In this document: piece by piece, positions 1 to 64,000 of the stretch
Layout of the letters: each line of letters opens with the position of its first letter
Numbering within the stretch: the first letter of the stretch is position 1
Assembly (NCBI RefSeq): GCF_030818655.1
Contig: NZ_JAUTAN010000001.1
Location: 1,612,001-1,676,000, forward strand
DNA length: 64,000 bases
From: Nocardioides zeae
GTDB lineage: Bacteria; Actinomycetota; Actinomycetes; Propionibacteriales; Nocardioidaceae
Direction: 5' to 3'
Notes under the pieces: model-generated
Seen by the model: only the letters and a program-made list of their open reading frames with translations
Told to the model about the DNA's origin: nothing
The model's database searches: none
Program-made: the position numbers and the translations under genes

Positions 1-1322
<1,322 letters not shown>

Positions 1323-1596
1323 AAACAAAACACGAGAAAACCCGTGCTTCACCAATAAACAGAGCCATCTTCCTGACAGAAACAAACACCGACATCCATA
1401 TAGACATCGATATCATCGTCTCCACCAAAGAAACATCAACCCCACCCCACAACCAGCCATAGGCCAGCCGAAGAGCAGAGCCGACGAGGCAAAAACAAAC
1501 AAACTAATTCGTCGACTTATATGACACACTGTTGAGTTCTCAAGAATCACACGCGCACCGCTTGGTCCGGATCTCTCCGAACCCCTCGGGGCAACC
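1323..1596 (-). other. rRNA operon 5' leader
   Basis: This gene-free stretch between the promoter and mature 16S is A/T-rich compared with everything else here, as is usual for rrn leaders. On the minus strand it contains TTGAGAACTCAACAGTGTG, a sequence type commonly found in actinobacterial rrn leaders near antitermination and processing signals. No credible coding sequence is present. The boundary at the promoter side is the predicted transcription start and is approximate. Confidence 0.7.
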
Positions 1597-1602
1597 CGCA
1601 GA

Positions 1603-1631
1603 AACTTACCGGACCGATTCGAGCTTGTCAA
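1603..1631 (-). promoter_or_regulatory. rRNA operon promoter, proximal
   Basis: On the minus strand there is a consensus-like sigma-A promoter: -35 TTGACA, 17-nt spacer, -10 TAAGTT, reading towards the 16S gene. It is the strongest-looking promoter in the window and its start site would give a leader of about 270 nt. Confidence 0.85.
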
Positions 1632-1724
1632 CTCGGACTGACTCGTTCTGCATCGCTTTCCTGGCGCACCACTGGACGGGCCTTTCGGCCTTTCCGGCGG
1701 GAGCCGCTCGCGGCGACATGGAAA

Positions 1725-1754
1725 ACATTAGGGGCTGTCTGGCGGCACGTGCAA
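1725..1754 (-). promoter_or_regulatory. rRNA operon promoter, distal
   Basis: A second promoter-like pair, TTGCAC-18-TAATGT, lies about 120 bp upstream of the proximal rrn promoter and just beyond the stop codon of the glycosylase gene. Tandem promoters are normal for actinobacterial rRNA operons. The match is good but not perfect. Confidence 0.6.
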
Positions 1755-1785
1755 ATCGGATCGGCTCCAGAGGCGTTTCCGCAGG

Positions 1786-2388
1786 TCAGCGCGTTGTGCG
1801 TCGCCGAGGGACCGCAGGGCGGTACGCACTCACCGTCGGATCGCCCGCGATCCAGAACCGCCACGGCCGCTCCGCCTCGCGACTGACCCCCACCCGGGGG
1901 CCCTCGAGAATCATTTCGGGGTCGGGCGTGTCGCCCTCCACCAACCGGATCGGGCTCCCCTCCGCGAACAGGGGGACGCCGTCGTACGAGCGGTCCACGG
2001 CGAGCGCCTGGCACAGCCGGGCCGGTCCCCGCGCCAGGTCCCGGTCGGGGACGCCGCCGCGCCGTACCCGGGCGGTCTCCACTCCCCCCACCACCTCGCC
2101 GGCCCGGACGAGGGTCCCGCTCGCGACCCCCGCGACCCCGGTCACCACGTTGAGGCAGTGGTGCATCCCGTAGGTGAAGTACACGTAGGCGTGCCCCGCC
2201 GGCCCGAACATCGTCGCGTTGCGGGCGGTACGCCCGCGCCACGCGTGGGACGCGGGGTCGTGCTCGCCGTCGTACGCCTCCACCTCCGTGATGCGGATCC
2301 GCACCTCGGGGGTGACGAGCTCGCACCCCAGCAACGACGGAGCGACCTGCTCCACCGGCCCGGTCAGGCGGTCGAACAGGTCGCTCAC
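1786..2388 (-). CDS. mpg: DNA-3-methyladenine glycosylase (AAG/MPG family)
   Basis: A 200-residue protein of the alkyladenine DNA glycosylase family, which removes alkylated purines to start base excision repair. Residues about 30-39 read RIRITEVEAY; the Glu before AY is the catalytic residue of the family and the Tyr stacks on the flipped base. FGPAGHAYVYFTYGMHHCLN follows at about 60-80 and carries the intercalating Tyr. I chose the GTG start because GAGGAG sits seven bases upstream and the protein starts normally for the family; a longer reading frame would run into argH. It follows argH by 37 bp and may be the last gene of the arginine operon. An alkyl-repair role in that operon is coincidental as far as I can see. 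Confidence 0.9.
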   Translation of the reverse strand: MSDLFDRLTGPVEQVAPSLLGCELVTPEVRIRITEVEAYDGEHDPASHAWRGRTARNATMFGPAGHAYVYFTYGMHHCLNVVTGVAGVASGTLVRAGEVVGGVETARVRRGGVPDRDLARGPARLCQALAVDRSYDGVPLFAEGSPIRLVEGDTPDPEMILEGPRVGVSREAERPWRFWIAGDPTVSAYRPAVPRRRTTR

Positions 2389-2425
2389 GTCGTTGCTCCT
2401 CGTCGTCGGGGCTGCCGCGGTGCGG

Positions 2426-5958
<3,533 letters not shown>

Positions 5959-6924
5959 TCAGACGACGACGTCCTCCTCCAGCACGCCGGAGCGCTGCAT
6001 GAGGAAGGCCAGCAGGGCCTTCTGGACGTGGCGGCGGTTCTCCGCCTCGTCCCAGACCAGCGAGCGCGGTCCCTCGAGGACCTCGGCGCTGATCTCCTTG
6101 CCGCGGTAGGCCGGCAGGCAGTGCAGGACGACCGCGTCGGGGCTCGCGTGCGCCAGCAGCTCCTCGGTGACGGAGAAGCCGCCGAAGATGCGCGCGCGCT
6201 CGGCCGCCTCGGACTCCTTGCCCATCGACACCCAGGTGTCGGTGACCACCACGTCGGCGCCGCGGACCGCCTCGACGGGGTCGGCCAGGGTGCGGATCGT
6301 GCCCGGCCAGGGCGCGGTCGCCACGAGGTCCTGGACCTCGGTCGCCGGCCAGTGGCCCTCCGGGGCACCGAAGACGACGTCCATCCCCGCCATCGCGCCG
6401 GCGATGGCCCAGGAGTTGCCCATGTTGCAGGCGGCGTCGCCGAGGAAGGCGACCATCAGCCCCTCGAGCCGGCCCTTCGCCTCCTGGACCGTCAGCAGGT
6501 CGGCGAGCAGCTGGCAGGGGTGGAAGTCGTCGGTGAGCGCGTTGACGACGGGCACCCCGCTCCACTTCGCCATCTCCGCGAGCTTGGACTGCTCGTAGGT
6601 GCGCCACACGATCGCGCTCGCCTGCCGGCCCAGCACCCGGGCGACGTCGGCGACCGACTCACGGTCGCCGATGGCGGCGAGCTTGCCGTCGATCGCGAGC
6701 GGGTGCCCGCCCAGCTCGGCGATGCCGGCGGCGAACGACGCCTGCGTGCGCAGGGTCTGCTTGTCGAAGATCATCGCGACGGTGCGCGGACCGGCGAGCG
6801 GCTTCGCGGCGTAGGGCGCCTTCTTGTACGCCGCGGCGAGCGCCAGCACCTCGGCCTGCTCGGCCGGGGTGAGGTCGTCGTCGCGCAGCAGGTGCCGGAC
6901 CGTGCCGGCCTGCACGGCGCTCAT
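5959..6924 (-). CDS. argF: Ornithine carbamoyltransferase, variant phosphate motif
   Basis: 321 residues; condenses ornithine and carbamoyl phosphate to citrulline. Conserved features are present: FHPCQ at about 134-138, WVSMG at about 231-235 and the ornithine-binding/catalytic HCLP at about 268-271. The carbamoyl-phosphate loop is odd: where the family has STRTR, this protein reads TLRTQ (FDKQTLRTQ, about 53-61), so the second Thr and the last Arg are replaced while Arg-Thr in the middle is kept. The gene overlaps argD by 4 bp (ATGA) and precedes argR, so the arginine pathway context supports OTCase rather than another transcarbamylase. Carbamoyl phosphate would come from carAB in this same window. 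Confidence 0.92.
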   Translation of the reverse strand: MSAVQAGTVRHLLRDDDLTPAEQAEVLALAAAYKKAPYAAKPLAGPRTVAMIFDKQTLRTQASFAAGIAELGGHPLAIDGKLAAIGDRESVADVARVLGRQASAIVWRTYEQSKLAEMAKWSGVPVVNALTDDFHPCQLLADLLTVQEAKGRLEGLMVAFLGDAACNMGNSWAIAGAMAGMDVVFGAPEGHWPATEVQDLVATAPWPGTIRTLADPVEAVRGADVVVTDTWVSMGKESEAAERARIFGGFSVTEELLAHASPDAVVLHCLPAYRGKEISAEVLEGPRSLVWDEAENRRHVQKALLAFLMQRSGVLEEDVVV

Positions 6925-8120
6925 GCGGCACCGCCCGCGGCGTACGCCGTGTCGAGGATGCCGCTCCAGGCCGCGGCCAGCGCGTCGAGGTCAGCGTCGG
7001 TCACCACCAGCGGCGGCACGAAGCGCATCCGCGTGGGGCTGGGGGCGTTGAGCACGAAGCCCGCGTCCTGGCCCGCGGCCACGGTCTCCGCGGCGTACGG
7101 CTCCGACAGGTCGATGCCGACCATCAGCCCGGCGCCGCGCACCTCGGTGACGCGTGCGTCCGCGGCGAGGAGCTCCCCCAGCCGCGCACCGGCGGTGCGC
7201 GAGCGCTCGAGCAGGCCCTCGGACTCCACGGTGTCGAGGACCGCCAGCGCGGCCGCCGTCGCCAGCGGGTTGCCACCGAAGGTCGTGCCGTGGTTGCCCG
7301 GGTCGAACAGCTTGCCGCTGCCGCCCGTGGCGATGCAGGCGCCGATCGGCACGCCGCCGGCCAGGCCCTTGGCGAGCGTGATGACGTCGGGCACCACCGT
7401 GCCGTCGACGAGCGCGGGGTTCTGGTGGGCGAACCACGTGCCCGTGCGCCCGATGCCGGACTGCACCTCGTCGAGCCAGAGCAGCGCGCCGGCGTCACGG
7501 GCGACCTGCTGGGCGCGGACCAGGTAGTCCCTCGGCGGGACGACGACGCCGGCCTCGCCCTGCACGGGCTCGAGCAGGACCGCGGCCACCGAGTCGTCGA
7601 CGGCGGCCTCGAGGGCCGCGGCGTCGCCGTACTCGACGAAGGTCACGTCGCCGGGCAGCGGCGCGAACGGCGTGCGGTACGCCTCCTTGGAGGTGAGCGC
7701 GAGGGCGCCCATCGTGCGGCCGTGGAACCCGCCCGCGGCGGCGACGATCCGGGTGCGGCCGGTGCGCCGGGTCAGCTTGAACGCCGCCTCGTTGGCCTCG
7801 GTGCCCGAGTTCGCGAAGAACACGCGGCCCTCGCAGCCGAGCAGGCCGAGGAGGCGCTCGGCCAGCTCGACCTGCGGCGGCGTCGCGAAGAAGTTCGAGA
7901 CGTGGACGAGCCGCGCGGCCTGCTCGCTCACCGCGCGCACCAGCGCGGGGTGGCCGTGGCCCAGCGTGTTGACGGCGATGCCGCCGAGGAAGTCGACGTA
8001 CTCCTTGCCATCGGCGTCGGTGACCCGCGCGCCGGAGCCGGAGACCAGCGTGGTCTTCGGGGGGCCGAACGTGTTCATCAGGGCGTCGGAGTACCGCTCG
8101 CCCCACCCGCTCGTCGTCAT
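6921..8120 (-). CDS. argD: Acetylornithine aminotransferase
   Basis: 399 residues; PLP-dependent class-III transaminase that makes N-acetylornithine from the semialdehyde produced by ArgC. The PLP-anchoring DEVQ is at about 217-220 and the Schiff-base lysine is in ITLAKGLAGG (Lys about 251). NSGTEANEAA (about 104-113) is the phosphate-binding segment. It overlaps argB by one base and argF by four, a tightly coupled run. Confidence 0.96.
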   Translation of the reverse strand: MTTSGWGERYSDALMNTFGPPKTTLVSGSGARVTDADGKEYVDFLGGIAVNTLGHGHPALVRAVSEQAARLVHVSNFFATPPQVELAERLLGLLGCEGRVFFANSGTEANEAAFKLTRRTGRTRIVAAAGGFHGRTMGALALTSKEAYRTPFAPLPGDVTFVEYGDAAALEAAVDDSVAAVLLEPVQGEAGVVVPPRDYLVRAQQVARDAGALLWLDEVQSGIGRTGTWFAHQNPALVDGTVVPDVITLAKGLAGGVPIGACIATGGSGKLFDPGNHGTTFGGNPLATAAALAVLDTVESEGLLERSRTAGARLGELLAADARVTEVRGAGLMVGIDLSEPYAAETVAAGQDAGFVLNAPSPTRMRFVPPLVVTDADLDALAAAWSGILDTAYAAGGAA

Positions 8121-9085
8121 CAGATCTCGTCCTTCGGCTTCGGGGGCACCTTCGCGGTGCGGATCTTGGTGGGAACGCCCGGCAGCACCTGCGTGCCGAT
8201 CCCCTCGTCGGTGAAGATCTCGAGCAGCACCGCGTGCGGCTCGCGGCCGTCGACGACGGTGGCCCGGGGCACGCCGTCACGCACGGCGTTGAGGCAGGCC
8301 GTCATCTTCGGGACCATGCCGCTGGCCAGGCTCGGCATCAGCTCCTCGAGGCTCTCGGGGCTGATCTCCCCGATGAGGTCGGGGCTGTTGGGCCAGTCGC
8401 GGTAGAGGCCCTCCACGTCGGTCAGCACGAGCAGCTTCTCGGCGCCCAGGGCCGCCGCCAGGGCCGCCGCGGCGGTGTCGGCGTTGACGTTGTGGACGAC
8501 GCCGTCGGCGTCAGGCGCGACGCTCGAGATCACCGGGACGCGACCGGCGTGGACGAGGTCGAGGACCGCCTCCGGGCGCACCGAGCCGACCTCGCCCACG
8601 AGGCCGAGGTCGACCTCCTCGCCGTCCACCACCGTCGTGGCGGGCACGGCGGTGAACAGGCCGGCGTCCTCGCCCGACAGGCCGACCGCGATCGGGCCGT
8701 GGCTGTTGAGCAGGCCGACGAGCTCGCGCTGGACCTGCCCCACGAGCACCATGCGCACGACGTCCATCGCCTCCGGCGTGGTGACGCGGAGGCCGCCGCG
8801 GAACTCCGAGGAGATGTCGAGGCGCTTGAGCATCGTGCTGATCTGCGGGCCGCCGCCGTGGACGACGACCGGGTGGAACCCGGCGTAGCGGAGGAACGCG
8901 ATGTCCTCGGCGAACGCCTGCTTGAGGGTGTCGTCGGTCATGGCGTTGCCGCCGTACTTGATGACGATGATCTTGCCGTTGTAGGCCTTCAACCACGGCA
9001 GCGCGGCGGCCAGCGTCGCGGCCTTGGCCGTGTCGACCTTCGGCTTGTAGTGGACCTCGTCGGTCGTCCCGGTCTCCGTGCTCAC
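8120..9085 (-). CDS. argB: Acetylglutamate kinase
   Basis: 321 residues; phosphorylates N-acetylglutamate, normally the arginine-inhibited step. KYGGNAM (about 43-49) and VVHGGGPQI (about 72-80) are the nucleotide and substrate glycine loops of the amino-acid kinase fold. The N-terminal extension of roughly 25 residues before the core is typical of the arginine-sensitive hexameric form. The GTG start has GAGGAG a suitable distance upstream. It lies 29 bp after argJ. Confidence 0.96.
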
Positions 9086-9114
9086 GGGGTTCTCCTCGCT
9101 GCTGCTGCCGCCGG

Positions 9115-10266
9115 TCACGACGAGTACGCGCTGTTCTCGTGGACGTAGGCGTGGGTGAGGTCGTTGGTCCACACCGTCGCGCGCTCGTCGCCGGACTTCA
9201 GGTCGATCGTCACGCTGACCTCGCGCGGGCTGAGGTCCACGCCCGCTGGGTCCTCCGCCGGCGTCGACGCCCGGCACACCCAGACGCCGTTCATCGCGAC
9301 GTCGAGGTCCGCGGGGTCGAACGCCGCCTGCGTCGTGCCCATGCTGGCGAGCACCCGGCCCCAGTTGGGGTCCTTGCCGAAGACGGCCGCCTTGAACAGG
9401 TTGGAGCGGGCGACGCTGCGGCCGACCTCGACCGCGTCGTCCTCGCTCGCCGCGTTGACGACCGTGATGGCGATCTCGTGGTCGGCGCCCTCGGCGTCCT
9501 TGAGCAGCTGCATCGCCAGGTCGGTGCACGCCTGGGTGAGCGCGTCGGTGAAGTCGTCGAGCGTCGGGGTGATGCCGCTGGCACCGCTCGCCATGACGGT
9601 CACCGTGTCGTTGGTCGACATGCAGCCGTCGGAGTCGAGGCGGTCGAAGCTGACCCGCGTCGCCGCGCGCAGGGCGCGGTCGAGGTCGGCGGCCTCCACG
9701 ACCGCGTCGGTCGTGAGCACGACGAGCATGGTCGCGAGCTGCGGGGCCAGCATGCCGGCGCCCTTCGCCATCCCGCCGACGCTCCAGCCGGCGCCCTCGA
9801 CGACGACCTGCTTGTGCACCGAGTCGGTCGTCATGATCGCCTGCGCGGCCTCCTCGCCGCCGGTGGCGCTGAGCGCGTCGTACGCCGCGTCGACGCCGTC
9901 GAGGAGGTTCTGGCGCGGGTTGGCGAGGCCGATGAGGCCGGTCGAGCAGACGACGACGTCGATCGCGCCGATGCCCAGCCGGTCGGCCACGCGCTCGGCG
10001 ACCGCGTGGGTGGTCTGGAAGCCCTCGGCGCCGGTGTAGCAGTTGGCGCCGCCCGAGTTGAGGACGACGGCGCGCACGACGCCGTCCTTGACGACCTCCT
10101 GGCTCCAGAGGATGGGGTTGGCCTTGCAGCGGTTCGACGTGAAGACGGACGCCGAGTCGAAGCGCGGGCCGTCGTTGACGACGAGCGCGACGTCCTTGGC
10201 GCCGGTCGACTTCAGTCCGGCGGGGACGCCCGCGGCGCGGAAGCCGGCGGGGGTGGTGACGGTCAT
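9115..10266 (-). CDS. argJ: Bifunctional ornithine acetyltransferase / N-acetylglutamate synthase
   Basis: 383 residues; transfers the acetyl group from acetylornithine to glutamate, recycling it, and may also use acetyl-CoA. The precursor self-cleaves before a conserved Thr; here the site is in APQLATML, Thr about 179, preceded by the conserved KGAGM at about 168-172. The C-terminus HENSAYSS is of the usual type. Its presence explains why no argE is needed in the operon. The ATG start with GGAGC upstream fits family length. Confidence 0.96.
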
Positions 10267-10358
10267 GGGTGCTCCTGGGGCACGGCCGCCCGTCGGGCGG
10301 CGGTGGGGCGGGGAGCCCGGCGGGAGGCCGGGCGGGACGGGGCGCGGGGCGGTGCGGT

Positions 10359-14547
<4,189 letters not shown>

Positions 14548-14548
14548 C

Positions 14549-15658
14549 TCAGATCTCCGTTCCGAAGGCCGTGGCGAAGCGGACGTCGCCCTCGAAGAAG
14601 GCGCGGAGGTCCTCCACACCGTGGCGGAACATCAGGGTGCGGTCGATGCCCATGCCGAACGCGAAGCCGGTGTAGCGCTCCGGGTCGACGCCGCAGGCGA
14701 CGAGCACGCGCGGGTTCATGACCCCGCAGCCGCCCCACTCGATCCAGCCCTCGCCCCGGCACGTGCGACAGGTGGCGCCGTCGGCGTCCACGGCAGTGCC
14801 CCGGCAGACGAAGCAGACGAGGTCGACCTCGGCGCTCGGCTCGGTGAAGGGGAAGAACGACGGCCGGAACCGCGTCGAGATGCCCTCGCCGAACATGGCG
14901 GCGGCGAAGTGGTCGAGGGTGCCCTTGAGGTGGGCCATCGTGATGCCCTCGTCGATCGCGATGCCCTCCACCTGGTGGAACATCGGGGAGTGCGTCGCGT
15001 CGTACTCGTCCGTGCGGAACACGCGGCCCGGGCAGGCGACGTAGATCGGCGGCGTGCGCGTCAGCATGGTGCGCGCCTGCACCGGCGAGGTGTGCGTGCG
15101 GAGCACGACGTGGTTCTCGGCCGGGTCGGTCCAGAACGTGTCCTGCATCGTGCGAGCCGGGTGGTCGGGGCCCAGGTTGAGGGCGTCGAAGTTGAGCCAC
15201 TCCGCCTCGAGCACCGGCCCCTCGGCGATCTCCCAGCCCATGGCGACGAACACGTCGGCGATGCGCTCGGCGCCCGTCGTCAGGGGATGCCGGGCGCCCC
15301 GGGGACGCCGGTCGACCGCCACCGTCACGTCGACGGTCTCCTCGACGAGCATCCGCTCCTCGTGCTCGGCCTCGAGCACCGTCTGCCGCGCGGCGAGCGC
15401 CTGGTTGACGGCGCCCCGGGCCTTGCCGACCCGCTGGCCGGCGTCCTTGCGCGCCTGCGGCGGCAGCGCCCCGATCTCGCGGTTGGCCAGGGCCAGCGGG
15501 GAACGGTCGCCGGTGTGCTCGATGCGCACCTGCTTCAACGCGTCGAGGTCGCTCGCGGCGGCGACCGCGGCGAGGGCCGCCTCGGTCATCGCCGCGACCT
15601 CCTCGGCCTTGAGCGGGGTCACCTCGACGGGATCGAACTCGTTGTTGGGGCCGGACAT
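14549..15658 (-). CDS. pheS: Phenylalanyl-tRNA synthetase alpha subunit
   Basis: 369 residues; the catalytic class-II subunit. Motif 2 is around FRTDEYDATHSPMFHQVEG; motif 3 is GFAFGMGIDRTLM near the C-terminus. The Cys pairs in CFVCRG and CRTCRGEG are the usual Cys-rich insertion of many PheS proteins. The start MSGPNNEFDP has GGAAAGG upstream and fits family length; an earlier in-frame start would add unconserved sequence. Confidence 0.96.
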   Translation of the reverse strand: MSGPNNEFDPVEVTPLKAEEVAAMTEAALAAVAAASDLDALKQVRIEHTGDRSPLALANREIGALPPQARKDAGQRVGKARGAVNQALAARQTVLEAEHEERMLVEETVDVTVAVDRRPRGARHPLTTGAERIADVFVAMGWEIAEGPVLEAEWLNFDALNLGPDHPARTMQDTFWTDPAENHVVLRTHTSPVQARTMLTRTPPIYVACPGRVFRTDEYDATHSPMFHQVEGIAIDEGITMAHLKGTLDHFAAAMFGEGISTRFRPSFFPFTEPSAEVDLVCFVCRGTAVDADGATCRTCRGEGWIEWGGCGVMNPRVLVACGVDPERYTGFAFGMGIDRTLMFRHGVEDLRAFFEGDVRFATAFGTEI

Positions 15659-15736
15659 CGGGGCCTTTCCGCGGTGGTCGAACGAGCAGGAGGGCGCCGT
15701 GGTCGCGCGCACGCGGCCGACGGGCCGCGGGCCAGT

Positions 15737-16744
15737 CTAGGAAGTGGCGCGGGCGCGGGGCGAACCGGTTACGGGTACGGCGCACACGAGGTCCTCCTCG
15801 GAGCGCCGGGCCACCGGGGCGGCGGCCACGGGCCGGGACGCGGGGCGCGTCGGCGGCTCGGCAGCCGTCGGGGCGACCGTCGGGGCGACCGGTCGCGGGG
15901 GCCGGTTGGCGACGACGACGGCGCCGAGGACCACCATGATCCCGAGGGCCTGCACGAGGCCCAGGTGCTCGCCGCCGACGGCCGTGCCGAGCAGCACGCC
16001 CGTCACCGGGTTGAGCAGGCCGATGACACCGACCTCGACGACGCCGAGGCGGCTCAGGCCGTTGAACCAGCAGACGAAGGCCAATGCCGTCGTGACGAGC
16101 GAGAGGTAGGCGTAGCCCGCGACCGCCGGGACGTCCACCGCCGGCGGCGCACCCTCGAGGAGCGGGGCCGCGACGAGCAGGGCCGCACCACCGGCGACGA
16201 GCTGCCACGCGGTCGACGCGACGACCGGCACGGGATCGATCCGGTTCCAGCGGCGGGCGAGCACGAAGCCCACGCTCGAGGAGAGGAGCGCGGCACCGGA
16301 GGCGGCGAGCCCCCAGCCGTCGGGAGCGCCGACCGCTCCCCCGACCACGAGCACCACCCCGCCCAGACCCACCACCGAGGCGAGCGCGCCCTGCAGGCGC
16401 GGACGGTCACCGTCGATGGCCCAGGCCATCGCGAGCATCACCAGCGGCGCGCCGGCCATCACCACGGAGGCGACGCTGGACGGCAGGCGTTGCGCCGCGA
16501 CGTACACGAGCCAGAAGAAGAGACCCACGTTCGTCGTGCCGAGCAGCAGCGCGCGCCCCCACCACGCGCCGTGCGGCAGGCGCCGCGCGAGCAGCAGGAG
16601 CAGGAGCCCCGCGGGCGCGGCGCGGAAGGCCGCACCCCAGACGGCCGCGTCGGCCGGGAGGGCGTGCTTGGTGACGACGTAGGTGCTGCCCCACGCGATC
16701 GGGGCGATCGCGGTGACGAGGGTCCAACGGAGTTTCGCTTCCAC
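15737..16744 (-). CDS. EamA-family (DMT) membrane transporter
   Basis: About 335 residues with ten hydrophobic segments in two similar halves, the drug/metabolite transporter layout; the start of repeat 1 is IAPIAWGSTYVVTKHALP. Substrate cannot be deduced. A Pro/Ala-rich cytosolic tail of about 50 residues ends the protein. The start is uncertain: I used the GTG before GAAGCGAAACTC; a TTG three codons upstream is an alternative. It is divergent from a MarR regulator and they share a palindromic operator, so the regulator probably controls this exporter. Confidence 0.88.
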   Translation of the reverse strand: MEAKLRWTLVTAIAPIAWGSTYVVTKHALPADAAVWGAAFRAAPAGLLLLLLARRLPHGAWWGRALLLGTTNVGLFFWLVYVAAQRLPSSVASVVMAGAPLVMLAMAWAIDGDRPRLQGALASVVGLGGVVLVVGGAVGAPDGWGLAASGAALLSSSVGFVLARRWNRIDPVPVVASTAWQLVAGGAALLVAAPLLEGAPPAVDVPAVAGYAYLSLVTTALAFVCWFNGLSRLGVVEVGVIGLLNPVTGVLLGTAVGGEHLGLVQALGIMVVLGAVVVANRPPRPVAPTVAPTAAEPPTRPASRPVAAAPVARRSEEDLVCAVPVTGSPRARATS

Positions 16745-16764
16745 GGAAGGCAAAATGCCTTCCG
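16744..16764. promoter_or_regulatory. Probable MarR operator between divergent genes
   Basis: CGGAAGGC-aaaat-GCCTTCCG is a perfect 8-bp-arm inverted repeat covering the starts of both divergent genes; a second related half-match GGGAA-ggtata-TTCCC follows at about 16767-16782. The MarR gene's -10 (TATATT, 16772-16777) lies within the second repeat. The layout is typical for autoregulated MarR systems. Confidence 0.75.
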
Positions 16765-16784
16765 GGGAAGGTATATTCCCACTC

Positions 16785-17282
16785 GTGGACCGAGACCTCG
16801 ATCACGTCGACCGCATCCAGGAGCAGTGGGCCCGCGAGCGTCCCGACCTCGACACGTCACCGCAGGGGCTCATCGGCCGGACGCACCGGCTCGCGGACCG
16901 GCTGATGGAGGAGCTGCTGGTCGTCTACCGGCGGCACGGCCTCGGCCAGGGCGAGTTCGACGTGCTGGCGACCCTGCGGCGCGCCGGCGACCCGTTCGAG
17001 CTGACCCCGAGCGTGCTGGCGCAGACCACCATGGTGACCAGCGGCGCCGTGACGAAGCGGCTCGACCGGCTCGAGGCGGCCGGCCTCGTGCGCCGCCAGC
17101 CGAGCGACCTCGACGGCCGTGGCCGCGTCATCGGCCTCACCGCGGAGGGACGCCGCCTCATCGACCGGGCCTACACCGAGCACATGGAGAACGAGCACCG
17201 GCTCGTCGCCGGGCTCGACGCCGACGAGCGCGCCCAGCTCGAGCACCTGCTGCGCCGCTGGGCGGTGTCGCTCGACGCCTGA
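16785..17282 (+). CDS. MarR-family transcriptional regulator
   Basis: 165 residues; winged helix-turn-helix with recognition region LTPSVLAQTTMVTSGAVTKRLDRLEAAGLV and wing RQPSDLDGRGRVIGLTAEG, followed by the dimerisation helix. The GTG start is eight bases after a TATATT -10, so the mRNA is likely leaderless; an upstream ATG in frame would include the operator and is unlikely. Divergent from an EamA transporter, which is probably its target. The ligand is unknown. Confidence 0.92.
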   Translation: MDRDLDHVDRIQEQWARERPDLDTSPQGLIGRTHRLADRLMEELLVVYRRHGLGQGEFDVLATLRRAGDPFELTPSVLAQTTMVTSGAVTKRLDRLEAAGLVRRQPSDLDGRGRVIGLTAEGRRLIDRAYTEHMENEHRLVAGLDADERAQLEHLLRRWAVSLDA

Positions 17283-17297
17283 GGGACGTCTCGTCCC
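17283..17297. terminator. Short bidirectional hairpin between convergent genes
   Basis: GGGACG-tct-CGTCCC lies directly between the MarR stop and the histidine kinase stop, so it can serve both directions. No U-run follows. Confidence 0.5.
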
Positions 17298-17311
17298 GCG
17301 GGCCGGGCGCC

Positions 17312-18373
17312 TCAGCCGTCGTCGCGCGCGACCGGCCAGGTCACGGCCACGCGCGCCCCGCCGTCCGCGGTCTCACCGATCTCGGTGGTGCCCCCGTGGG
17401 CGCCGACCAGGCCGCCGACGAGGTACATGCCCAGCCCGGACCCGCCCGCCTGGCCAAAGTGCCAGAACTTCGTGAACACGCGGCGCCGGATCTCCTCCGG
17501 GATCCCCCGGCCCTCGTCGTCGACGGTGATGCGGACCGCGTCGCCGTCGGCGGTCGGCGCGAGCCGCACCAGCACGGTGCCCTCGCCGTGCCGCACCCCG
17601 TTCTCCACCAGGTTGGTGAGCACCTGGGTGAACTTGTCGGGGTCGGCCATCACCGGCGCCAGCCCGGCGTCGGCCTCGAGGGAGATGGTGCGCGACGTGC
17701 CCGCTCCCACGGAGCAGACCACCCGCCCGGCCAGCTCGGCGGCGTCGCACGGACGGCGGTGCAGCGAGAGCCGCCCCGTGTCGATGCGCGCCACGTCGAG
17801 GAGCTCGGTGATGAGCCGGCTCAGGCGGTCGGCGTCGGCGTTGACCGTGGTGAGCATGAGCCGCTTCTGCTCGTCGTTGAGCACGTCCCAGCGGTTCAGC
17901 ATCGCCTGCACGAAGCCCTTGACCCCGGTCAGCGGCGAGCGCAGCTCGTGGGCGACGGTGGCGACCAGGTCGGAGCGCTCGCGGTCGAGCCGCTCCCGTC
18001 CGCGTCCCGAGCGGAGCGTCACCGCCACCCGGACGACGACACCGTCCGCGTCGCGCACGATGCGCGCCGCCGTCAGCACCTCGTGACCGTCGGGCAGCAG
18101 CCACGACTGCTCGGGGACGCCGACGCGGGTGCGCAGACCCCCGTACGGCGCGTTGTAGCGCACCCAGTCGCAGCCCTCGGTGTTGAGCAGCACCAGCACC
18201 TCGGCCAACGGTCGTCCGTGCGCCTCGGCCGCCGGGACGTGGAGCCAGCGGGCCGCCGCGGCGTTGACGTGCGTGACGAGCCCGTCAGCGTCCGCGACGA
18301 CGACACCGTCGGGCAGCGCGTCGACGAGGTCGCAGACGGTCAGGTCGTCGGTGCGGGGCCCCGTCGCGTCCAT
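17312..18373 (-). CDS. PAS-domain sensor histidine kinase (soluble)
   Basis: 353 residues. An N-terminal PAS fold (about 10-130, DALPDGVVVADADGLVTHVN) is followed by a HisKA dimerisation helix with the phosphoacceptor in VAHELRSPLTG (His about 165) and an HATPase domain with N-box NLVENGVRHG, G1 DEGRGIP and G2 GGSGLGMYLV. There is no membrane segment or signal peptide, so it senses a cytosolic cue. No response regulator is nearby, which makes it an orphan. It starts 26 bp after the rRNA methyltransferase gene and may be the last member of the infC operon. Confidence 0.93.
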   Translation of the reverse strand: MDATGPRTDDLTVCDLVDALPDGVVVADADGLVTHVNAAAARWLHVPAAEAHGRPLAEVLVLLNTEGCDWVRYNAPYGGLRTRVGVPEQSWLLPDGHEVLTAARIVRDADGVVVRVAVTLRSGRGRERLDRERSDLVATVAHELRSPLTGVKGFVQAMLNRWDVLNDEQKRLMLTTVNADADRLSRLITELLDVARIDTGRLSLHRRPCDAAELAGRVVCSVGAGTSRTISLEADAGLAPVMADPDKFTQVLTNLVENGVRHGEGTVLVRLAPTADGDAVRITVDDEGRGIPEEIRRRVFTKFWHFGQAGGSGLGMYLVGGLVGAHGGTTEIGETADGGARVAVTWPVARDDG

Positions 18374-18399
18374 GCCGGCGATCCTAGGCGGGCGCGCCC

Positions 18400-19263
18400 C
18401 TAGGGGCGGGGTGCCGCGGCGCCTGCCGCCCGCTGGGCACGGGCCGAGGCGTAGAGGCAGAGCGCGGCGGCGGTCGCCAGGTTGAGGCTCTCCGCCCGGC
18501 CGTGGATGGGGATGCTGACGACGTCGTCCGCCAGGGCCGCGACCTCCTCGGGCAGGCCCCAGGCCTCGTTGCCGAGCAGCCACGCGGTGGGCTCGGCCAG
18601 CAGGCCCGACGCCTCCGCCTCGAACAGGTCGAGCCGACCGCCGCCGTCGGCGGCCAGCACCCGCAGCCCGGCGGCGCGCACCGCGGCCACCGCGCACGCG
18701 ACGTCCGTCTCGACGGCGATCGGCAGGTGGAAGACGCTCCCGACGCTCGCCCGCACGGTCTTCGGGTTGTGCAGGTCCACGGCGTTGCCGAGGAGGGCCA
18801 CCCCGTCGGCGCCCGCCGCGTCGGCGCACCGGACGACGGTGCCGGCGTTGCCCGGGTCGCGCACGTCGGCGCAGAGGGCCACCAGGCGCGGGCCGGGGGC
18901 GAGCAGCTCGGCCAAGGGCACGTCGAGGGGCGTGCACACCGCGACCACGCCGGCGGGGGTCACCGCATCGCTGAGGGCCTCCATCGCCGGGCCGTCCACC
19001 CGGTGCACGGGCACGGCGGGCACGGTGCGGGCGAGGGTGGCCATGAGCGCGCCGTACCGCTCCGCGGCAGCGGGGGTCACGAAGACCTCCCGCACGCGGC
19101 CGGGCGTCTCGAGGGCGGCCTCGAGGCCCTTCGGGCCGTCCACGACGAACAGCCGCCGCTCGGTTCGCACCGAGCGGCGGCTGAGCTTCCGCGCTTCCCT
19201 GACCCGGGCGCTCCTCGTGGTGAGGAGCGCCGGGTCCGGTGCGGCGGGGGTGCTGCTGGTCAG
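18400..19263 (-). CDS. TrmH/SpoU-family RNA 2'-O-methyltransferase
   Basis: 287 residues from a proposed CTG start. The N-terminal substrate-binding part begins [18 protein letters not shown], which in this family must be included; the SPOUT knot motifs are [33 protein letters not shown] and [20 protein letters not shown]. It probably methylates 23S rRNA. No ATG, GTG or TTG occurs in frame between the rplT stop and the conserved N-terminus; CTG at 19261-19263 overlaps the rplT TGA (CTGA) and is preceded by GGAGAAGG at a good distance. The next downstream option (GTG at 19170) would cut the family-conserved N-terminus. Confidence 0.88.
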
Positions 19264-19646
19264 GCCGAGGCCTTCTCCGCGTTGACGTCCTCGGGCAGCG
19301 CGGCCCGGGCCGTCTCCACGAGCGCGTTGAACGCGGCCGTGTCGTTGACCGCGAGCTCCGCGAGGATCTTGCGGTCGACCTCGACACCCGCGAGGCCGAG
19401 GCCCTGGATGAAGCGGTTGTAGGTCATGCCCTGCGCACGCGCCGCGGCGTTGATGCGCTGGATCCACAGGCGACGGAAGTTGCCCTTGTTCTTGCGGCGG
19501 TCGTTGTAGCTGTAGACCAGCGAGTGGGTGACCTGCTCCTTCGCCTTGCGGTAGAGGCGCGAGCGCTGGCCGCGGTAGCCGCTGGCGCGCTCGAGGGTCG
19601 TCCGGCGCTTCTTCTGGGCGTTGACCGCCCGCTTGACGCGTGCCAC
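19260..19646 (-). CDS. rplT: 50S ribosomal protein L20
   Basis: 128 residues; early-assembly large-subunit protein. [30 protein letters not shown] and [15 protein letters not shown] are classic L20 sequences. Preceded by rpmI and infC in the usual order. Its stop overlaps the start of the downstream methyltransferase. Confidence 0.98.
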
Positions 19647-19708
19647 GTGAATCTCCTAGATCGAGGATGGTGCGGGGTCGTGCTCGACTCCCGAGGGGGG
19701 TGGGAGGG

Positions 19709-19903
19709 TCAGCGACCCAGCAGCTTCTTGGCGCGCGGCACGTCGGCCGCGGCGACCTCGACGGTGCCCGTCATGCGGCGGGTGACCTTCGAGGGCTTCT
19801 TCTCGAGGTTGTGGCGCTTGCCGGCCTTCTCCCGCAGGATCTTGCCGCTGCCCGTCACCCGGAACCGCTTGCCGGCGCCCGAGTGGCTCTTGTTCTTCGG
19901 CAT
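19709..19903 (-). CDS. rpmI: 50S ribosomal protein L35
   Basis: 64 residues, normal for L35: [20 protein letters not shown] at the N-terminus and a basic tail ending AKKLLGR. Lies between infC and rplT. The ATG is chosen over an upstream in-frame extension because MPKxKSHxG is the invariant start. Confidence 0.97.
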
Positions 19904-20011
19904 CGTTGACTCAACTCTCTTCTTCGGTGCCACCCGCCGGCGGACGGGTGGCGCGTTCGACAACCGGCGGCGGACGTCTCGCCCGCCGCCGTGGGACGTC
20001 GGTGGTGCTGC

Positions 20012-20695
20012 TCAGGCCTCGATCTCGGGGTCGAGGTTCTCCGAGCGGCGGCGCTCCTTCTTCTGCGCCACCGGCCCGGCCGCGTGGGCGGCGTCGCGCT
20101 CGGCGCGCTCCTCCGCCACGGCCTCGGCCCGCTCCGCGGCGCGCGACGCCTTCTCGGCCTCGGCCTCGACGCGAGCGTCGGCCTTCTTCTTGTGGGGCCC
20201 GAGCACCATGATCATGTTGCGGCCGTCCTGCTTCGGCGACGACTCGACGAAGCCCAGCTCCTCCACGTCGTCGGCGAGGCGCTGCAGCAGCCGGAACCCG
20301 AGCTCGGGGCGGTGCTGCTCGCGACCGCGGAACATGATCGTGATCTTGACCTTGTCTCCGGCCTTGAGGAACCGCACGACGTGACCCTTCTTGGTCTCGT
20401 AGTCGTGCGAGTCGATCTTCGGCCGGAGCTTCATCTCCTTGATGATCACGTTCGACTGGTTCCGTCGGGCCTCGCGGGCCTTCTGGGCGGTCTCGTAGCG
20501 GAACTTGCCGTAGTCCATGAGCTTGCAGACCGGCGGACGCGCCATGGGCGCGACCTCGACGAGGTCGAGGCCGGCTTCCTGCGCGAGTCGAAGTGCGTCG
20601 CCCGTGGGGACGATGCCGACGGTCTCGCCGTTGGGACCGACAAGTCGGACCTCGGAGACCCGGATCCGATCGTTGATGCGCAGCTCGGTGCTGAT
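20012..20695 (-). CDS. infC: Translation initiation factor IF-3, ATC start
   Basis: 227 residues; binds 30S and controls start selection. N-domain begins [19 protein letters not shown]; signature [11 protein letters not shown] at about 60-70; C-domain [19 protein letters not shown] charged tail of about 50 residues (many E, A, R, K) is longer than in E. coli, as often in actinobacteria. The start is ATC: AGGAGG lies five bases before ATCAGCACC, and no ATG/GTG occurs at the conserved N-terminus. Rare AUU/AUC starts on infC are a known autoregulatory feature, because IF-3 discriminates against them. A GTG 15 codons upstream is the only alternative. Confidence 0.95.
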
Positions 20696-20768
20696 GTGTC
20701 CTCCTGGGGGTACGGCGGACGGGAACCGGCCCGCGTGCACCCGCCCGGAGCGACCGGGCCGGAGAACG

Positions 20769-20809
20769 AAAAAAGGCTCCCGCTTGACAAGGGTGTCCTA
20801 GCGGAAGCC
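20769..20809 (-). terminator. Intrinsic terminator/attenuator in the infC leader
   Basis: On the minus strand GGCTTCCGCT pairs with AGCGGGAGCC (one G-U) across a 15-nt loop and is followed by six T residues, the best intrinsic terminator in the window. It lies only about 75 nt upstream of the infC start, and 220 bp beyond the previous gene on that strand, so attenuation of infC-rpmI-rplT is likelier than termination of the SseB-like gene. A TAG stop codon sits where the first stem arm meets the loop. The rest of the stretch 20696-21032 holds no gene I can support; a weaker inverted repeat occurs at about 21000-21030. Confidence 0.75.
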
Positions 20810-21032
20810 AGTCGCGACCACGTCGCCACGCCACCACGACACCTCCCGGAGGAGGGCGTCGAGCGACGCGTGAGCCGACGACCCCGCACGCGGGGCGCCG
20901 CCTCGACCGGACCCGACGACCTGGCGGCCGGTGCGGGTGGGAGACGGGATTGCTGCTGGTCTCCGCTTGGAGATCGGCGGATCGCTGCAGGCGCAGCTCA
21001 CCACTGATCGGTCAACGGGAGACAGTAGTGGA

Positions 21033-21575
21033 CTATTCCGCCTCGACGCCAATCCACGCGTGGCCGCCGGCCACGCGGCGCAGCTCCCACCCGCGCGCGA
21101 GCGCGCCGAGGTCGTCGCCGGGCACGACGAAGCGCACGGGGCCGGCGATGTCGACGACGATGGCCGCCGCGCCGTCCTGCAGCGCCGACGCGGCGGCGAG
21201 CTGCGTCGCGACGGGCACCGGGCGGGCGTCGGCTCGCCACCGGGTCAGCGCCTCCTGGCCGGTGAAGGCGAGGAGGGCCCGACGGCCGTCGCGGCCCGTC
21301 ACCAGCACGGTGGCCATGTCGCTGCTCTTGTCGTGGGCCAGCCCGTTCTCGTCGACCTCGACCTCGCCGAGCACGGCGACGACGGGCACGAGCAGCCGGG
21401 ACTCGCCCAGCACCGCGAGCACGTCGGCGTCGTCGGCCTCCCCCGCGGCGTACGCCGCGAGCACGGCCGCCAGGGCCTCGGGGGCCTCGCCGGTGTCGTC
21501 GCCGAAGGCCGACGTCGGGATGACGCGTCCGGCGAAGCGGTCCTGCGGGGCGAGGGGTCCACTCACCCGCGCCAT
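21033..21575 (-). CDS. SseB-family protein
   Basis: 180 residues resembling the SseB N-terminal domain found in many actinobacterial proteins: SRLLVPVVAVLGEVEVDENGLAHDKSSDMATVLV, then GRRALLAFTGQEALTRW and ALQDGAAAIVVDIAGP. Function in cells is not established. It lies upstream of the infC leader on the same strand and is divergent from the small membrane protein. The N-terminal ATG (MARVSGPL) gives family length. Confidence 0.85.
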   Translation of the reverse strand: MARVSGPLAPQDRFAGRVIPTSAFGDDTGEAPEALAAVLAAYAAGEADDADVLAVLGESRLLVPVVAVLGEVEVDENGLAHDKSSDMATVLVTGRDGRRALLAFTGQEALTRWRADARPVPVATQLAAASALQDGAAAIVVDIAGPVRFVVPGDDLGALARGWELRRVAGGHAWIGVEAE

Positions 21576-21647
21576 GATGCCAGCCGCGCCGCCGCCGACC
21601 GAACCGGTGCACCCGCTCCCCCACCCCGGACGGCCTAGGGTGGAGGG

Positions 21648-22121
21648 GTGGACGCAACCTGGCTCGCCCTCGCCGTCGTGCTCTCCGCCATCGGGGCCAT
21701 CTGGACCGTCGTGGCCTGGCGCACGCGGGGCGTGGCCGCCGCCGTGCGGGGAGCCGGGTTGACGTTGCTGGCGCCCGCGGCGTACCTCACCGGCACGCTC
21801 GAGCTGGCCGGGGAGATCGCCGTCGACGTCGGCGACTGGGCCCGCGGCCTCGTGTTCTCCCCCGTCGTGTGGACGGGCATCGCGCTGGCCGGCGCGGGCG
21901 TGCTGCTCGTGCTGCTCGGCGGCGCGCTCGCCGCGCGCGGCGTGGGGACGAGCCCGCGCACGGCTGCTCCGCGGCAGGTCGAGGACGGGGCCGGTCGTCC
22001 GGCCGTGGCCCCGGCGGACCGCCGTGCGCCGGCGGCTCCGCCCGCCGGACGTGGCCGCGCGAGCGGCGACGACGACCTCGACGACATCGAGGCGATCCTG
22101 CGCCGCCGAGGGATCAGCTGA
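21648..22121 (+). CDS. Small membrane protein of unknown function
   Basis: 157 residues: three hydrophobic segments (about 5-23, 32-50, 72-95) followed by a Pro/Ala/Arg-rich cytosolic stretch and a conserved-looking acidic-basic end DDDLDDIEAILRRRGIS. I do not recognise a family. The GTG start is seven bases after a TAGGGT -10, so the transcript is likely leaderless. One base separates it from the next gene, so the two are co-translated. Confidence 0.75.
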   Translation: MDATWLALAVVLSAIGAIWTVVAWRTRGVAAAVRGAGLTLLAPAAYLTGTLELAGEIAVDVGDWARGLVFSPVVWTGIALAGAGVLLVLLGGALAARGVGTSPRTAAPRQVEDGAGRPAVAPADRRAPAAPPAGRGRASGDDDLDDIEAILRRRGIS

Positions 22122-22122
22122 C

Positions 22123-23361
22123 GTGGCGGGCCGCCGGTCCGTCCCCGCGCTCGTCGAGCGGCACCGCCTCGCCGCCCGGCTGGGCACCGCCGTCTCCCGG
22201 CTCGACCCCGCGCCCGCGACGCCGTGCGCCGTCGTCGACCTCGACGCCTTCGACGCGAACGCCGACGACCTCGTCGCGCGGGCCGGCGGGACGCCGATCC
22301 GGGTGGCCTCGAAGTCGCTGCGCGTCCCCGCGCTGGTGCAGCGCGCGCTCGCGCGGGACGGCTTCGCCGGGGTGCTGGGCTACACCCTGCGCGAGGCGCT
22401 GTGGCTGGTCGACGAGGGCATCAGTGACGACGTCGTCGTCGCCTACCCCACCGTGGACCTCCCCGCACTGCGGCGCCTCACGTCCTCGCCGTCGGCCGCC
22501 GGCGCGGTGACGATCATGGTGGACGACCTCGCCCACCTCGACGTCGTCGACAGCGTGCGGTCCTCCAAGGCCGTGCCCGTGCGCGTCGCGATCGACGTGG
22601 ACGCCGGGCTGCAGGCACCCGGAGGCGTGCACGTCGGGCCGAAGCGCTCGCCGCTGCGCAGCGCGGAGGCCACCCTGGCGCTGGCGCGGGCCGTCGTCGA
22701 GCGGCCGGGGTTCGTGCTGGTGGGGGTCATGACCTACGAGGGACAGGTCGCCGGGGTGCCCGACCGGGTGCCGGGCCAGGCGCCCCGGATGGCCGTCGTG
22801 CGGCGCATCAAGCAGGCGTCCCTGGCGCAGCTGCGCGAGCGTCGGGAAGCCGTGGCGACCGGGATTGCCGAGCTGGCCGACCTCTCCTTCTTCAACGCCG
22901 GCGGCTCCGGCTCGATCGCCGAGTCCGCCGCCGACCCGTCGGTCACCGAGGTCACGGCCGGCTCCGGCCTGCTCGTCCCCGGCCTGTTCGACCACTACCG
23001 CTCCTTCGCGCCGCGGCCCGCGGCGTACTTCGGGGTGCCCGTGACGCGCCGTCCGGGTCCGGGGGTCGCGACGGTGCACGGGGGCGGGTACACGGCGTCC
23101 GGTCCCGCCGGACCCGACCGCCAGGTCCTCCCCTGGGCGCCGCCCGGGCTGGAGCTGACGGCGCTGGAGGCGGCCGGCGAAGTGCAGACGCCGCTGGTCG
23201 GCCCCGGCGCCGACCTGTTGCGCATCGGGGAGCTGGTGTGGTTCCGGCACGCCAAGTCGGGGGAGCTCTTCGAGCACACCGACGTCGCGCACCTGCTCGC
23301 CGGCGACCGGATCACCGAGACCGTCCCCACCTACCGTGGCGCGGGCCAGGCCTTCGGCTGA
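22123..23361 (+). CDS. PLP-dependent fold-III enzyme (alanine racemase N-domain / D-threonine aldolase-like)
   Basis: 412 residues. The PLP lysine is in PIRVASKSLRVPALV (about residue 63), as in alanine racemase/D-serine dehydratase-type barrels; AIDVDAGLQAPGG and FFNAGGSGSIAE are further barrel strands and a phosphate loop. The C-terminal domain with VTAGSGLLVPGLFDHY and a His-containing ELVWFRHAKSGELFEH resembles D-threonine aldolase/DSD1-type proteins, which use a metal. Often annotated as amino acid deaminase; substrate unknown. GTG start one base after the previous stop. The 3' end overlaps the next gene by 26 bp. Confidence 0.85.
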   Translation: MAGRRSVPALVERHRLAARLGTAVSRLDPAPATPCAVVDLDAFDANADDLVARAGGTPIRVASKSLRVPALVQRALARDGFAGVLGYTLREALWLVDEGISDDVVVAYPTVDLPALRRLTSSPSAAGAVTIMVDDLAHLDVVDSVRSSKAVPVRVAIDVDAGLQAPGGVHVGPKRSPLRSAEATLALARAVVERPGFVLVGVMTYEGQVAGVPDRVPGQAPRMAVVRRIKQASLAQLRERREAVATGIAELADLSFFNAGGSGSIAESAADPSVTEVTAGSGLLVPGLFDHYRSFAPRPAAYFGVPVTRRPGPGVATVHGGGYTASGPAGPDRQVLPWAPPGLELTALEAAGEVQTPLVGPGADLLRIGELVWFRHAKSGELFEHTDVAHLLAGDRITETVPTYRGAGQAFG

Positions 23362-23965
23362 GCTGCCCCCGGCGGAGGCCCTGCCCGCCGGGACGCTCGA
23401 GGTGCTGCTGCGGCTCGTGGCCCGGTCCCCGGCCCGGCTCGGTGCCGGCCGGCTCGTCTGCGTGGACGGCCCGTCGGGATCCGGCAAGACCACGGCGGCC
23501 GCCGCCCTCGCGCGGGCGCTCGCGGCCGCGAGCCACGACGTGGTCGAGCTGCACATGGACGACCAGTACGACGGGTGGGACGGCCTGGGTGCCGCGCCCG
23601 GCCGGGTGGCGCGGGACGTCGTGGAGCCGCTGGCGGACGGACGAGCGGGGCGGTACCGGCGCTACGACTGGTACGCCGGGGCCTTCGCCGAGGAGCACGA
23701 GGTGGCGGCGGTCGGTCCCCGTGGCGTCGTGGTCCTCGAGGGCGTCGGGTCGGGAGCGGCGCCGCTCGCGGCGTACCGGAGCGTGCTGGTGTGGGTCGAG
23801 GCGCCCGCGGCGCTGCGGCTGCGCCGCGGGATCGAGCGCGACGGGGAGGCCGCGGCGGAGCACCTGCGGGCCTGGTCGCGTGCCGAGACCGTGCACTTCG
23901 GCGCCCACGGCACCCGCGCCGCCGCCGACGTGCGCCTCGACGCGCACGGTCGGGTGGTCCGCTGA
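23336..23965 (+). CDS. Uridine kinase-like P-loop NTPase
   Basis: 209 residues with a Walker A GPSGSGKTTAA at about 45-55 and a uridine/AAA-kinase type LHMDDQYDGWDGL motif at about 72-84, followed by RYRRYDWYAGAFAE and the Walker-B-like VVLEGVGSG. The arrangement is like uridine kinase or small-molecule kinases; substrate unknown. It overlaps the preceding gene and may act with it. Its stop is followed by the 31-bp repeat array. Confidence 0.82.
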   Translation: MARARPSAELPPAEALPAGTLEVLLRLVARSPARLGAGRLVCVDGPSGSGKTTAAAALARALAAASHDVVELHMDDQYDGWDGLGAAPGRVARDVVEPLADGRAGRYRRYDWYAGAFAEEHEVAAVGPRGVVVLEGVGSGAAPLAAYRSVLVWVEAPAALRLRRGIERDGEAAAEHLRAWSRAETVHFGAHGTRAAADVRLDAHGRVVR

Positions 23966-23973
23966 GGGGTTGA

Positions 23974-24165
23974 CGTCGAGTTTGGTCGTACGTCGCGGCA
24001 GAACCGTCGAGTTTGGTCGAACGGTTGAACTCGGATCAGCGAACACCGCACCGTACGACCCAACTCGACGCGAACGCCGCGCCGTACGACCCAACTCGAC
24101 GCGAACGCCGCGCCGTCCGACCCAACTCGACGCGAACGCCGCGCCGTCCGACCCAACTCGACGCA
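23974..24165. repeat. 31-bp repeat array A (two inverted plus four direct copies)
   Basis: Four direct copies of a unit containing ACGACCCAACTCGACGCGAA are spaced exactly 31 bp apart (their CTCGACG words start at 24064, 24095, 24126 and 24157). Two inverted, slightly diverged copies (CGTCGAGTTTGGTCG at 23974 and 24005) are also exactly 31 bp apart, so the array can form a long hairpin. It lies between the convergent 3' ends of the kinase and PH-protein genes. A related array occurs at 44688-45006. There is no credible coding sequence in it. Confidence 0.95.
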
Positions 24166-24167
24166 GG

Positions 24168-24620
24168 TCAGGCGGCGTCGATGACCTCGCGCAGCTCGCG
24201 GACGGCGGTGCGGGCGCGGGAGCCGTCGGAGGCCTGGATGCCGATCGCCGGGCGGGCCGTGCCGTCCGACAGGTCGATCGTGGCCCACGGGGCGCCGTCG
24301 GGCATCCGCACCGCGACGACCTGCGCCCACTCGTAGGAGTACCGCCGGTAGCCGTTCACCACGACGAGACCGTCGGTGGTCGCCGTCACGCGGCAGCGCA
24401 CCACGCCCCAGAGCACCGCGCCGGCACCGGCGAGGAGGAGCAGCATGGTGATGCGCTGGTACCAGGAGAAGTTGTCCCGCACCTCGGCGTCGAGCAGGAA
24501 CCACGCGGCCAGCATCGCCACCAGGACCGTCGCGCTGGAGAAGCCCGCGGCGATCGAGGTGCCCAGCGGGCGCCACGTGCGGGGCAGCGCCGGCCGACCG
24601 GGCTCAGAGGCGGCAGGCAT
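24168..24620 (-). CDS. PH-like domain membrane protein
   Basis: 150 residues: two hydrophobic helices (about 18-42 and 55-75, the second LLLLAGAGAVLWGVV) and a C-terminal strand-rich part CRVTATTDGLVVVNGYRRYSYEWAQVVAVRMPDGAPWATIDL that fits the bacterial PH domain 6 type. A gene of this kind follows hisG in many actinobacteria. It overlaps the hisG stop by 17 bp. Function unknown. Confidence 0.85.
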   Translation of the reverse strand: MPAASEPGRPALPRTWRPLGTSIAAGFSSATVLVAMLAAWFLLDAEVRDNFSWYQRITMLLLLAGAGAVLWGVVRCRVTATTDGLVVVNGYRRYSYEWAQVVAVRMPDGAPWATIDLSDGTARPAIGIQASDGSRARTAVRELREVIDAA

Positions 24621-25485
24621 GGATCTCCGTCATGAGGATGCCGCGCGCGCCCAGGTCGTAGAGCTCGTCCATCAGCCGCTGCGCGTTCGCGCGGGGCACC
24701 ATGACCCGCACCGCGACCCAGCCCTCGCGCTGCAGCGGCGAGATCGTCGGCGACTCGATGCCGGGCGCCGCGGCCGTCGCGGCGGCGACGTCGGTCTCGG
24801 CGATGTCGTAGTCCATCATCACGTAGCTGCGCGCCACGAGGACGCCCTCGACGCGCCGCCGGAACACGCGGAGCGCGCCCGCCTGCTCGGCCGTGCGCTC
24901 GTCGTCGGGACGGCCGATGAGCACCGCCTCCGACTCCAGGAGCGACGCGCCGAAGGTGGCGAGCCCGGCCTGGCGCAGCGTCGAGCCCGTCTCCACCACG
25001 TCGGCGATGACGTCGGCGACACCCAGCTGGATGCTGGTCTCCACCGCACCGTCGAGCCGGGTCACCGTGGCGTCGATGCCGTTCTCGTCGAGGTAGGCCT
25101 GCACCACGCCGGCGTACGACGTCGCGATCCGGAGGCCGTGGAGGTCCTCGGGGCCGGAGTACCGACCGGCGGGGCCGGCGAAGAAGAACCGCGAGCGGCC
25201 GAAGCCGAGCGGCCGCAGCTCGGCCGCGTTCGCGCCGGAGTCGCGCAGCAGGTCACGGCCGGTGATGCCGATGTCGAGCGTGCCGTCCGCGACGTACAGC
25301 GCGATGTCGCGCGGCCGCAGGTAGAAGAACTCGACGCCGTTCTCGGCGTCGACCAGCGTGAGCTTCTTGGAGTCGGAGCGCTGCTTGTAGCCGGCCTCGG
25401 AGAGGATCTCGGCCGAGGCGACCGAGAGGGCGCCCTTGTTGGGCACCGCGACGCGGAGCAGGTCGGTCGTGCTGGGGATGGTCAT
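24604..25485 (-). CDS. hisG: ATP phosphoribosyltransferase, long form
   Basis: 293 residues; first step of histidine synthesis. LRVAVPNKGALS at the N-terminus and the PRPP/ATP site region IADVVETGSTLRQAGL (about 157-172) mark the catalytic domains; the C-terminal 80 residues (IESPTISPLQREGWVAVRVMVPR) are the ACT-like histidine-binding domain of the long, HisZ-independent form. It is 43 bp downstream of hisE. Confidence 0.97.
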   Translation of the reverse strand: MTIPSTTDLLRVAVPNKGALSVASAEILSEAGYKQRSDSKKLTLVDAENGVEFFYLRPRDIALYVADGTLDIGITGRDLLRDSGANAAELRPLGFGRSRFFFAGPAGRYSGPEDLHGLRIATSYAGVVQAYLDENGIDATVTRLDGAVETSIQLGVADVIADVVETGSTLRQAGLATFGASLLESEAVLIGRPDDERTAEQAGALRVFRRRVEGVLVARSYVMMDYDIAETDVAAATAAAPGIESPTISPLQREGWVAVRVMVPRANAQRLMDELYDLGARGILMTEIHACRL

Positions 25486-25528
25486 CTCGGGGACTTCCTG
25501 GGTGAGCGGACGGACGGGACCGGGGCGC

Positions 25529-25792
25529 TCACAGATGGGAGTAGACGTCGTCGAGCGTCACGCCGCTCGCGAGCAGCATGACCTGCGCGTGGTAGAGCAG
25601 CTGGCTCACCTCGAGCGCCACCTGCTCCTTCGACTCGAAGCGGGCGGCCATCCAGACCTCCGCGGCCTCCTCGACCAGCTTCTTGCCGATGGCGTGCACG
25701 CCCGCGTCCAGCTCGGCCACCGTGCCGGAGCCGTCGGGACGCGTGCGGGCCTTGTCCTCGAGCTCGACCCAGAGCTCCTCGAACGTCTTCAC
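25529..25792 (-). CDS. hisE: Phosphoribosyl-ATP pyrophosphatase
   Basis: 87 residues; second step of histidine synthesis. The helical MazG-like core has [14 protein letters not shown] and [14 protein letters not shown], the metal-binding Glu/Asp blocks. GTG start (GTGAAGACGTTC); no other candidate fits. It starts 11 bp after ribH, so the riboflavin operon runs straight into hisE-hisG. Confidence 0.96.
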
Positions 25793-25803
25793 GGGCGCTC
25801 AGC

Positions 25804-28446
<2,643 letters not shown>

Positions 28447-28450
<4 letters not shown>

Positions 28451-29094
28451 GCCGCTCCGCCCTCCGCCTGGCGGGCGGCGATGCGGGCGAGGGCCTCGTC
28501 CGCGTAGCCGCCGACGACGAGACGCTCCACGTGCTTGGCGATCACGTCGACCTCGAGGTTGACGGGCTCGCCGACCGCGCGGAAGCCCAGCGTCGTGCGG
28601 GCGAGGGTCTCCGGGATGAGGCTGACCGTGAAGCTGCTCTCGCCGACCTCCACCAGCGTCAGGCTGATGCCGTCGACCGTGATGGAGCCCTTCTCGACGA
28701 GGAAGCGGGCCAGCTCCGCCGGGTAGCCGATCTCCACGACGGTCCAGTGCTCGCTCGGGCGCCGGTCGAGCACCCGCCCGACCCCGTCGACGTGGCCCTG
28801 CACGACGTGGCCGCCGAGGCGCTGGTCGGCGCGGACCGCGCGCTCGAGGTTGACGCGGTCCCCCGGCGTGCGCTCGCCGAGGGTGGTGCGCCGCAGGGAC
28901 TCGGCCATGACGTCGGCGGTCCAGCGGGTGCCGTCGTGCTCGGTGATGGTCAGGCAGCAGCCGTCGACCGCGATCGAGTCGCCGAGGTGCGCGTCCTCGA
29001 GCACGACCGCGGTCTCCACGACGAGCCGTACGGCGTCGCCCTGGTCCTCGATCGCGGCGATCGAGCCGAGCTCCTCCACGATGCCGGTGAACAT
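28447..29094 (-). CDS. ribE: Riboflavin synthase alpha chain
   Basis: 215 residues; dismutation of two lumazines to riboflavin. Two tandem lumazine-binding domains are visible, the first starting [10 protein letters not shown] with [12 protein letters not shown], the second with [15 protein letters not shown]. Length and order are normal. It starts one base after the ribD stop. Confidence 0.97.
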
Positions 29095-29095
29095 C

Positions 29096-30160
29096 TCAGG
29101 CCTCTCCTTCGCGGGTCGGCGGCCGGAGCACCAGCCGCACGTTGGTCTCGTCGCCCTCGCCGACGACGCCGGCGTCGACGACGCGCAGGTGCAACGCATC
29201 GGTGATCGTCGTGATGCCCAGGTCGGCGACCGCGTTGCGGCCGGCGCCGAGCAGGAGGGGCGCGACGTAGACGACCACCTCGTCGACGAACCCGTCCGCG
29301 ACGAACGCGGCCGCCAGCGTGGGGCCGCCCTCGAGGAACACGTGGCGGGCCTCGCGGGCGTGGAGCGCCTCGAGGGCCTCGCGGGGCGACCGGGTCCGCA
29401 GGTGCAGCGTCTCCGCGTCCGGACCGAGCACCCGGGCGTCGCCGGGCAGGTCGCGCTCCCCCATGACCACGCGGAGCGGCTGCACGGGGAGCGGCTGGTC
29501 GTCCGCGTCGCGCACGGTGAGGAGCGGGTCGTCGGTCACGATCGTGCCCGTGCCGACGAGCATGACGTCGCACTCCCCGCGGAGCCGGTGGGTGTCGCGG
29601 CGCGCCGCCGGCGAGCTGATCCAGCGGCTCGTGCCGTCCGCGGCGGCGCTGCGTCCGTCGAGCGTCGTGGCGAACTTCCAGGTCACGAAGGGGCGGCCGT
29701 GGGTCACCGCGAACGTCCACGCCCGGTTGAGCTGCGCGGCCTCGCCCGCGAGCACGCCCTCGACGACCTCGACGTCCGCCTCCCGGAGCGTCGTCGCTCC
29801 TCCGGCCGCGAGCGGGTTCGGGTCGGCCTGGCCCACGACCACGCGGGCGACGCCGGCTGCCAGGAGCGCCTGGGCGCAGGGCCCGGTGCGGCCCGTGTGG
29901 TTGCAGGGCTCGAGGGTCACGACGGCGGTCGCACCCCGCACCTCGGCTCCCGCCGCGGCCGCCCGGGAGAGCGCGTCCACCTCGGCGTGCGGCGTACCGG
30001 CGCCCCGGTGGTAGCCCTCCGCCAGCACCGCGCCGTCGGGGGCGAGCAGGACGCAGCCGACGCGGGGGTTCGGGCCGGGGACGCCGTGCACGCGCGCCAG
30101 GAGCAGCGCGCGCTCCATGGCGTCGCGCTCGGCGCTCGTCGTGCTCGCGGTGTGCGTCAT
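29096..30160 (-). CDS. ribD: Bifunctional riboflavin deaminase/reductase
   Basis: 354 residues. The deaminase domain has zinc ligands in TPHAEVDAL (about 49-57) and EPCNHTGRTGPC (about 76-87); the reductase domain begins near RPFVTWKFATTLDGRSA and contains FLEGGPTLAAAFV. The ATG with GGGAAGCAGG upstream gives family length; a start further upstream would enter the riboswitch expression platform. First gene of the FMN-regulated operon. Confidence 0.96.
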   Translation of the reverse strand: MTHTASTTSAERDAMERALLLARVHGVPGPNPRVGCVLLAPDGAVLAEGYHRGAGTPHAEVDALSRAAAAGAEVRGATAVVTLEPCNHTGRTGPCAQALLAAGVARVVVGQADPNPLAAGGATTLREADVEVVEGVLAGEAAQLNRAWTFAVTHGRPFVTWKFATTLDGRSAAADGTSRWISSPAARRDTHRLRGECDVMLVGTGTIVTDDPLLTVRDADDQPLPVQPLRVVMGERDLPGDARVLGPDAETLHLRTRSPREALEALHAREARHVFLEGGPTLAAAFVADGFVDEVVVYVAPLLLGAGRNAVADLGITTITDALHLRVVDAGVVGEGDETNVRLVLRPPTREGEA

Positions 30161-30264
30161 GCCCTGCTTCCCGGCTACGTCGCGGGCGCCGGGGCGCTGC
30201 GGGATGCTCGGGCGGGGCGGGTCGTGCGCGTGCTGCCGCGGAGGCCGCACGAGGACGACCGTCC

Positions 30265-30391
30265 TGCGTGCGCTTCCCTTCCGGACTCTGACCGTCGGTC
30301 CAGGAATTCCACCTGGTCAACCGTCCGCTGGCTGCGGACGGGTCGCGGACTCTCACCGCCGGCTCGGAATTTCACCGACCCCAGTGCACGC
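30265..30391 (-). ncRNA. FMN riboswitch (RFN element)
   Basis: On the minus strand the conserved RFN blocks are present in order: GGGGTCGGTGAAATTCC, GAGCCGGCGGTGAGAGTCC, a variable stem, GGTGGAATTCCTGGACCGAC and GGTCAGAGTCCGGAAGGGAAG. P1 is closed by GCGTGC on both sides. It lies about 105 nt upstream of ribD, so FMN is expected to switch off ribD-ribE-ribM-ribBA-ribH and possibly hisE-hisG. The remainder of the gap (30161-30264) is the expression platform, GC-rich without an obvious U-run, which favours translational control. Confidence 0.95.
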
Positions 30392-30485
30392 GAGTTGGTC
30401 AACTCGTCTGGTGGGAATTGAAGCACACGGCACCGGCGGTCGGCGGGGGTCCCGCTCCGTGGACCCCCGTGACCCGCGCACGGGC

Positions 30486-31148
30486 TCAGGCGCGGGCGGC
30501 GTCGCCCTTCGCGCGCAGCGCGGCGATCATCGCGTCGGGGTCGTCGGCGGAGTAGACCGCGCTGCCGGCGACGAACACGTCGGCGCCCGCCTCGGCGCAG
30601 CGCTCGATCGTCTCCAGCGAGACGCCGCCGTCGACCTGGAGGAGCGTCCGGACACCGTGCCGCTCGACCATAGCGCGGGCGCGGCGGAGCTTGGGCAGCA
30701 CGAGGTCGAGGAACTTCTGGCCGCCGAAGCCGGGCTCGACGGTCATGAGCAGCAGCATGTCGAGCTCGGGCAGCAGGTCCTCGTAGGGCTCCACCGGCGT
30801 CGCCGGACGCAGGGCCATGCTCGCCCGGCCACCGGCCGAGCGGATCTCCCGCGCCAGGCGCACGGGGGCACGGGCCGCCTCCACGTGGAAGGTCACGGAG
30901 GCGCACCCCGCCTCGACGTACGTCGGGGCGTGGCGGTCGGGGTCCTCGATCATGAGGTGCGCGTCGAGCGGGATGTCGGTGGAGCGCGCGAGCGCCTCGA
31001 CCATCGTCGGCCCGAAGGTCAGGTTGGGGACGAAGTGGTTGTCCATGACGTCGACGTGGACCATGTCCGCGCTCGGGATGCGCGCCACCTCCGCCCCGAG
31101 GTTCGCGAAGTCGGCGTTGAGGATGCTCGGCGTGATCTGGATGCCCAC
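30486..31148 (-). CDS. rpe: Ribulose-phosphate 3-epimerase
   Basis: 220 residues; interconverts ribulose-5-P and xylulose-5-P, supplying ribulose-5-P that RibBA uses. TIM-barrel motifs: [28 protein letters not shown] (metal and acid/base residues), [22 protein letters not shown] and [14 protein letters not shown] start chosen because homologues begin a few residues before [10 protein letters not shown]. Its usual neighbour rsmB is 8 kb away here, beyond an accessory block. Confidence 0.97.
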
Positions 31149-31159
31149 GGGCGGCGATC

Positions 31160-32158
31160 CTAGGCCGTGGGCTCCCCGCCCGGGTCGTCCGGCTCGTCCG
31201 GCTCGTCCGGCTCGTCCGGCTCGTCGCGCTCGTCGCGCTCGGCCCACGCGAGCAGCGGGGCGATGTCGAAGACGTGCTCGTCGGCGTGCAGGCCGGCGTG
31301 GAGGTCGCCGAGCTCGGCGTACCGCGCCGGGACCGTGAACATCGTGAGGTCCCGCGGGTCGGCGTCGTCGACCTCGTCCCAGCGGATCGGGGTGGAGACA
31401 CGGGCGTCGGGCAGGCCGCGGAGGGAGTAGGCGCTGGCGATCGTGTGGTCGCGGGCGTTCTGGTTGAAGTCGACGAAGACCGCGGCGGGGTCGCGGTCCT
31501 TGCGCCACCAGGCCGTCGTCACGAGCTCGGGCGCACGCCGCTCGACCTCGCGGGCGAAGGCGCGCGCCGCGCGGCGTACGTCGCCGTGGCCGTGCTCGGC
31601 GGCGATCCGGACGTAGACGTGGAGGCCCTTGCTCCCGCTGGTCTTCGGGTAGCCGACGGCGCCGAGCTCGTCGAGCACCTCGTGCGCCACATGGGCGACG
31701 CGACGGATCGTGGCGTAGTCGCAGCCCGGGCCGGGGTCGAGGTCGATGCGCCACTCGTCGGGCTGCTCCACGGCACCCCGACGGCTGTTCCAGGGGTGGA
31801 ACTCCACGGTCGACATCTGGACCGCCCAGATGACGGCGGCCGGCTCGGTCACGCACAGCTCGTCGGCGGTGCGCTTCCACCGCGGGAAGAACAGCTCGAC
31901 GGTCTCGACCCAGTCGGGCGCGCCGGCGGGCAGGCGCTTCTGGTGGACCTTGTCGCCCGCGAGGCCCTTCGGGAAGCGGTGCAGCATGCACGGTCGTTCG
32001 TGCAGCGCGCCGGTGATCCCGTCGGCGACGGCGAGGTAGTACTCGACGACATCCAGCTTGGTGGCGCCCGACTCCGGGAAGTAGACGCGGTCGGGGTTGG
32101 AGATCCGCACGACGCGGTCCTCGACCTCGATCTCCACGGCGGGCGGCTTCGACGGCAC
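31160..32158 (-). CDS. LigD-type primase-polymerase domain protein, stand-alone
   Basis: 332 residues matching the polymerase domain of bacterial NHEJ ligase D: a DLDPG metal-binding motif at about 139-143, [13 protein letters not shown] (about 166-178) and [21 protein letters not shown] near residue 225. Ligase and nuclease domains and a Ku gene are absent nearby. The C-terminus is an acidic repeat of Asp-Glu-Pro units (encoded by TCCGGCTCG repeats at about 31187-31225), likely disordered. It starts with GTG and precedes rpe by 11 bp. It could add nucleotides in end joining or repair with partners elsewhere. Confidence 0.93.
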
Positions 32159-32193
32159 GTGACCACCCTAGTGACGGGGCGGGCGGGTCACCG

Positions 32194-32233
32194 ATGGTCG
32201 GCACTTGCGAAACGTACGGCTTCCGCCGACCAT
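32194..32233. promoter_or_regulatory. Promoter and operator of the ArsR-MFS operon
   Basis: A 9-bp inverted repeat ATGGTCGGC...GCCGACCAT with a 22-bp gap surrounds a promoter-like TTGCGA-17-GACCAT. The -10 ends six bases before the regulator's ATG, implying a leaderless mRNA. The repeat is the obvious binding site for the ArsR protein encoded next. Confidence 0.65.
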
Positions 32234-32239
32234 ACGACC

Positions 32240-32872
32240 ATGACCGACCGTACGCCGCCCCGCTCACCCGACTACGACCTCGCCGACGAGCTGGCCGTCG
32301 AGCGGCCGGAGCAGTACCGCGCCCTCTTCGAGGACACGCGAGCGCGGATCGTCACGCTCCTGCTCGACCGCGCCGCGACGACCACGGAGCTCGCCGAGGT
32401 GCTGGGCAAGCCGAAGGGCACGGTCGGTCACCACCTCAAGGTCCTCGAGGACGCGGGCCTGGTGCGGGTCGTGCGCACCGAGCGGGTGCGGGCCCTGGAG
32501 GCGCGCTACTACGGACGCACGGCCCGGGTGTTCTGGTACGACCACGTCGCCGAGGCCCGCGGCGAGGCCGCCCGCACCCTGACCCGGGCGGCGCAGCAGG
32601 CCGCCGGGACCGACGAGGTGGCCGCCCGCGAGGCGGGCATGCAGCCGCCGTTCGCCTACCTGCGCCAGGCGCGCATCCCCGCCGAGCGTGCCCACGCCTG
32701 GCACGAGCGGCTGGCGGCCCTCATCGACGAGTTCCTCGAGGAGCCCGCGGAGGGCGACGTGACCTACGCGCTCGTGGTCGGGCTCCACCCCGCACCCGGC
32801 CTGCGACCGGGGCAGCGGGCGGAGCAGCCGGCGGAGCAGTCGCCGGAGCCGTCGCCGGAGGGGACGGCGTGA
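32240..32872 (+). CDS. ArsR/HTH-20 family transcriptional regulator
   Basis: 210 residues; a winged helix (about 25-100) with [49 protein letters not shown] fits HTH_20/ArsR regulators. No metal-binding cysteine pair is seen, so it is not a classic metal sensor. The C-terminal half is helical, perhaps a ligand domain, ending in a Pro/Glu/Ser-rich tail. The stop overlaps the next gene's GTG (GTGA). Regulation of the exporter by this protein is inferred. Confidence 0.88.
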
Positions 32873-34266
32873 GCGGAGGCGAGCTGGCTCCCGCGACGGC
32901 CGCGCCCGCGGCCCTGGGCCCGCGGTTCCGCCGCTTCCTCGTCTCCGCCGCCGCGGCGAACCTCGGCGACGGCCTGATGACGGTCGCGCTCATGTGGCTG
33001 GCGTCGTCGATCACGCGCGAACCGGCCGCGATCGCCCTCATCGGCCTCGCCAACCGGCTGCCCTGGCTGCTGCTCAGCCTCCCCGCCGGCGTCATCGTCG
33101 ACCGCGTCGACCGACGCCGGCTCGTCGTCGCGATGGACGCCGTGCGGTGCGCCACCGTGCTGCTGCTCGGGCTCGTCGTGGTGATCGTGCAGTCGGACCT
33201 GCCCTCCCCCGCCGCGCTGGCCGCCGGCGCCGACGCGCCCGCGGCCGCGGGCCTCCTCATCGGGCTCCTCGCGCTCAGCTCGCTCGTGCTCGGCTGTGCC
33301 GAGGTGCTGCGGGACAACGCGGCCCAGACGCTCCTGCCCGCCCTGGTCGAGCGACCGCAGCTCGAGAAGGCCAACGCGCGTCTGTGGAGCGCCGAGATCA
33401 GCGCCAACCAGTTCGTCGGTCCACCGCTGGGCGGGGTGCTCGTGGGCATCGCGGTGGCCCTGCCGTTCCTGCTCAACGCCGGCCTGCTCGGGCTCAGCGC
33501 CGTGCTGCTGCTCGGGATGAGCGGGCTCTACCGGGCGCGGCCGGCGGAGGCGCCCGAACCCGTCGACCCCGGGGCGGACGACGCGAGCGCCGTGGCGGCA
33601 TCGTTGCCGACGGCGCGGTCCTGGCGCGCCGACCTCGCCGAGGGCATCACCTGGCTGTGGCGGCACCGCCTCCTCCGGACGCTCGCACTGATGCTCGGCG
33701 TGATGAACCTGATGGGCGCCGCCGCCTTCGCCGCCGTCGTGCTGTTCGTGCAGGAGGTGCTCGGTGTGCTCGACGGCTGGGCCTTCGGCCTCGTGCTCAC
33801 CGGATCGGCGATCGGGTCGGTCGTGGCGGGACTCGTCAGCGAGCGGATCGTGCGGCGTCTGTCCCCCGGGCCCACGCTCCTGCTCGCCGTCGCCGGCATG
33901 GGCCTCGGCCTCGCGGCCGCCGGGCTGTCGTCGTCGCCCTGGCTGTTCTGGAGCATCGAGCTGGTCACCGGCCTCACGGTCGTGCTCTGGAACGTGGTCA
34001 CCGTCTCCCTGCGCCAGCGCATCATCCCCGACCACCTGCTGGGCCGGGTCAACGCGGCCTACCGGTTCTTCGGCTGGGGGATGATGGCGCTCGGCGCCCC
34101 CCTCGGTGCCCTCGTCATCCACCTCCTCGAGCCCGAGGTCGGTCGTGAGACGGCGCTGCGCGCGCCGTACCTGCTGGGGGCGGCCGCCTACCTCGTCATG
34201 GTGCCGATCGTGCTGACCCGGCTGCGGACCGTGCACCTGCGTGCTGCGGAGGAGGCCGCTGCCTGA
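32869..34266 (+). CDS. MFS transporter
   Basis: 465 residues with twelve hydrophobic segments. The MFS loop-2/3 motif is LPAGVIVDRVDRRRLVVAMD (about 65-84), typical of the DHA3-type efflux family (enterobactin exporter/macrolide type). The central cytosolic loop follows residue 220. GTG start coupled to the ArsR stop. Substrate unknown; drug or metabolite export is likely. Confidence 0.9.
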   Translation: MSGGELAPATAAPAALGPRFRRFLVSAAAANLGDGLMTVALMWLASSITREPAAIALIGLANRLPWLLLSLPAGVIVDRVDRRRLVVAMDAVRCATVLLLGLVVVIVQSDLPSPAALAAGADAPAAAGLLIGLLALSSLVLGCAEVLRDNAAQTLLPALVERPQLEKANARLWSAEISANQFVGPPLGGVLVGIAVALPFLLNAGLLGLSAVLLLGMSGLYRARPAEAPEPVDPGADDASAVAASLPTARSWRADLAEGITWLWRHRLLRTLALMLGVMNLMGAAAFAAVVLFVQEVLGVLDGWAFGLVLTGSAIGSVVAGLVSERIVRRLSPGPTLLLAVAGMGLGLAAAGLSSSPWLFWSIELVTGLTVVLWNVVTVSLRQRIIPDHLLGRVNAAYRFFGWGMMALGAPLGALVIHLLEPEVGRETALRAPYLLGAAAYLVMVPIVLTRLRTVHLRAAEEAAA

Positions 34267-34275
34267 GGGGCCTCA
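34264..34275. terminator. Small hairpin between convergent genes
   Basis: TGAGG-gg-CCTCA spans the stop codons of the MFS gene and pnkp, which are only six bases apart. It is short and has no U-run. Confidence 0.35.
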
Positions 34276-36830
34276 GAGCCGCGGGTCCACCGGCTCCGAC
34301 TCGAGCGCCAGCACGGCGAACACCCGCTGGTGCACCTCCCACAGCGGGTCCCCCGCGACGAAGCGCACGAGCGCGTCGAGGCCGAGCCCGTGCTCCTTGA
34401 GCGCCAGGTCGCGCTTGCGCCCCAGGTGCCGCTGGCGGAGCACGTCGAGGGCGTCGAGGTAGTCGGGGCCGTAGATGATGCGCAGGTACTCCCGCCCGCG
34501 CACCTTGACGCCCGGCTGCACGCGCCGGCCGTCACCCGGTACCGGCACGTCGTCGGCCGGCTTGACGACCATGCCCTCGCCGCCCGCTGCGGTGAGGTCC
34601 AGCCACCACTGGGTCGCAGCAGCGCGCTGCCCGGCGTCCGCCAGGTCGACGAAGCGGTGCCGGGTCGGCGTCACCAGCGGGTGACCGTGCATCGTCGCGA
34701 CCTGCTCGAGGTGCCAGCGGTGGGACCGCGTCGCGGCGTACGCCTCCCCCTCGCCCGCCAGCACCGCGAACGGCGCCACGGTGACCCCGTCGAGCCCGTC
34801 GGTGGGGCGCACGTAGCCGCGGTAGGCGTCGCGGAAGGCCGCAGCGGCGTGGGTACGACGACGCGTGCGGTCCGCGAGGGCCGTCAGCGCCGGCGCGTCG
34901 AGGCCCCGGGCCAGGGCGGCGTCGAGCGCCTCCTGGGTGGCGGGCAGGGCGACGGAGGCGGCGGCGCCGACCGCGGCGTACTGCTCACGGATGAGCTCCC
35001 CCGCCTTCGCCGACCAGGGCAGCAGCTCGGTGTCGAGGACGAGCCAGTCGGTGCCGAGGCGCTCGAGAAGCGGCGCCGCGGCCTCGGTGAGGGAGGCGAC
35101 GAGGCGACGACCGAGCTCGCCCGGGTAGAAGGCACGGCCCGTGCGGGTCACGACCTGGCCCGTCGAGCCGTCGGCGATCCCGAAGCGGCGCTCGGCGGTC
35201 GCCGCGTCCCGCGCGAGCACGGCGACGGCCCGCGAGCCCATGTGCTTCTCCTCGCACACGACGGTCGTGACGCCCGCGCGGGTGTACTCCTCGAACGCCT
35301 CGTCCGGGTGCTCGAGGAAGCGGTCGAGCGTCGACGTGGCGACGGGCGCCATCGTCGCCGGCAGGTGGACGAGCCAGCGCGGGTCGACCGCGAACCGGCT
35401 CATCACCTCGAGCGCGGCGGCCGCGTTCTCCTCCGGCACCTTCACGCGCGGGCCGAACGTCGTGTCCAGCCAGCGCGTGCCGAGGACGTCGGCCGCGGCC
35501 AGCGCCCCGGGCTCGCGCTCCGGGACCGTGGGCACGAGGGGGCGGGCGGGCGCGTACCACTCCCGCTCCGCCGGTACGTCGACGAGCTCACGCTCGGGGT
35601 AGCGCAGCGCCGTCAGGGCTCCACCGAAGACGACGCCCGTGTCGAGGCAGATAGTGCCGTTGACCCACTCCGCGGTCGGGACCGGCGTGTGGCCGTAGAC
35701 GACCGTCGCGCTCCCGCGGTAGTCCTGCGCCCAGGGGTAGCGCACGGGAAGGCCGAAGTCGTCGGTCTCGCCGGTGGTGTCGCCGTAGAGCGCGAACGCG
35801 CGGACCCGCCGCGAGGAACGGCCGTGGTAGGCCTCCTTGAGGCCCGCATGGGCGACCACGAGCCGGCCCTCGTCGAGCACGTAGTGCGCCACCAGGCCGT
35901 CCATGAACGCGGTCATCCGCTCGCGGAACTCGGCGGTCTCCTCCGCCAGCTGGGCCAAGGACTCCTCGAGGCCGTGCGCCACCGTCACCCGGCGGCCCCG
36001 GAGCGCGCCCGGACGAGCTTGTCCTCGTGGTTGCCCGTGACGCAGAGGGCCGTGCCCGCCGCGACCATGCCGGACACGAGCCGGAGCACGCCCGGGGTGT
36101 CGGGGCCGCGGTCGACGAGGTCGCCGACGAACACCGCGGTGCGGCCCTCGGGGTGGTGGGCGCCGACGGCCCGCCCCGCGTCGTCGCGCTCGAGCCGCCA
36201 GCCGAGCCGCTCGAGCAGGGTGCGGAGCTCGCTGGCGCAGCCGTGCACGTCGCCGACGATGTCGAACGGTCCGGTGAGCTCGCGCCGGTCGTTCCAGGAG
36301 CGCTCACGCACGATCGTGGCGGCGTCGACCTCCTCGACGCCGTCGAGCACGTGGACCCGGCGGAAGCCCTCGCGGCGCAGCCCGCGCAGCGAACGGCGAA
36401 GGTCGCGGTCGTGCCGCTCGACGATCCGCTCGACGGGCACGCGACCGAAGGTCCGTCCGCTCGCGCGGTGGCGCTCGACGGCGACCCGGGCGGGGACCTT
36501 GAGCACGATCGCGTCGACGAGGAGGTCGTGGCTGCGCGCCAGCGACACCAGCTGTGCGCGGGCATCCGACTGCACGTTGGTGGCGTCGACGACCGTCAGG
36601 AGGCCCCGGCGCAGGCGGATGCCGACGAGGTGCTGCAGGAGGTCGAACGCGTCGGGCGTCGCCGACTGGTCCTCCGCGTCGTCGGCGACGAGCGCGCGAC
36701 AGGTGTCGGACGAGACGACCTCGGTCGGGGCGAAGTGGCGCGCGGCGAAGGTCGACTTGCCGCTGCCGGACGCGCCGACGAGCAGCACGAGACCCGCGGC
36801 GGGGACACCGAGGGATCGAGGCTCAGCCAC
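34273..36830 (-). pseudogene. pnkp: Polynucleotide kinase-phosphatase-ligase Pnkp, split by a frameshift
   Basis: Bacterial RNA end-healing and sealing enzyme: N-terminal 5'-OH kinase with P-loop GASGSGKST (about 18-26), metallophosphatase (FDIVGDVHGC, VFVGDLVDRGPD, TGNHE, then AHAGLKE and YGHTP), and C-terminal adenylyltransferase with the nucleotidyl Lys in EEKHMGSR. Together about 850 residues, the family size. The frame changes after LVRARSGAAG: the extra CG in the GCGCGC tract at 36003-36008 ends the first frame at a TGA that overlaps a GTG (GTGA, 35985-35988) starting the second frame (281 + 571 residues). The split falls within the phosphatase active site, so an indel is likelier than two independent proteins. 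The gene overlaps hen1 by 8 bp. Confidence 0.92.
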
Positions 36831-38277
36831 GGCGGAACACCCCCATCTGCGTGGGCGCGCCGACCTCGGGATCGACCTCGCCGACCCAGCGGCGCTCGAC
36901 CGTGTAGCCGGTGCGCGCGGCCACGCCGTCGCACCACGCGGCGAACTCCTCGCGCGACCACTCGAACCGGTGGTCGGGGTGCCGGAACCCGGTCAGGCCG
37001 GGGTAGCGGACGTTGTGGTCGGCGTTGGGGGTGGTCACCACGACCGCGCCGGGGCGCGCCTCGCCGAAGACGACACGCTCCAGGGCGGGCAGCCGCTCGG
37101 GATCGAGGTGCTCCACGACCTCCATGAGCACGGCCGCGTCGTACCCGGCGAACCGCTCGTCGGTGTAGGTGACCGAGGCCTGGAAGACGCTGATGCGGGC
37201 GCGGAGGGCCTCGGCCTGGCGGTCCGGGGTGCGCCGCAGGGAGCGCTCGTCGACCCGGAGCCGGCGCTGCGTGGCGAGCACACCGACGGCGGAGACGTCG
37301 GTGCCGGCCACGACGGCGTACGCCGGGCGGGCGAGCACGTCCGCCAGGAGCTGTCCGCCGCCGCAGCCCAGGTCGACGACGCTCGTGGCGCCGGCCGCGG
37401 CCAGCTCGTCGAGCACGCCGAGCACCGCCTCGCGGCGCAGCTGGTTGAGGGGCGGGCGGGCCCGCTTGCCCTGGCCCTCCGGCCGCCCGCTCTCGTCGGT
37501 CTCGGGCTCGACCTCGGCCGCGGCCCGGCCGTCCAGCTCCTCGAGCCGCGCGAGCGCCTCGCGCGCCAGCGCCCGCCGCCGACCCAGGTAGCGCCGGGTG
37601 ATGAGGTCCCGCTCCGGGTGGGTGGCGAGCCAGTCGCCGCCCGAGCGGAGGAGCTTCTCGACCTCGTCCGGCGCCTGCCAGTAGTGCTTCGCCTGGTCGA
37701 GCGCCGGCAGCAGCACGTGGAGCTGGTTGAGCGCGTCGGCGAGCACGACCCGGCCCCGCAGGGTCAGGTCGAGGTACCGCGACGGTCCCCAGTCCGGGAT
37801 CGTCTCGTCGAGCGGCACGTCGCGCGCGTCCACCTCCCACCCCAGGGGCTCGAAGATGCGGCGCAGCAGCTCGCGTCCCGTCTCACCGCCGGGGCGGCAG
37901 GGCACCGCGGGCAGGCGCACCTCCAGCGGGATCGGCGTGCCCGCGAGCTCGGGGCGTGCGTCGCACCGGCCGCTGCGGGCCGTGCTGAACACCCGGCGGA
38001 TCGCGACGGCGAGGAGGGAGGACGCCGCGTAGGGCCGGTCGTTGACGTACTGCGCCAGCGAGAAGTCCGGCGTGCCCTGCGGACGGGAGCGCACGAGGCG
38101 CACCGGGTCGACGTCGAGCACGAGCGCTGCCGTGCACCGCTCCTCCGTCGCCTCCGGGTAGAAGACCGTCGCCGACCCGAAGGACTGCTCGAACTCCTGC
38201 ACGCGGTCGGGGTGCTTGAACAGCAGGTACCCCAGGTCGGTCGCGGGCCGGTGGGTGGTCGAGACGGTCAGGAGCAC
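36823..38277 (-). CDS. hen1: 3'-terminal RNA ribose 2'-O-methyltransferase Hen1
   Basis: 484 residues. The N-terminal half (about 1-240, TTHRPATDLGYLLFKHPDRV...) is the bacterial Hen1 N domain that works with the Pnkp ligase; the C-terminal half is a class-I methyltransferase with VVDLGCGGGQLL and the metal-binding MEVVEHLD with a later His (NVRYPGLTGFRHPDHRFEW) typical of Hen1. It 2'-O-methylates the 3' end of cleaved RNA before sealing, making repaired tRNAs resistant to repeat cleavage by ribotoxins. Its stop overlaps the pnkp start, a compact repair operon. GTG start. Confidence 0.95.
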   Translation of the reverse strand: MLLTVSTTHRPATDLGYLLFKHPDRVQEFEQSFGSATVFYPEATEERCTAALVLDVDPVRLVRSRPQGTPDFSLAQYVNDRPYAASSLLAVAIRRVFSTARSGRCDARPELAGTPIPLEVRLPAVPCRPGGETGRELLRRIFEPLGWEVDARDVPLDETIPDWGPSRYLDLTLRGRVVLADALNQLHVLLPALDQAKHYWQAPDEVEKLLRSGGDWLATHPERDLITRRYLGRRRALAREALARLEELDGRAAAEVEPETDESGRPEGQGKRARPPLNQLRREAVLGVLDELAAAGATSVVDLGCGGGQLLADVLARPAYAVVAGTDVSAVGVLATQRRLRVDERSLRRTPDRQAEALRARISVFQASVTYTDERFAGYDAAVLMEVVEHLDPERLPALERVVFGEARPGAVVVTTPNADHNVRYPGLTGFRHPDHRFEWSREEFAAWCDGVAARTGYTVERRWVGEVDPEVGAPTQMGVFRRG

Positions 38278-38334
38278 CCCGCCGATCCTGCCAGGGTCGG
38301 GCGCCGCCGCGTCCGCATTTTCGGCGGACGGCCC

Positions 38335-38556
38335 TCAGGCCGTGCGGTTGCTCCCCGGGGTCGCGCCGTCGGACGGGCCGGGACCATCGCGCTCGGTGCG
38401 GCCGTGGGCGACGTCCTCGACGTCGTCCCCGTCGGCGGAGGGGATCGCGTCGTCGGAGGGGCCCGTCGTCGCGGGGTCGTCGGGGTCGCGAGCGGCGTCG
38501 GACGACACCACCTCGTTGGGCTCGGTGGGGACCTGGTCGTCGGGGTGCTCGCTCAT
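38335..38556 (-). CDS. Small acidic hypothetical protein
   Basis: 73 residues, rich in Asp, Pro, Glu and Ser (MSEHPDDQVPTEPNEVVSSD and on), no hydrophobic segment, probably disordered. The composition is biased but the codon third positions are G/C as in real genes. It lies upstream of hen1 on the same strand and divergent from the ATPase; a CCGGTTACCGG palindrome lies upstream. No clear Shine-Dalgarno, so it may not be expressed. Confidence 0.45.
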   Translation of the reverse strand: MSEHPDDQVPTEPNEVVSSDAARDPDDPATTGPSDDAIPSADGDDVEDVAHGRTERDGPGPSDGATPGSNRTA

Positions 38557-38634
38557 GCGCGCCCGGTAACCGGTCGGCGGGCCCGTAGCCGCACCACCCG
38601 AGCGAGTGTCGGTGGGAGGTCGTAGGTTCGCCAC

Positions 38635-39360
38635 GTGCGCTTCGACGAACCTCCCGTGGTCCGGATGTACGTCGACGAGCGTCGCCTCCCGCAGCAGCAG
38701 TGGCCCATGACCGTGCCGGCGGTGGCCCAGGTCGTCCGCGAGGGCTTCGAACCCGCACCGGGAGTGACGTTCCTCGTGGGCGAGAACGGTTCGGGCAAGT
38801 CGACGGTCGTCGAGGGACTGGCCGAGGCGTACGGGCTGCCGGTCGAGGGCGGCTCGCGCAACGGCGGTCAGGAGACAAGGCGCAGTGAGTCGCGCCTCGG
38901 GTGGGCGCTGGAGGTCCAGCGCGGGATCGGGTCCGGACGGTGGGGGTTCTTCCTGCGCGCCGAGACCATGCACAGCTGGTACACGTTCGTCGAGCAGACC
39001 GGTGGCAACCGCCGCGACCCGGTCTTCCACGAGCTGTCCCACGGCGAGTCGTTCCTCGAGGTGGCGCGCAACCGGATCGACGGACCGGGTTTCTACTGCC
39101 TGGACGAGCCGGAGGCCGCGCTCTCCTTCTCCGCCAGCCTGGCGCTCGTGGGGCACCTCCACGCGATCGCAGCGGAGGGCGGCCAGGTCGTGTGCGCGAC
39201 CCACTCCCCCGTGCTCGCCTCGCTCCCCGGCGCCCGCATCCTCGAGGTCGGCCCGTGGGGGCTCCGCGAGACGAGCTGGGAGGAGCTCGAGCTGGTGCAG
39301 CACTGGCGCCGGTTCATGGACGCCCCGGGCCGCTACCTGCGGCACGTCGTCGAGGACTGA
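38635..39360 (+). CDS. AAA/ABC-type ATPase (AAA_21-like)
   Basis: 241 residues; Walker A VGENGSGKST at about 47-56, an ABC-like signature ELSHGESFLE at about 134-143, Walker B GFYCLDEPEAALSF at about 152-165 and a switch His in ATHSPVLASLPG. This is the predicted ATP-binding protein type related to SMC/ABC folds, often found alone. GTG is seven bases after a TAGGTT -10, so leaderless. It is divergent from the Pnkp-Hen1 side; a link to RNA repair is possible but not shown. Confidence 0.9.
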   Translation: MRFDEPPVVRMYVDERRLPQQQWPMTVPAVAQVVREGFEPAPGVTFLVGENGSGKSTVVEGLAEAYGLPVEGGSRNGGQETRRSESRLGWALEVQRGIGSGRWGFFLRAETMHSWYTFVEQTGGNRRDPVFHELSHGESFLEVARNRIDGPGFYCLDEPEAALSFSASLALVGHLHAIAAEGGQVVCATHSPVLASLPGARILEVGPWGLRETSWEELELVQHWRRFMDAPGRYLRHVVED

Positions 39361-39378
39361 AAGCGCCGGTACGCCGGC

Positions 39379-40839
39379 TCAGCGCCGGCGCAGCACCGCG
39401 ACGAACATCGCGTCGGTGCGGTGCACGTGCGGCCACAGCTGCAGCGTGACGGCGCCCGTCGCCAGGGTGGGGCCGACGGCGTCGGGCACCTCCGGCAGCA
39501 CCGCCGTCGCGTCCACCGCCTCCACGTCGTCGCGCCCCGCGAGCACCGCGTCGACCACGCCGACGGTCTCCGCCGGCACCGGCGAGCACGTCGCGTAGAC
39601 CACGGTCCCGCCCGGACGCACGAGGTCGAGGGCAGCGCCGAGCAGCCGCTCCTGCAGGGGGACGAGCGTGCGCAGGTCCGAGGGCTGGCGCCGCCAGCGC
39701 GACTCGGGCCGCCGCCGCAGCGCGCCGAGCCCGGAGCACGGCGCGTCCACGAGCACCCGGTCGAACGTGCCCGCGTCCCAGCGGGGAGCGGTGCCGTCGC
39801 CGGTCACCACGTCCTCGACCCCCGGCGCCAGCGAGCCGTCCGCGAGGCTGAGGGCGCGCCGTACGAGCGCGGTGCGGTGCTCCTGCGCCTCGTTGGCCGT
39901 GAGCCGGGCGCCCCGCTGGGCGGCCAGGGCGGCGAGCAGCGCGGCCTTGCCGCCCGGACCGGCACAGAGGTCGAGCCACCGCTCCCCGGCGCCGCCCTCC
40001 GCAGCCTCCGCGAGGGCGAGCGCGACGAGCTGCGAGCCCTCGTCCTGCACGCCCGCGTCGCCGGCCGCGACGGCGGGCAGGGCCCCGGGATCGCCGCCGG
40101 GCAGGCTGACGCCGACGGGCGAGTACGCCGTGGGCTCGCCCTCGGCCTGCACCACGAGCCCGTCGCGGTCGATGCGACCGGGACGGGCCACCAGCGTGAC
40201 CCCCGGGGCCTCGTTGTCCGCCGCCAGCAGGGCGTCGAGGTCGTCGGGGCGTCCGGAGGCGGTCAGAGCGTCGGTCAACGCCGCGACGACCCATCGGGGG
40301 TGGCTGTGCGCGACCGAGCCGAACCCGACCGGGTCGGTGCCCGGGTCGGGGGCGACACGACGCACCCAGGCCGGCAGGTCGTGGGCCGCGACCTTGCGGA
40401 GGACGGCGTTGGTGAAGCCGGCCGGCCCCTGCCCGACCCGTGCACGCACGAGGTCGACCGTGGTGCTGATCGCCGCGTGGGCGGGCACCCGCATGGAGAG
40501 CAGCTGGTGGGCGCCGAGGCGCAGCGCGTCGAGCACCTTGGCCTCGACCTTGACGAGCGGCCGGTCGACGCAGGTGGCGAGGACCGCGTCGTACGTGCCC
40601 TGCCGACGGATCGTGCCCGCCGCGAGCTCGGTCGCGAAGCCGGCGTCGCGCCCGCCCAGTCCGTGCTTGCGCAGGACGTCGGGCAGCACGAGGTTGGCGT
40701 AGGCGTCGTCGACGCGGACGGCGCGGAGGACGTCGTACGCCGCGAGCCGGGCCGGGTCGGCGGAGCGGCGCGCGGCGGGCGGACGCCCCCCGGAGCGGGC
40801 TCCGGTGGGCCGACCGCCGCGGCGACGGGGGTCAGCCAT
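39379..40839 (-). CDS. rsmB: 16S rRNA (cytosine-967-C5)-methyltransferase
   Basis: 486 residues. The N-terminal NusB-like domain (about 25-165) precedes a Rossmann methyltransferase with [35 protein letters not shown] (catalytic Cys in the PC motif) and [11 protein letters not shown] (second Cys). In frame and intact. A basic N-terminal tail of about 25 residues is common in actinobacteria. It lies 62 bp after fmt and its usual follower rpe is displaced. Confidence 0.95.
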
Positions 40840-40901
40840 GCGAGGCCCCGGTGCGCGGCGCCGAGCCGACCGGCTCGTCGCTCATGCCGGTCCCCGGCAC
40901 G

Positions 40902-41845
40902 TCAGGCGCCGAACCGGGTGCCCGACTCGAGCCGGACGCCACGGGCCCAGTCGGCGGCCGGCATCTGCTTCTTGCCGAAGGCCTTGACCTCGCCGAGCCG
41001 CACGGGGGGACGGTGCTCGTGCCGACGAAGACCGCGTTCTTGGTGACCTCGAGCTCGCCCGGGGCGAGGCGGTCGCGGTCGTCGGCGATCGTGACCGGGC
41101 CGATCTTGATGCGCTGCGTCTCGCCGTCGACGACCTGCGTCGACCAGGCACCGGGCGCGGGCGTGCAGGCGCGCACGCGGCGGTCGACCGCAACGGCGGG
41201 CTCGCTCCAGTCGATCTCGGCGTCCTCCACGAGGATCTTCGGCGCGAACGACACGCCGTCCTCGGGCTGCTCCCGGGCCTCGAGCGACCCGTCGGCGATG
41301 CCGTCGAGGGTGGCGACGAGGAGGCCGGCACCGCCCTCGGCGAGACGGGCCAGGAGATCGCCGGACGTGTCCGTCGCGCGGATCCGCTCGGTCATGACGC
41401 CGAACGTCGGACCGGCGTCGAGGGCCTTCACGATGCGGAACGTCGTCGCGCCCGTGACCTCGTCACCGGCCCAGACCGAGTGCTGCACCGGCGCGGCGCC
41501 GCGCCACGCGGGGAGCACCGAGAAGTGGAGGTTCACCCAGCCGTGCTCGGGGATGTCGAGGGCCGACTGGGGCAGGAGCGCGCCGTACGCCACCACCGGG
41601 CAGCAGTCGGGACGCAGCGCCTTCAGCGCCTCCTGGAACTCCGGGTCGCGCGGGTGCTCGGGCTTGAGGACCGGGACGCCGAGCTCCTCGGCACGCTGCG
41701 CGACGGGGCTCGCGACCAGCTTGCGACCTCGACCGGCCGGGGCGTCCGGTCGGGTGACGACGCCCACGAGCTCGTGGGCGGAGTCGGCGATCGCGTTGAG
41801 GGCGGGTACGGCGACCTCGGGGGTGCCGGCGAAAACGACGCGCAT
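40902..41845 (-). pseudogene. fmt: Methionyl-tRNA formyltransferase, frameshifted near the end
   Basis: Formylates initiator Met-tRNA. The N-terminal domain starts [16 protein letters not shown], with the formyl-donor motif [15 protein letters not shown]; the C-terminal OB domain has [13 protein letters not shown]. The frame is lost at a run of six C on the coding strand (41004-41009); adding one C gives [20 protein letters not shown] and a normal end at 40902. As written the unrepaired frame runs on for about 25 unrelated residues into the gap before rsmB. fmt is close to essential alongside def, so an error in the homopolymer is likely. def is 56 bp upstream. Confidence 0.92.
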
Positions 41846-41901
41846 GAGGGGGTGGTTGCTCCTGGTCGGGACGGCAGCGGGACCGGGAGAGCCTACGCCG
41901 C

Positions 41902-42447
41902 TCAGCGTCCGAACGGGCCCGTCGGGTGCGGGGACACCTTGACCGTCGGCTTCTCCAGGCCGAACCACTCCGATTCCCGGATCTCCCGCATCGCGGCCTT
42001 GCGGGCCGCGTCGTCGAGGCGGTCGATGAAGAGCACGCCGTCGAGGTGGTCCGTCTCGTGCTGGATGGCGCGCGCCAGCAGCTCGGAGCCGTTGATCGTC
42101 ACGGGCTCCCCGTGCATGTCGAAGCCGCGGGCCACCACCGAGAGCGCACGCCGGCACTCGTAGGTCAGCTCGGGCAGCGAGAGGCAGCCCTCGAGGTCGA
42201 GCTGCTCCTCCTCCGAGAGCTCGAGCGTGGGGTTGACCAGGTGGCCCAGCTCGCCCCCGACGTTCCAGGTGAACACCCGCAGCCCGACACCGATCTGGGG
42301 CGCGGCCAGGCCGGCGCCAGGCGCGTCGAGCATCGTGTCGGTGAGGTCGGCCACGAGCTGGCGCAGCTCGCGGTCGAAGTCGACCACCTCGGTCGCGCGC
42401 CTGCGCAGGACGGGGTCGCCGAAGAGCCGGATGGGTTGGATCGCCAC
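41902..42447 (-). CDS. def: Peptide deformylase
   Basis: 181 residues; removes the N-formyl group from new proteins. All three metal-site motifs are present: [10 protein letters not shown] (about 45-54), EGCLSLP (about 93-99) and QHETDHLDG (about 134-142). GTG start gives [13 protein letters not shown] at the N-terminus as in homologues. Transcribed with fmt and rsmB. Confidence 0.97.
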
Positions 42448-42519
42448 GTCCGCGATCGTACGCGGGAGCGTCGACCACGTCGGTTGCCGCGTCCACGCCC
42501 GTTCGCCATCATCGGCACG

Positions 42520-43050
42520 GTGAGCACTTCCGAGGACGTCGTCGTGCGGCCGGCCCGGGTCGACGACGTCGACGCCGTCTGCGCCTTCGGCGAGGCCCAC
42601 GTCCCGCCGCACTACACGCCGCTCATCGGCGCCGACGCCGCGCGTCAGCAGGTCACCGACTGGTGGCGGCCGGAGCAGATCCGCGCCGCCGTGACGGCCG
42701 GACAGCTGCTCGTGGCCGTCGCGCACGACCGCATCGTCGGAGTGGCCCAGCACGCGCGGGAGGGCGTCGACGTCGTGATCTACAAGCTGTACGTCGACCC
42801 GTCGCGCCGCGGGCACGGCCTCGGGCCACGGTTGATCGAGGCCGTGGTCGCGTCACTTCCACCGGACGTGGCCCGTCTCCTCATCGAGCACTTCGCCGGC
42901 AACGCGCGGGCCGGGGCGTTCTACGAGCGCGAGGGGTTCGCGGTGGAGCGGGTCGACCGCAGCGCCACCGGACGGCCCGAGCTCGATGTGGTGTGGAGAG
43001 CACGGGTGGTGCCGGGGCGCGCCGGGGCGGGGTCGGTCGCCGACGTCTGA
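42520..43050 (+). CDS. GNAT-family N-acetyltransferase
   Basis: 176 residues; acetyl-CoA motif A is VDPSRRGHGLGPRLIEAVV (about 90-108), followed by IEHFAGNARAGAFYEREGF. Similar to PF00583 acetyltransferases of unknown substrate. The GTG start is seven bases after a weak -10 (TTGCCG-17-CATCAT), so leaderless. It is divergent from def and convergent with the HNH gene. Confidence 0.88.
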   Translation: MSTSEDVVVRPARVDDVDAVCAFGEAHVPPHYTPLIGADAARQQVTDWWRPEQIRAAVTAGQLLVAVAHDRIVGVAQHAREGVDVVIYKLYVDPSRRGHGLGPRLIEAVVASLPPDVARLLIEHFAGNARAGAFYEREGFAVERVDRSATGRPELDVVWRARVVPGRAGAGSVADV

Positions 43051-43117
43051 CGCCCCCGGGGCATGCTGCGCCGCCCGGCCACGGGTGTGGGCGGGCGGCG
43101 GTGAGGCGTGGGCGGCG

Positions 43118-44575
43118 CTAGGTGGTCGTTGGTGGCCAGGGGCGGGTGCCGTCTCGGTCGACGAGGTAGCGCAGGCCGGTCGGGCTGGTCCAGATGAGTG
43201 CGTTGGGTGGTTCGCCGTTGTCTGGATGGGTGGGGCGGTAGGTCCACTTGTTGCCGGTGGTCATCTCGCGGTGGGTCTTCATGCGGTGGTGACGCCGGCA
43301 CAGCGGGTACAGGTTCTTGGTCGAGGTCTGGCCGGGTGGGCCGTTGTCCTCGTAGGCGCGGCAGTGGTCGAGGTCGGCGGTTCTCGATGAGCGGGTGCAG
43401 TAGGGGAAGACGCAGCGGGGCCAGCGGGCTCTGACGTGGTCGGCGATGCGGTCCGGTGGGGTGTAGCCGTTCACGGCGTCGTGTTGGTTGAGGTCGATGA
43501 CCGGCTTGATCGTGACGGTGGTGTCGGGGCTGGCGCACCAGGCCTGGACCTGCTCGACCGTCACCGCTCCACGCGGTGCGCCGGGGGTGTCGAGGCGGGC
43601 GAGGTCGATGCCGGTCGTGCCGGTGCAGGCGTCGATCCCCGGACCGAACCCGGTGGTGACGCCGGTGATGGCGGCCTGGTCGAGGTGGACGAAGAGCACC
43701 ACCTCCCGCCGTGTCCGCGCCGGCGTGGGCGGCTGCGTGGGCGGCTGGTCCGCGTCGTACTCCAACGTCGCCACCCCGTCGCAGCGCCGCGCGATCTCAC
43801 CGAGAGCGATGGAGCGGCGGACGTCGTGGTCCTGGTCGCAGCCCAGGTCAGTCAGTTGCCGGGCGACGTGCGCGACGGTGCGTTCCAGGTCGAGCGCATC
43901 AGCCAGGTCCAGCGTCCCGTGGATGTCGACGGTGCCGCGCAGGGTGCCGCTGAGCGGGTCCGCGTAGGCGACGTCGCCCAGCTCGATCGTCAGGTGCCGG
44001 CCGCCGTCGGCCTCGGCCCGTTCCGCCTCGGAGGTCTCGGGGTCGAACCGAGCCGCGGCCTCCGCCACCAGCCGGTCGACCTCGGGACCGGTGGCCTTGG
44101 CCGCGACGTACGCCACGTGGCGGTCGACGAACCCCGCGCCCTCGAACGTCAACGTCCGCGTGGTCTGGGCGATCCGCCGTCCCCGCCACACGTCGACCTC
44201 ACCCGCAGCGATCCGGGCGTGCACCCGGGGCAAGCGGTAGCGCAGCTCCACCGCATCCCCCACCAACCGCCGGGCCGCGTCGAACGAACACCCCCGAGCA
44301 GCGGCCACCTCGCCGATGCAGAACTCCGCCACCACCGGCGCCCCGGGGCCGCCGAGCTCGAGGAAGTGGTCACCAGCCAGGGCCTCGGCGTAGGACTCGT
44401 CGTGCCATTCACCCAACGCCGTGATCGGATCCCCTACGACCTCCTCAGAGGTGTGCGCCGCAGCCCAGTCACCCACCGCGACGAACGCAGCCGCCTCCGC
44501 CACACGAGCAGCGTGTGTGCGCTCGCGGACCGCGTCGATCAACGCAGTCGCCGTGTGTTGGGTCCCCCGATCCAT
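43118..44575 (-). CDS. DUF222 / HNH endonuclease-motif protein (13E12 family)
   Basis: 485 residues. The N-terminal two-thirds is the helical DUF222 region found in the multi-copy 13E12 family of actinobacteria; the C-terminal HNH fold has CVFPYCTRSSRTADLDHCRAYE and LYPLCRRHHRMKTH, with zinc and metal residues in place. It probably nicks or cuts DNA, but targets are unknown. The ATG is six bases after TAAAGT, so leaderless, and the -35/-10 spacer is a LexA-box-like site. Upstream lie a perfect hairpin (44607-44622, ACCACC-TCTC-GGTGGT) and the larger 31-bp repeat array. Such genes in M. tuberculosis have been reported as SOS-linked. Confidence 0.93.
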   Translation of the reverse strand: MDRGTQHTATALIDAVRERTHAARVAEAAAFVAVGDWAAAHTSEEVVGDPITALGEWHDESYAEALAGDHFLELGGPGAPVVAEFCIGEVAAARGCSFDAARRLVGDAVELRYRLPRVHARIAAGEVDVWRGRRIAQTTRTLTFEGAGFVDRHVAYVAAKATGPEVDRLVAEAAARFDPETSEAERAEADGGRHLTIELGDVAYADPLSGTLRGTVDIHGTLDLADALDLERTVAHVARQLTDLGCDQDHDVRRSIALGEIARRCDGVATLEYDADQPPTQPPTPARTRREVVLFVHLDQAAITGVTTGFGPGIDACTGTTGIDLARLDTPGAPRGAVTVEQVQAWCASPDTTVTIKPVIDLNQHDAVNGYTPPDRIADHVRARWPRCVFPYCTRSSRTADLDHCRAYEDNGPPGQTSTKNLYPLCRRHHRMKTHREMTTGNKWTYRPTHPDNGEPPNALIWTSPTGLRYLVDRDGTRPWPPTTT

Positions 44576-44581
44576 GGCCCC

Positions 44582-44610
44582 ACTTTAGTCGAACATGTGT
44601 GCGATAACCA
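44582..44610 (-). promoter_or_regulatory. HNH-gene promoter
   Basis: -10 TAAAGT (minus strand), six bases before the ATG; the -35 position reads TGGTTA, a poor match, with a 17-nt spacer. The spacer is occupied by the LexA-like site. Confidence rests mainly on the -10. Confidence 0.5.
44589..44604. promoter_or_regulatory. Putative LexA (SOS) box
   Basis: TCGAACATGTGTGCGA matches the actinobacterial SOS box TCGAACNNNNGTTCGA at 11 of 12 fixed positions (one T to G). It sits exactly between -35 and -10 of the DUF222-HNH gene, where LexA would block polymerase. Confidence 0.7.
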
Positions 44611-44687
44611 CCTCTCGGTGGTGATCTGTGGATGAGTTGTCACGTACGCAGCGACGAGCTCCCGGCTGCACCGCGGCGTACTGACAA

Positions 44688-45006
44688 CTCGACGCCCCCG
44701 CCGCGCCGTCCGACCCACCTCGACGCACCCGCCGCGCCGTCCAACCCACCTCGACGCACCCGCCGCGCCGTCCGACCCACCTCGACGCACCCGCCGCGCC
44801 GTCCGACCCAACTCGACGCACCCGCCGCGCCGTCCGACCCACCTCGACGCGCTCGCCGCGCCGTCCAACCCAACTCGACGCCCCCGCCGCGCCGTCCAAC
44901 CCAACTCGACGCACCCGCCGCGCCGTACAACCCAACTCGACGCACCCGCCGCGCCGTCCAACCCAACTCGACGCACCCGCCGCGCCGTCCAACCCAACTC
45001 GACGCA
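44688..45006. repeat. 31-bp repeat array B (10 full units plus a partial)
   Basis: Eleven CTCGACG words occur at exact 31-bp intervals from 44688 to 44998. The unit is close to CGTCCGACCCAACTCGACGC plus ACCCGCCGCGC; variation is mostly GACCCA/AACCCA and CACCT/CAACT. It fills nearly the whole gap between the HNH gene promoter and the priA stop. The unit is homologous to array A at 23974-24165, which keeps the same period. 31 is not a multiple of 3, arguing against a coding repeat, and the unit itself is not palindromic. The rest of the 44576-45021 gap holds the HNH promoter and a hairpin. Confidence 0.95.
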
Positions 45007-45021
45007 CGAACGCAAGCCGGG

Positions 45022-47115
45022 CTAGAGCGACGGGGGGTCCACCTGGACGCGGACGGCGTCGAGCTTGCGCGCCGAGCGCTCGCGGGACGCTGCCCCCAGC
45101 CCGGCGGCCAGGGCCGCGCCGTCCCGGGCCGGCACCCGCACCACCGCGCGCACCTCGGGCGGGTCGTCCCCGACCGGCGCGCCCGGCCGACCGGGCACCG
45201 GGACCGGGCCGAGCACCTCGACGGGGGGCGGGACGGCGAGGTGCTCCAGATAGGCCGCCACGGCCGCCTCCTCCCCCGTCACCGTCGCGAGCCGGGCCGC
45301 GGGCGGCAGGTGGGCGGCGGCCCGCTCGGCCGCCTCGCGCTCCGCGAAGCCGAGCGGGTCCCAGCGCACCAGCGCCTGCAACGCCGGCTGCGCAGCGTCA
45401 CCCACCACGACCACCTCGCCCCCCGGCCGCACGAGGGCGGCCACGTTGAGCCAGCGGCGCAGGGCCTCCTCCCCCGTGCGCAGGTCGACCCGCGCCAGTG
45501 CGAGCCACGTGTCGAGCAGCAGCACCCCGGCGTAGCCGCCCTCCGCGACCGGTTCGGCCCCCGGGGTGGCCACGACGATCGCCGGGCTGCCGTCGACCTC
45601 CGCCAGCACGTGGTCGGCCGCCGACGTGCGCACGGTGACGCCGGGGAAGGCACGCCCCAGCTCCTCGGCCGTGCGCTCCTGCCCGACGGCCGGGGCGCGG
45701 AGGCCGCGATGACCGCAGACACCGCACGCCCACCGCGGCTCGGGCGTGCCGCACCACCGGCACGACGGGGGCGAGGTCGGCGAGGACTGGTGCAGCGGAC
45801 CCGTGCACGCGGCGCACCGCGCCGGCGTGCGACACCGCTCGCAGGCCAGCCCCGCGGCGTACCCCGACCGCGGCGTCTGCACCAGCACCGGCCCGCTGGC
45901 GACGCCACGCCGGACGAGGTCGCGGGCCGCCGTGGGCACGCGGACGCTCCGCGCGAACGGGTCCCGCTCCAGCTCGCGGTCGGTCGCCCCCGCGATGCTC
46001 ACACGCACACGTTCCCGGAGGGTCGACCGGGTCATCGCGATCGGCCGCGCCCAGCCGCTCCGCAGCAGCCCCAGGGCCTCCACCGAGCACGCGTGCGCCC
46101 CGATCAGCGCCGCCGCACCGGCACGCTCGGCGCGGAGGGCGGCGACCTCGCGGACGTGGGGGTACGGCGCCCGCGGCTCGGCGTGCAGGTCGTCGCCGTC
46201 GTCCCACACGACGACGAGGCCGAGGTCGTGGACCGGGGCCCAGATCGCCGCCCGCGTGCCGACGACGACCCGCCGCTGGCCCCGGCTGACGGCGAGGAAG
46301 TCCCGGTAGCGGGCAGCGGGGCCGGCGTCGGCCCGCAGCGCCACGTGGCGGCCCTCGCCGAGCAGCGCCGTGAGGGCAGCGTCGACCCGGTCGAGGTCGC
46401 GTCCGTCCGGCACGCAGACGATCACCCCGCGACCGGACGCCTCGACGACCGCCGCCGCGTGCGCGACCAGCGCCGGCCAGTCGACGGCCGGGCCTGCCGT
46501 CCACACGGCGCGCGGCGAGCCGCCGCGCGCCAGGTGCTCGCAGAAGACCGCACCGTGCTCGTGGTCGCCCCAGGCCGCCGTCGCCGCTGCGAGGCGCCGC
46601 TCGCCGTCAGCCGACGTCAACGCCGGAGGCACCGCACCCGGCGGCGCCTTCTCCGTCGTCGCGTGGCGCGGCGGGACCGCCAGGCGGAGCACGTCGGCCC
46701 GCGCCCCGGCGTACCGCTCCGCCACCGCCGCCGTCAACGCCGCGACCTCGGGGAGCAGCACCCGCTCAGGACTCACGACCCGGCGCAACGGCAGCAGTCG
46801 CGGATGCTCGGACTCCGCGCGACGGGCCACGACGAAGCCGTCGACGTCCTGTCCCGCGAAGCGGACCTTCACCCGCACGCCCGGCTGTGCCGTCTCCGCC
46901 ATCCCGGCGGGCACCAGGTAGTCGAACGGCCGGTCGAGGTGGGCCAGCGGCACGTCGACCAGCACCTGGGCAACCGGATCGACCTCGGAGGGCTCCACCT
47001 CGGTGCGCCGTTTCGCGGCCGCGCGCTGCGTCGCCGTACGGGCCTCCCGCACCGTCTCCCGCAGCTCGGGCAGCAACGAGCCCTGCTCGGGCTGCTCGTG
47101 GGCGTCGGCGGTCAC
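45022..47115 (-). CDS. priA: Primosomal protein N' (PriA), helicase motifs degenerate
   Basis: 697 residues. The N-terminal 3'-DNA-binding domain begins VAQVLVDVPLAHLDRPFDYLVP; the zinc-binding cysteines are intact (CERCRTPARCAAC and CRWCGTPEP...CGVCG). The Walker A that PriA helicases carry is missing at the expected place after about residue 215 (RAVWTAGPAVDWP instead of GxTGSGKT), and DEEH is replaced by DDGDD. Such ATPase-dead PriA is common in actinobacteria, so it probably acts as a structural restart factor. GTG start at family length. Array B follows its stop. Confidence 0.93.
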   Translation of the reverse strand: MTADAHEQPEQGSLLPELRETVREARTATQRAAAKRRTEVEPSEVDPVAQVLVDVPLAHLDRPFDYLVPAGMAETAQPGVRVKVRFAGQDVDGFVVARRAESEHPRLLPLRRVVSPERVLLPEVAALTAAVAERYAGARADVLRLAVPPRHATTEKAPPGAVPPALTSADGERRLAAATAAWGDHEHGAVFCEHLARGGSPRAVWTAGPAVDWPALVAHAAAVVEASGRGVIVCVPDGRDLDRVDAALTALLGEGRHVALRADAGPAARYRDFLAVSRGQRRVVVGTRAAIWAPVHDLGLVVVWDDGDDLHAEPRAPYPHVREVAALRAERAGAAALIGAHACSVEALGLLRSGWARPIAMTRSTLRERVRVSIAGATDRELERDPFARSVRVPTAARDLVRRGVASGPVLVQTPRSGYAAGLACERCRTPARCAACTGPLHQSSPTSPPSCRWCGTPEPRWACGVCGHRGLRAPAVGQERTAEELGRAFPGVTVRTSAADHVLAEVDGSPAIVVATPGAEPVAEGGYAGVLLLDTWLALARVDLRTGEEALRRWLNVAALVRPGGEVVVVGDAAQPALQALVRWDPLGFAEREAAERAAAHLPPAARLATVTGEEAAVAAYLEHLAVPPPVEVLGPVPVPGRPGAPVGDDPPEVRAVVRVPARDGAALAAGLGAASRERSARKLDAVRVQVDPPSL

Positions 47116-47185
47116 GGGGACAGGTCTACCGTGCGCCGCCGACAGTCCGCAGCGTGGGGCGGCTCTCCCTGGGGATGACCGGCGG

Positions 47186-47226
47186 CGTGGCCCCAGCGCC
47201 ACGGAAAACGGCTCGTTGGGGCCACG
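47186..47226. repeat. Dispersed hairpin element, copy 1
   Basis: CGTGGCCCCA pairs with TGGGGCCACG around a 21-nt centre containing ACGGAAAACGG. It follows the stop of the membrane-protein gene by 23 bp on the minus strand. A relative with the same outer arms and a GGGAAACGG centre is at 62817-62861. Confidence 0.75.
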
Positions 47227-47249
47227 ACCCAGGGCGACCCCGGCACGGC

Positions 47250-48098
47250 TCAGCGGCGTCCGCGGCCCCGCCGCAACGCCGCGTCGGCGAGCCCGCCGAG
47301 CTCGGCCGCACGGGCCCGCGCAAGGGTCGCCGGGCTGGCCAGCCCCCGCCGCTCCAGCTCGTCGAGCGCGGCGTCGAGGTCGCGGCGCACCCGGACCTGC
47401 TCACGCTCGGGAAGCGCCGCCGCGAGACGCCGCGGATCACCGGGCGCGGACGCCGGCCCGTCGAGCGGTGACCGCCCCGTGCCCACGAGCACCCCGGCGA
47501 CCACCGCCAGCGCCAGCGACAGCGCCACCGGCACCACCACGGCGGGCGTCCACCGCTGCGTGCTCACCATCCACCCGAGCGACACCAGGCCGTGGAGCGC
47601 GACGACGGCCACCACCGCCACCACGAGGTCGTACGCCCGGGGCCACCGACCCGCGGCCCGTGTCACGACCCAGCTCGCCGTGCGCGCGAGCAGCGCCAGC
47701 CCGCCGACGGTCGCCGCCACCGCGGCCCACCGGTCGGCGACGGCGGCCGAGGGCGCGCCGTACCCGGCCTCGCCGCCCAGCAGCGTGCCCGTCAGGACCG
47801 CACCGAGCACGGCGAGCAGCGTCAGCGCCCACAGCCCGGCCACGGGCAGCGCGTCCGCCCGCCGTCGCCAGCGGCGCCGCGGGTCGAGGGCGTCCTGGAC
47901 GGCGGGGTGCCGGCCGTACGCCGCCACCTCGAGCCCCAGCCACGGCACCGTGGTGCCGTCCGGCATCCAGGTCGCGAAGCCACGGGCGTGCCGCGGCGCC
48001 CCCTCCCGCAGCTCGTCCGCGGCGGCGACCGACGGGCCCGTGACGTGCGACGGGGGCAGGCCGCCGCCGTACGCGTCGTGCCCGCCCCCGTCACTCAC
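47250..48098 (-). CDS. Conserved-type membrane protein of unknown function
   Basis: 282 residues. A Gly-rich N-terminus, about 85 soluble residues (GFATWMPDGTTVPWLGLEVAAYGRHPAVQDALDPRR), then four or so hydrophobic helices (about 85-110, 120-145, 160-180, 185-210) and a C-terminal helical basic part (RVRRDLDAALDELERRGLASPATLARARAAE). I recognise no family. GTG start. It lies between metK and priA, 16 bp after metK. Confidence 0.75.
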   Translation of the reverse strand: MSDGGGHDAYGGGLPPSHVTGPSVAAADELREGAPRHARGFATWMPDGTTVPWLGLEVAAYGRHPAVQDALDPRRRWRRRADALPVAGLWALTLLAVLGAVLTGTLLGGEAGYGAPSAAVADRWAAVAATVGGLALLARTASWVVTRAAGRWPRAYDLVVAVVAVVALHGLVSLGWMVSTQRWTPAVVVPVALSLALAVVAGVLVGTGRSPLDGPASAPGDPRRLAAALPEREQVRVRRDLDAALDELERRGLASPATLARARAAELGGLADAALRRGRGRR

Positions 48099-48114
48099 GA
48101 GGAGTCCAGCGTGC

Positions 48115-49323
<1,209 letters not shown>

Positions 49324-49454
49324 TCACTCCCACTCGACGAGGCTGTCCGGGCGCGCGGTCGCGCCCGCCGAAACCATAGTCGCGCGCTGGGCGAGCGCCA
49401 GCATCCGGGCAGGCGTCCCGACGCGTGGACATCGCCGGCGCCGGCGGCCCGGTC

Positions 49455-50702
49455 TCAGAGCCGCGCGGCGACCTGGTCCCAGATGGCGTGGGCCAGCACG
49501 CCCTTCGCTGCCCGCGGCACCTCGACGCTGGCACCGTCGGCGGCCAGGATGACCGCCTCGTTCTCGGTGCTGCCGAAGACGGCTCCCCCGCTGACGTCGT
49601 TGACGACGAGGAGGTCGCAGCCCTTCCGGGCGAGCTTGGCGCGACCGAGGTCGAGCACGGAGCCGGTGGCGTCGCCGGTCTCGGCGGCGAACCCCACGAC
49701 GACGGAGCCGACGCGGGCCCGCTCGTGGGAGATGGCCGCGAGGATGTCCGGGTTCTGCACGAGCTCGAGCGGGGCGGCCGACCCGTCCGCGCGCTTCTTG
49801 ATCTTGGCGTCGCTGAAGGACGAGGGCCGGAAGTCGGCCGGCGCGGCGGCCATGACGACGGCGTCCGCGTCCTTGGCGCCCGCCACGACGGCGTCCCGCA
49901 GCTGCTCCGTGGTCTCGACCCGCACGACGGTGACGCCGGCCGGGTCGGGCAGGTCCACGTTGGCCGCCACGAGCGTGACCTCGGCGCCCCGGGCGACGGC
50001 GGCCCGCGCGAGCGCGTAGCCCTGCCGGCCCGACGAGCGGTTGCCGAGGAAGCGGACGGGGTCGAGGTACTCCCGCGTGCCGCCGGCCGACACGAGCACG
50101 CGCCGTCCCGCCAGGTCGGCGACCGCCGCCCCGGTGCGGGACCGCGTCAGCACGTCCAGCGCGACCTCGACGATCTCGACGGGCTCGGGGAGCCGACCCT
50201 TGCCGGTGTCCTTGCCGGTGAGCCGACCCTCGGCGGGGTCGAGCACGACGATGCCGCGCGAGCGCAGCGTCGCGACGTTGGCCTGCGTCGCGGGGTGCTC
50301 CCACATCTCGGTGTGCATCGCGGGCGCCATGACGACGGGGCACCGCGCCGTCAGCAGCGTGTTGGTGAGCAGGTCGTCTGCCAGGCCGTGGGCGGCCTTG
50401 GCCAGAAGGTCCGCCGTGGCCGGCGCCACGACGACGAGGTCGGCCGTCTGGCCGATGCGCACGTGGGGCACCTCGTGCACCTGGCTCCACACGTCGCTCG
50501 CGACGGGCTTGCCGGACAGGGCGGCCCACGTCGGCGCACCGACGAACTCGAGCGCGCTCGCGGTCGGGACCGGCGTCACGTCGTGGCCGGACTCGGAGAA
50601 GCGGCGCAGGACCTCACAGGCCTTGTACGCCGCGATGCCGCCCCCGACGCCGAGCACCACGCGCGGCTTGGGCACGGACGGGCTCGGGTCGGACGGCGGC
50701 AT
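49455..50702 (-). CDS. coaBC: Bifunctional CoaBC (pantothenoylcysteine synthase/decarboxylase)
   Basis: 415 residues. CoaC domain: VVLGVGGGIAAYKACEVLR, the His in SQVHEVPHVRIG (catalytic His), and PAMHTEMWEHPATQAN; CoaB domain from about 190: VLVSAGGTREYLDPVRFLGNRSSGRQGYAL and KIKKRADGSAAPLEL. Converts phosphopantothenate and Cys to phosphopantetheine. It lies 28 bp after rpoZ in the typical gmk-rpoZ-coaBC order. Confidence 0.97.
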   Translation of the reverse strand: MPPSDPSPSVPKPRVVLGVGGGIAAYKACEVLRRFSESGHDVTPVPTASALEFVGAPTWAALSGKPVASDVWSQVHEVPHVRIGQTADLVVVAPATADLLAKAAHGLADDLLTNTLLTARCPVVMAPAMHTEMWEHPATQANVATLRSRGIVVLDPAEGRLTGKDTGKGRLPEPVEIVEVALDVLTRSRTGAAVADLAGRRVLVSAGGTREYLDPVRFLGNRSSGRQGYALARAAVARGAEVTLVAANVDLPDPAGVTVVRVETTEQLRDAVVAGAKDADAVVMAAAPADFRPSSFSDAKIKKRADGSAAPLELVQNPDILAAISHERARVGSVVVGFAAETGDATGSVLDLGRAKLARKGCDLLVVNDVSGGAVFGSTENEAVILAADGASVEVPRAAKGVLAHAIWDQVAARL

Positions 50703-50730
50703 CGGATTCAGCAGGGGGTGTGACCGGAGG

Positions 50731-51060
50731 TCACTCGGCGCCGAAGGGCGACTCGACGGCGGCGGCCTTCTTGGCGGCCTCCTCCGCGGCGAGCTCGGCC
50801 GGGTCGACGTCCTCGCAGGTCAGGAGGTCGGCGTTGATCTCGCGGAGCGCGATCGACAGCGGCTTCTCCTGCACGTGGGTGTCGACGAGCGGACCCACGT
50901 ACTCCAGCAGGCCCTCGCCCAGCTGGGAGTAGTACGCGTTGATCTGCCGCGCGCGCTTGGCACCGTAGAGCACCAGCTGGTACTTGCTGTCGGTCTTCGT
51001 CAGCAGGTCGTCGATCGGCGGGTTCGTCACGCCCACGGCGGCGATTTCAGGGGCAGACAC
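50731..51060 (-). CDS. rpoZ: RNA polymerase omega subunit
   Basis: 109 residues. [45 protein letters not shown] is diagnostic of actinobacterial RpoZ; the acidic C-terminus ends ESPFGAE. GTG start. Assists assembly of the beta' subunit. Between gmk and coaBC. Confidence 0.97.
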
Positions 51061-51091
51061 GCAACAGCCTCACAAGTCGGTCGGGGTTGGA

Positions 51092-51697
51092 TCAGCGCGC
51101 CTGAGCAGGCGCAGTCATGCATCGTACCAACTCTTCGGCGGCGGCCGGAACTTCCGTGTTCACGATGGTGTGGTCGAACTCCGCCTCGGCGGCCAGCTCG
51201 GTGCGGGCCGTCTCGAGCCGGCGCTCCCGCTCCTCCGGGGTCTCGGTGCCGCGACCGACGAGCCGGCGCACCAGCTCCTCCCAGCTCGGCGGCTTGAGGA
51301 ACACGAAGTAGGCGTCGGGCGCGGTGCGGCGCACCTGCCGCGCGCCCTGCAGGTCGATCTCGAGCATGGCGGGGCGACCCGCCTCGAGGGCGGCCTCGAC
51401 GGGGCCACGCGGTGTGCCGTAGCGCGCCGCCTTGTGCACGACCGCCCACTCGAGCAGCTCGTCCTGCTCGACCATCCGGTCGAACTCCTCGTCGCTCACG
51501 AAGAGGTAGTGCACCCCGTGCACCTCGCCGGGGCGGGGCTTGCGCGTCGTCGCCGACACCGAGATCCAGACCTCGGGGTGGTGGGCGCGCACGTGGGCCG
51601 CGACCGTGCCCTTGCCGACCGCGGTGGGACCGGCGAGCACGACGAGGCGGGAGCGGCCGGCGGAGCCGTCGGCCGGGCCGTCGAGAGGATGGACCAC
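51092..51697 (-). CDS. gmk: Guanylate kinase
   Basis: 201 residues; phosphorylates GMP. P-loop [11 protein letters not shown] at about 20-30 (GKGT instead of the common GKST), [21 protein letters not shown], and the LID region with [11 protein letters not shown]. The first gene after mihF, 4 bp apart. Confidence 0.97.
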
Positions 51698-51701
51698 CGG
51701 A

Positions 51702-52022
51702 TCAGTCGCCCGGGGCGAACTCGGCCTCGAGCGCCGCGACCTGCTTGGCCCCGAGCCCGCGCACCCGGCGGCTCTCCGCGATCTGGAGGCGCTCCATGAT
51801 CTGCTTCGCGCGCACCTTGCCGACGCCCGGCATCGACTGCAGCAGGTCGAAGACCCGCATCTTGGCGATGACCTCGTTGCCCTCGCGGTCCCGCAGCACC
51901 TCGGAGATCGTCGCCCCCGCGGTCTTCAGACGATTCTTGACCTCGGCCCGTTCACGGCGCGACGCTGCGGCCTTGGCCAGGGCAGCCTGGCGCTGTTCGG
52001 GGGTGAGCGGGGGCAGGGCCAC
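51702..52022 (-). CDS. mihF: Integration host factor, actinobacterial type (MihF)
   Basis: 106 residues: [33 protein letters not shown] followed by the helix-two-turn-helix region [32 protein letters not shown]. This is the actinobacterial nucleoid-associated protein unrelated to E. coli IHF. Upstream 89 bp before pyrF stop contains its promoter. Confidence 0.97.
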
Positions 52023-52111
52023 GGGCGGATCCTCGCGTCGAGATGGGTCGTGGAACGAAGCGCCAATCTAGCCACGCGCCCGCGCGGGTGGCAATCGGCG
52101 CCGGACCGGCC

Positions 52112-52957
52112 TCAGGACCAGGCGGCGCGGAAGGTGTCGTTGAAGCGACGGGCCGCGTCGGCGAGCGCCCGCGGGCCGGGTCCGGCGGCGAGCACCTCCC
52201 GCGACGAGCTCGGCAGGACCCGCCGCACCTCGTCGCCGAAGATCCGCTGCACGTCCGCCGCCGTCCCGCCCTGGGCCCCGACGCCGGGCGCGAGCAGCGG
52301 GCCGTTGATGGCCAGCGACTCCCCCGCGGCGGCGTCGACGCCGGCGATGGTGGCCCCCACGACCGCGCCGAAGGAGCCGAGCGGCTCCGCCCCGGCGTTG
52401 AGCACGCGCAGCTCCTCCAGCACCTCCGCGGCGACCGAGCGTCCCCGCCGCTGCGCGGACTGCACCGTCGACGCCTCCGGGTTGGACGTCAGCGCCAGCA
52501 CGAAGAGCCCGGCCCCGAACCGCTCGGCGGTCTCCACCATCGGCCGCAGGGAGCCGAAGCCCAGGTAGGGGCTCGCCGTGATGGCGTCGCACGCCAGTGG
52601 CGACGCCGGGTCGAGGTAGGCGTCGGCGTACGCCTGCGACGTCGAGCCGATGTCGCCCCGCTTCACGTCGAGCAGCACCAGCGCTCCCCCGGCCCGCAGG
52701 TCGGCGATCGTGCGCTCGAGCGTGGCGATGCCCGCGCTGCCGAACCGCTCGAAGAACGCCGACTGCGGCTTCACCACGGCGCACGTGCCGCCCAGCGCCT
52801 CCGCCGCCGTCCTCGCGAACCGCTCCAGGCCCGCCGGGGTGACGTCCAGCCCCCACGACTCGAGGAGCCGCGGGTGCGGGTCGATGCCGGCGCACAGGGG
52901 GCCGCGGTCGGCGACCGCGGCGGCGAGGCGGGTCCCGAAGGGAGGGGCAGAGGTCAC
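52112..52957 (-). CDS. pyrF: Orotidine 5'-phosphate decarboxylase, type 2
   Basis: 281 residues; final step to UMP. The catalytic DVKRGDIGST (about 97-106) is type-2 (M. tuberculosis-like). LCAGIDPHPRLLE at the N-terminus and the phosphate loop LAPGVGAQGG follow. ATG start. 52 bp after pyrD, last gene of the pyr operon. Confidence 0.96.
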   Translation of the reverse strand: MTSAPPFGTRLAAAVADRGPLCAGIDPHPRLLESWGLDVTPAGLERFARTAAEALGGTCAVVKPQSAFFERFGSAGIATLERTIADLRAGGALVLLDVKRGDIGSTSQAYADAYLDPASPLACDAITASPYLGFGSLRPMVETAERFGAGLFVLALTSNPEASTVQSAQRRGRSVAAEVLEELRVLNAGAEPLGSFGAVVGATIAGVDAAAGESLAINGPLLAPGVGAQGGTAADVQRIFGDEVRRVLPSSSREVLAAGPGPRALADAARRFNDTFRAAWS

Positions 52958-53009
52958 GGAGCGCTCCTGGTGTCGAGGGGCAGGGGTACGGCGGTGGGGC
53001 GGGTCGCGC

Positions 53010-54084
53010 TCAGCGTGCGGCGTCGAACGCGGCGAGCCGTCGGGCGATGTGCTGCGGCAGCAGCGGCCCGCCGTAGACGAACGCCGTGTAGAGCTGCACG
53101 AGGTCGGCGCCGGCCTGCACCCGCGCCAGGGCCTCCGCGGGGGTGTCGATGCCCCCGACGGAGACGAGGGCCGGCCCGTCGAGCCGCTCGCGGAGCAGCC
53201 GCAGGACCTCGCGCGAGCGCGTGGCCACGGGGACCCCGGAGATCCCGCCCGCGCCGAGCGCCTCGACCTCGGCCGCGGGCGTGCGCAGCCCGTCGCGGCG
53301 GACGGTCGTGTTGGTGGCGATCACCCCGTCGAGGCCCTGGGCCATGGCGAGGTCGGCGACCGCCAGCACGTCCTCGTCGGCGAGGTCGGGCGCGATCTTC
53401 ACGACGAGCGGCACCCGGCGGTCCGGGCTGGCGGTGTCCGCCGTGCGCCGCACGTGCTCCAGCAGGGGCGCCAGCCGCTCGACGGCCTGCAGGGTGCGCA
53501 GACCGGGCGTGTTCGGGGAGGAGACGTTGACGACCAGGTAGTCGGCGTAGGGCGCGAGGAGACGCGTCGACGAGCCGTAGTCGGCCAGCACCGCCGCCTC
53601 GTCGTCCTCCGGCACGATCTTCGACTTGCCGATGTTGACGCCGAGGACCAGCTCGGGGCGGCGCCCGGCCCGGTCGAGCTTCTCGGCCCGCACCGCCAGC
53701 CGCTGCGCGACCGCCGCGGCGCCGTCGTTGTTGAAGCCCATCCGGTTGAGGATCGCCCGGTCCTCGGTGAGCCGGAACAGGCGCGGGGTGGGGTTGCCCG
53801 GCTGGGCGAGCGCCGTGACCGTCCCGATCTCGACGTGCCCGAAGCCGAGCGCCCCGAGGGCGTCGATGCCGACGGCGTTCTTGTCGAAGCCGGCAGCGAG
53901 GCCGAACCGGTGCGGGAAGCGCAGCCCCATCACCTCGACGGCTCCCGCGCCCGCACGCGGCGCGAGGCGCGCCGCGCGCAGGGCCGGGCCCGCCGCCCGG
54001 ATCGCCCGGGAACGAGGCGTGGTGCGCCTGCTCCGGGTCGGTGCGGGTCAGGACCTTGTCGAAGAGCAGGTCGTAGGTGCCCAC
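53010..54084 (-). pseudogene. pyrD: Dihydroorotate dehydrogenase (class 2), frameshifted near the N-terminus
   Basis: Quinone-linked, membrane-associated oxidation of dihydroorotate. Residues [20 protein letters not shown] are read in one frame; the rest ([40 protein letters not shown], the catalytic Ser region and VGGI) in another. One extra base in CCCGGG at 54005-54010 explains it; length leaves remainder 1. Without that base the protein is about 357 residues, a normal class-2 PyrD with its N-terminal membrane-binding helices. A start at the internal ATG (53933) would lack those. Probable sequence error. Confidence 0.92.
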
Positions 54085-54095
54085 CGTGCGCCCCC

Positions 54096-57560
<3,465 letters not shown>

Positions 57561-57563
57561 GGT

Positions 57564-58700
57564 TCAGGCCCTCCGGTCGTTCATGAGGTCGAGGAAACGG
57601 TCGAACAGGTACGCCGCGTCGTGCGGCCCCGCGGCGGCCTCCGGGTGGTACTGCACCGAGAAGCTCTTGAGCGCCCCGCCCTCGCCGTCGCGCAGCTCGA
57701 GGCCCTCGACCACGTCGTCGTTGAGGCAGACGTGGCTGACGCTCGCCGCGCCGTACGGGGTCGTGGTCGTGCCCTCGAGCGGGGCGTCGACGGCGAAGCC
57801 GTGGTTGTGCGCCGTCACCTCGACCTTGCCGGTCGTGCGGTCCATGACGGGCTGGTTGATGCCGCGGTGGCCGTACTTCAGCTTGTAGGTGCCGAAGCCG
57901 AGCGCCCGCCCGAACAGCTGGTTGCCGAAGCAGATCCCGAAGTACGGCAGGTCGCGCCCGAGCGCCTCCTGCAGCAGCGCCACCTGGTCGGTGGTGGCCG
58001 CCGGGTCGCCGGGGCCGTTGGAGAAGAAGAGCCCGTCGGGCCCGTCCTCCCCCACCGCCAGCACGTCGTCGATGGACGCGGTCGCGGGCAGCACGTGCAC
58101 CTCGATGCCGCGCTCGCTCATCATGCGCGGCGTGTTGGCCTTGATGCCGAGATCGACCGCGGCGACGGTGAAGCGCTTCTCGCCGACCGCGGGCACGACG
58201 TACGCCGACGTGGTCGTGACCTCGTCGGAGAGCTCGGTGCCCGCCATCTCGCCCGAGGTGCGGACGCGCTCGAGGAGGCGGGCGGGGTCGGTCTCGGTCG
58301 TGGAGATGCCGACGCGCATGGCGCCGCGCTCGCGCAGGTGGCGGGTGAGGGCGCGGGTGTCGACGCCGGAGATGCCGACGACGCCCTGCTCGCGCAGCTC
58401 GTCGTCGAGCGTGCGCCGGCTGCGCCAGCTCGACGAGACCCGGGCGGGGTCGCGCACGACGTAGCCCGCGACCCAGATGCGGGCCGACTCCTGGTCCTCG
58501 TCGTTCATGCCGGTGTTGCCGACGTGCGGGGCCGTCATGACGACGACCTGGCGGTGGTAGGAGGGGTCGGTGAGGGTCTCCTGGTAGCCGGTCATGCCGG
58601 TGGAGAAGACCGCCTCGCCGAAGGTCTCCCCGGTCGCGCCGTAGGCCTCGCCGTGGAACGTGCGTCCGTCCTCGAGGACGAGCAGGGCGGGGGTGCTCAT
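57564..58700 (-). CDS. carA: Carbamoyl-phosphate synthase small subunit
   Basis: 378 residues; glutaminase. N-terminal [15 protein letters not shown], substrate domain, then the class-I glutaminase triad: Cys in [10 protein letters not shown], His in [11 protein letters not shown] and the following Glu. The start overlaps the pyrC stop as ATGA. Confidence 0.97.
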
Positions 58701-60043
58701 GTGAGGCTTCCTTCCGTGGTGGCGCCGATCTCGACGAGCTGTCCGTCCAGCACGGTGGGGGTGCCGCGCAGGAACGTCGCACGGACCGCCGCGGTGAGCG
58801 TGCGGCCGTGCCAGGGGTTGTTGCGGGAGAGCGACGCCGAGTCGTCGCGGTCGACGACGACCGAGGCGGCCGGGTCGACGAGGGTGAGGTTGGCGGGCTC
58901 GCCGACGGCGACGGGCCGTCCGTGGCCCTGGTTGCCGCGACCCGCGAGCCCGGCGATCTCCGCCGGACGCGTCGACATGACCCGGGCGACGTCGCCCCAG
59001 CCCATCCGGCCCGAGGAGACCATCACCGTGGCGACCACGCCGAGGGCGGTCTCGAGGCCGAGCATGCCGAAGGCCGCGTCGACGAAGGCGTGCTCCTTGT
59101 CGTGCCGCGCGTGGGGGGCGTGGTCGGTGGCGACGGCGTCGATCGTGCCGTCGGCCAGCGCGTCGCGCAGCGCCTCCACGTCCTCCGCGGGACGCAGCGG
59201 CGGGTTGACCTTGAAGGTCGGGTCGTAGCCGCCGAGCAGGTCGGTCGTCAGCAGCAGGTGGTGGGGCGTGACCTCCGCCGTGACCTGGATGCCCAGGCTC
59301 TTGGCCCAGCGCAGCACCTCCACGGTGCCGGCCGTCGAGGCGTGGGCGACGTGCACGCGGCTGCCGGTGTGGCGGGCGAGCATGACGTCGCGGGCGACGA
59401 TGACCTCCTCCGCGACCCCCGGCCAGCCCGGCAGCCCGAGGCGGCCGGACAGCTCCCCCTCGTGGCAGCAGGCGGTCGCACCGGCCAGCGTGGGCTCCTG
59501 GGCGTGCTGGGGAGACGACGCCGCCGAAGGCCTTCACGTACTCCAGCGCCCGGCGCATCACGCGGGCGTCGGCGACGCACTTCCCGTCGTCGGAGAACAC
59601 GCGGACCCCGGCGCGGCTGCGGGCCATGAGCCCCAGCTCGGCGAGCTCCTCGCCCCGCAGGCCCTTGGTGACGGCACCGACCGGCTGCACGTCGACGATG
59701 CCGGCGGCGCGGCCGAGCGCGTGCACGCGCTCCGCGGCCTCCGCCGTGTCGGTCACCGGGCTCGTGTTGGCCATCGCCAGGACGGCGGTGTAGCCGCCGC
59801 GCGCCGCGGCCGCCGAGCCCGTGCGGACCGTCTCCGCGTCCTCGCGGCCGGGCTCGCGCAGGTGGGTGTGGAGGTCGACGAGGCCCGGGAGCAGCACGAG
59901 GCCGTCGGCCTCCACCACCCGCGTGTCGGCGGGGGCGTCGACACGCGCCGTACCGACCTGCGCGATGACGCCGTCGACCAGCAGGACGTCGGCGCTCTGC
60001 TCGCCCAGGAGCGAGGCGCCCCTCACGAGGACTGGCTGGTGGG

Positions 60044-60047
<4 letters not shown>
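58697..60047 (-). pseudogene. pyrC: Dihydroorotase, frameshifted in the middle
   Basis: Type-I dihydroorotase. The zinc motif [13 protein letters not shown] is at about 55-67; the reading up to AFGGVV is continuous, then one extra base in a run of four C (59509-59512, coding strand GTCTCCCCAGC) shifts it. Beyond, [30 protein letters not shown], and the later DHAPHA zinc-site motif continue in the other frame. Total length leaves remainder 1; removing one C restores a protein of about 449 residues. Probable sequence error. Overlaps pyrB and carA by 4 bp each. Confidence 0.93.
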
Positions 60048-61659
<1,612 letters not shown>

Positions 61660-61761
61660 GCAGCAGCCCGACCCTCCTGCGACGTGTGCCGCGGGCGGTG
61701 CTCGTCACGTGGACGCCCGCCCGCGGCGTACCGGCTCGGCGCGGGTCCGAGGTGATGCTCC

Positions 61762-62772
61762 TCAGGCCTCGGTGACCTGCACGAGCACCTTGCCGACGGT
61801 CCCGCCCTCGACGGCGTCGTGGGCGGCGGCGAGCTCCGCGAGCGGGAAGTGGTGCAGCGGGAGACCCGCGTCGTCGCCCACGCGGAGCGCGCCGGCGGCG
61901 ACCGCGGCCGTGACGTCCTCCGCCGCGGCACGCAGGAGCGGCGGCGCGACCTGGTAGAGGAACACGCCCTGCAGGCGCAGGTTCTTCGCGAACGCCTGCC
62001 GCACGGGGAGGGTGACCTCGTCGCCGCCGTCGTTGGCGTAGTAGGCCACCGTGCCGTGGTTGCGCACGACCGCCAGGTCGATGCTGATGTTGGTGGCCGG
62101 GGCCACCTCGACGACGAGGTCGACGCCGTCCGGGGCGATCTCGCGGACCGCGGCGACGACGTCCTCCGTGCGGTAGTCGACGACGTGCTGGGCGCCGGCC
62201 GCGCGCGCCAGGGCGGCCTTCGCGGGACTGCTCACGGTCGTGACGACCGTCGCGCCCGCCCAGACGGCGAGCTGGATGGCGGCGTTGCCCACCGCACCAG
62301 CCCCGCCCGCGACGAGGACGGTGGTGCCCGCCAGCGCACCGGGCGCGAGACGGGTGACGTCACCCGAGGTCAGCGCGCGGTGCGCCGTGACGGCGGGGAC
62401 GCCGAGGCTCGCCCCGAGGTCGAAGGACGCGCCGTCGGGGAGCGGTACGACGCGGTCCGCGGCCTGCACCGTCAGCTCGGCCGCGGCGCCGATGCCCTTC
62501 TCGTGCTGCGCGAGGTAGAGCCAGACCCGGTCACCGACGGCCAGGTGGTCGACGCCCTCGCCCACGGCGTCGACGATCCCGGCACCGTCCTGGCCGGGGG
62601 CGACCTCGTCGTGCGTCGGCCCCATGACCGCGCGGAACTTCCAGTCGGTCGGGTTGACGCCGGCGGTCACGACGCGGACCCGCACCTCGCCCGGACCGGG
62701 CTCGGGGGCGTCGCGCTCGACGAGGCGCAGGACGGAGGACGGACCGGTCTCGGTGTAGACGACTGCTCGCAT
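61762..62772 (-). CDS. NADPH:quinone reductase-like medium-chain dehydrogenase
   Basis: 336 residues of the zinc-independent MDR superfamily. GroES-like N-domain (GEVRVRVVTAGVNPTDWKF), nucleotide fold VLVAGGAGAVGNAAIQLAVW (GAGAVG motif at about 155-160) and QHVVDYRTEDVVAAV. No zinc-binding Cys cluster. Substrate unknown. It stands alone between the ParA-like gene and the pyr operon. Confidence 0.92.
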   Translation of the reverse strand: MRAVVYTETGPSSVLRLVERDAPEPGPGEVRVRVVTAGVNPTDWKFRAVMGPTHDEVAPGQDGAGIVDAVGEGVDHLAVGDRVWLYLAQHEKGIGAAAELTVQAADRVVPLPDGASFDLGASLGVPAVTAHRALTSGDVTRLAPGALAGTTVLVAGGAGAVGNAAIQLAVWAGATVVTTVSSPAKAALARAAGAQHVVDYRTEDVVAAVREIAPDGVDLVVEVAPATNISIDLAVVRNHGTVAYYANDGGDEVTLPVRQAFAKNLRLQGVFLYQVAPPLLRAAAEDVTAAVAAGALRVGDDAGLPLHHFPLAELAAAHDAVEGGTVGKVLVQVTEA

Positions 62773-62816
62773 GGTGGGGCAACCCGGCGGCCGTCGGGGG
62801 TGTTCCCGGGGGCGGA

Positions 62817-62861
62817 GTCGTGGCCTCAGCGCGTCGGGAAACGGGGCGCTGGGGCCACGAC
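62817..62861. repeat. Dispersed hairpin element, copy 2
   Basis: GTCGTGGCCTCAGCGC pairs with GCGCTGGGGCCACGAC (one G-U) around GTCGGGAAACGGG. It lies 5 bp past the stop codon of the ParA-like gene, in the same relative place as copy 1 after the membrane-protein gene, so both may stop transcription. Confidence 0.8.
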
Positions 62862-62866
62862 GATCT

Positions 62867-64000
62867 CTAGAGCGCCTCGGCCATCCCCGCGCAGGCACGC
62901 AGCCAGGCCCGCTGGGTCGCCGTGGACAGCCGCGCGTAGGGCACCACCGACCCCGACACGAGCACCGGGTCGTAGGGCACCCGGTAGACGGCGCGCGTGC
63001 GCTGCTCGTAGACCCCCACGAGGTCGGAGGCCAGCTGCTCGTCGACCTTCGGCGACGGGTCGGAGAGCACGGTGACGGTGCGGCGCTGGAGGTCGGCGTA
63101 CCCGGCGTCGGCGAGCGCGTCGAGCATCCACAGGCCGCTGTAGCCCGTGTCCTCCCGCACCGTGCTCGTCACGACGAGCAGGTCGGCCGCGTGGGCGGCG
63201 GCCAGCCAGTTCTCGGCCCTCAGGTTGTTGCCGGTGTCGACGATGACGAGCCGGTAGAAGCGCTGCAGCAGCGCGTGCACCGAGCGGAAGTCGTCGGCGC
63301 GGATGGTGCCGCTCACGTCGGGCCGCTCGTCCGAGGCCAGCACGTCGAAGTGGGCGTCGCCCTGGGAGCGCACGAACGCGCCGAGGTCGCCGATGCGCGA
63401 CTGGTAGACGTCGTTGAACTTCTCGAGGTCCTCGAGCAGCTCCCGCGTCGTGTTGCGGTGCTCGCCCCGCACGCCGCGGATGCCGAGCGTGCCGCGGGTC
63501 TCGTTGTTGTCCCAGGCGACGACCCCGCCGCCCCGCACGGTGCCGAACGTGTAGCCCGCCATCAGCACGCCCGTCGTCTTCGCCGCCCCGCCCTTCGGGT
63601 TGAGGAAAACGACGGTGCGCGGGCCGTCGAGGTCGCGCTGCACCGCCCGCCGCTGCAGCTCGTGCTCGTGCTCCGCGCGCCCCATGGACGTCTTCAGCGC
63701 TCCTCCGCTCCAGCGGTTGAGCGCCCCGCGCCAGCCCCAGGTCGCGGGCCCGAACGGTTCCTCCCCCACCCGGCGGTCGAGGAAGTCGGTGGCGGTCATG
63801 AACCGCGGCACGCTCTGCTCCGCCGGCACCCCGGGACCGACCGGCGCCCCGGCCGGGTGGACCGCCGGCGCCGCGGCGGCCGGGCGGGGCGGGAGGGCGC
63901 CGTACGCCGCGGGCTGGGCCGGCAGCGGCACGTCGGCGCGACGGCGCCCGGCGGCGGGTGCCGGCGTGGCGGCGGGCGGAACGGCGGGCACGGGCGGGAC
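62867..64000 (-). CDS. ParA/MinD-like ATPase, partial (N-terminus off the right edge)
   Basis: At least 374 residues. A long Pro/Ala-rich N-terminal region precedes an ATPase domain with the deviant Walker A VVFLNPKGGAAKTT, WDNNETRGTLGIRG in the switch region, and VIVDTGNNLR as Walker B. This is the type found next to ESX/secretion or chromosome-partition genes and in Rv3876/EspI-like proteins, with a proline-rich leader. A GTG at 63991 could be the start, but the reading frame stays open to the edge and the true start is likely outside. Confidence 0.85.
   Translation of the reverse strand, partial: VPPVPAVPPAATPAPAAGRRRADVPLPAQPAAYGALPPRPAAAAPAVHPAGAPVGPGVPAEQSVPRFMTATDFLDRRVGEEPFGPATWGWRGALNRWSGGALKTSMGRAEHEHELQRRAVQRDLDGPRTVVFLNPKGGAAKTTGVLMAGYTFGTVRGGGVVAWDNNETRGTLGIRGVRGEHRNTTRELLEDLEKFNDVYQSRIGDLGAFVRSQGDAHFDVLASDERPDVSGTIRADDFRSVHALLQRFYRLVIVDTGNNLRAENWLAAAHAADLLVVTSTVREDTGYSGLWMLDALADAGYADLQRRTVTVLSDPSPKVDEQLASDLVGVYEQRTRAVYRVPYDPVLVSGSVVPYARLSTATQRAWLRACAGMAEAL

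Follow-up and report, generated by a model that had tools for sequence, protein, structure and literature searches.

Two repeat arrays and the genes around them

The window analyzed here is a 64,000-bp stretch of the genome of Nocardioides zeae (G000:C1:1612001-1676000), which comprises 4,380,404 bp in one contig. Its two arrays of a 31-bp repeat, termed A and B, are surrounded by the following features.

23336..23965, + strand: P-loop NTPase-like host gene on the left side of array A (Pfam search, head positions)
23969..24168, no strand assigned: array A, two units on the - strand and four on the + strand, filling the gap between convergent genes (unit scan, RNA fold)
24168..24620, - strand: host gene with a bPH_6 domain on the right side of array A (Pfam search, head positions)
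41902..42816, - strand: older priA neighbor, which we take from its sequence to be a peptide deformylase gene (tblastn in priA loci of relatives)
43062..43117, - strand: right end of the subfamily A element, a GC-rich hairpin and then GGGCGGCGCAGCATG (3' flank comparison)
43118..44575, - strand: gene for a DUF222 (PF02720) protein of 485 aa with a C-terminal HNH zinc-finger nuclease motif, subfamily A (Pfam, alignment)
44603..44626, - strand: short imperfect palindrome (GATCACCACCGAGAGGTGGTTATC) separating the DnaA-box-like site from the gene, also seen at other subfamily A copies (by eye)
44627..44635, - strand: DnaA-box-like TCATCCACA, upstream of the DUF222-HNH gene (motif count, upstream regions)
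44634..44693, - strand: terminal hairpin of array B, a variant (type 1) unit, GTCGAGTTGTCAGTACGCCG... pairing with ...CGTACGTGACAACTC (sequence, RNA fold)
44685..45009, - strand: array B, ten full 31-bp units and an eleventh, variant head (TRF, unit scan, head positions)
45022..47202, - strand: priA, the host gene with array B at its 3' end (Pfam PriA_3primeBD, gene caller); the coordinates are those of the longest frame, and the start may be 47115

Array B thus stands between priA and the DUF222-HNH gene. On the basis of TRF, it spans 44685-45007 with a period of 31 bp, 10.4 copies, and 94% matches, and array A spans 24039-24164 with the same period, 4.1 copies, and 96% matches, i.e., neighboring units are 94-96% alike. 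A 31-position weight matrix located 10 full units in array B (44700-45009) and, in array A, four on the + strand (24045-24168) and two on the - strand (23969-24030), with the - arms and + arms able to pair. The first-pass annotation had counted eleven copies at 31-bp spacing in array B and four direct and two inverted copies in array A. Both counts held, the eleventh copy of array B being a variant head (GTCGAGTTGTC, at 44683) that continues the 31-bp steps of the GTCGAG heads (n = 11). Read from its head on the - strand of array B, the unit is GTCGAG(T/G)TGGGT(C/T)G(G/T)ACGGCGCGGC followed by a variable rest; its general form is GTCGAG-TTGGGTCGTACGGCGCGGC, again with a variable rest behind, and the head of the G000 units has the form G[TC]CGAG. 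The GTYGAG head itself was recognized after the fact. Within the window, CCAACTCGACG occurs 27 times with at most one mismatch as compared to 3.15 expected, and the maximum of 100 shuffles was 7. The first head of array B starts 18 bp past the end of priA, the first head on the left side of array A lies 9 bp past the end of the P-loop NTPase-like gene, and the nearest head on its right side lies 5 bp from the end of the bPH_6 gene.

Several trivial origins of the arrays were considered and rejected. The units of both arrays are joined head-to-tail with no spacers between them, which rules out a CRISPR array and agrees with the earlier remark that CRISPR-like unique spacers are missing. A coding repeat was also rejected, because 31 is not a multiple of 3 (as had been pointed out) and the midpoints of only 2 of 297 units fall inside a called gene. 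Assembly duplication, a doubt raised with the initial description, was looked for and dismissed because the copies differ and because several arrays, including array B with priA and the DUF222 gene, are found at the corresponding place in G064, a close relative that also carries the units. A phage or plasmid origin was rejected as well, there being no phage match and only two records in the plasmid collection with weak partial matches (39-49% of the query, 68-69% identity). Rfam had no match at the arrays at the gathering threshold, and the exact tandem pattern gave 0 matches in a collection of named genomes from which the genome's own or near records may be absent. Our literature searches gave no description of a family with such a unit, in line with the first reading.

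As had been proposed at the outset, the unit was searched for in the whole genome and in relatives. The exact 15-mer core CGACCMAACTCGACG has 119 copies in G000 and 30 in G064, and 7 others of the 215 genus genomes have a single copy; more than one core copy is thus present in 2 of the 215. The type 1 unit, in which TGTCAC replaces TGGGTC, is present in three of them (27 copies in G000, 26 in G064, and 58 in G234). BLAST with a three-unit query returned 105 matches in G000 and 55 in G064, and the BLAST and core matches were grouped by hand into 41 G000 pieces and 31 G064 pieces. In the 41 G000 loci (426,226 bp), the weight matrix, which had been trained on these same loci, found 297 units, as compared to 0 in 206,261 bp that had been Markov-resampled from 20 of the 41. 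These units form 48 clusters, three single degenerate core matches (near 1.00, 2.83, and 3.31 Mb) and the places holding type-1 units only being left out, and further units stand at two DUF222 copies outside the 41 pieces (L203 and L208). Same-strand steps in G000 measured 31 bp in 209 of 225 cases and 32 bp in 11. Copy number is unequal between corresponding arrays of G000 and G064. The results support one genuine, non-CRISPR repeat family that recurs in the genome and in one relative.

Placement at gene ends and RNA folding

The position of the repeats relative to genes was measured with boundaries from a home-made gene caller. When the strand of the gene was ignored, 44 of 62 G000 runs and 21 of 35 G064 runs had the GTCGAG head no more than 13 bp from a gene boundary; the corresponding numbers for tails were 5 of 61 and 1 of 35. 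For runs of at least two units in G000, the head faces a stop codon in 48 of 62 (median 1 bp, with 43 of these within 13 bp) and a gene start in 14, and in G064 it faces a stop codon in 23 of 35 and a gene start in 12. Of the 48 G000 clusters in the 41 fetched loci, 34 are not directly at a DUF222 gene, one of which adjoins a DUF222 copy outside the fetched piece; 19 of the 34 lie between convergent genes and 3 between divergent genes. Inverted copies form hairpins with their heads outward between convergent genes, and direct arrays stand behind single genes.

RNA folding was then compared with that of shuffled sequences. Three inverted pairs gave z values of -9.4, -4.4, and -17.0, the first for a G064 element with a 27-bp stem (-54.7 kcal/mol) and the second for part of array A (23969-24075, -52 kcal/mol). 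The direct part of array B folded no better than its shuffles (z 0.47), on which basis a role of array B as folded RNA was rejected, and its type-1 terminal hairpin gave a moderate fold (-43.9 kcal/mol, z -2.5). Two single units also folded no better than shuffles (z -0.9 and -0.6). The original characterization of the units as not palindromic is therefore correct for single units but misses that units in opposite orientation are the arms of hairpins. No clear U-run was seen by eye at the arrays.

One reading of these data is that the repeats are terminators or mRNA 3'-end hairpins of the host, amplified by slippage, and that DUF222-HNH elements prefer such gene ends as a safe site. The position immediately after stop codons, the hairpins between convergent genes, and the strong folds of the inverted pairs are consistent with it. 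Direct arrays such as B, however, show no special fold, the terminal hairpin of B reaches only z -2.5, and the repeats are lineage-specific (the counts of 2 and 3 among 215 genomes given above), whereas terminators are needed generally. The genes next to the arrays, described below, bear further on this explanation.

The DUF222-HNH genes and their association with the repeats

The DUF222 protein encoded beside array B matches PF02720 with 35.6 bits (cut-off 24.4). Its match to Pfam HNH (E 0.049) is under the curated cut-off, and 21 of 55 homologs match this family with E 0.05 or better. In the 55 aligned homologs C388, C393, D401, H404, C426, H430, K433, and H435 are invariant, and the C-terminal motif reads C-x4-C ... 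DLDH ... LxPLCRxHHRxKTH-like, a Cys/His/Asp pattern that we take to be typical of HNH zinc-finger nucleases. There are 20 PF02720 matches in G000 and 21 in G064, and a diverged subfamily C adds three more copies in G000. Of 59 Nocardioides genomes searched, 58 have DUF222-HNH genes, with as many as 33 PF02720 matches in a single genome. NCBIfam had no match for DUF222-HNH, and PADLOC assigned 0 families to three of the proteins, one per subfamily. The AlphaFold2 model was poor (mean pLDDT 64.7, pTM 0.42), and Foldseek with this model gave no match in the PDB at E 0.001 or better; a sequence profile gave two weak PDB matches (best E 0.0043), which are not convincing. An HNH nuclease of M. smegmatis fragments DNA (PMC9416677) but was set aside as evidence because the accessible part of that text does not call it DUF222 or 13E12.

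Comparison of the copies defined the ends of the elements. Paralogs of subfamily A diverge past the hairpin and GGCGGCGCAGCATG, those of subfamily B diverge directly after the stop codon, and array-free DUF222 copies start near TCATCCACA or TTGTCCACA. Twenty-two DUF222 copies carry the subfamily A right end, which was also found at one deletion remnant (L219) and as one stray match with one mismatch. The DnaA-box-like site, with at most one mismatch, is present in 29 of 46 DUF222 upstream regions versus 7 of 557 controls (19 of 23 for subfamily A) and is absent at this stringency from those of G148 (0/6), G025 (0/6), G126 (0/4), and subfamily C (0/6). This site may link the expression or mobility of the genes to replication. 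Variants of the DnaA-box-like TTATCCACA are also seen closely upstream of many DUF222-HNH genes in several genomes, with an exact copy at 7 of 8 G077 genes.

Within 700 bp upstream, units of the family accompany 16 of the 22 DUF222 genes in G000 and 17 of the 24 in G064; downstream there are none (0/22 and 0/24). The upstream units share one orientation, from host gene to nuclease gene, in 107 of 115 cases in G000 and 63 of 65 in G064; on the maps, several units with the other orientation form the second arm of the terminal hairpin. The counts of 22 and 24 copies leave out the DUF222 pieces below 700 bits (L184, L192, L195, and L201), the duplicate L199, and a G000 copy near 4.0608 Mb that lay beyond the fetched pieces. 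No upstream unit was found at 6 of 22 copies in G000 and 7 of 24 in G064, and of the corresponding pair L203/L145 only one genome has the array. Given these copies and the 34 clusters that are not placed directly beside a DUF222 gene, array and gene are partly independent.

The same arrangement was found with other repeats in the genus. G148 carries 49 copies (at most two mismatches) of an unrelated unit, GGTCAGTTTCNGCGGGTTGAG, preceded by a GTCGAG head and spaced in 22-bp steps. In its loci, seen for 30 of the 49 places, units commonly start 7-12 bp past stop codons, inverted pairs with stems of up to 35 bp stand between convergent genes, and direct arrays stand upstream of DUF222 genes. A third repeat, in G077, is spaced 153-171 bp and lies at DUF222 genes in 13 of 14 distinct loci, the remaining one being incomplete at a contig end. 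In N. zeae JCM 30728 the type-1 word is upstream of 5 of 10 DUF222 copies. For named species, 80 loci were returned, of which 55 were used to choose words and 44, from six species, for the counts (L434 was dropped). GTTGAG- or GTCGAG-headed units occur upstream of DUF222 in 43 of the 44 loci, with 152 of 153 units oriented the same way. Their density there is 2.1-8.9 per kb as compared to 0-0.8 per kb elsewhere in the loci, about 3 to 80 times higher in five species (the sixth has no copy elsewhere); this contrast is partly circular because the words were chosen from the same upstream regions, whereas the orientation result is not circular. Many arrays in the six species are not directly at a stop codon, and no clear repeat was seen by eye before the DUF222 genes of G036, G018, and G126. 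The recurring traits, which the first-pass annotation had not pointed out, are the position at stop codons, the polarity, and the neighboring DUF222-HNH gene, and the association of REP-like gene-end repeats with an HNH partner is well supported.

These findings bear on three other explanations. The existence of both DUF222 genes without arrays and arrays without DUF222 genes fits host terminators visited by mobile elements. The upstream enrichment in five species (with the reservation about word choice) does not, nor does the absence of units downstream of DUF222 genes, where a terminator would be equally useful, and we consider the terminator explanation unlikely. The first-pass annotation had suggested that a spacing of 31 bp presents the same face of the helix and suits cooperative protein binding. 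Both 31 bp and 22 bp are near whole DNA turns and the spacing in G000 is strict (209 of 225 steps), which agrees with helical phasing of sites bound by a nucleoid or partition-like protein. However, the period varies among lineages, short hairpins occupy corresponding places in G064, and the unit sequence differs among species that have the layout in common. Since the same layout occurs with an unrelated 22-bp unit, with gaps of 153-171 bp, and with short hairpins, helical phasing is not needed; the comparison did not support the suggestion, and we regard it as very improbable. A third possibility is that the array controls the DUF222-HNH gene in cis, perhaps as an insulator, and that solo arrays are leftovers of lost elements. 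Its fixed 5' position beside the DnaA-box-like site and the palindrome fits this idea, as does one G234 locus that retains array, hairpin, and right end around a deleted gene. Yet most clusters (34 of 48) are not directly at DUF222 genes, 19 of these being between convergent genes, and no subfamily A right end was found at solo arrays in the fetched G000 or G064 loci. Deletion of nuclease elements, as judged by a search for this right end, accounts for the one G234 locus and was rejected for solo arrays in general, and a purely regulatory role appears scarcely probable.

Turnover of the elements and comparison with known systems

To place array B in context, priA was located in 58 of 59 genus genomes and the best 30 loci, the window's own included, were compared. 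A deformylase-like match (tblastn) lies close behind priA in 24 of 29 relatives; in 2 the gap is larger and contains another called gene, and in 3 there is no such match within 1.5 kb behind priA. The conserved part of the deformylase-like gene in the window begins near 42447. In view of the 24 relatives, array B together with the DUF222-HNH gene looks like an insertion, common to G064. Its far boundary is left loose because of an additional small reading frame at about 42519-43050 (+), presumably GNAT acetyltransferase-like, between the element and the deformylase-like gene.

For sixteen G000 loci the fetched pieces included no G064 array, and each of these loci was compared with the G064 genome. 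At six of these sites (L090, L094, L112, L120, L097, and L100) G000 has class 2 or 3 arrays, and G064 has type-1 hairpins with matching arms and one or two heads per arm. The place of L108 holds a DUF222 copy in G064. Nothing similar was found in G064 for L084, L086, L098, L115, and the second L119 site, L101 and L121 had no G064 match, and L110 matched in its margins only. The place of L096 is occupied in G064 by a different short array, a direct one of about five copies of CGCCGAGCTTGGTCGAA in 17-bp steps (L189:8950-9770). One locus is known in three states, with array and nuclease in G064, with the array only in G000, and with a short array, the hairpin, and the right end but the gene deleted in G234. 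The two arms of a hairpin are more alike than arms across loci, the observed value being reached by 0, 0, and 34 of 5000 shuffles in G000, G064, and G148, respectively. Arm classes agree in 15 of 20 hairpins (expected 9.0) and in 10 of 10 (expected 5.2), the 5 of 20 with unequal classes being in G000.

Neutral minisatellites, in which slippage in non-coding gaps expands 31-bp units with no partner protein, would account for the unequal copy number of corresponding arrays and for adjacent units being 94-96% alike. Slippage alone, however, can neither scatter one unit over dozens of places nor keep hairpin arms matched through a change of class, and the tie to DUF222 genes and the recurrence with unrelated units are left unexplained. 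We judge this explanation improbable.

The nuclease genes are homogenized within each genome. Twenty DUF222 pairs at corresponding places in G000 and G064 are 79.9-85.9% identical, and neighboring segments are 88-95% identical. Fourteen pairs were assigned by aligned flanks, L108/L195 and L203/L145 by locus comparison, L209/L217, L210/L216, and L211/L214 by eye on the flanks, and L212/L213 by position only. Seen from G000, 18 of 20 copies are closer to a paralog of their own genome than to the partner (all but L102 and L212); seen from G064, 19 of 20 are (all but L134). Concerted evolution by gene conversion has this pattern.

On balance we favor, by a modest degree, the interpretation that the arrays are REP/BIME-like gene-end repeats forming a selfish pair with the DUF222-HNH (13E12-family) nuclease. 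We infer that the predicted nuclease acts on the repeats and that repair follows. The nuclease would recognize or cut at the repeat heads, and gene conversion during repair from another copy would spread units, hairpins, and the nuclease gene and keep them homogeneous. Slippage or unequal repair would let arrays grow in 31-bp steps. Placement at gene ends would persist because an insertion at such a site is not very harmful, and the hairpin may serve as a 3'-end structure. The lack of a special fold in array B and the 34 of 48 clusters not directly at DUF222 genes slightly lowered our confidence in this interpretation and in the broader one given below.

The resemblances of such a pair to known systems are partial. 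RAYTs are REP-associated tyrosine transposases related to IS200/IS605. MIRU and other minisatellites of Actinobacteria are, like the present family, dispersed intergenic tandem repeats, but no link between these and a nuclease gene, or oriented hairpin arms, is known to us. Homing endonucleases and the IscB/HEARO HNH elements use an HNH nuclease and spread by copying into cleaved sites and gene conversion; here no intron, intein, RuvC domain, or guide RNA was recognized, and unlike homing endonuclease sites the repeats are many and also stand alone.

REP/BIME sequences with RAYT partners are short, high-copy, extragenic, and lineage-specific and occur singly, as inverted pairs, or in clusters; they have covarying stems and a short head motif, and the partner gene outpaces its neighbors in evolution and carries repeats (PMC2817692, PMC3733652). 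Published REPs lie mostly less than 20 bp from gene 3' ends (PMC3733652). The Nocardioides repeats are likewise high-copy (119 cores and 297 units in G000), extragenic, dispersed, lineage-specific, and located at gene 3' ends. They also resemble REPs in occurring singly, as inverted pairs, or in clusters, in their covarying stems and short head motif, and in having a repeat-carrying partner gene that changes faster than the genes around it. They differ in that the partner is an HNH protein and not a Y1 tyrosine transposase, the repeats flank it on the 5' side only whereas RAYT genes are flanked on both sides, a single unit is not palindromic, the head is GTCGAG or GTTGAG and not GTAG, and direct arrays have a fixed step of 31 or 22 bp. 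PF01797 (Y1, RAYT-type transposase) was not found in any of the five genomes searched (G000, G064, G148, G234, and G077), and control genomes were positive in 5 of 14. CGTC-tagged REPs are also gene-end palindromes without a known transposase, and many heads here read CGTCGAG. Their CGTC tag is an unpaired end motif, in families from five phyla among which the accessible part of the report does not name Actinobacteria (PMC3733652); in Nocardioides the CGTC lies inside the stem and varies (CGCC).

The mycobacterial REP13E12 loci are DUF222-HNH genes and rank among the most gene-converted loci of M. tuberculosis, with 87 conversion events in REP13E12 regions, and according to the same preprint they lack a defined biological function (PMC13061034). 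REP13E12 is also among the repetitive elements found by DIVE (PMC10589994). As judged from these descriptions, the two groups have multicopy DUF222-HNH genes and gene conversion in common; short stop-codon-anchored repeats coupled to the gene, as seen here, are not mentioned in the accessible parts of those texts. Among the matches listed in searches of the open-access literature, none coupled DUF222 or HNH proteins with gene-end repeats.

A broader reading, to which we give a little less than even odds, is that DUF222-HNH proteins are dedicated mobilizers of a superfamily of gene-end repeats with GTYGAG heads. Proteins and repeats would then form a second REP system, based on an HNH enzyme, that would have arisen independently of RAYT and would work by cleavage and gene conversion, not by single-strand transposition. 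If the coupling is true, it gives a testable job to DUF222-HNH, a large unexplained family, adds a second kind of partner enzyme for REP-like repeats, and bears on the REP13E12 loci as gene-conversion hot spots. The Nocardioides species whose units are unrelated serve as natural replicates, so that the specificity of enzyme for repeat is directly testable.

Other repeats were encountered in the fetched loci. A second dispersed inverted repeat, GACGTCATGC...GCATGACGTC, is intergenic in G000 and G064 (L083, L088, and L124), a dispersed AAAACGCGGAC-type repeat is present at L098 and L191, and a dispersed family around ATGTGCGCCTGGTGCCG...CCGCACAGT occurs at L115, L198, and L139. In G064 a CCCGCCGCCCGGCT-type minisatellite lies directly behind a DUF222-HNH element (L127:7000-7230). 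Elsewhere in the window, Rfam identified an FMN riboswitch (RF00050) at 30264-30393 (-) and a 16S rRNA gene at 1-1322 (-) that is cut by the window edge.
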